This document shows positions 1 to 33,626 of a DNA stretch of 33,626 bases, piece after piece. Positions within the stretch are counted from its first letter, which is position 1. Every line of letters begins with the position of its first letter. Under the pieces are notes generated by a model. It did no database searches. It was not told the origin of the DNA and worked only from the letters and a program-made list of their open reading frames with translations. A program made the translations under genes and the position numbers. Source of the stretch: a virus; IMG/VR virus record IMGVR_UViG_3300033144_005562, positions 1 through 33,626 of that record. One strand, 5' to 3'.

Positions 1-120
1 TTAGAAATTGGCACCTATAGTCTTTTTTATTGGCCCATTGAGGCAAAAAAAAAGCTCATCCAAAAAGACAAGCCAAAAGAAAAAACACCGACTTCTTTTG
101 TACTAATCTTAAAAGGATGA
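1..120 (+). CDS. C-terminal end of an unknown gene (partial, runs off left edge)
   Basis: Frame 1 is open from the first base to a TGA at 118-120 and encodes 39 residues rich in lysine. The stop overlaps an ATG at 117-119 in the next frame, the ATGA arrangement typical of coupled phage genes. An open frame this short could occur by chance, so the gene is only possible. No family is recognisable. Confidence 0.3.
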   Translation, partial: LEIGTYSLFYWPIEAKKKLIQKDKPKEKTPTSFVLILKG

Positions 121-137
121 GTCAAGGGGAGAGAGTC

Positions 138-842
138 TTGAAAAAACGGCGTGGCTATTTAAAACACTACAATGATGCAACAGTTGGCTTGTCTTTCCAG
201 CAGCTTTTGATGAAAAAACGGCCCTATTCAATTTTGATTTTTTGGTACATTTTAGAGCGCTGCAATCAGGAAAGCTCACCAATAATTTCAATAACAATAA
301 ATGAATTAAGGTCACGTTTCCACCGCCGATCTGACGCGCTTCTCACAGATATCCTCAAATTATCAGAGGATGTTTCAACCTTAGCCTACACTTTAAATGG
401 AGAAAACATTGAGATATCTATAGCTAACTATGCAGAATACCAAGAGAGTAGGGGTGGCAAAAGAGAGTCAAACAGTGGTGCAAAAGTGTCACCATTAAAG
501 ATAAAAGATAAAAGATTAAAGATTAAAGATGTCGGATTCACAATTCCAGATGATTGGATTGATGAGGCCTACTCTGTTTTTCCCAGAAAAGAGGGCAGGT
601 CAAAAGGCTATCAAAAATTAAAGGCCACCATCAAAAACAAAGACCACTGGAATCAGTTTGTTTCTGCCCTTGAAAATTACATCAAAAAAATTGACGCGGA
701 GAATCCAGAAATCAAGCACATAAAACTTTTCAGCACCTTTGTGAATTCATGGGAGGACTACCTCTCAGAAAATTTCACCCCTCCAAAGAAAAGTGCTGCA
801 CCAACAGGCATTGCAGTGATAAGGCAGCAAAATGGAAACTGA
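138..842 (+). CDS. Phage replication initiator / replisome organiser-like protein
   Basis: Probable replication protein of about 234 residues. The N-terminal half (to about residue 100) looks like the winged-helix region of phage replisome organisers, with an aromatic helix pattern and a sequence resembling TINELRSRF. A lysine-rich linker follows, then a C-terminal domain with a conserved-looking FPRKEGRSKGYQKLK stretch seen in many phage replication proteins. I prefer the TTG at 138 because AGGGGAG lies six bases upstream. The ATG at 117 has a purine run directly against it and no proper spacing. The stop overlaps the start of the DnaB-like helicase gene, which fits an initiator plus helicase pair. 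The linker is encoded by five 7-bp repeats. CpG is commoner here (about a dozen) than in neighbouring genes. The family call is by resemblance and context. Confidence 0.6.
   Translation: MKKRRGYLKHYNDATVGLSFQQLLMKKRPYSILIFWYILERCNQESSPIISITINELRSRFHRRSDALLTDILKLSEDVSTLAYTLNGENIEISIANYAEYQESRGGKRESNSGAKVSPLKIKDKRLKIKDVGFTIPDDWIDEAYSVFPRKEGRSKGYQKLKATIKNKDHWNQFVSALENYIKKIDAENPEIKHIKLFSTFVNSWEDYLSENFTPPKKSAAPTGIAVIRQQNGN
496..530 (+). repeat. Five tandem 7-bp repeats (WAAAGAT), candidate replication iterons
   Basis: The core AAAGAT occurs at 497, 504, 511, 518 and 525, exactly seven bases apart, preceded by A or T. The array lies inside the initiator-like gene and encodes its lysine-rich linker. 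Lambda and relatives carry origin iterons inside the O gene at the same relative place. The A/T-rich array could therefore be the origin or its unwinding element, or simply low-complexity linker coding. Confidence 0.55.
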
Positions 843-1899
843 CTCAACAGCCAAAAACAGATCACAGGACATGGGTGATCATTTCAACACAAGGGTGCAA
901 AGAGGAGAGAATCTCTTGGGCTTTGGCATAGACTACTTGGATGATGCCCTCTATGGGATTTCCAGGAGTGATGTGATTTTAGTTGGTGCTGAGAGTGGAG
1001 CTGGAAAAACTCAGTTGGTCACAAACATTGCTTTGCACAATGTGGCACAAAAGAAACAAGTGCACTATTTTGCACTTGAGGCTGATGACATGGAAATTGA
1101 GGACAGGATCTGCTATCAGCTTTTTATTGAAAATCTCAAGGCTGACAAGATTTTTTCATGGCCAGAATATCAGGATTTTGCCCATGGCAGGCACAAATAT
1201 CCTGTGCAAGATTTGCAGACTCAAAATCAATTCAAGCAAGATTTTAAAGGCCTCCACACTCTCTACAAAGAGGGTGACTACACTGTGGACAAATTCACAG
1301 CATCCTATGCTGACTCTGTTGCAAGGGGAGCTGAGTTGATCATTGTGGATCATGCTCACTATTTTGATTGGGGAGAAAAATCTGACTATGTGGGCTTGAG
1401 AGAAGTTGTGACCACTGCAAGAGACATGGCTTTGATCAGCAATGTGCCCTGCATTCTGGTCAGCCACATGAGAAAAACAGATCAATTCAATGCCTGCTAT
1501 GCACCAGCAATTGAGGATTTTCATGGCACATCTGAGCTCTACAAAAGAGCCACCAAAGCACTCACCATGGGAAAAGGATCCTATGACCCAACATCAGGTC
1601 TTGGTGAAACATTCATCAATGTTGTCAAACAAAGATTTAATGGCCAGGTCACAAGAGTCACTGGAAAATTGCATTTTAATTACAACAAAACAACCTATGA
1701 GAGAGGCTATGAAATCGGGAGAGCTAACCAAAAACGTGGAAAAGAATTTGAAATATTTGAGCAAGATGTTATCCCAAAATGGTGTAAAAAATATGGATTC
1801 AGCAGAAATAATTTTAAAAATGTTTCAACAAAACCCAAGGTGGCTGCACAACAAGGACGCGCTAAACATATTCAAGCTCTGCCATACAAGGACAATTGA
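832..1899 (+). CDS. DnaB-type replicative helicase (RecA-like ATPase domain)
   Basis: 355-residue cytoplasmic ATPase that probably unwinds DNA at the phage fork. Walker A is GAESGAGKT at residues 52-60. Walker B is LIIVDHAHY with the aspartate near residue 173. A sensor-like segment CILVSHMRKTD lies near 207-217. It lacks the long N-terminal domain of full-length DnaB (about 450-470 residues), so it corresponds to the C-terminal helicase domain, as in several phage helicases. The ATG at 832 overlaps the end of the upstream initiator-like gene, and AAGG lies about eight bases before it. The central part (about 850-1710) contains no CpG. An alternative is a KaiC/RadA-like ATPase, but the neighbour favours a replicative helicase. 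Confidence 0.8.
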   Translation: METDSTAKNRSQDMGDHFNTRVQRGENLLGFGIDYLDDALYGISRSDVILVGAESGAGKTQLVTNIALHNVAQKKQVHYFALEADDMEIEDRICYQLFIENLKADKIFSWPEYQDFAHGRHKYPVQDLQTQNQFKQDFKGLHTLYKEGDYTVDKFTASYADSVARGAELIIVDHAHYFDWGEKSDYVGLREVVTTARDMALISNVPCILVSHMRKTDQFNACYAPAIEDFHGTSELYKRATKALTMGKGSYDPTSGLGETFINVVKQRFNGQVTRVTGKLHFNYNKTTYERGYEIGRANQKRGKEFEIFEQDVIPKWCKKYGFSRNNFKNVSTKPKVAAQQGRAKHIQALPYKDN

Positions 1900-1965
1900 C
1901 TGCTTGAAACCAGATGCAAAAAGAGCAAAATTTTATGATGATTGGAAAAAGGAATGGAGAAAACA

Positions 1966-2184
1966 ATGGGACAAATGAAAGATGATTTTAAACTGAAATA
2001 TTGCAGAGAACAAACAGTGGCCAGTGGTGAAATCTATGTTTTTGACAAAGTTGTTGATTCACAAGGCAGGCTTTATTGCTATAGGATTCTCAACTCACAA
2101 GACATGAAAAAAAAGTTTCCCAGAAAAGAGTATGAACAACAGGGGATCTCTTTGAATCATTCAGTCCAAGCGAATTGCTTTTAA
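1966..2184 (+). CDS. Small hypothetical protein
   Basis: About 72 residues, unrecognised. It contains two cysteines and a tyrosine-rich middle (QGRLYCYRI) that reads like a small beta-rich domain. I chose the ATG at 1966 because GGAG lies at 1956-1959. A TTG at 1942 and ATGs at 1954 and 1975 are alternatives in the same frame. It sits between the helicase and the VRR-NUC nuclease in what appears to be one early transcript, so a role in DNA metabolism is plausible by position only. Confidence 0.5.
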   Translation: MGQMKDDFKLKYCREQTVASGEIYVFDKVVDSQGRLYCYRILNSQDMKKKFPRKEYEQQGISLNHSVQANCF

Positions 2185-2185
2185 A

Positions 2186-2596
2186 GTGGCAACATGTCCT
2201 GAGAAAATCATTGAAAATGAGATCCTTTGCTGGCTGCAATTTTTCCCACACGTTTTTGCTTGGAAAAACAACACAACAGGAATCTATGATCCCAAAAAAG
2301 AAAAGTTTAGAAAGCTCAAAGGTTTCAATATCACAGGAGCAAGTGACATCTTGGGGATTGTTGGGCAAAAGGGTGGTGGCAAAATGATGGCCATTGAGGT
2401 GAAAACACCAGAAAGCATCAAGAGGTGGAGGAGGCTCAATGATACAACTTTTCAACCAACATCAAAAAATTACAAAGACTTTAAAAGAGCAAAGGACCAG
2501 TGGGATTTTTTAGTGAAAATCAAAACAGCTGGTGGAATCGGTGGAGTGGTCTCATCACTTGATGAGGCAAAAGAAATTTTGGAGGAGTGGCTGTGA
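2186..2596 (+). CDS. VRR-NUC domain nuclease
   Basis: 136-residue stand-alone VRR-NUC (PD-(D/E)XK superfamily) nuclease, probably acting on branched or recombination DNA. Visible hallmarks are a glutamate in the first helix (residue 12), the segment FNITGASDILGI with Asp54, and the catalytic-type AIEVKTP with Glu71 and Lys73. The sequence between them (WKNNTTGIYDP) is typical of phage VRR-NUC proteins. The start is a GTG at 2186, two bases after the previous stop, with no good ribosome site, so it may rely on coupling. The stop overlaps the next gene. Phages use such enzymes for Holliday junction resolution or packaging-linked debranching. Confidence 0.82.
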   Translation: MATCPEKIIENEILCWLQFFPHVFAWKNNTTGIYDPKKEKFRKLKGFNITGASDILGIVGQKGGGKMMAIEVKTPESIKRWRRLNDTTFQPTSKNYKDFKRAKDQWDFLVKIKTAGGIGGVVSSLDEAKEILEEWL

Positions 2597-2886
2597 GCAA
2601 AAAGAAAGTGACAAAAAAGAAAATAGTTTTAAAAAAAATTGAGGACAAATATCACTGGAAACATGTGAGAATCTTGAGAGAGGCTCTTGCAAAAGCTGCC
2701 AACAAAATGCCTGGGCCATGGGCTGTGTATTTCAACACTCAGCTCCTGGAATTTGCAAAAGCAATCAAAGAGGATTGCAAATGTCCTGAGAGAGCCTATG
2801 TTGTTGTTGAAAAAATGGACGCTTGTCTTTTTTGTGGAGCAAGACATGAGCCTCATAAAAGAAAACATCTGAAACAGGTGAAATGA
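2593..2886 (+). CDS. Hypothetical basic protein with cysteine pairs
   Basis: About 97 residues, unrecognised. The N-terminus is strongly basic (repeated KKK). The C-terminal half carries CKC, then CLFCGARHEPH, which could bind zinc with the CxxC and nearby histidines. The GTG at 2593 overlaps the previous stop (GTGA) and GGAGGA lies at 2581-2586, giving ideal spacing; a GTG at 2587 is too close to that site. A DNA- or RNA-binding role is possible from charge and the zinc-like motif, but this is inference. Confidence 0.6.
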   Translation: MSKKKVTKKKIVLKKIEDKYHWKHVRILREALAKAANKMPGPWAVYFNTQLLEFAKAIKEDCKCPERAYVVVEKMDACLFCGARHEPHKRKHLKQVK

Positions 2887-2887
2887 A

Positions 2888-3316
2888 ATGAAAATAATTT
2901 ATTTTGAGGGACTTTTTGGCAACATTTTTAAATGGCTTTGGCATGGGCAAATCAAGCACCTTGCTTTGAAATATCCAGATCTGACCATAGAGCGCCACCA
3001 CTGGCTCTCAAAGAGGCCCATTGATGATCCTGATGTCATTGTGATTGGTCACAGCTTTGGTGCTGCAGCCGCGCTTAAAAACACTCTGAGGTGCAACACC
3101 ATTTTTCTTTTTGATTGCAGAAATGGCTTTCTCACAAACTATGAAACAAACAATGAAAAAATTGCTTGTTATAATTATCACCAATCAAAACCTCTGAAAG
3201 GCTATCATGTTTTTGGTGCTGATAATTTTTTTGTGAAAGGCTCCTCACACTTAAAAATTGTGACAAACTATGAGGCCCACAAAGGAATTGTCAAAGCTAT
3301 TGAGGAGGCCAAATGA
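2888..3316 (+). CDS. Small alpha/beta-hydrolase-like protein
   Basis: 142 residues. A nucleophile elbow, VIVIGHSFGAAAAL, places the serine at residue 56. Asp112 (GADNFF) and His121 (SSHLKI) lie in the right order to complete a catalytic triad. At 142 residues it is shorter than usual lipase/esterase folds (typically over 200), so it would be a minimal version. No signal peptide is visible, so it acts in the cytoplasm. It sits in the early operon after the cysteine-pair protein and overlaps the next gene by ATGA. The substrate is unknown; thioesterase, lipase-like or anti-defence roles are all open. Confidence 0.55.
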   Translation: MKIIYFEGLFGNIFKWLWHGQIKHLALKYPDLTIERHHWLSKRPIDDPDVIVIGHSFGAAAALKNTLRCNTIFLFDCRNGFLTNYETNNEKIACYNYHQSKPLKGYHVFGADNFFVKGSSHLKIVTNYEAHKGIVKAIEEAK

Positions 3317-3534
3317 GTTTTGAATTCATAGCATTTGCAATTGTGGCCATCATTTCATTTGTGATTGGCCTCACTATGGGCATAATATACGAATCAGATA
3401 AAAAAACACAAAAGCTTTTTGAGGAGGCATTGAATGAGCAACAAAAAATCAAAAACAAAACAAATTGTGCAGAAAAAACAGATGACTCAGACCAATGGGA
3501 TCAGCTCATCAACTCAGCAGGCTCAATCACCTGA
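3313..3534 (+). CDS. Small single-pass membrane protein
   Basis: 73 residues with one strong transmembrane helix at about residues 3-25 (isoleucine/phenylalanine-rich, ending in GLTMGII). A charged, probably helical tail of about 45 residues follows. The ATG overlaps the previous stop (ATGA) and is preceded by GAGGAGG, a strong ribosome site. The last 101 bases are shared out of frame with the next gene. Function is unknown. Confidence 0.6.
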   Translation: MSFEFIAFAIVAIISFVIGLTMGIIYESDKKTQKLFEEALNEQQKIKNKTNCAEKTDDSDQWDQLINSAGSIT

Positions 3535-3682
3535 TCAGAAAAAGCTTGAAATGCTCAGGACAAAAGTCATGGATGAGGCCATAAAACTTGCCCACAAAAA
3601 GGTGGGGCATATTGGCTATTTGGTTGACTATGCTTTGCAATATGAAACAATTATTTCAAATGGAATTGAAAAAAGAGCCTAG
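3434..3682 (+). CDS. Hypothetical small protein overlapping the preceding gene
   Basis: 82 residues. The N-terminal third is lysine, glutamine and serine rich. The C-terminal half (KVMDEAIKLAHKKVGH onward) is a regular amphipathic helical domain. GAGGAGG at 3421-3427 precedes the ATG by six bases, so translation is well supported even though 101 bases are also read in another frame. It is the last gene of the early block; a 166-bp intergenic space follows. No family recognised. Confidence 0.6.
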   Translation: MSNKKSKTKQIVQKKQMTQTNGISSSTQQAQSPDQKKLEMLRTKVMDEAIKLAHKKVGHIGYLVDYALQYETIISNGIEKRA

Positions 3683-3848
3683 TCAAATAGGCCTCCATTT
3701 TAGGTCAATCAGGCCAGTCCTTTTAAATAGGGTGGATCCATCCTTTCACAATAGCAGATCTATAGGGAGCACAATGGTGCTCACCTGTCTTTTGAGAGAT
3801 TGATTTAATTTTCAAGCATGCTATCCTTGCAAAAAAAGGGGAGAAAAT
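3683..3848 (+). other. Intergenic space with a small hairpin and a possible promoter
   Basis: This 166-bp gap separates the early genes from the exported-protein pair. It holds a 6-bp hairpin (GAGCAC/GTGCTC, 3767-3782, loop AATG) without a proper T tract. It also holds a candidate sigma70-type promoter at 3800-3827. No coding frame is convincing here. Confidence 0.4.
3800..3827 (+). promoter_or_regulatory. Candidate promoter for the exported-protein pair
   Basis: TTGATT at 3800-3805 and TATCCT at 3822-3827 are separated by 16 bases. Each matches four of six consensus positions. Transcription would start about ten bases before the AGGGGAG ribosome site of the next gene. Weak match; position is the main support. 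Confidence 0.28.
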
Positions 3849-4220
3849 ATGAAATTTCTACTGACATTGACCATCACAATAATGCTTTTCGGCTCATTGG
3901 CACATTCAAGGATCCACGCTGTCCTGATCTCTGCCACAAAAACAGTGGCGCTTGCTGCCACACCTGAGCCACTTGCTGGTGTTGGTGTTTTTTCTGATGA
4001 TCTTATTGTCCAAGCAAAGACAGCCAACACTCAACCTGTGTTTTTTGGGCCATGCTCTGGGACTCAAGACATTGAGCTTGCTGCAGGTGCATCAATTGGC
4101 ATTTCAGAAATCACAAGTGTGAGGAGTGAGGTGGGAATTGACCTCAACAAGATCTGTTTGAAAGTTAGCGTCAATGGTGAGGCTGCAAGCATTTTATATA
4201 CAAAAGTTGTTTCACAATAA
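3849..4220 (+). CDS. Exported hypothetical protein (signal peptide)
   Basis: 123 residues with a clear Sec signal peptide: MKF, a hydrophobic run, then SLAHS near residue 20. The mature part looks like a small beta-sandwich. Its organisation (VFFGPCSGT, then AAGASIGI) resembles small phage virion-decoration or spike proteins that place an oligomer-like loop before an ASIGI turn. Two cysteines (GPCSG, KICLK) could form a disulfide outside the cytoplasm. AGGGGAG precedes the ATG. It is followed after 11 bases by another exported protein. An exported protein with a virion-like fold is unusual; surface decoration or exclusion are possible roles, but this is inference. Confidence 0.6.
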   Translation: MKFLLTLTITIMLFGSLAHSRIHAVLISATKTVALAATPEPLAGVGVFSDDLIVQAKTANTQPVFFGPCSGTQDIELAAGASIGISEITSVRSEVGIDLNKICLKVSVNGEAASILYTKVVSQ

Positions 4221-4231
4221 GGGGCTTTAAG

Positions 4232-5182
4232 ATGAAATTTTTAATTTTTCTATTCATATTTTCAACATCAATTTTTGCTGGAATCTCAATCACACCTCCC
4301 TCTGGTGGTGCTGGTGGAGCTGGCACAACTCAAAATTCAAATTTGGACATCATAGAGGGTGGTGACTGGTCTTTTGATGGCAATGATTTGATTCTATCAG
4401 CGGATGCCTACATTCAGCACCCACCTTTCCTTGATGATAGAAACACAATTGCGGCTCAGACTATTTCTTTGACAGCAGATCAAGTGGCCTATGTCGATGT
4501 CAATAAAACAACAGATTCACAAACAAATCTGACAGTGAATAAGGTTGATGTGGGCAGCTATGTTGAGGCTGATGATCGCTATGTTTTTTTAAGGAGACTT
4601 GGATCCAGCATCACAATTGCAGAGCAACAGGATTTTGAAACTACAGCCAATATGATTGGCTTTGGTGATCTGGCAAGCTGGAGAGCACAATCCTTTGTTG
4701 CAACAGCCTCTGAAAATTTAACTGAAATCAAAATGAAGTTTTTTAGAGAGGTTTCCTTGGTAGGACCTTTTAAAATAAAAATCCAAGCAGACTCTGCAGG
4801 GGATCCAAGTGGATCTGATCTTGAAGTGATCACAGTGACTGCTGGAGAGGTGGCAGCACTGCCCACCTCAGCAAGTGGTATCTATCAATCTTATCCAGCC
4901 GCAGGCACTCTGGCTCTAGTCAATGGCACAACCTATTGGATGGTCTATGATCCAGATTTCACAGCTGGAGGTTTTTTGAAAGTCGAGTATGGAGCAAGCA
5001 GTGGCTATGCAGGAGATTTTTTCACCTCAAGTGACAGTGGATCAACATGGTCAAATGCTGGCACTCTTGATCTGGCATTTGAAATCTTAAATGCCACAAG
5101 TGATGTTCGTGTCCAGATAGGCAAAAAGATGACTCTATTGTCTGGTGATTCAGCGCCCCTGTATAGTGGGACTCGCCCCTAA
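4232..5182 (+). CDS. Exported fibre-like protein (signal peptide)
   Basis: 316 residues. A 16-residue Sec signal peptide ends at IFA before GIS. A glycine-rich linker (GGAGGAG) follows, then a tail-fibre-like N-terminal region (LTADQVAYVDVNKT, FLRRLGSS). A galactose-binding or jelly-roll-like domain comes next, roughly residues 130-290, marked by SFVATASENLTEI and a TYWMVYDP strand. No cysteines seen. It follows the 123-residue exported protein and is ended by an intrinsic terminator at 5206. The combination of fibre-like sequence and secretion signal is repeated in the protein at 13632-14702. Likely displayed on the host surface or in the periplasm; exact role unknown. Confidence 0.62.
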   Translation: MKFLIFLFIFSTSIFAGISITPPSGGAGGAGTTQNSNLDIIEGGDWSFDGNDLILSADAYIQHPPFLDDRNTIAAQTISLTADQVAYVDVNKTTDSQTNLTVNKVDVGSYVEADDRYVFLRRLGSSITIAEQQDFETTANMIGFGDLASWRAQSFVATASENLTEIKMKFFREVSLVGPFKIKIQADSAGDPSGSDLEVITVTAGEVAALPTSASGIYQSYPAAGTLALVNGTTYWMVYDPDFTAGGFLKVEYGASSGYAGDFFTSSDSGSTWSNAGTLDLAFEILNATSDVRVQIGKKMTLLSGDSAPLYSGTRP

Positions 5183-5205
5183 AGATTGGTTTTTTCTAAT
5201 CTAAT

Positions 5206-5230
5206 GGGAGCCATCTGAGCTCCCTTTTTC
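5206..5230 (+). terminator. Intrinsic terminator after the exported-protein pair
   Basis: Stem GGGAGC (5206-5211) pairs with GCTCCC (5219-5224), with a seven-base loop, followed immediately by five Ts and a further T-rich stretch. It is 24 bases beyond the stop of the upstream gene. Confidence 0.8.
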
Positions 5231-5270
5231 TTTGTCCTAAAATGAGAAAATAATTTATTTTGTGAGCTGG

Positions 5271-5343
5271 TCCCTATTCGTTATCGGCACATAAAAACTT
5301 TACTTAAATCCTCAAGGTTTCTGAGCAAATCCCGATTAGTTAT
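5271..5343 (+). repeat. Two imperfect 14-bp direct repeats upstream of the PP-loop genes
   Basis: TCCCTATTCGTTAT at 5271-5284 recurs as TCCCGATTAGTTAT at 5330-5343 (12 of 14 identical), with starts 59 bases apart. The second copy runs into the palindrome GTTATATAAC (5339-5348), just before the ribosome site of the first PP-loop gene. The pair may be a regulator-binding site controlling that module. No strong -35/-10 pair is evident in this 131-bp stretch. Confidence 0.4.
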
Positions 5344-5361
5344 ATAACAAGGGAGAATCAA

Positions 5362-6207
5362 ATGACTAATCTTTTAAAGCTCAATTCACCAATCCATGGA
5401 GAAATCTCAAGCCAAAAATGGGATCATGTTGTGGTCTCTGTTTCTGGTGGAAAAGACTCAGGAGCCCTGCTTGCATGGGCTGTTGAAAACTTTCCAAAAG
5501 AAAAATTGATTGCTGTCCACGCCATCATTGATATTGATTGGCACGAAACAATGGACATTGTGAAAGCTCACGCTGATCATTTTGGTGTTGAGCTTGTTTG
5601 TGTCCAGGCTGTTGACAAAAATGGTGAGAAAAAAGGTTTTATTGATCAGCTCTTGTCCCCAAGAGTGAATAGAAAAACTGGTGTTGTTGGTGAATATCAA
5701 TTCCCTGGACCTGCACAGAGATGGTGCACTTCAATTTTAAAAACAGGACCGATTGACAAATATTGCAGAGCTCTCAAAGGAAACATCCTTGTGCTCATTG
5801 GTGAAAGAAGAGAGGAGTCCAGCAATAGAGCAAAACTTTCAGCTGTGAGACCTGATTCAAAAAATTCAAAAGCTGGCAGATCAATTGTGAAATATTCACC
5901 AATCCTTGATCTCTTGGAAAAAGATGTGTGGAAATTGACAGCTGAGCTCAGCATCCCAAAACACCCATGCTATGATTTGGGAATCAGCCGCGCGTCCTGT
6001 GCAATTTGTATTTTCTCAAGCAAAAAGGAAATTGCAATTGCTGCAATCCATGCTCCTGACATTGTGCAAAAATACATGGATGCTGAGGCAAAAATTCAAC
6101 ACTCATTCAGATACAAAAAAGCAACAAAGAAAACCCCTGAGCAAAAGCTTTCAATCAAAGATATTTTAGCAGAGCAAGGCATTTCTCTTGCTGAGGAGGA
6201 GTCATGA
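5362..6207 (+). CDS. PP-loop ATPase, PAPS reductase / DndC-like family (first of pair)
   Basis: 281 residues. The P-type loop SGGKDS (28-33) marks the PP-loop ATP pyrophosphatase superfamily, which activates substrates by adenylation. Next come WCTSILKTGPI with Cys122, matching the Cys-LK-P element of PAPS reductases, and a SCAICIF pair (Cys213, Cys216). The three cysteines could hold an iron-sulfur cluster or carry sulfur. The region IGERREES matches the conserved Arg-rich signature between these. GGGAG precedes the ATG. The stop overlaps the second PP-loop gene (ATGA). Phage members are often labelled PAPS reductases. Roles in sulfate reduction, in sulfur modification of nucleic acid (DndC) or in tRNA thiolation cannot be told apart from the sequence. 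Confidence 0.8.
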   Translation: MTNLLKLNSPIHGEISSQKWDHVVVSVSGGKDSGALLAWAVENFPKEKLIAVHAIIDIDWHETMDIVKAHADHFGVELVCVQAVDKNGEKKGFIDQLLSPRVNRKTGVVGEYQFPGPAQRWCTSILKTGPIDKYCRALKGNILVLIGERREESSNRAKLSAVRPDSKNSKAGRSIVKYSPILDLLEKDVWKLTAELSIPKHPCYDLGISRASCAICIFSSKKEIAIAAIHAPDIVQKYMDAEAKIQHSFRYKKATKKTPEQKLSIKDILAEQGISLAEEES

Positions 6208-7091
6208 TCTGCAAAAAATTGACTGTTTTGAGTTTTGGTGGTGGCCAGGACTCCACCACTATTCTGCAAAAAATAATTCATGATCCAGCTTTCAGAGCTC
6301 AGCATGTTTCCGGGCACTTGGTTGTGGTGATGAGTGACACTGGTGATGAGCACCCCAAAACCTATGAGCACACCAAAGCCATGCAGCTCCTGTGCATTGA
6401 GCACAACATTGATTTTTTCTTTCTCACTCCTGACATGGGTTTCCATTATGAAAAATGGAGAGATCTCAGATCCTTTTATGAAAGGACCAAAACCATTGGC
6501 TCCAAAGCATTCCCAAAGACCTGCACTGACAAGCTGAAAATCCAGCCCATTTATAAATTTTTGGAATTTTGGATTGGTGAAAATTATGGCTTTGATGTTG
6601 GCAGAAAAAAGGCTCTCTATGAGCTGGCTGAAAAGCATGGCAAAATCAAAGTCCTTTTGGGGATTGCAAGAGGTGAGGAGAGGAGAGCATCAGGCAATGA
6701 CTGTGGCCCTCTGTGGATGCAAAGGACCATTGAGAAAGTCTATCCACTCATTGATGAGGGAATGGACAGAGCTGATTGCCAGGCCTACTTGAGAGATATT
6801 GGTGAGGTGGTCCCTCAGCCATCAAATTGCATGCTCTGCCCTTACATGAGCAAGGTGGAGCTTTTATGGCTATTCAGAAACCACCCCACAGATTTCAAAG
6901 AATGGGTGAGGCTTGAGGCTCAAAAGCTGGAAAAGCACAAAGAAAAGGGCTCAAAGAATTTGGGTGTCTTTGGTGTGAAAAATCTAGAGGTGATCTTGCA
7001 AGAGGCCATCACTGAGCATGGGCACATGACTGATGCTGATCTTGATGAATACAAGATGAGCCATGGCCACTGTGTGAAGTCAAAATTTTGA
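6204..7091 (+). CDS. PP-loop ATPase, PAPS reductase-like family (second of pair)
   Basis: 295 residues. The loop is SFGGGQDSTT (10-19), a glutamine-for-lysine version of SGGxDS found in a distinct phage subfamily. The cysteine layout mirrors its neighbour: Cys107 in TCTDKLKIQPI and a CMLC pair (Cys209, Cys212). LLGIARGEERR corresponds to the Arg-rich signature. Compared with the first gene it has an extra aromatic segment (HYEKWRDLRSFYERT) and a charged C-terminal extension. It starts by ATGA overlap with the first gene, so the two are probably translated together and may form a complex. Between 6313 and 7190 there is no CpG. Its stop codon directly abuts the stop of the last minus-strand gene. 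Confidence 0.78.
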   Translation: MICKKLTVLSFGGGQDSTTILQKIIHDPAFRAQHVSGHLVVVMSDTGDEHPKTYEHTKAMQLLCIEHNIDFFFLTPDMGFHYEKWRDLRSFYERTKTIGSKAFPKTCTDKLKIQPIYKFLEFWIGENYGFDVGRKKALYELAEKHGKIKVLLGIARGEERRASGNDCGPLWMQRTIEKVYPLIDEGMDRADCQAYLRDIGEVVPQPSNCMLCPYMSKVELLWLFRNHPTDFKEWVRLEAQKLEKHKEKGSKNLGVFGVKNLEVILQEAITEHGHMTDADLDEYKMSHGHCVKSKF

Positions 7092-7436
7092 CTATGGACA
7101 AATCTTGTCCAGCACTGCAAAGGCATCCAAAATCTGTGTTTTTTGGATGTTTGTTGCACTGAATGAAATAATGACCTCAATTTGCCCACCAGACGTTGCA
7201 GCAAGGGTGTCACTGTCCACAGCTGCAAGCTCTGCACTGATTTGCCCATTTGTTGGACCTCCCACCACAGCCACGTTGTCAGCTGGCACAGACTCTAGTT
7301 TTGAAATCACTGTTGTGCCTGCCTTAAAGCAGACCTGGATCTCTGTGAATCCAGTCAGATCAAAAGGCTTTCCAGTCTTTTCACTCTCCAAATCAATAAT
7401 GAATGGTTGTCGCTCCCCTTGAATCACCTGAATCAT
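7092..7436 (-). CDS. Phage baseplate/fibre-associated protein, BppU-N-like domain
   Basis: 114 residues and the last gene of the late operon. The pattern VIQGERQPFIIDL followed by PFDLTGFTEIQVCFK is the usual opening of the immunoglobulin-like BppU N-terminal domain found in receptor-binding and fibre-attachment proteins. Ribosome site GAGGAGAG precedes the ATG. It follows three other fibre-region genes, so a fibre adaptor or small virion protein is likely. Its TAG at 7092-7094 abuts the convergent PP-loop gene with no spacer. Confidence 0.6.
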   Translation of the reverse strand: MIQVIQGERQPFIIDLESEKTGKPFDLTGFTEIQVCFKAGTTVISKLESVPADNVAVVGGPTNGQISAELAAVDSDTLAATSGGQIEVIISFSATNIQKTQILDAFAVLDKICP

Positions 7437-7445
7437 TTTCTCTCC

Positions 7446-7952
7446 TCAACAATCAACCTGGCCAGTCAATGAGTCATCCTCACCGACTTTTCCAGATATT
7501 TGCTCATCATCACTCACTTTTGCTTTCAATGCATTGTCATCTTGCAGCGTTGCACCAATGGAATCATCATCACTCACTTTTGAACTAATGTCATCAGCAT
7601 CCAGCACTATGGCTTTGATTGTGCCCTGCTGTGAGGATGCAAGCAAAGTGTCAATGGCTGAGGCCAGGTCATCTCTGTCAAACCTCTCATGGTCTGGCAA
7701 AAGGTCTGTGCTGGTTGTGAAAAGAGCGTCAGCAAAAACATCATATTCAACAGTCAGATAGGCTGTGTCTGGCATCAACACAGTGTCATCATAATGCCAA
7801 CCATTTGAAACATGTGGCACACCAAAAGGACTCCCCACAATCTCAGCTCCTGTGGCTCCTCTGACAATTGCTCTCACAAATTTGTCAGTCACCCTAGTCT
7901 CAAGCAAAATGGCAAGTGGGATCTTTTCTCCCACTTTTAGATTTATGGCCAA
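7446..7952 (-). CDS. Fibre-region protein with 10-residue repeats
   Basis: 168 residues. The first 80 residues look like a beta-rich phage domain (a DUF found upstream of fibre adaptors; GEKIPLAILLETRVTDKFVR opening). A short helical linker follows. The C-terminal 44 residues consist of four 10-residue repeats of the form KVSDDxSIxG. The start is TTG, preceded by AAAGGGG; no ATG lies in frame nearby. The repeat part could form a beta-solenoid-like shaft. Probably part of the fibre or its chaperone; no clear family. Confidence 0.55.
   Translation of the reverse strand: MAINLKVGEKIPLAILLETRVTDKFVRAIVRGATGAEIVGSPFGVPHVSNGWHYDDTVLMPDTAYLTVEYDVFADALFTTSTDLLPDHERFDRDDLASAIDTLLASSQQGTIKAIVLDADDISSKVSDDDSIGATLQDDNALKAKVSDDEQISGKVGEDDSLTGQVDC
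7461..7580 (-). repeat. Four 30-bp (10-residue) repeats in the fibre-region protein
   Basis: Consecutive units begin KVSDDDSIGA, TLQDDNALKA, KVSDDEQISG and KVGEDDSLTG (residues 125-164). Units one and three share a 19-base exact stretch, TCATCATCACTCACTTTTG on the plus strand, at 7504 and 7564, 60 bases apart. The array ends four codons before the stop. Confidence 0.7.
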
Positions 7953-7965
7953 AGCTCATCCCCTT

Positions 7966-8532
7966 TCAAGTTGACAAAGTCAGTCCAAGAAATGCCTCAA
8001 TTTTATTTTTCAATTTCAACAACCTATTGTCATTCACAAAAGGGTTTAGTCCTGGCCCTGCATTATTCCACTCAGTTGGATTGTCTCTCAAATGTTGCAA
8101 AACTCTCCGCGCCACTCTGAGTGCACCATCATGAAAAGCATCATTCAGTGAAATTGGCAATCCATTTGAGTCAATATCATAGCCTTTTGCCCAAAGACCA
8201 ATCACCCCTGATCTTTTCCCAGATCCATTGATGCCAAGGTCTAAGTTTTTAGCCCGATACTGCAGCAATATTTTTTCAATAAAAGGAAAAATTTCACTTT
8301 TTAGATTGTCGTTTTCATTATCCTCATTTGTCTGACTCACAAAGGTGGTGACATAATTATTGGTGGCGGTAGTTTGAGGTCCAGTCACATCAGTGCTGAA
8401 AAATATCTTGATGGCTGTCCCATCAATTTGGGTGTGTTTATAAATAGCCCCAAGTGTTGCATGCTCAACCAGACCACTGTGAAATTTTGAGGGATTTGTG
8501 ATTGTTTTTGTGTAAGTCAATTCAGTGGCCAT
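7966..8532 (-). CDS. Hypothetical late protein in the fibre region
   Basis: 188 residues, not recognised. The first half is beta-rich (SGLVEHATLGAIYKHTQ, TAIKIFFSTDV). The second half is helical and charged, ending in a leucine-rich helix. The start overlaps the stop of the upstream fibre gene by one base, indicating coupled translation. Position among fibre genes suggests a virion or fibre-assembly protein. Confidence 0.55.
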   Translation of the reverse strand: MATELTYTKTITNPSKFHSGLVEHATLGAIYKHTQIDGTAIKIFFSTDVTGPQTTATNNYVTTFVSQTNEDNENDNLKSEIFPFIEKILLQYRAKNLDLGINGSGKRSGVIGLWAKGYDIDSNGLPISLNDAFHDGALRVARRVLQHLRDNPTEWNNAGPGLNPFVNDNRLLKLKNKIEAFLGLTLST

Positions 8533-9509
8533 TATGCTGATGCTCCCAATCTCACAAGCAACATGCTGCGCCCTGTGAATTCAACAGTCCCACCTGTGAC
8601 ATTGGTTCTGATGTCAATGGCCTGAGTGCCATCCACTGAAATGATTCCAAGGGATTGAGCCGATCCTAAAAAATTCACACTCACCCCTTGAGTACTTCTT
8701 CTTGTTGCCTCATCAGCAACACCATCAACATACATGACCACCTCAGCCACCCTATTGTTTGTCACAATTTTTGTGTCTGCAGAAAACCAGACAGCATACC
8801 TGCCATCAACAGGGGTGAGAGTCATGCCTGTGATCATCACATCAGTATCAGATCCAGTTGAAAATAAAGTGTCTGTTTCAACAAAAGAGCTCAAGATCCC
8901 AGTGGCACTGTTTGAGGTGACTGTGAAAATCCACTCACCATTTGCTGTGTCCTTGTGTTGACACAGTGCCTTGATGACATCTTGAGGATTCAAAGTGATG
9001 ACACTTGTGCCATCCTGCAGCTGAAAGTCAATTGGCTCAGAGGAGTCATTGATGACCTCAAAAGCTCTGCCCAGTTTTAAGGTTGTGGCAACAGGCAGTT
9101 TGACTTTGAAACCTGTGGCTGTGCCACCAACATCAACAAAAGTGTTGTCAGCTGCAACAAGAGCCCTTGTCCCATTCAGCGTTGTTGTCACAATTTCAGG
9201 AGGCAAAACACTGGTGGTCCTGAGCTCCTCTAGTGCCAATTTCACATTAGTGCTTGCACTTTTAAAAGTGGATCCACCATCAGCAAAGCCAACATCTTGT
9301 GCAGAGTATTTTCTCCAATCACTGGCAGTGTCACCAGCCCCCACCTTTTTCCAGATCAACTGGCCAGCAGCAAGAGTCTGACAATAGACTGTGTTGAATG
9401 GGAGCCCTTGCCCTATAGGACTTGTGGCCCCACCTGTATAGAAAGGGCCATCATTATCCTCATCAACAATCATCCCATCAGGGACTGAAAATGCTTTGTC
9501 AACGTCCAA
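8532..9509 (-). CDS. Tail fibre protein
   Basis: 325 residues. The layout is typical of phage fibres: an N-terminal attachment region, then VGAGDTASDWRKYSAQDVGF, a trimer-type segment (STNVKLALEELRTT), and beta-rich modules. The C-terminal third (DTDVMITGMTLTPVDGRYAVWFSADT) looks like a jelly-roll tip found in fibre and C1q-like domains. The start is TTG with GGAGGG about eight bases upstream; no nearby in-frame ATG fits. It follows the second fibre gene by 14 bases. It probably contributes to receptor binding. Confidence 0.65.
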   Translation of the reverse strand: MDVDKAFSVPDGMIVDEDNDGPFYTGGATSPIGQGLPFNTVYCQTLAAGQLIWKKVGAGDTASDWRKYSAQDVGFADGGSTFKSASTNVKLALEELRTTSVLPPEIVTTTLNGTRALVAADNTFVDVGGTATGFKVKLPVATTLKLGRAFEVINDSSEPIDFQLQDGTSVITLNPQDVIKALCQHKDTANGEWIFTVTSNSATGILSSFVETDTLFSTGSDTDVMITGMTLTPVDGRYAVWFSADTKIVTNNRVAEVVMYVDGVADEATRRSTQGVSVNFLGSAQSLGIISVDGTQAIDIRTNVTGGTVEFTGRSMLLVRLGASA

Positions 9510-9523
9510 GCGTCAACCCTCCA

Positions 9524-10456
9524 TTAGTTTACAACAGTACGTCTTAGGGAAACGTGCACACCAGCTGTGGAGCTGGATGCTCTCAGTCTCACTGCCTGTG
9601 CAGCACCAACACCATTTAAATCAACAGTTAACACTAGGTTGAAATTTCCAAATTTAAGTTTTGCAAATTGAGTGTCATCAACAAGCGTTGCATCAGCACC
9701 AGCATGACCATTGTGAATTGCCACAATCTTGCTGGCTTTTTTATTGGCAGGTGTTGCCTCTTCAAAAGCTACAATCTCCCACTCAACCTGTTGAATGTCA
9801 TCAGCAAGCACTGTGTCCAAGTCCTGCAGAGTGGTCACATTTGCAACATCAATCTGAGCTCCACCTGAAATGGTCTCAAGCTGTGTTTCGAGTGCTTGCA
9901 GAGCTGCTTTATTGGTTGAGGTGTCTGGAATAGTGATTCCTGTGAATGTGCCCAAATCAGTGGCATTCTCAGCCACCCCACTCAATGTGATTAGGTCATC
10001 AACATTTTGATCAGTCTCCTCATAGGCTGTTTCAATAGCCTGGAGAGCTGCTTTTGTGGTGACATTATCAGCAATGGTGGCACCTGTGAAAGTGCCATTG
10101 TCCACAGCACCTTGAGCAAGTCCACTTGCTGTTTGAATATCGTCTTGATTGCCAACAATTTTTTCAACAGCCTCCTCAACAGTGTCACCAATAGCAATTG
10201 TGCCGTTTGCTGCAGCATAGCCTGCAGACAATAGGCCTGGAGGCATCAAATCCCAATCAGCCAAAGCTCCTGCATTTGCAATTTTTCTGTAGAAATTCCC
10301 ATCAGTCCTTTGGTATGTTGAGCCAATGGGAGCGGCATCCTGTGGCCCCGCGTCTCCACCAGGTGCTGCAGATCCGGCAATGGCTGACGACAGCAAAAGG
10401 CCATCAACGTCAAAAATATCCAATCCCTTTTCTACTCCAAAATTTGCTCTACTCAT
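9524..10456 (-). CDS. Tail fibre protein with 48-residue tandem repeat
   Basis: 310 residues. The N-terminus has the fibre signature GGDAGPQDAAPIGSTYQRT followed by YRKIANAGALADW. Two copies of a 48-residue module (from residues 111 and 159) share GTFTGxTIxD and KAALQAxET. The C-terminal 90 residues form a beta-rich domain resembling tip domains of the neighbouring fibre. The ATG is preceded by AAAGGGGAGAG. Located with the other fibres downstream of the lysis genes. Expected at the baseplate periphery for host recognition. Confidence 0.65.
   Translation of the reverse strand: MSRANFGVEKGLDIFDVDGLLLSSAIAGSAAPGGDAGPQDAAPIGSTYQRTDGNFYRKIANAGALADWDLMPPGLLSAGYAAANGTIAIGDTVEEAVEKIVGNQDDIQTASGLAQGAVDNGTFTGATIADNVTTKAALQAIETAYEETDQNVDDLITLSGVAENATDLGTFTGITIPDTSTNKAALQALETQLETISGGAQIDVANVTTLQDLDTVLADDIQQVEWEIVAFEEATPANKKASKIVAIHNGHAGADATLVDDTQFAKLKFGNFNLVLTVDLNGVGAAQAVRLRASSSTAGVHVSLRRTVVN
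9860..10126 (-). repeat. Two-copy 48-residue repeat in the tail fibre gene
   Basis: Residues 111-158 and 159-199 align as tandem copies: SGxAxxAxDxGTFTG, then NKAALQAxET. At DNA level CCTGTGAA recurs at 9939 and 10083 on the plus strand, 144 bases apart. Such repeats change fibre length by recombination. Confidence 0.6.
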
Positions 10457-10468
10457 AATCTCTCCCCT

Positions 10469-10810
10469 TTAAAGTTTAAATCTCAAATAAGTCACAGCCA
10501 CAGTCTCAGCCTCATTATTTGTGATTTTCAAATTGAAAATATTACTGATGATTTCTGTAGCCACTTGGATGCTAACATCATCCCCACTCCTGGCATAGAC
10601 CTGATCTGAAATAGTCGAGTCACTTTTTTTTGCAAGCAGGCTCATTGATTTTATTTTGTTGGTTGTGGCATTTTCTATACTGAGTTGATAGGTGAGCGTT
10701 GAAAAGTCTGAATCAGCAAGTGAGTCCACTGCAAGCGTATTGCCAGCAGGAATCTGAATTGTCCTTTTGATCCAAGGCTGCTTGAGCCTTGCAACAGCTG
10801 CACCAGTCAA
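10469..10810 (-). CDS. Hypothetical late protein (fibre/virion associated)
   Basis: 113 residues, beta-rich, unrecognised. It contains a run resembling a virion beta-sandwich (TLTYQLSIENATTNKIKSMSL, AVTYLRFKL). The start is a TTG preceded by AGAGGG. It lies between the endolysin and the repeat-bearing fibre. Probably a small virion protein or fibre accessory. Confidence 0.5.
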   Translation of the reverse strand: MTGAAVARLKQPWIKRTIQIPAGNTLAVDSLADSDFSTLTYQLSIENATTNKIKSMSLLAKKSDSTISDQVYARSGDDVSIQVATEIISNIFNLKITNNEAETVAVTYLRFKL

Positions 10811-10813
10811 TTT

Positions 10814-11695
10814 CTACCCTCTCAATTCTCTCAAGTGGTTTCTCAATTCAATCAAAGTCATTGACAGTGAGCCACCAGGATCTGATTTTCTGCCTGGTGA
10901 AATTTCATCATGCCCCACAAGCCAATCAATATCAAAGTCTGGATTGACATCAAGTCTCCACAAAATGAAGTTGATGAGAGATTTCTCCTGAGCTGGTGTG
11001 AATTTATGATATTTTCCAGGTGCTTGATTTGCAATTTTCAAAGGGATCTCTCTGATGGCATTATTTGGAATCTGCAATCCAAACCAACTTTTGCCATCCT
11101 TTTCCAGCTTTCCAGCATTGCAGATCTCCATGCCTAGACAATATCTGGAAACACCAGTCTTGCCTGCCCACGCGCTTTTGCCAGCATGCCAGGCAATCTC
11201 ATCAAGCATTTGTGATTTTGCCTTATAGATGATCCCCTCAGAATCCATCACCAAACATCCAAGACCTTTTGAGGCCAAATGAGTGAGAGTGTTTTTGGCT
11301 GATTGAGCTCCTCTGTCAAATCTGCCAGCAGTATAGTGCACAACAAGTCCCTTTTCCTGGCCACTTTCAGTCAAATATTGACCATGTGTTTTGATGTCCA
11401 CATCCACAACCTCAATTTGAGGGATCTCATAGAGGGGTTTTTTGCCACTTTCTGATGGTCTCACAGGCTCTTTGAGCTGCTTTTCTCTGATCATGTTTTG
11501 CACCCTTTCAAGCTCAGTTTCTGCAGCAAGATAGTTGGCCACCTTGTCAGCTGATTTTTTGTCAATTGAGGCTATGAATTCATAATAATTTTTGACAGCT
11601 CTCTCTTGCCTTTCCTTTGTTTTCAAAAAGTTTTTGATCATCCACATGATGAGTGGTCCTGCCAGACTTAAAACTGATCCAATTATTGACATCAT
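10814..11695 (-). CDS. Membrane-anchored N-acetylmuramoyl-L-alanine amidase (endolysin)
   Basis: 293 residues. Residues about 3-24 form a hydrophobic helix (signal anchor). A charged, helical region to about 75 follows, with a proline-rich linker after it. From about 115 it is an Amidase_2/AmpD-type zinc amidase: LVVHYTAG with His120, AWHAGKS, GMEICNAG, and GHDEISPGRKSDPGG with His262 and Asp272 ten residues apart as in AmpD. It cleaves the lactyl-peptide link of peptidoglycan. The anchor, which contains glycine and serine (SIIGSVLSLAGP), recalls SAR endolysins that are exported and released later. The stop of the lipoprotein gene overlaps its start (TAATG). Confidence 0.85.
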   Translation of the reverse strand: MMSIIGSVLSLAGPLIMWMIKNFLKTKERQERAVKNYYEFIASIDKKSADKVANYLAAETELERVQNMIREKQLKEPVRPSESGKKPLYEIPQIEVVDVDIKTHGQYLTESGQEKGLVVHYTAGRFDRGAQSAKNTLTHLASKGLGCLVMDSEGIIYKAKSQMLDEIAWHAGKSAWAGKTGVSRYCLGMEICNAGKLEKDGKSWFGLQIPNNAIREIPLKIANQAPGKYHKFTPAQEKSLINFILWRLDVNPDFDIDWLVGHDEISPGRKSDPGGSLSMTLIELRNHLRELRG

Positions 11696-12432
11696 TATTC
11701 AACTCCTCTGATTGGAATGCTATCATAGCCAAAAGTGACCATTTTGTGAAAGTTATCTGCATTTTGCTCATCAACAAAAAAGATTGTGCACTCACCAGGA
11801 GGCATCAAAAACACCCAATTTCTCTTGTCTTTTGGGACTCTGATCTCACAGCCAACAACCTTTGTGCTGATGACATTCCTGTTGAAATGAATGCTCTGGA
11901 TGAGCCCTTTTTTTGCCTGACAGACTGAAGTCCCACCAAATTTTGTGGTCTCACCATTGCACATCACTGTGGCTGGCAATTTTTCTCTCTCAGAATCTAT
12001 GGCAACAAGTCCCCAAGCATGCCTGCCTTTGTTTTTCTCATAGACACCAGCATCAAAAGGACAGGTTTTTTTGACCTCATGGAGCATTGTTGGCCAGACT
12101 TCAAATTCATAAAATCTTTTTGAAAACCAGCCACCATGTCTTTTTGGATTGGGTGTTTTCCACTCTCTATGGCATGACAGCACTGTGATCATGTCAGCTC
12201 TGCCAGGAGGCTCAATCCTGATTTTGTAGCCTCTTGATTGTGTGACAACTCCCATGCCAATGATGGTCTTGTGAGGCTGCCATTTTTTTCCATCCCAGAT
12301 CTTGATTTTCATTTTCAAGTCTTTTTGATAGTCGATGTCTGTTGAAAGAATGGGTGCAATGTAGCCTGTTGATGCACAAGCAGTCAGCCACATAAAAATT
12401 GCTGTGAAAGCTATTCTTTTGAGTTGGATCAA
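11695..12432 (-). CDS. Lipoprotein of unknown function in the lysis region
   Basis: About 245 residues from the TTG at 12432, which has AGGAGGA just upstream; an ATG at 12453 would place that ribosome site inside the gene. It has a lipobox LTAC with Cys19 as the lipidated residue, after a short basic and hydrophobic signal. The mature part has at least five cysteines (SCHREW, KTCPF, VMCNGE, VCQAK, VGCEI, ECTIF), suggesting a disulfide-rich periplasmic fold. It is immediately upstream of the endolysin. Candidate roles are outer-membrane spanin-like lysis factor or superinfection exclusion, but it is much larger than known o-spanins. Not recognised as a family. Confidence 0.6.
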   Translation of the reverse strand: MIQLKRIAFTAIFMWLTACASTGYIAPILSTDIDYQKDLKMKIKIWDGKKWQPHKTIIGMGVVTQSRGYKIRIEPPGRADMITVLSCHREWKTPNPKRHGGWFSKRFYEFEVWPTMLHEVKKTCPFDAGVYEKNKGRHAWGLVAIDSEREKLPATVMCNGETTKFGGTSVCQAKKGLIQSIHFNRNVISTKVVGCEIRVPKDKRNWVFLMPPGECTIFFVDEQNADNFHKMVTFGYDSIPIRGVE

Positions 12433-12458
12433 GGCTCCTCCTATTGATTCCAAAAGTG

Positions 12459-12492
12459 ATCAGGGACACATTAGCCCCTGATTTTTATTTTT
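12459..12492 (+). terminator. Plus-facing intrinsic terminator inside the late operon
   Basis: Stem ATCAGGG (12459-12465) pairs with CCCTGAT (12476-12482), ten-base loop, followed by TTTTATTTTTT. The T tract is on the plus strand, so it faces transcripts coming from the PP-loop side. On the minus strand the hairpin is followed only by CACTTTTGG and would stop little. It sits in the 53-base gap between the 118-residue protein and the lipoprotein. Confidence 0.65.
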
Positions 12493-12506
12493 TCAATGTT
12501 GGATTT

Positions 12507-12863
12507 TTAAGCTGTGGGAGCTGGTGCAGCATCTCCACCGATGACACCAATCACCCCAAGGAATGATGCAAGGTGCAAGACCATTGCAAGGCCAGCCTCA
12601 ACTTTTGCCTCAAGGACATCATCAGCAATGTCATACTCAGCTTTGGCCCACACCATCAGATCAGATCTCTCTTGATCAGATAGGTCTTTGATTTCAGCAG
12701 GCACATTTTTGGCAGCTTGAATTGCTGGCAATAATTTCATCATAGGATCCATCAGATGTGGCAAATCATCCACTGCAATTTTGCCATCAGCTTGTGCTCC
12801 CTCATAGGATTTGTGCATTGACATTGCAAAGGCTAAAATTAGTTTCAAGCTGTCTGTATTCAT
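12507..12863 (-). CDS. Hypothetical late protein with C-terminal hydrophobic segment
   Basis: 118 residues, unrecognised. Mostly helical, with a conserved-looking SDQERSDLMVWAKAEYD in the middle and a hydrophobic stretch near residues 88-108 (MVLHLASFLGVIGVIGG) that could span or lie on a membrane. It ends in APAPTA. Ribosome site GGGAGG precedes the ATG. It lies next to the holin-like gene, so a lysis or membrane accessory role is possible by position. Confidence 0.5.
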   Translation of the reverse strand: MNTDSLKLILAFAMSMHKSYEGAQADGKIAVDDLPHLMDPMMKLLPAIQAAKNVPAEIKDLSDQERSDLMVWAKAEYDIADDVLEAKVEAGLAMVLHLASFLGVIGVIGGDAAPAPTA

Positions 12864-12886
12864 TGGATCCCTCCCAAGGATTAGTT

Positions 12887-13168
12887 TTAATTTTCTTTTT
12901 TCAAATCATAAAGTCTGTTGTCAATAGTCTTGAGCATGCTCTTGATGTCATCAACACCTTTGTTGATGTTTGAAACCTCTGACATGACAAGCTCATGTTT
13001 TGTGTCCACATATTGCCTGACTTGGGACTCTGTTTCAAGGGCTTTGCTGTCCACATGGCCAAAAAGACTGATCATGAGAGCCACCATCCCTGAGCTCCCT
13101 CCCAGGAGCATCCCACTTTTTGCTGCTTTTGACTGCACAAACCACCCCAAAAGTTTTGGAATCAACAT
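12887..13168 (-). CDS. Holin-like protein, one membrane helix plus coiled coil
   Basis: 93 residues. A hydrophobic, glycine/serine-rich helix (about residues 18-38: SGMLLGGSSGMVALMISLFG) is followed by a coiled-coil-like tail (VSNINKGVDDIKSMLKTIDNRLYDL). This layout matches XhlA/BhlA-type holin accessories. Two genes away is the lipoprotein, then the endolysin, giving a plausible lysis cassette. GAGAGGAG precedes the ATG. Without a search the holin call is tentative. Confidence 0.5.
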   Translation of the reverse strand: MLIPKLLGWFVQSKAAKSGMLLGGSSGMVALMISLFGHVDSKALETESQVRQYVDTKHELVMSEVSNINKGVDDIKSMLKTIDNRLYDLKKEN

Positions 13169-13208
13169 CCAATGTCTCCTCTCAACCCTATCATGAGTGA
13201 ATCATAAA

Positions 13209-13619
13209 TCATAAATCAACTGGATCAATGGATGGCTCAAAAGCATCCTTGATCAGGATATTCAAACAATCTTTTATTTCAGATGGTGTCATGGCTGGAG
13301 CACCATTCACAACTGTCACACAAGCGGCCATATTTGCAAGTCTTTCTGATTTTTTTGTGTCTCTAGTTGATTGCTCAGCAGCTTTGGCAGCATCCTCAAC
13401 ATCAGCTGTAGCATCTCCTGCACTGTCAATGACCAAAACCCCACTCACCACTTTCCAGCGCCTCATGTCTTTACCAGAAACATCAAAACATGATTGGCTC
13501 TCTATGCTTTCACAATGAGACTTTTTCACATAGACTGTTTTTGCTCCAACTTTCCCGACAGGGAAATAGTTGGCAAAAACAAACATTGGCACCAGCAAAA
13601 CAAATAAAAACAATTTCAT
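13209..13619 (-). CDS. Exported small protein (signal peptide)
   Basis: About 136 residues from the ATG at 13619, preceded by AAAGGATG; the ATG at 13628 would put that site inside. A 16-residue signal peptide ends VFA before NYF. Four cysteines (SHCESI, SQSCFD, AACVTV, KDCLNI) suggest disulfides in the periplasm. Not recognised. It lies directly downstream of another exported protein (13632-14702), so the two form a secreted pair within the late operon. Confidence 0.6.
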   Translation of the reverse strand: MKLFLFVLLVPMFVFANYFPVGKVGAKTVYVKKSHCESIESQSCFDVSGKDMRRWKVVSGVLVIDSAGDATADVEDAAKAAEQSTRDTKKSERLANMAACVTVVNGAPAMTPSEIKDCLNILIKDAFEPSIDPVDL

Positions 13620-13631
13620 ATTCAACATCCT

Positions 13632-14702
13632 TTATTTCCCCATACAAGTTATAGTGACACCAGCCTCAGTGGCCACTCCTGTGGAGGCCAAATAAACCCC
13701 CACGCCCATATTTGTGACATTTGGCACAGTTGTTGTGCAAGTAAATCCTGTCAAAGAGCCATTCATTGCTGCACAAGTGCACCTTGGGTTTGTTGACCAA
13801 TAACTCCCAACCCAATTGATAGTCGCAAAATCTCCATTATTGGTCACAGATGTCACACAGCCACCATATTGAAAATCTAAAGCAGGAGCTGTCACAACAC
13901 TGCTAACAAAAATAGTGCAAGACTTCATGTCATTGTCAGCTCCAGACCCTATTTTATTTTTCAGTCTGTCAATTATGTCAGCGAGAATGGGAGCGTCCGG
14001 AGAAGTCTGGGCCATTGTTGCAGCCCAAGTGCCTGCTGTTGTCTGATTTGATTTGAATCTGGCCAACATTCGGAAAGGCACATCTGTCCTGGCAGCTGTT
14101 GAATAGATTCCATCATCATCACTTGTTGCATCAATAGCCACAGTTGTGATCCTTGAGGACTCATCTTTGAGAGCACTTGAGACAGCCAGCTCAACAACAC
14201 CAGCATTGTTGAGTGCATAGAGATAGATGAAACCATCAGTGGCGTCAACATGGCCCAAGGTGGCCCCACTTGGGATCACTATGGTCCTGGCAGAGCTCAC
14301 AGTCCTGATATTATAGGCTCCATTTGCTGCAACAAGATTTCTGAATGCTATTTTGACAAGATTCCCACTTGTCGGATCTGTTGTGCCATCGGCCACTTTT
14401 AGATCAATAGTCAACGCTGAGGCTGCAACACTTGAGTCAAAGCCAGCATTTTCAATCAGTGCAGCTGCATTCCCTGACAAATCCAGAATTGACTGAAAGC
14501 CAATTCCATCATCAGAAACCTGCATTTTTGAGGTGGCTTGATCCCACTTTAAAAGGCCTGAGCCCATCTGGATCTCTTTGTCCACCCCTGCATTTTGATC
14601 ACCAAGGATCAAAGTATTGTCTTGGATTTTTGCTGCAAAAGAAATGCTGCAAGCAAATAATATTGCCAACAATAGTGTCAATTTTCCTGTGAATGTTTTC
14701 AT
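13632..14702 (-). CDS. Exported fibre-like protein (signal peptide, six C-terminal cysteines)
   Basis: 356 residues. A Sec signal of about 23 residues ends in SISFA. The mature N-terminus has a fibre-type opening (LILGDQNAGVDKEIQMG) and further fibre-like beta-rich sections (FIYLYALNNAGVVELAVSS). The C-terminal 100 residues contain six cysteines (KSCTI, GGCVT, PRCTC, FTCTT, ITCMG), which fits a disulfide-bonded extracellular tip domain. It lies immediately after a tail-fibre gene and before the lysis region. A cytoplasmically assembled fibre would not need a signal peptide. It may therefore be displayed on the host surface or act in the periplasm. Similar secreted fibre-like adhesins are known in predatory Bdellovibrio. 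Confidence 0.6.
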   Translation of the reverse strand: MKTFTGKLTLLLAILFACSISFAAKIQDNTLILGDQNAGVDKEIQMGSGLLKWDQATSKMQVSDDGIGFQSILDLSGNAAALIENAGFDSSVAASALTIDLKVADGTTDPTSGNLVKIAFRNLVAANGAYNIRTVSSARTIVIPSGATLGHVDATDGFIYLYALNNAGVVELAVSSALKDESSRITTVAIDATSDDDGIYSTAARTDVPFRMLARFKSNQTTAGTWAATMAQTSPDAPILADIIDRLKNKIGSGADNDMKSCTIFVSSVVTAPALDFQYGGCVTSVTNNGDFATINWVGSYWSTNPRCTCAAMNGSLTGFTCTTTVPNVTNMGVGVYLASTGVATEAGVTITCMGK

Positions 14703-14721
14703 GTTTGTGCTCCCTCACCTA

Positions 14722-15270
14722 TCATTGGTTGAATTTTGTTATGCCTGTTATTTTCAATGTTGATGCATAATTGGCACCAGCAATGTTTGTTGAAACATAT
14801 TGCAATTGGCCTGCAGCTGTCACACTGAAAGTCACCCCAGCATCATCCAAAACAGATGTTAGAGAGATTCTCCATGCATCATCGGCTGTGTCATGGGACA
14901 AATAAACTGTGCCAATCTCTTGAGTGTTGGATGAATCGGTCTGTCTATGGAGATCAAATTCAAGTTTTGCTGCTTTAAAATCAACCTTGTCTATAAGGAC
15001 ACCAGTCACATCTTGAGGAGTGCCCTCATTATTGTTGACCGATTGACTCAATTGAGTGCCACCAAGACCAATGGCTGAATTGATTGCCCTAGTCAGCTGA
15101 TCAGAGTCATTTTTTGAAAGAGCCTCATGAGCCTCAATGAAAACAGCCAAATTCTCCTGGACATCATTCATCCAATCATCTGTGATTGTTGTGGCTGGAA
15201 TCCCTAGACTCGGATTTCCCTCGGTGAAAAGCTCAGTTATTGTTGCCCCTGGTCCATCAATTCTATGCAT
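14722..15270 (-). CDS. Tail fibre protein, N-terminal attachment type
   Basis: 182 residues. It begins MHRIDGPGATITELFTEGNP followed by IPATTITDDWMNDVQENL. This is the conserved opening of fibre proteins that attach next to YmfQ/gp48 in Mu-like baseplates. The C-terminal part is a beta-rich domain with no recognisable tip, ending in ITKFNQ, so it is a short fibre. AGGGAGA precedes the ATG. It sits between YmfQ and the exported fibre-like protein. Confidence 0.7.
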   Translation of the reverse strand: MHRIDGPGATITELFTEGNPSLGIPATTITDDWMNDVQENLAVFIEAHEALSKNDSDQLTRAINSAIGLGGTQLSQSVNNNEGTPQDVTGVLIDKVDFKAAKLEFDLHRQTDSSNTQEIGTVYLSHDTADDAWRISLTSVLDDAGVTFSVTAAGQLQYVSTNIAGANYASTLKITGITKFNQ

Positions 15271-15285
15271 GGCTCAATCTCCCTA

Positions 15286-15930
15286 TCAACTAAATGTGAA
15301 AGTAGCACAGCTCTGTGCTGGCTTCAATTTTCTTATTGTGCACTCAATCAGAGGATTAGTGAACAACACCAAAGGCTGTCCAACCTCCTCCCCTACTTCT
15401 AATATTTCAGCAGCTGTGGCTGGCATTTCTGTGTTGAAACAAAATCTCCACCCCACATTTCTCAGCTGGTTTCCCACAGTCTCCCCAACTTGCAAGGATT
15501 CGTCAAAATAATTTGTGAGAGAATCACCAACAGTGGCTCTCCCCACCACACAATTGACGCGGTTTTCCACTGTTATCACATGGCCCAATTGCAGGCCCAA
15601 AAATTCATAAAAGGTTTTTGAAAGACCACCAACATTGGTCATCTTTTGGACTATCTGATTGATTCTCTCATCAAGAGTCTGGACATCAGGTGTGCATTCA
15701 TCAGGCAGAGCAAAGACTCTCTCAAAATCTGTGAGCAATTCACTTGTTGTCCTTGGATCAACCTCAACAAGCATGTCATTGATTCTGTCCTCAACTCTGC
15801 AGAGCTCCTCAGCAAGAGCCTTTAAAAGAGCCATAAAAATTGGCTGAGATCTGGGCTGCCAAAGCCTCCCTTTTGGGAGCAAATTGATCAACAGATCTTT
15901 ATATTTTTCAATGCCTGCAGGTGTGGCCAT
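15286..15930 (-). CDS. Baseplate protein, Mu gp48 / YmfQ family (DUF2313)
   Basis: 214 residues. The start KYKDLLINLLPKGRLW is the family hallmark, followed by a helical region (LAEELCRVEDRINDMLVEVDPRTTSELL) that leads into LTDFERVFALPDECT. The C-terminal half carries several cysteines. It is an inner-baseplate component at the tail-fibre junction. It follows gp47-like and precedes the short fibre, the standard Mu order. AGGGGAG precedes the ATG. Confidence 0.85.
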   Translation of the reverse strand: MATPAGIEKYKDLLINLLPKGRLWQPRSQPIFMALLKALAEELCRVEDRINDMLVEVDPRTTSELLTDFERVFALPDECTPDVQTLDERINQIVQKMTNVGGLSKTFYEFLGLQLGHVITVENRVNCVVGRATVGDSLTNYFDESLQVGETVGNQLRNVGWRFCFNTEMPATAAEILEVGEEVGQPLVLFTNPLIECTIRKLKPAQSCATFTFS

Positions 15931-15940
15931 CTATTCTCCC

Positions 15941-17056
15941 CTATGCCAAAGTCTGAAAAGTAATTGTGCCCAATGTGAGCAATCCACCCTCAACAGCTTG
16001 TGGATCTGTGGCTGGACTCACAATCACATGATCCTCCTCACCACTGGCAATTGAGATGGCCTCATTGAGTTTTGAAAGTGCAATTGTGCCATCAAATTGC
16101 ACACCCAATCCAACTTGCTCAGGATCCACTGCATTTCTGACTTGGGCCTCTCTGAAAACAACATCCTCAATTTCTGCAGTCACAGCAGCTCTGACAGCCA
16201 ATGTGTTGGGCTTTATTGAAATGGTCATGTCCAGGACACTTTCATTTGGTGCAAATGTTGTGAGATCAGCATTGATTGGCTTTAAAAGCACAACAGCATC
16301 CTGGACCTCAGTGACTTTGGCTGGACTTGGAATGATTGACGCTGGTGCATTTCCATCTTCAACAAAAGTCAGCCCCACCTCTCCCTGAGATGCAAAAAGA
16401 TTGGGCAGCACCCAGACTCTTGTGACTCCTGTGACTGTTTTTGCAAAAGCAATGTAATCATGCACAGTCCCCCCTGATGGTGGCTGCTGGAGCCTTTCAA
16501 GGACTCTGGTCCTGTAGTCCTCAAGCTCCTCTTGATCCTCACCCTCAGTGGCTGTTGTTGTCACTGTGGCATCAGTCTCAACATTTGCAACAGGACTCAA
16601 AAGACTCACTGTTGAGGAGTCTGCCAGATTCCCATTCTCACCAGCCTCTGATGCAATGATCACAGTGTTGATGGTCTCAGCTCCCACTGATGTGATTTCT
16701 GTTTCTATAGTATATTGAAAGCCATCAGATCTCTGATAGACAGTGCCAACAATCAAGGTGGCCACACCTGTGAAAACAATGTCCACATTCAACCTTGCAA
16801 AAGTGGCATCATTTCTGGGCACATTGTAGAGAGTCCCCCACCTGATAACAGTGGCCTCATCACCTGTGTCTGGAAAAAATTTCTCTTCAATTCCATTTTG
16901 AATGTTTCCATGAAGAGTGTGAGAGGCTCCACCAAGAGCTTTTGAGATCACCTCCTCAAAGGATCTCCTCAAAATAGCTTGCAGCTGCAGGCCTGATTTG
17001 ATGTCTGCTTTGATCCTGTCAACAATTGTGCTCAATGCTGGTCTTGAAAATGGCAT
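15941..17056 (-). CDS. Baseplate J / Mu gp47-like protein
   Basis: 371 residues. It opens with FSRPALSTIVDRIKADI and has the family's central section: GTLYNVPRNDATFAR, then GTVYQRSDGFQYT, then GENGNLADSSTVSL, and LEDYRTRVLERLQQPPSGGTV. This protein forms the baseplate wedge. The start overlaps the stop of the gp46-like gene by one base, so they are coupled. Length is normal for the family. Confidence 0.88.
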   Translation of the reverse strand: MPFSRPALSTIVDRIKADIKSGLQLQAILRRSFEEVISKALGGASHTLHGNIQNGIEEKFFPDTGDEATVIRWGTLYNVPRNDATFARLNVDIVFTGVATLIVGTVYQRSDGFQYTIETEITSVGAETINTVIIASEAGENGNLADSSTVSLLSPVANVETDATVTTTATEGEDQEELEDYRTRVLERLQQPPSGGTVHDYIAFAKTVTGVTRVWVLPNLFASQGEVGLTFVEDGNAPASIIPSPAKVTEVQDAVVLLKPINADLTTFAPNESVLDMTISIKPNTLAVRAAVTAEIEDVVFREAQVRNAVDPEQVGLGVQFDGTIALSKLNEAISIASGEEDHVIVSPATDPQAVEGGLLTLGTITFQTLA

Positions 17057-17526
17057 CAGATCCCCCCACTTATTTTAAGTGACTGCCCATCCCAAGCAAA
17101 TTTGAAAGGAATGTCATCCCCACTTGGTTTTTGTATTTCTACTCTGCCAACAATCTCCTCAGAGTCAACAATCTCAGATGAAACAACAATGGATTCAGCA
17201 ATGCCATCATCAATCATCCACTGCATGCTTTCTTTTAAAGCATCCTCAATTCTCAACGCTGTGGCTGAATTTGTTTTTGCTCTCTCAATGGTCCAAAGTC
17301 TTGATCCAATAAAATCATCAGTGGGCTCAGAGATTAGATCTGCCCACCAACCCTTGCTGTCTGTTTCAAAGGCTTTCAAAGCCTCAAGCTCAACAAATCT
17401 GTCTGAGAATGCAGAAATGAAAACAGGTGTTTCAAGGCCATCATCAAATTTGATCTGGCCACTTTCTATCACAAGATCTGGGCACTCTTGATTTTTGTCT
17501 GCCCAAAAAAATCCTACTCCACCCAT
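17056..17526 (-). CDS. Baseplate wedge protein, Mu gp46 family
   Basis: 156 residues. The family pattern is clear: an N-terminal LETPVFISAFSDR, then KGWWADLISEPTDDFIGSRLW, then EDALKESMQWMIDDGIAESI. Gene 25-like wedge role in a Mu-type baseplate. Starts with ATG after GGTGATT; the previous gene ends ten bases upstream. Overlaps the gp47-like gene by one base. Confidence 0.85.
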   Translation of the reverse strand: MGGVGFFWADKNQECPDLVIESGQIKFDDGLETPVFISAFSDRFVELEALKAFETDSKGWWADLISEPTDDFIGSRLWTIERAKTNSATALRIEDALKESMQWMIDDGIAESIVVSSEIVDSEEIVGRVEIQKPSGDDIPFKFAWDGQSLKISGGI

Positions 17527-17535
17527 TCAATCACC

Positions 17536-18249
17536 TCACAAAGTCTGATTTGGTGCATTTGTTGTGATCCCAGTCTCTGGATGAGTGTGAGAATTGAAAG
17601 TTGATTTGATGTCAGCAAGATCAGTCCCCCCACCTTTCACATTTGCACTTGTTTCAATATTCACTGTTGAGGAGACAGCAGCTCCACCAATCCCTGAGAA
17701 TCCAAGAGCTGAAAGGATTCCATTGATTGTTGCAGTCAGTGCCACTGTCAATGTGTCCAACATGCTCACTGCACCAGTCAAAAGACTTGTGCCAATGACT
17801 GTCAGATCTCCCATAACTTTCAAATTTCCACTCATTTCAACCTCTGGACATGTAATTGTGACTTTTGTGGCTGCAATTACATCCACTAGACCCCCCTTTT
17901 TGAGGTGTATTTTGGTCCCATCATCAGTGTATATTGCACACTCACCCTTTTCTAGTCCTGTCAGTCTTGAATCTCTATGGTCAACAGCAATCATGAGCCC
18001 ATGCTCTCTATTGCCACCAGGGAAAACAGTCACACATTCAGAGCCATCAGGTGGCACACCTGTGAAACCAAAGTTTTGAAATCTCTCAATGTTATCCCTA
18101 TTCTCACCAGCCAGAAAGCTGGCTTTTGCTGTTTGAATTCCACCAGAATCATTGATTGATTCAATCACTCCCCTGGCAATGGCCATCATGATCCTTGTTT
18201 TTATTGGCTCAATAGCCCTTGAAATAAGATTCATCAATGCCTGACTCAT
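17536..18249 (-). CDS. Baseplate assembly / spike protein, gpV (Mu gp45) family
   Basis: 237 residues. The N-terminal helix (SRAIEPIKTRIMMAIARGVI) and FTGVPPDGSECVTVFPGG match the gp45 family, followed by the OB-like domain GECAIYTDDGTKIHLKKGG. The C-terminal beta-helix-like repeat (VKMxGDLTVIGTSL type) forms the membrane-piercing spike. It ends with THPETGITTNAPNQ, a common spike-tip motif containing histidines. It overlaps the tail-protein P-like gene by one base. Confidence 0.83.
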   Translation of the reverse strand: MSQALMNLISRAIEPIKTRIMMAIARGVIESINDSGGIQTAKASFLAGENRDNIERFQNFGFTGVPPDGSECVTVFPGGNREHGLMIAVDHRDSRLTGLEKGECAIYTDDGTKIHLKKGGLVDVIAATKVTITCPEVEMSGNLKVMGDLTVIGTSLLTGAVSMLDTLTVALTATINGILSALGFSGIGGAAVSSTVNIETSANVKGGGTDLADIKSTFNSHTHPETGITTNAPNQTL

Positions 18250-19367
18250 TATTTTTTTCCTTTTCTGTTGGCACCAATTCGATTCAATAGATCATCTTTT
18301 GGATTTTTGTTGATCACTGGCTCAGGTGAAAAGCTATTTTTTGGCACCAAAGTCAGATCAGTTGTTGTCCCTGAATTGCTTTGAGAATGTGCCACAGTAG
18401 TGATGAGCATGTCATTGAAAAGCCCTAGAAATTTTGAATGAATATGCACAAGCTGATTTTCAGCCCAAAGAGATTTGTCCTCCTGTCTCCACCCTTGCAC
18501 AGACAAGCTCACTCCTGTGCTCTTTGCAATCCTTGAGGTGGCCTCCCACTCAGCTCTGTCTTTGGCTTGATCTGCAGTCACAGATCCCTCAGCTATGATG
18601 ATTTTTGGCCTTTTCCTGGTGATTCCAGCATCCTGTGCTTTTCCCTCTGGCTGAGAGGCATTGGTCCCACTGAAATTGATGCCTCCCTGAGATTGGCCTT
18701 TGACTATGTATTCACTGAATCTTTCAGACACATCAATGGAGATGGATCCTGAAAGAATATTGATGTCCTCAGTGAGCTGAGTCCTTGATCTTGTGGATCC
18801 AGCTCTGGTGAGATTGATGTTTCCAAAGTTGGTTGAAACCCAGAAAAACCCCTGCAGTCTTGCAGCTCTATTCAAAGCCTCAAAGACACTCTCACTGGGC
18901 TTGATTGCAAATTTGGTGATGATTTTTGGTGTCACTGAAATCAAAACCTTGATTCCAAATGGAGCCACCAATTTTTCAGCAAGATCTTTGAGCTCAATGT
19001 TGTTGAATTCAGCCTCACAGTCACAACTCGAATCAATCAAGTCCCCTGCCAAAGATCTGCCTTGCACAGAAAAGGATCTCTCCCCTGCTGAAAATCCAGC
19101 ATCAAGAGCATCAATCCTGCCTGTGAGCACCCTCTCACTGCCAATGTTGATTTTGACAAATTCACCTGGCTTGATTGGCCAATTCTCATCACTGGCCTCA
19201 TATTTGTCATCTATTTCAAGAGAAAATTCATCAGCAATGGATTCAAGGTTTTTCCTGACAGTGACTGATTTCCAGCCCTCAAAAACTCTGCCCCCACTGA
19301 GAAAAACAGTCACAGCATCAGGCAACACTTGTCCTTTTTGTGTTGCTCTGAAAGAATTCTCAGCCAC
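18249..19367 (-). CDS. Baseplate hub protein, Mu gp44 (P) / late-control D-like family
   Basis: About 372 residues from the GTG at 19367. GAGG lies six bases upstream, and this start overlaps the previous stop by eight bases. A longer frame reaches ATG 19421 but runs through the coding end of the preceding gene. Family features are VTVFLSGGRVFEGWKSVTV near the start, then EFSLEIDD, KINIGSERVLTGRID, and a run like NSSGTTTDLTLVPKNSF near the end. It forms the tail hub joining tube and spike. It contains only one CpG over about 1.1 kb. Confidence 0.8.
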   Translation of the reverse strand: MAENSFRATQKGQVLPDAVTVFLSGGRVFEGWKSVTVRKNLESIADEFSLEIDDKYEASDENWPIKPGEFVKINIGSERVLTGRIDALDAGFSAGERSFSVQGRSLAGDLIDSSCDCEAEFNNIELKDLAEKLVAPFGIKVLISVTPKIITKFAIKPSESVFEALNRAARLQGFFWVSTNFGNINLTRAGSTRSRTQLTEDINILSGSISIDVSERFSEYIVKGQSQGGINFSGTNASQPEGKAQDAGITRKRPKIIIAEGSVTADQAKDRAEWEATSRIAKSTGVSLSVQGWRQEDKSLWAENQLVHIHSKFLGLFNDMLITTVAHSQSNSGTTTDLTLVPKNSFSPEPVINKNPKDDLLNRIGANRKGKK

Positions 19368-20568
19368 TTGAAACCTCAATCTCAACACCACCAGACACAA
19401 ATCCTGGGTGATCAATATCATTTTGCTCTAAGATCTCAGCCTCTTTTTCAAGGTTGTGAAATAGGTCATGGGCAATCACAAGTGCTGGCATTGTTTTGGG
19501 AGGAGTGAATTTGATCAGCTCCCCAAGGCCCAAGGGTGGCAGTGCTTTGGTGAGTGAGCTCTGCAGATCCTGGATGTTTTGGAAAAGATCATCCCCAAGA
19601 CCATCAACATTGAGCTGCACATCAAAATTTTCAACAATCCTATCTCTCACAGAGATGGCATCATTTGCTGAAATAAAGTCTGAGTTGACTGCTGTTTTTG
19701 CTTGCACTGAAAGGCCTTGCTGCTGGCCAATGTTGAAAATTGCATCAGAATTTTTTTGTGTCTGCACAGCTGAGGCTGAGCTTGAAATGATGGGATCAAA
19801 TGGTCCAAATGAGCCAATAAAAACCCCAAGGATTCTTTCTCCTGTCCTGGGATCCTCATCAAATTCATTGAAAAGAGCATCAAAAACACCTTGTATTTTT
19901 GCAGCCAATTCTCCTGGCTTGCTGATCAGATCATTGATTGATGCTTTGTAATTTGAAATTGCAAAAGTTAGATTTGCCACAGGCTCAGTCACCTTTTTGA
20001 TGGCTGAATCCATGTCATCACCCAATTGATTGAGCTTTGCTGTGGAGTCATTTATGACTTGAGCTGGCTGATTTGAGGCATCAAAGGCCTTTTCAAAAGC
20101 AGATCTTGAATCAACCTGGACAATATCTGCCTGATCAAGCGTTGTTGTCAGAGCATCATCATCAGCAAGAGGGAAAATGATTTCACCAGTCTCAGTGAAT
20201 TCAACAGAAAACTTTGCAAGCCTGCCATCTCCCTTTGATTCTGATAGGGAAACACTGCCCACCTGCACTTGTTTTTTTCCCAAATAAGGGTGGATGAGCT
20301 CACCAGATCCCTCTTTTTCAAGAGCATCAAGCAAGGCATCTCTTTGCTGAAAATAGTCATCACCAAGGACAATCATCTCAACAGAGAAAGTCCTGATTTT
20401 TCTGCCCATGTCCTCAGATCTTGATTTGTCTCTCTGAGGGAATTCATGATCAGCCTTTCTCCTGCCTGTGGAGAGGCTGTGTGACTCTATGAGAAAAGGG
20501 ACCTGTCTGAATTCACCTTTTTGGAGCCTCTGAGCCCATGCTCCCAAGGTTGTCTTTGCTATTCCCAT
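19360..20568 (-). CDS. DNA circulation protein, Mu gp43 (N) family
   Basis: 402 residues. The N-terminal DNA_circ_N domain is clear (residues about 8-135): WAQRLQKGEFRQVPFLIESH, then GRRKADHEFPQRD, then GELIHPYLGKKQVQVG, then EFTETGE. It is a baseplate/tail-tip protein in Mu, despite its historical name. The rest is helical and variable. It begins directly after the tape-measure stop. Within 19030-20140 there is no CpG. Confidence 0.85.
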   Translation of the reverse strand: MGIAKTTLGAWAQRLQKGEFRQVPFLIESHSLSTGRRKADHEFPQRDKSRSEDMGRKIRTFSVEMIVLGDDYFQQRDALLDALEKEGSGELIHPYLGKKQVQVGSVSLSESKGDGRLAKFSVEFTETGEIIFPLADDDALTTTLDQADIVQVDSRSAFEKAFDASNQPAQVINDSTAKLNQLGDDMDSAIKKVTEPVANLTFAISNYKASINDLISKPGELAAKIQGVFDALFNEFDEDPRTGERILGVFIGSFGPFDPIISSSASAVQTQKNSDAIFNIGQQQGLSVQAKTAVNSDFISANDAISVRDRIVENFDVQLNVDGLGDDLFQNIQDLQSSLTKALPPLGLGELIKFTPPKTMPALVIAHDLFHNLEKEAEILEQNDIDHPGFVSGGVEIEVSSG

Positions 20569-21984
20569 CTATAGGAGCCCTCCCTGCAAGCCAGTGTTGA
20601 GAGTCAATGGAGCTGTGCCTGATGTTTTGGTCCTGACTCCCTTGGTGTCTCCCTTGAGTGTGATTTCCACAGCTGCATTGTTGGTGGCTGTTGTGCTGGT
20701 GGATCCTGTGGCTGCATTTCTCACAGCTTTTTTTGCACCAACATCTGGCCCAAGAGCTCCACCTGCTTTTTTCTTTTCATCATCCCCACCAAAGCCAAAG
20801 AATGTTTTCCCAACTTTTGCAATTGTGCCAAAAAATCCTTTCCCAGACTTAAAGGCACCAACCAGCTTGTCCCATGCAAAAAATGCTCTTGCAAGGATGG
20901 CAACAAGCGCCACCACTGCAGCCACAATGAGCCACACTGGTGCTGTGATGACAGCCATGACAGTGGCAATCCCAATCATGGCTGCTTTCACAAAAGCAAG
21001 CACTGGCAGCAAGGCAGCAAAGACTGTGCTGAAAACCCCAAAGATCCAAATCACTGGCCCTGCAACAGCTGCAAAAGCTGCCACAGCCAATCCAAATTTC
21101 AACATGGCTGGACTGGTCCTGGAGACAGCTGTGAAAAAATCAGTGAGACCTTTTGCAACATCAACAACAAATTCAAGCAATCCACTATTTGCAATTGAAA
21201 TGGCCATTGCCTCAAAAGCAGAGTTGAATTTTGCAAAAGCACCAACAGCACCACGCTGCATGTTTTTTTGCATTTCTTTGGTCACACCATTTGATTTGAG
21301 TAATATTTTATTGAAAGCCTCAATGGGATTTTTCCCATCTTTCATTGCTTGAGCCATCAAGCTGGCTCCACCAGCAATCCCCCTTTTCCCAAAAAGCTCA
21401 TTGAGCACAGCAAGCTGATCACCCTTGTTGAGATTTCCAAGAGCTGGCCCAAGCTCTGTGAGAATTGCACCAGCACCTTTCATTGAGCCATCTGCATTGA
21501 CCACTGCAATGCCCATTTGTTGCATCATCTTTGCAGCTTTGGCTGATGGTGCAGCAATTTTCACAAGCATGTTTTTCATTGTTGTGCCTGCCTGTGATGC
21601 CTGGATCCCCATGTTTCCAAGCATCCCTGTGAATGCTGCAGTCTGCTCAAGTGTTAAGCCATAGGCCTTTGCAATAGGAGCTGCCTGAGCAAAGGACTCT
21701 CTCATCATGTCAACACTCACGTTGGAATTTCTTGCAGTATTTGAAAGCACATCAGCAATTCTTGTGGCATCACTTGCCTCAAGACCAAATTGTTTCATAG
21801 TCTTTGCAATAATATCAGCACCATCTGCAAGCTCAAGCCCATTGGCTGTTGCAAAAGCAAGTGAGATGCCTGTCATTTTCATGATTTGTTGTGTTTTAAA
21901 GCCAGATCTTGCAAGCACAGCCATTGCATCAGCTGCTTGAGTGGCACTGAATTCTGTTGTGGCACCAAGTCTTTTTGCCTCAGT
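20569..21984 (-). CDS. Tail tape measure protein, C-terminal part (after in-frame TAA)
   Basis: About 471 codons that continue the frame of the upstream gene after a TAA; the first ATG is at 21924. The first 20 codons (TEAKRLGATTEFSATQAADA) are the heart of the TP901 tape-measure domain, so they belong to the protein although they precede any ATG. No ribosome site supports a restart at 21924. Later come the alternating helices of the family and hydrophobic segments near AAFAAVAGPVIWIFGVF, typical of tape measures. It determines tail length and passes into the host during DNA ejection. Combined length with the upstream part is about 590 codons, shorter than Mu gp42. As written the gene is broken. 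Confidence 0.82.
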   Translation of the reverse strand, partial: TEAKRLGATTEFSATQAADAMAVLARSGFKTQQIMKMTGISLAFATANGLELADGADIIAKTMKQFGLEASDATRIADVLSNTARNSNVSVDMMRESFAQAAPIAKAYGLTLEQTAAFTGMLGNMGIQASQAGTTMKNMLVKIAAPSAKAAKMMQQMGIAVVNADGSMKGAGAILTELGPALGNLNKGDQLAVLNELFGKRGIAGGASLMAQAMKDGKNPIEAFNKILLKSNGVTKEMQKNMQRGAVGAFAKFNSAFEAMAISIANSGLLEFVVDVAKGLTDFFTAVSRTSPAMLKFGLAVAAFAAVAGPVIWIFGVFSTVFAALLPVLAFVKAAMIGIATVMAVITAPVWLIVAAVVALVAILARAFFAWDKLVGAFKSGKGFFGTIAKVGKTFFGFGGDDEKKKAGGALGPDVGAKKAVRNAATGSTSTTATNNAAVEITLKGDTKGVRTKTSGTAPLTLNTGLQGGLL

Positions 21985-22341
21985 TTACAACAGCTTGAAA
22001 TTTGCTGTGGCTTTTCCACCAATTAAAGTCCCTGAGATTGCACCAACCTTGTTCATTGATTTCTGAAAATTGACAGCCATTTTGATGAATGCTGCACCCG
22101 CAAGAGCAACAGGAGCTGTCATGCCCATTGTCATGCTCCTGCCCACACCCCGCATTTTTTTGCCCATTTTAGAGAGAGATCTCCTGAGCTTTTCTGTCTT
22201 TTTTTGCATGATTGCAAAGGCAGTTGATGCTCTCCTGGCTGCCCTTGATAGTTTTGGAAATTTACTTTTCACTCTTTGGAGGACTTTTGAAATCCTATCA
22301 ACAGCACCAATGGTGACAAAAGTTGGAATTCTTTGAGCCAT
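21985..22341 (-). CDS. Tail tape measure protein, N-terminal part (truncated by TAA)
   Basis: 118 residues up to a TAA at 21985-21987. Basic helical N-terminus (RVKSKFPKLSRAARRAST), then GRSMTMGMTAPVALAGAAFI and FQKSMNKVGAISG, which open the TP901 family domain. The frame continues without shift beyond the stop into the conserved AKRLGATTEFSATQAA. A CAA (Gln) to TAA change would explain the stop. GGGGGATGAG precedes the ATG. It follows the tail-assembly chaperone, the standard place for a tape measure. Confidence 0.8.
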   Translation of the reverse strand: MAQRIPTFVTIGAVDRISKVLQRVKSKFPKLSRAARRASTAFAIMQKKTEKLRRSLSKMGKKMRGVGRSMTMGMTAPVALAGAAFIKMAVNFQKSMNKVGAISGTLIGGKATANFKLL

Positions 22342-22353
22342 TTCTCATCCCCC

Positions 22354-22787
22354 TTAGATTTGGCCTGCCTTGGATCTTGCCTCAGCAATCTCATCTGCCT
22401 GATCATACCAAAATGTCAGCCTCAAATCATCCAAATCATAAAGCTCTACTGGCCCCCAGTGGAAAATTGTGGCAATCAATACAATCGAGTTTTTCCAGTC
22501 TCCTGGCCACTGTCCAAAAAATCACCAACAACCTCAACCAAAGCCATGGCATCCTCAGCATCAAGCTCTTTGATGAGTGCTGGTGGATGGCCACTGATTC
22601 TCTGAGCAATTCCCAAAAGCTCTTTCATTGTTGGATTTGCAGACAAGTGCTCAATGTGTTTTGCCTTTGGTCTGGTGAGAGTAACCTCTGAAATAGTCTC
22701 CTCACCCCACTCAATTGGCTCAAACAATTTGACTGTGATTGATTTTGCTTTTTTAGATTTCTTTTTTTTTGCTGATGATCCTGTCAT
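22354..22787 (-). CDS. Tail assembly chaperone, -1 frameshift product (Mu gp41/gpGT-like)
   Basis: Long form of the tail-assembly chaperone: 144 residues if ribosomes shift -1 after the AAA codon at 22493-22491. The extension reads on as NSIVLIATIFHWGPVELYDL and ends WYDQADEIAEARSKAGQI before a TAA at 22354-22356. The tryptophan/aromatic, then DLxxL pattern is like the GT-type second domain of Mu-like and lambda-like phages. The extension ends 12 bases before the tape-measure start. The length fits exactly one repeated base. The extension is expected to bind the tape measure while the tube assembles. Confidence 0.75.
22476..22787 (-). CDS. Tail assembly chaperone, unshifted product (Phage_TAC / Mu gp41-like)
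   Basis: Short form, 103 residues. Lysine-rich start, then ITVKLFEPIEWGEETISEVTL and RPKAKHIEHLS, the usual opening of Mu-type tail-assembly chaperones (PF10109-like), then helices ending QETGKTRLY. It sits between the tube and the tape measure. The ATG lies at the right distance after GAGGAG. Both this and the frameshifted form are probably made. Confidence 0.85.
   Translation of the reverse strand: MTGSSAKKKKSKKAKSITVKLFEPIEWGEETISEVTLTRPKAKHIEHLSANPTMKELLGIAQRISGHPPALIKELDAEDAMALVEVVGDFLDSGQETGKTRLY
22488..22496 (-). promoter_or_regulatory. Slip site for the -1 frameshift in the tail chaperone
   Basis: On the minus strand the frame reads GGA AAA ACT, giving a run of five As after GG. A single lysine tRNA on AAA can move back one base onto the A run. 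This is not the canonical X XXY YYZ heptamer. I could not verify a downstream stimulatory hairpin by eye. Confidence 0.6.
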
Positions 22788-22844
22788 CTGGCTCCTCCTG
22801 TATTCCCTGACTCATTTCAGAAAAATGGTTTTTTGATTAGGTCC

Positions 22845-23213
22845 TTATCGGACCTCCTCAGCGCTTATTGCCTCAAATCTGCATTGGATCTCACCCTCAG
22901 ATGTGGACACATCACCATCAGCAGCATAGAAAGCATTTCTAAAAACAATAACTTTATTTCCAACAGCAAGCTCAAGGGTGATGGTGGCATCAGTTATGGC
23001 CTGAAAACCCTCCAAATCAAGGTCTGGACTGTCAGTGATGGCTCCCTCAAGGAAAACCGCTTTTGGCTCCTCTTTGTAGCCATGAATAGCATCAGCGCCT
23101 ATCACACTCTCCCTTTTCACAGGATTGATGTTATAGGTGAATTCACCTTTTGCTTGAAAAATTTCAGCGTCAACTTTGAGGAGGATTATGCCTCCAACTC
23201 TTCTACTTGCCAT
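22845..23213 (-). CDS. Tail tube protein (Mu gpM/gp40-like)
   Basis: 122 residues. The family opening RRVGGIILLKVDAEIFQAKGEFTYN is followed by EGAITDSPDLDLEGFQAI, matching the phage tail-tube family (PF10618). Length is normal. It lies 24 bases after the sheath gene and before the tail chaperone. GGGGAG precedes the ATG. It polymerises to form the inner tube of the contractile tail. Confidence 0.85.
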   Translation of the reverse strand: MASRRVGGIILLKVDAEIFQAKGEFTYNINPVKRESVIGADAIHGYKEEPKAVFLEGAITDSPDLDLEGFQAITDATITLELAVGNKVIVFRNAFYAADGDVSTSEGEIQCRFEAISAEEVR

Positions 23214-23237
23214 TTTTAAAATCTCCCCTGTCTTAAA

Positions 23238-24710
23238 TTAAAGTAAAAATTGAAATTGCACACCTGCAACGCGGAGTTGATTGGCCAAATCTGGGCCCAA
23301 CCTGTAGTCTAAACGTGTTGGATCTGCAGCATTTCTTTCAACTATGATGTCATTTTTGAATTGCTCAGCACCCTCAACAAGTCCAAGCTCCTCCCACAGT
23401 CTGAAACGTGCAATGGCCTCAGCCTTTCCAATTTTTGGTGAGATCACGCGCTGGCCTGGTCCCACTCTTGTGCCATCATCCACCAATTTGTGGCGGCTGA
23501 ATTTGACAAGATGATTCACTCTGAAATCAAATCTCAAATATGAAAGGGTGAGTTTTGGATTCAAATCAGCCAAAGACTCATCAGCAGCTGCAAAATCATT
23601 TTCAACTCTGGTGGTCCTCATTCTTTCAATTTGAGCAAAACCATTTGGATCAAGATTAAATGTGCTGGATCCAGCTTTCAACATCTGATCTCTCTCACTG
23701 AAAGAGAAAAATTCAGCGTCCTTTGGAGCTTTCACCTGGGTAAAATCAACAGTCTGGAAAGGCAGTGCAGGATCATTCTGAGCCTCTCTTGCAATGATTG
23801 CAGCCATATTTGCTGCCCATTCCCATGTGGGAGTTGGCCCTGCAATATTCATCACTGACTCTTGCTCATTGTTTCTGCTATCTAAAAAAGTAATATGTGT
23901 AGAGAAAGATTCTTTTTTGGCAAAATACACATGACCATCATTGGCTCTTATTGGCCCCCATCGGTCCTGCATTTCCACTTGGAAAAGATTCAAATTGGCA
24001 GCATCAGAGTAGGCAATCACAATTTCATGAAATTGAGTCTCACCCATTGCTGTGATAACAGCTGCCACACTTGGATTTGTTGCACCACTGGCCATTGCCA
24101 CAATTGTTGTTGTGATTCCAACAGGCAGCTCCTGGCCCACATAGAAATTTTCTCGAATATCAATATCATTGCCAGTCACACCACCATTTTTTGCAGTGAT
24201 GTCCATTTGGTCTGCATTTCCACCATTGACCAGTGCTGTGACATAGGCATCAGCATCAGCATTCACTGATGCAATGAGTGCTGTGATGATTGCAGCCTCT
24301 GTGTCTGCTGAATCAACAGCCACCTTGTATTCTCTGCCACCAATCATGACAACCAATGTGCCATCAGCTGTTGGTGCAGTCACAATTTCATAGGAGCCCG
24401 ATGCTTTGACAGCTCCACCATCATCATCAAGTGCAATTGCACTGACTGAGTTGATTTTATTTTCACCAAAATGGACGCTTGCCATTCCTGAAAGAATTGA
24501 TCCAGGGCCATAAAACTCACGCGCTTGTGAATCACTGGAAAGCAGATCAATTGTGCCAGCTGCTTTTGTGCCTGCAGCCAATCGGCTGCCCACAAGCAAA
24601 ACTTTGTGAGGTTGAATATTTGGACCTTGATTTGCCTTACTGGGATCAACCTCAGTATAGACACCAGGGACTTTCACACCAGTTGGCACTTGTAGAAATG
24701 AAATAGCCAT
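23238..24710 (-). CDS. Contractile tail sheath protein (Mu gpL/gp39-like)
   Basis: 490 residues. N-terminus PTGVKVPGVYTEVDPSKANQ followed by KVLLVGSRLAAGT and GPGSILSGMASVHF is the Mu sheath signature. The C-terminal part has WELGLVEGAEQFKNDII. Ordinary length. It forms the outer sheath whose contraction drives the tube. AGGAGAGC precedes the ATG. The upstream DUF2635 gene ends two bases away. Confidence 0.9.
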   Translation of the reverse strand: MAISFLQVPTGVKVPGVYTEVDPSKANQGPNIQPHKVLLVGSRLAAGTKAAGTIDLLSSDSQAREFYGPGSILSGMASVHFGENKINSVSAIALDDDGGAVKASGSYEIVTAPTADGTLVVMIGGREYKVAVDSADTEAAIITALIASVNADADAYVTALVNGGNADQMDITAKNGGVTGNDIDIRENFYVGQELPVGITTTIVAMASGATNPSVAAVITAMGETQFHEIVIAYSDAANLNLFQVEMQDRWGPIRANDGHVYFAKKESFSTHITFLDSRNNEQESVMNIAGPTPTWEWAANMAAIIAREAQNDPALPFQTVDFTQVKAPKDAEFFSFSERDQMLKAGSSTFNLDPNGFAQIERMRTTRVENDFAAADESLADLNPKLTLSYLRFDFRVNHLVKFSRHKLVDDGTRVGPGQRVISPKIGKAEAIARFRLWEELGLVEGAEQFKNDIIVERNAADPTRLDYRLGPDLANQLRVAGVQFQFLL

Positions 24711-24712
24711 TT

Positions 24713-24961
24713 TTAGCTCTCCTCTTTTTGATCAAGACTTTTTGATTCTTTTTTCTTTGAGTTGATTTTCTTTTTCACAACATTGTTTTCGATTTTATTG
24801 TTTTCGACTTTGACACAATCACCATCTCTGAGTCTCCTCAGCCAATATTGACTTGGTGGCACAGAATAGGTCTTTTCACATTCCATCAGAGCCATAGTTT
24901 TTGGATCTCTAATCTTGAGGCCTGATTTTATTTTGATAGTTAAATTAAAGTCTTTGCTCAT
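24713..24961 (-). CDS. DUF2635 protein (Mu gp38-like)
   Basis: 82 residues. The segment SGLKIRDPKTMALME, then VPPSQYWLRRLRDGDCV is diagnostic of DUF2635, a small protein always next to the sheath gene in Mu-like phages. The C-terminal 30 residues are low-complexity lysine, asparagine and serine. Exact role unknown. Confidence 0.8.
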   Translation of the reverse strand: MSKDFNLTIKIKSGLKIRDPKTMALMECEKTYSVPPSQYWLRRLRDGDCVKVENNKIENNVVKKKINSKKKESKSLDQKEES

Positions 24962-24982
24962 AATAAAATCCTATCCTTAATT

Positions 24983-25570
24983 TTAAGGGATGACAACCAC
25001 ATCTGTGGCCTCATCAATATTGTCTGGACTTTCATTTCCTGGATCACTGCCATCATGTCCAACAGACCAGTCAATCTCTGCAGACTTAAAGTCAGTCACG
25101 TTGGCTTGCTTGTCAATTGATTCTGGTGCACTGGTGTAGTGTGTTGTTTGATAGATTAGCCTTGCTGAGCCAATGGGTGTTTCACCATCTCCCTCATAGG
25201 CAAATTCAACAGATGCCAGATTCACCTCATCCACAGTGCAATTCAGAGTGTCATCTCTTGAGAGCTCACACTCAATTTTTTCAGCAATGTCATCAATGAT
25301 GTCCTCAAGCAAATCACAACCATCATCCTCAATGGGATCCTCTGGACCTTTTGCAATGACTTCAATGGCCCAATTGATGGTTCTTTTCCACTCTTTGGGA
25401 GCCTCATTGAAAACATCAAGATCCTCAGACCTTGCATAGATCAAAATTATTGGCAAATCCTCAGCCCAACTTGCTGTTGATTGATTTGTGTAGACTCTGC
25501 CCTCAGCCAAAGTCTTGTTTTTGAGAATAGATTGGATCGCTTTTCTGATTTTTTTTCTTTGTGAGGACAC
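24983..25570 (-). CDS. Tail terminator / tail completion protein (Mu gp37 or lambda gpU position)
   Basis: 195 residues. N-terminal IRKAIQSILKN and the strand DLPIILIYARSED, then WAIEVIAKG, resemble minor tail proteins that cap the tail (gp37/gpU-like). The final 40 residues are acidic and disordered-looking. The start is GTG at 25570, sharing bases with the previous stop (TAGTG), so translation is coupled. Function comes from position and general fold resemblance. Confidence 0.62.
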   Translation of the reverse strand: MSSQRKKIRKAIQSILKNKTLAEGRVYTNQSTASWAEDLPIILIYARSEDLDVFNEAPKEWKRTINWAIEVIAKGPEDPIEDDGCDLLEDIIDDIAEKIECELSRDDTLNCTVDEVNLASVEFAYEGDGETPIGSARLIYQTTHYTSAPESIDKQANVTDFKSAEIDWSVGHDGSDPGNESPDNIDEATDVVVIP

Positions 25571-25902
25571 TATTCACACCCAACTTTGTGCAGCAAGCAA
25601 GACACAGCTGCTGTGCCATCCTCTTGAGCGTCCACAATTCTGTATTTTATTTTCCTGATGATCACAATGTCATTTTTTTTTGGCTTAGATCTCAGGTCTT
25701 TGACTCTAAAATCAACAACAGGATGATTGCTGGCAACAATTTGCTCAGTGTCTGGATCGACTTGTTGGAATTGATCAGAAAAAATCCCTCTGATTGAATA
25801 GGATCCTCCTGCTTTTGGTCTATAGGTGACTGATTCACCAATACATGATTCAGCCACATCCACAATGCCATCAGCAAGAGATTGAAAGTCCATAGGAGGC
25901 AT
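25570..25902 (-). CDS. Head-tail joining protein, lambda FII / Gifsy-2-like family
   Basis: 110 residues. ESVTYRPKAGGSYSIRGIF, then VDFRVKDLRSKPKKNDIVII, then KYRIVDAQEDGTAAVSCLL is the FII-type beta-barrel pattern (PF05354). It attaches to the portal complex and provides the tail-binding surface. GGGGGG precedes the ATG. It follows the DUF2190 decoration gene. Confidence 0.75.
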   Translation of the reverse strand: MPPMDFQSLADGIVDVAESCIGESVTYRPKAGGSYSIRGIFSDQFQQVDPDTEQIVASNHPVVDFRVKDLRSKPKKNDIVIIRKIKYRIVDAQEDGTAAVSCLLHKVGCE

Positions 25903-25919
25903 TTAAAACCCCCCTTTAA

Positions 25920-26252
25920 TTAGGCTCTTTCCAGTTTGACAAGGATGAATTGACCAGCAGCTGCACCCTTTGTTTCCAAAGCAATTCCAGCAGCAATGTC
26001 ACCCAATGTTGTGGCAACACAATCTTGAGCTGTAGCATCAAAGTCAACTTTGTCACCCTCATTGACTGCAGTGGCTGCATCAAGAGCAAGTTTCATCACT
26101 CCCTCAACAACAAAGCCAGTTTTTTCACCAGCAGCTGCAGTGTTTTGAGCAAATCCAAGCATTGCTGAAATCACATAGCCATTTCCACTGACAACACCTC
26201 CACCAGGAGCTGTCAAATCAACGATATTTCCAGGCTGCACATAATTTTTCAT
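25920..26252 (-). CDS. DUF2190 capsid decoration/stabilisation protein
   Basis: 110 residues. MKNYVQPGNIVDLTAPGGG, then KTGFVVEGVMKLAL, then EGDKVDFD is the standard DUF2190 arrangement. It lies directly downstream of the capsid gene. Members decorate or stabilise HK97-fold capsids. GGGAG precedes the ATG. Confidence 0.85.
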   Translation of the reverse strand: MKNYVQPGNIVDLTAPGGGVVSGNGYVISAMLGFAQNTAAAGEKTGFVVEGVMKLALDAATAVNEGDKVDFDATAQDCVATTLGDIAAGIALETKGAAAGQFILVKLERA

Positions 26253-26279
26253 AATTTATTTCTCCCAAAAGTTTAGTTA

Positions 26280-28376
26280 TTAGACACCAGCGTTTTTGAA
26301 TAGGCCTCTGAAATCAATTGCTTTTGCTGCCACATCTAAGCGGCCTTTAATTTCAACACCCTCAACATCAAAGCCATTTCTGGATTCAATGACTGGGCCT
26401 GACTCACCCTCAAGCCTGGCAAGCTCAATCATGTCCAGCTGATCAAGGCTGGCCATTGCATACCATGCAGTGGCAGAGCTGTCCTCAAGGCGCGGCTCAA
26501 TTCCCATTTGCAATGGAGTCCTGCCAGCAGAGCTGAATGGGCTCACTGTGCTCACACTATTTGGTGTGATTGATGCAAGTAGCTTTTCCATTGTTGTCTC
26601 AAGAGATTGTGGACCAAAGATCCACATTGGCACAATGCTGATTTTTTGACCATCAAGGCCAACTTGAGAGCGCATCAATTGGCGCATTTCACTCAAGGTT
26701 GTGTCTGATGGCACACCAGCTGTCCCAAGGTTTCCATGGTCTGCATGGAAAAGTGCAGTGGTATCACCCATTGCAGCATTTGCATTGATGATCCCCCACA
26801 CCAAATCATTTTCAAGATCTGATGCTCTACGTCCCATCATCTGGGCAGCTCTGTCAAAAGCACCAAGGTCATCATTGATTAGCATTTGACGAGAAAAACA
26901 AATTATTTTTGCATAGGTTTTGAGGCTGTATTTTTCAGCTGCCTCAGATACTGTCCCACGCTTGATTTCAGATTTCTCTGGCACAAGCTCAAGAGCCTCT
27001 CCCTCACCAAGTTGAGTCCTGCTGATTTCTTTGAAATCTGCAACAGTGACCTCTCTTGTGAATGGGCTGAAAGTGCGCGGTGCTTGTGTGTAGCCCTGGC
27101 GCAAAGATTTATTTGCAACATTTGCCAAAATTTCTGGAAAGTCACTGGTTGTATGACCAGCACGTTTGTTGTTTAGAGCAATGTCTGCCACTTGATGGCC
27201 AGGCATTCCTTTTGTGTTGATGCCCTGAGCATTCAACACTGATCTTGCAAGATCAAGAGAGCTCATGAAAGCAAATTCACGCCCCTCATCAACAAGCTCT
27301 TTTTGTTGACCAATTTTGTGGAGCATTGACATTTCAACACCACGTTTCACAGAGTCCAAGGGATCTCTTGTAATTGTCGCGTCAACATTGTCAGCGCGGG
27401 TGTCTTTGTCTGCATTTTTCTCTGCAATTTTGTCAATGACCAAAGTCCGGACCTCATCAGCAGTTTTGTCATCATCAATCCACCCATCTGCAAGAGTTGA
27501 ATCAACACCAGCTTTTCGGACAGTCTCACGAATGTCTTTGGCTCTTTTTTTCTCGGCTGCTTTTGCATCTTTGATCTTTTGATCCATGTTTTGGTCCCCC
27601 GTTTTTTGGCTAACATCTAATGTTTGACCATTTTTCTGGTCTTTGTCAATAGCCCTTTGGTCATCACTGACTTTCTGATCAACAGTCTTGTCAGTTTCAA
27701 TGGGCTCATCATTGCTTTTTTGTTTTTTGTTGTCCACTGATCTTTGTGTGTCATCATCATTTTGATCAACAGCATCAATGATTGTGTCATCATCGGTGCT
27801 TGTTTCAATGATCTCAGCATCTCTCCTGATGATTGTGCAGTCCATAGATCCAAAAGATCTTAAAACCTGACTGTCTTTGTCTGCAGGAATGTTCACAAGA
27901 CTGATTTCAAGTGGCTCCCAATCGGTGGCTCTGAAAACACTCAGGCCATCAGATGGCTTTTCAAGCTCTTGGAAATTGTGGACTCTATAGCCCACACTGA
28001 TGTTGTTGATGATTCCATCTCTGACATCTTTCCAAATTGGCTCAACAGATTCTCTCTCTGAAAATCGGACTTTTGCAAAACCTTTTCCATCCTCAATCCA
28101 GGCTTTTTCAACAACCCCTATTGAATCCTCAAGGGATCCACTTGCATGATTGTTGAGGAGAGGAGCTCCCTGTTTCATTCTTTCCATTCTGATTGAGCTC
28201 TTTTTCATGGAAAGCTCTTCAAAAAAATCTGGACCAAAGAAACCAGACCTTTTGACTCTGGCTCCTGTTGAAAACACAACAATTGCAGTCCTTTTGTCCA
28301 CATCAATTTTTTTAGATTCAATTTTTGATTTTCTGCAGACTGCTGGAATTGCAATATTTTCTTTTTTGATTCCCAT
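26280..28376 (-). CDS. Prohead protease - major capsid protein fusion
   Basis: 698 residues. Residues about 25-185 are an HK97-type prohead protease: LLNNHASG with His77, INNISVGYRV with Ser127, and PLEISLVNIPAD. A long acidic, asparagine/glutamine/lysine-rich linker (about 190-310) probably acts as the scaffold/delta domain. From about 330 it is an HK97-fold major capsid protein (e.g. PRTFSPFTREV, AAQMMGRRASDLENDLVW, ALFHADHGN). The protease is expected to cut itself off and remove the linker. Fusions of this type are known in Mu-tail/lambda-head mosaics. Notable for about 27 CpG, several in CGC/CGT arginine codons, roughly five times its neighbours' density. Confidence 0.9.
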   Translation of the reverse strand: MGIKKENIAIPAVCRKSKIESKKIDVDKRTAIVVFSTGARVKRSGFFGPDFFEELSMKKSSIRMERMKQGAPLLNNHASGSLEDSIGVVEKAWIEDGKGFAKVRFSERESVEPIWKDVRDGIINNISVGYRVHNFQELEKPSDGLSVFRATDWEPLEISLVNIPADKDSQVLRSFGSMDCTIIRRDAEIIETSTDDDTIIDAVDQNDDDTQRSVDNKKQKSNDEPIETDKTVDQKVSDDQRAIDKDQKNGQTLDVSQKTGDQNMDQKIKDAKAAEKKRAKDIRETVRKAGVDSTLADGWIDDDKTADEVRTLVIDKIAEKNADKDTRADNVDATITRDPLDSVKRGVEMSMLHKIGQQKELVDEGREFAFMSSLDLARSVLNAQGINTKGMPGHQVADIALNNKRAGHTTSDFPEILANVANKSLRQGYTQAPRTFSPFTREVTVADFKEISRTQLGEGEALELVPEKSEIKRGTVSEAAEKYSLKTYAKIICFSRQMLINDDLGAFDRAAQMMGRRASDLENDLVWGIINANAAMGDTTALFHADHGNLGTAGVPSDTTLSEMRQLMRSQVGLDGQKISIVPMWIFGPQSLETTMEKLLASITPNSVSTVSPFSSAGRTPLQMGIEPRLEDSSATAWYAMASLDQLDMIELARLEGESGPVIESRNGFDVEGVEIKGRLDVAAKAIDFRGLFKNAGV

Positions 28377-28392
28377 GGATTCCCCTCACTTA

Positions 28393-29946
28393 TTATTCAT
28401 CATCTTGAGTTGTTTTTGTGTCGTCGTCAACAGGCTCCTCAATTGATTTGCCTGAGCCATCTGTCTTTCTCGGATCACTGTCCAGTATTAGATCCAAAGA
28501 GTCAATTTGCTCATTGTCTTTTTGCATCTCCTCAAAATGAGTTTTTGGATCCTGACCATTTTGCCTGATCACCTCACTTAGTGTCATGAAACCACTTCTC
28601 ACTGCATTTTTCAATGCTGGAATCTCTTTGGTGGGATCAACCAGCTGTCTGGCTGGTGGAGTCCAGATTGCCCTGGCACCTTTTGTGTTTTGGCCAATCA
28701 ACTCAGCACCAGAAAGAAACCAGGAAAATGCTGGATTCAAAAATTGTGGGATCATGATCTGGTGTTGCCATGTGTCTATGTTTCTATTCATTTCTATTTT
28801 TCCCATCCTTGCAGATGAGAAATTTGTTTGACTCAAATCCCCTGTGAGTGATTCATAGGTGATCCCAAGTCCTGCTGATATTGAATGCAGCATGGCATTC
28901 ACATAGGATGCATAGCCCTCTTTTGATGGTGGACTGGCAAGTTTGACATCTTTCCCTGGTGGCAAAATCTCAATGAGACCTGGCTCCATTTTTTCACCAA
29001 GAGCCTCAGCTTGCTCCTCCTCTGTGAGGCTGTCATCAACACCCTCAAGATCTTTCACAAAAGCACAAAACATTGAGGCCACTTTTTGCCTGACAAGCTC
29101 AGCGTCCTCAAACTCATCAAGGTCTCTGAGCCTGATCATGATGGGAGCCATCCAAGGCACACCCCTCAATTGTCCAGGCCTATCAACTCTATATATATGA
29201 GCAATCTCATCAATTGGAATGCTGACAGTTTCAAATGCTGAGGACAGAGTGGTGACATCAAAAGATCCTGGGTGAGTTTTGAATAGATGATAGGCAATTT
29301 TTTTGCCAGTCATCTTGTCAAATTCAATCCCATGCAAGATTGTGTTTCCATTTTTTAAAGTCCCTGAGAGCCTTTGTGAATCAATAAAGTCTGATTCAAG
29401 GACCTGCAGCTGGACTGGTGGAACTTCAAAACCTCTCACAGCTTGTCTTTTCACTTTCCTGAGCCTGACAACAACCTCACCACCCTCAGCCACTGATCTC
29501 ATGACCAATCTCTGCAAGCCTTTCAGGTCATGCTTTCCCTCAAAGTCACATGCTGTTGTGCTTGCCCATGCTTTCCACATGTCATTGAGCCTTATTTCTC
29601 TGCCCTTTGCTCCTGAGCCATCAACTCTGATTTGTGTCTGGATGCCTTTTCCAACAACATTTGCTGTGATAACTTGCAGCCCTCTTGCAGCCCAAGGATT
29701 GTTTCTCACCATGTCTCTTGATCTGTCTCTGAGTTTTGACAAAGCTGAAAGAATCTCAGCATTTGCATCAGTTGTGTGAGTTTTCCAGCCATCGGTCCTG
29801 CGCCCAACAGTTGCACCCTCATATTTTCTTTTGATAACATTTGAGGCAAATTTAAATTGCAGCCTTTTCATTTTTGCTTTTGGTGAAAAAAATCCTATTG
29901 CCTCATCAAGCCATGTTGAATTTGCTTGTCTTGTTTTTTTTGCCAT
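28393..29946 (-). CDS. Portal protein, lambda family
   Basis: 517 residues. The opening is followed by RLQFKFASNVIKRKYEGA and RDRSRDMVRNNPWAARGLQV, the hallmark of lambda-type portals (PF05136). HIYRVDRPGQLRGVPWMAP and SLTGDLSQTNFSSARMG are also diagnostic. It forms the dodecameric DNA gate at one capsid vertex. It is flanked by gpW and the capsid gene in lambda order. C-terminal tail is acidic. Confidence 0.9.
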   Translation of the reverse strand: MAKKTRQANSTWLDEAIGFFSPKAKMKRLQFKFASNVIKRKYEGATVGRRTDGWKTHTTDANAEILSALSKLRDRSRDMVRNNPWAARGLQVITANVVGKGIQTQIRVDGSGAKGREIRLNDMWKAWASTTACDFEGKHDLKGLQRLVMRSVAEGGEVVVRLRKVKRQAVRGFEVPPVQLQVLESDFIDSQRLSGTLKNGNTILHGIEFDKMTGKKIAYHLFKTHPGSFDVTTLSSAFETVSIPIDEIAHIYRVDRPGQLRGVPWMAPIMIRLRDLDEFEDAELVRQKVASMFCAFVKDLEGVDDSLTEEEQAEALGEKMEPGLIEILPPGKDVKLASPPSKEGYASYVNAMLHSISAGLGITYESLTGDLSQTNFSSARMGKIEMNRNIDTWQHQIMIPQFLNPAFSWFLSGAELIGQNTKGARAIWTPPARQLVDPTKEIPALKNAVRSGFMTLSEVIRQNGQDPKTHFEEMQKDNEQIDSLDLILDSDPRKTDGSGKSIEEPVDDDTKTTQDDE

Positions 29947-29947
29947 C

Positions 29948-30160
29948 TCAGCACCCCAGACCTTTGTTTGTTTTCACAAAAACTCTTGAGATCTTTTTGA
30001 CACAACCAAGAGCTTTTCTCATCTCATTTCTCAAGATCAGCATTTCATTTAAAGTCCGATACCTGATTTCCTTGTCTTGATATTTGACCTCAAGGACACC
30101 CTTTGCAATGGCCTCCTCAAGTGCAGTCAATTGCTCCATTGTCCAGCTTGTTGATGCCAT
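29948..30160 (-). CDS. Head-tail joining protein, gpW-like
   Basis: About 70 residues from the ATG at 30160, with GGGGAG at a better distance than for the GTG at 30166. ALEEAIAKGVLEVKYQDKEI, then YRTLNEMLILRNEMRKAL, fits gpW (PF02831-like). It seals DNA in the filled head. It lies between terminase and portal as in lambda. The C-terminal basic end is longer than usual. Confidence 0.75.
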   Translation of the reverse strand: MASTSWTMEQLTALEEAIAKGVLEVKYQDKEIRYRTLNEMLILRNEMRKALGCVKKISRVFVKTNKGLGC

Positions 30161-30175
30161 GATCACTCCCCTATT

Positions 30176-32068
30176 TCACAGAAATCTGCTTTTTCTACGC
30201 TTTAAAACCTTTTTTTCAGCCTTTTCTAGTTCTTTTTTCTCACTTTTGATTGGCTTTGTCACTTGATTCAAGCCTATCTCATTTTCCAATTTGGTCCAAT
30301 GGTGGTCTTGAAACCTATCAATGCCACACATTGCAGCACCAACTCTGGCCATGATCCTGCAATCAAGAGCCTCATTTCTATCTCTGGTCTTTTCCCATTC
30401 AAATTTTTTGACAGCTTTTGCCCATCTGATGATCAATTGCTCAGCAGTGAGCATTTTAAAAAACTCCTCATCATATTCAGGGAAATGACTCCACCCATAG
30501 GGGGGAGAATCACCCTCATCTGGACTGGGCATTTTCAACCAACCATAGAGCTCTTGTTTTGCAATGGATACTCCTATGCTGAAAACCCTCATCCCTCTTG
30601 AGATCCTCCTGCCACTGATTGTGACATCCACTGTGGATGGCAATCCCACCAACACTGAGGCTGTGTGAGATCCTTTGGTGGCTCTGACTTTTGTGATTGG
30701 AAATTGTCTGCACCAGGCATAGACAACATTTGTGTTGTAGCCTGAATCAACACACATCATCCTCAAAGGCTGATCAATTTTTCCATTGACCCAGGTTTCC
30801 CTGGTGAGTTTTTCCAACTCAAGCCATGGCCCTGTTTTGTGGTCACTGGTGTCACCATGGAAAACCCTATAGTCAATTGACCAGCTTTCCATGTTTCGAC
30901 CAAAGCCCACAATCTCAACCTCAAGTCTATCTTTTTGCACATCACAACCTGCACAGATCATGAGCACCCCTTTTGGGACTGTGTTGATTTCATATGACTC
31001 TCTTCTTTCATAGAGCCTTTTCCAATCAGGAGCGTCACCCTTGTCTTTCCAGGTCTCACCAAGGACAGTGTTGACAAAAGTCCTCAGCTTTTCACTGTTG
31101 CTTTGAGCTTTGATCCAATCCTTTGCAAGCTCTCCCCAACTAATCCAGCCCACAGGAGAATAGAGGGAGCTCAAATGATAGCCTGTGACTTTTGGATCTG
31201 CATTTTCAGGAGCCATTTGTCTCCACTCTCCTGCAGCAAGCATCTTTGTCTTTTGCCAATTTTCTATGGCCTCCTCACAAATTTCACAAATGTAGACAGC
31301 CTCTGTTGGTTTTCCTTTTGGCCATTTTATTTGAGGCCATTTGAGCCATTGCATGCCATCACAATGTGGGCATGGTACAAAATATTTTTTTTGATCAGTG
31401 AGCTCATAGGCGGCCTCAATTTTTGACCTGCCCTCAATGGTGGGAGTTGAGACCTTGAATTTTTTTCTCTTTGAGAAAGTCCTGGTCCTTGCCTCAGCAA
31501 GATCAATAGGAGATCCCTCTCCACCACAATCATCAGTGTAGGCATCAATCTCATCTAAAAAAATGTATCTCACAGGGGATGATCTCAAGCCTACTGGACT
31601 GTTGGATCCAGTCATGATCAAAAGGCCACCTGGATATTCTTTGGTGAGGACAGTGTTTCCTGAGTCTCTTGCTTTGGCATCTTTGACTTTCTCTTTTAGT
31701 GATGGGCACTCCTCAATCAATGGAGCAATCCTTTGCTTTGAGTGTCTTTTTGCAAGCTCCACTGTTGGCTGGATCACCATCATTGGGCCTGGTGCTTGAT
31801 CAATTACATAGCCCACCCAATTATTGCCACACTCAGTGCCACCAATCTGAGCACCTTTCATGAAAGTGATGTCCTCAACAATTGAGGTTGTTGACAGATC
31901 ATCCATTATTTCTTTTAAAAATGGAGTCCTTGATGTCCTCCAAAATCCAGGCTCAGCTGAGGCTTTTTGGCTCAGGATTCTATTTTGATCTGCCCATTCA
32001 CTGACAGTCAAAATTGGATCTGGCTTGATTCCATTCCAAAAATTTTGCTCATAGACTTCTATTGCCAC
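30176..32068 (-). CDS. Terminase large subunit, GpA family
   Basis: 630 residues. Walker A-type loop MKGAQIGGTE at 70-79 and Walker B RYIFLDEID at about 167-175. Zinc-ribbon-like pairs CPHC and CEIC follow (about 235-270). The nuclease half includes VDSGYNTNVVYAW. It powers packaging and makes the terminal cuts (cos-type in known GpA relatives). The start overlaps the YiiX-like gene by ten bases. Length and order (small subunit, large subunit, gpW, portal) fit lambda. Confidence 0.92.
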   Translation of the reverse strand: MAIEVYEQNFWNGIKPDPILTVSEWADQNRILSQKASAEPGFWRTSRTPFLKEIMDDLSTTSIVEDITFMKGAQIGGTECGNNWVGYVIDQAPGPMMVIQPTVELAKRHSKQRIAPLIEECPSLKEKVKDAKARDSGNTVLTKEYPGGLLIMTGSNSPVGLRSSPVRYIFLDEIDAYTDDCGGEGSPIDLAEARTRTFSKRKKFKVSTPTIEGRSKIEAAYELTDQKKYFVPCPHCDGMQWLKWPQIKWPKGKPTEAVYICEICEEAIENWQKTKMLAAGEWRQMAPENADPKVTGYHLSSLYSPVGWISWGELAKDWIKAQSNSEKLRTFVNTVLGETWKDKGDAPDWKRLYERRESYEINTVPKGVLMICAGCDVQKDRLEVEIVGFGRNMESWSIDYRVFHGDTSDHKTGPWLELEKLTRETWVNGKIDQPLRMMCVDSGYNTNVVYAWCRQFPITKVRATKGSHTASVLVGLPSTVDVTISGRRISRGMRVFSIGVSIAKQELYGWLKMPSPDEGDSPPYGWSHFPEYDEEFFKMLTAEQLIIRWAKAVKKFEWEKTRDRNEALDCRIMARVGAAMCGIDRFQDHHWTKLENEIGLNQVTKPIKSEKKELEKAEKKVLKRRKSRFL

Positions 32069-32664
32069 TCAGAGTCCCAAATGATTGTGACATTTTTTCC
32101 CATTGAGAGCCCATCTGGTGAAATATATTTTCTGCCTATTCCTGCCAAATCATCAAGAGAGACCTCAAGTCTCCTCTCAATGTCAGCCTCATAGACCAGC
32201 TCTGAGCAATAGAGATCCTTGATCCCAAGATTGAATTGCTGATCATATTTTATTTTGTTTTCAAAAAAACTAAGTGCTGCAGGAATCACAATCTCATCAA
32301 TGTATTGCTGCCCAAAGTCTGAGCATCTTGCAATGGCCACTCTGTCTGACTCTTTGCAGGTCTCAAAAAAATGTCTCTTGATGCAATTGTCATGAGTCAT
32401 TTCTATTGTTTCAAAGCCTTGATCTGGGTGTTTCCCAATGCACAAAGCTGCATGTGTGAACGTGCCACCAATGAGTTTTGTGGTCAGCTTTTTTTTGTCA
32501 GTGCAGAGAATGATGTCCCCTGGTTTTAAAACCATGTGGCCTGCATGATATTGATGGCCAGTCATGGTGGTGTAATATGTTGTAAATCTAATGAAAGGAA
32601 TGAAGTGCAGCAAGAGCCATGAATAGATCTTTGTCTGCATTGCCCAGATCATTATTTTTCTCAT
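32059..32664 (-). CDS. YiiX/YebB-like permuted NlpC/P60-type cysteine hydrolase
   Basis: 201 residues. A hydrophobic segment near residues 14-27 (SWLLLHFIPFI) may anchor it in the membrane. VLKPGDIILCTD opens the catalytic fold. FTHAALCIG supplies His71, and LYCSELVY supplies Cys153. Cysteine after histidine is the order of permuted papain-like enzymes (YiiX family). Such enzymes hydrolyse amide or thioester bonds; lipid, peptide and peptidoglycan substrates occur in the superfamily. It overlaps the large-terminase gene and follows the nuclease gene, an unusual place for such an enzyme. GAGGGGG precedes the ATG. Role in the phage unknown. Confidence 0.72.
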   Translation of the reverse strand: MRKIMIWAMQTKIYSWLLLHFIPFIRFTTYYTTMTGHQYHAGHMVLKPGDIILCTDKKKLTTKLIGGTFTHAALCIGKHPDQGFETIEMTHDNCIKRHFFETCKESDRVAIARCSDFGQQYIDEIVIPAALSFFENKIKYDQQFNLGIKDLYCSELVYEADIERRLEVSLDDLAGIGRKYISPDGLSMGKNVTIIWDSEWQ

Positions 32665-32674
32665 GAGATCCCCC

Positions 32675-33007
32675 TCAGAAATTTTTCAAAACAGCAAATC
32701 CATATTTGACCATTGAATCTGAAAAATTTGTGCCATCTGGAAAGTTGAGCTCAGCCACCCATCTGTATTTTCCATGCTTAACTGTGTCCATTGAGAAATT
32801 TCCACCATGGGTTTCAAACAATTCTTTTGCAAATGTGGTGGCCAATAGTCCAGCCAACTTTGTGTCTCCTCTGGGCTCAGGAGCGTCAATCCTTGCAAGC
32901 CTGATTGTGACATCTAGAAAAACATTGAAACCCATGTCAACTTTGACCTCTACAGTGTCACCATCAATCACTCTTTTCAGCTCACAGCTGTGAAAATGCC
33001 ATTTCAT
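32675..33007 (-). CDS. Thermonuclease-like (SNase) nuclease
   Basis: 110 residues. RVIDGDTVEV gives the metal aspartates (Asp15, Asp17). RLARIDAPE gives Arg36, Asp41 and Glu44, matching staphylococcal nuclease Arg35, Asp40 and Glu43. KYRWVAEL supplies the second arginine. At 110 residues it is a compact SNase. It cleaves DNA or RNA with calcium. No signal peptide. It starts by ATGA overlap with the small terminase gene. Nucleases next to terminase may assist packaging. Confidence 0.85.
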   Translation of the reverse strand: MKWHFHSCELKRVIDGDTVEVKVDMGFNVFLDVTIRLARIDAPEPRGDTKLAGLLATTFAKELFETHGGNFSMDTVKHGKYRWVAELNFPDGTNFSDSMVKYGFAVLKNF

Positions 33008-33543
33008 TTTTTCTCCCCTGTTGAAAGCTCCTCAAGAGCTTTGGTCAATTCAGCATTCAAAATATTTTCCACTTTATGTGGATCTGTTTCGGCTGCCAAC
33101 TCATGAGCAATCCTATTTGGAATATTGAGAATGTTGTTTCTCACCTTTCTGCCAGTGTCAAAGGCTTGTGTTTTCACCTTTTCAACATCAACCAATTTCC
33201 CTGATTGCTCAAGATATTTCAATTCTGAAATCTGAGCTTTAAAAACTTTTTCTTTTCTTTCAGCCTCACCAAGAGTCATGTTTTCAACAGATTTGTCCAT
33301 TGATGATTTTGTCTTGATAGCTTTTGCCTCAAGAGCTCTGTTGGCTTGCAGCCTTTTCAAGCCACTCATATTTTCAGTCCACTCAATAGAGGAGATGGTG
33401 AAATCAATCTTTGGAATTTTGCTGATGGGATCCTCAATGGTTGAGACTTTCCCACTCTTGATTGCAGAGTAGACTGTGGCCCTGGCAACATTCATCCTCT
33501 TTGCAAATTCAGTGACTGAGATGATCTCTTTTTCTGTATTCAT
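33004..33543 (-). CDS. Terminase small subunit, Nu1-like (DNA packaging)
   Basis: 179 residues. An N-terminal winged helix (SVTEFAKRMNVARATVYSAI) should bind the cos site. A coiled middle (AERKEKVFKAQISELKYLE) is followed by VRNNILNIPNRIAHELAAE, the usual C-terminal signature of Nu1-like subunits that bind the large subunit. It is the most upstream gene of the visible late operon. The 83 bases before it would be expected to hold the packaging site. Confidence 0.78.
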   Translation of the reverse strand: MNTEKEIISVTEFAKRMNVARATVYSAIKSGKVSTIEDPISKIPKIDFTISSIEWTENMSGLKRLQANRALEAKAIKTKSSMDKSVENMTLGEAERKEKVFKAQISELKYLEQSGKLVDVEKVKTQAFDTGRKVRNNILNIPNRIAHELAAETDPHKVENILNAELTKALEELSTGEKK

Positions 33544-33626
33544 GGAGCCACCAAAATGACGCTGAGCTGAAAACGTAGGGCTCTCAAAAAATGGGAAACT
33601 AGCGTTTTGTCGCGCCTTTCAGCACC
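33544..33626 (-). other. Right edge upstream of the small terminase; possible cos/regulatory region
   Basis: 83 bases with no annotated gene. AAAACG (33570-33575) and CGTTTT (33603-33608) form an inverted repeat 27 bases apart. In lambda the cos site lies just upstream of Nu1, so this stretch may be part of it. A minus-strand frame is open to a TGA overlapping the small-terminase ATG, giving 28 residues if coding, which is not significant. It contains about five CpG, near the number expected, unlike the rest of the window. Confidence 0.3.

Follow-up and report, generated by a model that had tools for sequence, protein, structure and literature searches.

Prey recognition by Bdellovibrio has been reported to use exported, phage-type fibres, and the MAT (mosaic adhesive trimeric) proteins of this bacterium carry a signal peptide followed by a conserved domain of about 130 aa (PMC10769870). 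An exported protein is also known from phage T5, in which Llp blocks FhuA and is encoded by a gene that adjoins, on the downstream side, the gene of the receptor-binding protein pb5 (PMC9586334). The window analyzed here, a stretch of viral DNA of 33,626 nucleotides, encodes on its minus strand (13632..14702) a 356-aa fibre-type protein that is predicted to be exported, based on ORF reading and on conservation in a clade of related phages. This protein is referred to as the SP-fibre below. It is very probably an exported fibre that is conserved together with the tail module.

The SP-fibre ORF starts with ATG, and the strong ribosome-binding site AGGTGAGGGAG (14710..14720, minus strand) was read directly 7 nt 5' of this codon. 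The gene belongs to a late operon, in which baseplate J (15941..17056) and a Mu gp48-like baseplate protein (15286..15930), both on the minus strand, are located ahead of it. They are followed by a short tail fibre of 182 aa (14722..15270, minus strand; phrog_2617, E 5.6e-17), which has no signal peptide and no cysteine and is separated from the SP-fibre by 19 nt. Only 3 nt downstream of the SP-fibre lies the gene of a second signal-peptide protein (13209..13628, minus strand; 139 aa, cysteine-containing), in the place usually occupied by a tail-fibre chaperone gene. Relatives of this second protein were found in L124 and L179 and similar genes in L180 and L105, while it was absent in L177, L178, L182 and L185. 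Further downstream, the window has two other fibre-like genes without signal peptide (8532-9509 and 9524-10456), and several clade members also have such genes downstream.

Several other genes of the window were recorded. Two more signal-peptide genes are located on the opposite strand (3849-4220 and 4232-5182, plus strand); the product of the latter is fibre-like, and its residues 88-316 match (28%) structural proteins of Dickeya and Salmonella phages such as LIMEstone1. The ORF at 11695-12453 (minus strand) has an LTAC lipobox-like start, has conserved counterparts close to the lysis genes of L124, L179 and L185, and possibly encodes an outer-membrane spanin or a lipoprotein. The tape-measure gene (20569-22341, minus strand) is apparently split into ORFs of 118 and 451 aa, while L124 and L105 have a single ORF of about 605 aa; a frameshift, a sequencing error and an insertion are the candidate causes. 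Two adjacent ORFs at 5362-7091 (plus strand) appear by eye to be PAPS-reductase/ATP-pyrophosphatase-like (SGGKDS and SFGGGQDS motifs).

The Sec signal peptide was assigned to residues 1-23 (14634..14702, minus strand), with a predicted cut at SFA|AK. The N-terminus, MKTFTGKLTLLLAILFACSISFA|AKIQDNTLILGD, has the charged n-region, hydrophobic core and S-F-A cut of the classical Sec type, and the mature protein would start with AKIQDN. Because our rule-based scorer was uncalibrated except for one control set and gives a positive call for 12 of 226 controls (ORFs of at least 200 aa), the argument for export rests on conservation. All nine clade members keep the charged n-region, the hydrophobic core and a small residue ahead of the cut, although the core sequence varies, and 'GAKI.DN' is present in most of them. 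The SP-fibre of L182 was missed by the scorer, but it can be aligned with the others. A lipoprotein reading (ILFA|C at C18, a loose lipobox in the window) was rejected because the C18 lipobox is not conserved in the clade, and no conserved membrane or lipid anchor was found in the clade.

Apart from C18 within the signal peptide, the cysteines of the protein are residues 262, 282, 308, 310, 322 and 353, so that all six mature cysteines lie in the final 95 residues. Mature SP-fibres contain 1.54 cysteines per 100 aa, and the 34 control fibres contain 0.47 (p 4e-12 in a Fisher test, an optimistic value because the SP-fibre members are related), and the mature cysteine count is even in 10 of 11 SP-fibres. 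The original prediction described a fibre-type protein among tail-fibre genes with a Sec signal peptide and six cysteines, and named a missing signal peptide as evidence to the contrary. These features were borne out: the gene follows a short tail fibre directly, the body of its product is related to phage fibres, the signal peptide was found by the scorer and is conserved in nine phages, and the six cysteines are all located in the mature C-terminal region.

Three parts were distinguished in the mature protein, all encoded on the minus strand. The collar (residues 24-73; 14484..14633) is its conserved part (DN.L.LGD...D.EIQMG.G.LKWD...KM.FS.DGG), and a version of it without signal peptide forms the N-terminus of the siphophage fibre L224 (E 1e-5). 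Viral contigs could not be scanned with the collar alignment because of its diversity. The body (residues 87-232; 14007..14444) is related to phage fibre domains, with matches to Pseudomonas phage AH02 (36%, 4e-12) and Phage WC36-2 (34%, 9e-5), and neither of these fibre relatives has a signal peptide. A DGR/Mtd reading was rejected, as the AH02 match covers the body only and the window ORFs, as read without a profile search, showed no reverse transcriptase. The cysteine-rich tip domain (residues 259-356; 13635..13928) is described by profile A10, which is common to the SP-fibres of the window, L124 (three copies), L178, L179, L182, L105 and L091, seven in all. In a sample of 114 Bdellovibrionota genomes this domain was found in the fibres of two prophages and in two small chromosomal proteins predicted to be exported, and in none of 180 genomes of another phylum (sample from Marinobacter centre). 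Chromosomal Bdellovibrionota proteins of about 200 aa (L232:7220-7816, minus strand; L233:1397-2002, plus strand) combine a signal peptide with the phage-fibre cysteine tip domain.

As a whole, the SP-fibre had no family match in Pfam and chance-level matches only in PHROG. The window fibre used as a single-protein query retrieved no relative from viral and genome contigs, and against 291 Bdellovibrionota genomes it gave one weak match only, to a chromosomal lipoprotein (L093). The AlphaFold monomer of the full-length SP-fibre was poor (pLDDT 41) and unusable. The tip model was all-beta (pLDDT 64); its matches in the PDB were weak (best E 0.19; pyocin fibre with probability 0.98 and TM 0.57) and included R-pyocin fibre tips, phage fibres and Helix agglutinin, an H-type lectin, while BFVD gave matches to phage proteins, tail fibres among them, the best of which had an E of 2e-4. 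In this weak model, the fold of the tip is similar to H-type lectins and to the fibre tips of pyocins and phages. In none of the phages examined did the tip sequence occur again in another protein that is not exported. The tip region of another SP-fibre (L177:5591-8068) contains a pentaxin-type domain (PF00354, 27 bits; Pfam cut-off 25), which suggests ligand or glycan binding.

A query with baseplate J identified L124 as a close relative of the window with the same gene order (sheath 61%, short fibre 55%), and the 48% identity between the two SP-fibres is confined to the signal peptide and the collar. The short tail fibre used as a query retrieved 45 loci, comprising 8 with a full-length homologue, 34 sharing the N-terminal motif only, and three truncated ones that were left out. 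An SP-fibre was the next gene in the window and in each of the 8 viral contigs whose homologue is full-length (nine phages), and in none of the 34 control loci, in which the fibre is intact and usually longer and Tfa-like genes usually come next. A full-length short tail fibre was thus always directly upstream of an SP-fibre. The clade counts are not independent because its members, all metagenomic contigs besides the window, are related, and the control loci include some near-identical pairs. The short tail fibre is conserved over its whole length in the clade (47-55%) and itself lacks a variable tip. The SP-fibres (337-825 aa, one cut by a contig end) are conserved mainly over the signal peptide and collar, and their tips are swapped, all nine being different. 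In L241, no further fibre-sized gene was found downstream within the late operon (the contig ends were outside the reading).

The association of this phage group with Bdellovibrionota was supported by sequence evidence from several sources. In a scan in which each of 85,000 species was represented by one genome, the best of the matches listed for the window terminase was a Bdellovibrionales MAG (60%), and the next were from other phyla (54%). The closest phage record of this terminase (30176-32068, minus strand) is Wolbachia phage WO (54%), which points to an unexpected terminase link between WO and Bdellovibrionota phages. Three Bdellovibrionota prophages have an SP-fibre after the tail-fibre genes: L105, a syntenic Mu-like prophage inside a 1.48-Mb Bdellovibrionota contig; L117, an element with a terminase identity of 57%, in which a short tail fibre is followed by the SP-fibre; and L091, an element of the Bdellovibrionales MAG with an unrelated tail, which encodes a 765-aa SP-fibre at the equivalent place. 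A lead that cyanophage proteins sharing a module with L091 likewise carry a signal peptide was dropped once these proteins had been translated. The lytic phage phi1422, isolated on B. bacteriovorus, has a tail fibre without cysteine (gp67) followed by gp68, a 614-aa protein with a signal peptide and 8 cysteines that is annotated as hypothetical. Among the tail-end genes examined in the phi1422 relatives that infect Aeromonas, Vibrio, Pectobacterium and Iodobacter, none encodes a protein with a signal peptide. Comparison of gp68 with the SP-fibres gave no significant similarity (best 35% over 103 aa, to an SP-fibre other than that of the window, E 0.016). Because gp68 is not detectably homologous, the arrangement of a fibre followed by an exported fibre recurs across lineages. 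A second signal-peptide, fibre-like protein of phi1422 is gp75 (L234:44298-44810). No SP-fibre was found in three phages in or near Bdellovibrionota, namely a P2-like element of G024 (L104), a siphophage of G121 (L224) and a Silvanigrella phage (L235).

The link to a Bdellovibrionota host suggested in the original prediction was therefore strengthened by the terminase match, the syntenic L105 prophage and the same arrangement in phi1422, whereas its parallel with the Bdellovibrio adhesins did not extend to equivalence with MAT proteins. A profile of the MAT N-domain was built from 13 N-termini of chromosomal Bdellovibrionota S74 proteins, taken here as MAT-type. It gave 1.6 bits for the window and at most 5.3 bits for the other SP-fibres, compared with 58-304 bits for the chromosomal proteins that possess this domain, and an S74 domain was not found by Pfam in the window SP-fibre. 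Because the defining beta-rich N-domain of about 130 aa is absent after the signal peptide, membership in the MAT family was rejected. The display on the infected cell that the original prediction put forward, to block receptors or alter host adhesion, is a candidate role, for which no conserved membrane or lipid anchor was seen.

We tentatively favour the explanation that the SP-fibre is an exported, oxidised fibre released at lysis, which docks on the short tail fibre and completes a split tail fibre as its distal, receptor-binding half. The protein would be made late in infection together with the tail genes and exported by Sec; it would fold in the periplasm, probably as a trimer, where its disulfides would form. 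At lysis it would meet the virions, and the conserved collar would dock on the short tail fibre, giving a split fibre made of a cytoplasmic stub and an exported, exchangeable receptor-binding half. A stub conserved over its whole length next to a protein conserved mainly at the signal peptide and collar, with swapped tips, is the pattern expected of a receptor-binding half. The next-gene pattern (nine of nine clade phages, none of 34 controls) and the tip-less conserved stub support this explanation, as do the relationship of the collar to the N-terminus of the non-exported L224 fibre, the likeness of the tip model to R-pyocin and phage fibre tips, the L241 late operon lacking another fibre-sized gene, and the lack of a second non-exported tip copy in the phages examined. 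On the other hand, tails of tailed phages assemble in the cytoplasm, and we know of no tailed phage with a fibre added after export. Moreover, the downstream fibre-like genes without signal peptide could encode the virion receptor binders, phi1422 gp67, preceding gp68, looks like a complete fibre, and the monomer model was poor. The wider proposal is more doubtful still, namely that tailed phages of Bdellovibrionota build a two-compartment fibre, in which a cytoplasmic stub is joined at lysis by a Sec-exported, disulfide-bonded receptor-binding half matured in the periplasm, with an exported helper of its own in some phages.

Three other explanations were ranked below the split fibre, and none of the readings is proven. 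It is rather unlikely, though next in rank, that the exported fibre binds and masks surface glycans or the phage receptor, either from within the periplasm or on the debris of lysis, and so keeps progeny from being lost to a dying host, for instance in a closed prey ghost. T5 Llp is a precedent that is likewise encoded next to a receptor-binding gene (PMC9586334), the modelled tip fold is lectin-like, and masking would work without a surface anchor. However, the SP-fibres have no conserved lipobox, are far larger than Llp (337-825 aa vs about 60 aa), and carry a tip that copies no other protein of the same phage, and a free soluble fibre would compete with progeny too. Less probable again is a predator adhesin, by which the phage would supply its host with a new surface fibre for prey contact, as a phage-borne MAT analogue. 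The exported phage-type fibres in Bdellovibrio prey recognition (PMC10769870) and the same tip domain in small, predicted exported proteins of two Bdellovibrionota chromosomes fit this explanation, but the protein has no MAT N-domain, which is presumed to be the part next to the cell, phi1422 is lytic, and the position inside the late operon, 19 nt from the upstream gene, leaves no room for an own promoter and suggests expression during lytic growth. Finally, since export is here predicted from sequence, the hydrophobic N-terminus might not work as an export signal and might stay uncleaved on an otherwise ordinary fibre of the virion, but this is very improbable given that the n-/h-/c-region pattern is kept in all members despite core drift, that cysteines are enriched and even in number, and that the partner protein (13209-13628) also has a signal peptide.

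To our knowledge, textbook tail fibres are never outside the cytoplasm before lysis, and it is unusual that several Bdellovibrionota phages, unrelated to each other, carry a conserved exported fibre within the tail operon. It would mean that a virion adhesin can be built by a new route, that there is a new strategy of exclusion, or that phages are a source of the predators' fibre adhesins. An SP-fibre after a tail-fibre gene is also a simple marker by which genomes of phages that infect predatory bacteria can be recognized, and gp68 of the cultured phage phi1422 permits direct testing of an exported fibre.

Compared with known systems, the SP-fibre departs from the usual virion tail fibre, which has no export signal. 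It shares with the Mu-type module of tail fibre and Tfa the place behind gp48 and the N-terminal motif of the fibre, but here the fibre is a stub of 182-191 aa, and the next genes encode predicted exported proteins instead of a long tip and Tfa. The body domain is common to AH02 gp15 ('major tropism determinant', 36%), which has no signal peptide and differs in its N- and C-terminal parts. Like T5 Llp and the Cor lipoproteins of superinfection exclusion, the SP-fibre is a phage-encoded, predicted exported protein adjoining a receptor-binding gene, but it is much larger, fibre-type and without a conserved lipobox. Phi1422 gp68 is similar in being a signal-peptide, cysteine-containing protein whose gene immediately follows that of the tail fibre in a Bdellovibrio phage. 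The MAT fibres resemble it in predicted export, modular structure, exchangeable tips and bacterial phylum, but the SP-fibre is phage-encoded within a tail operon; it may share their compartment and might act similarly, yet it is not a member of that family.
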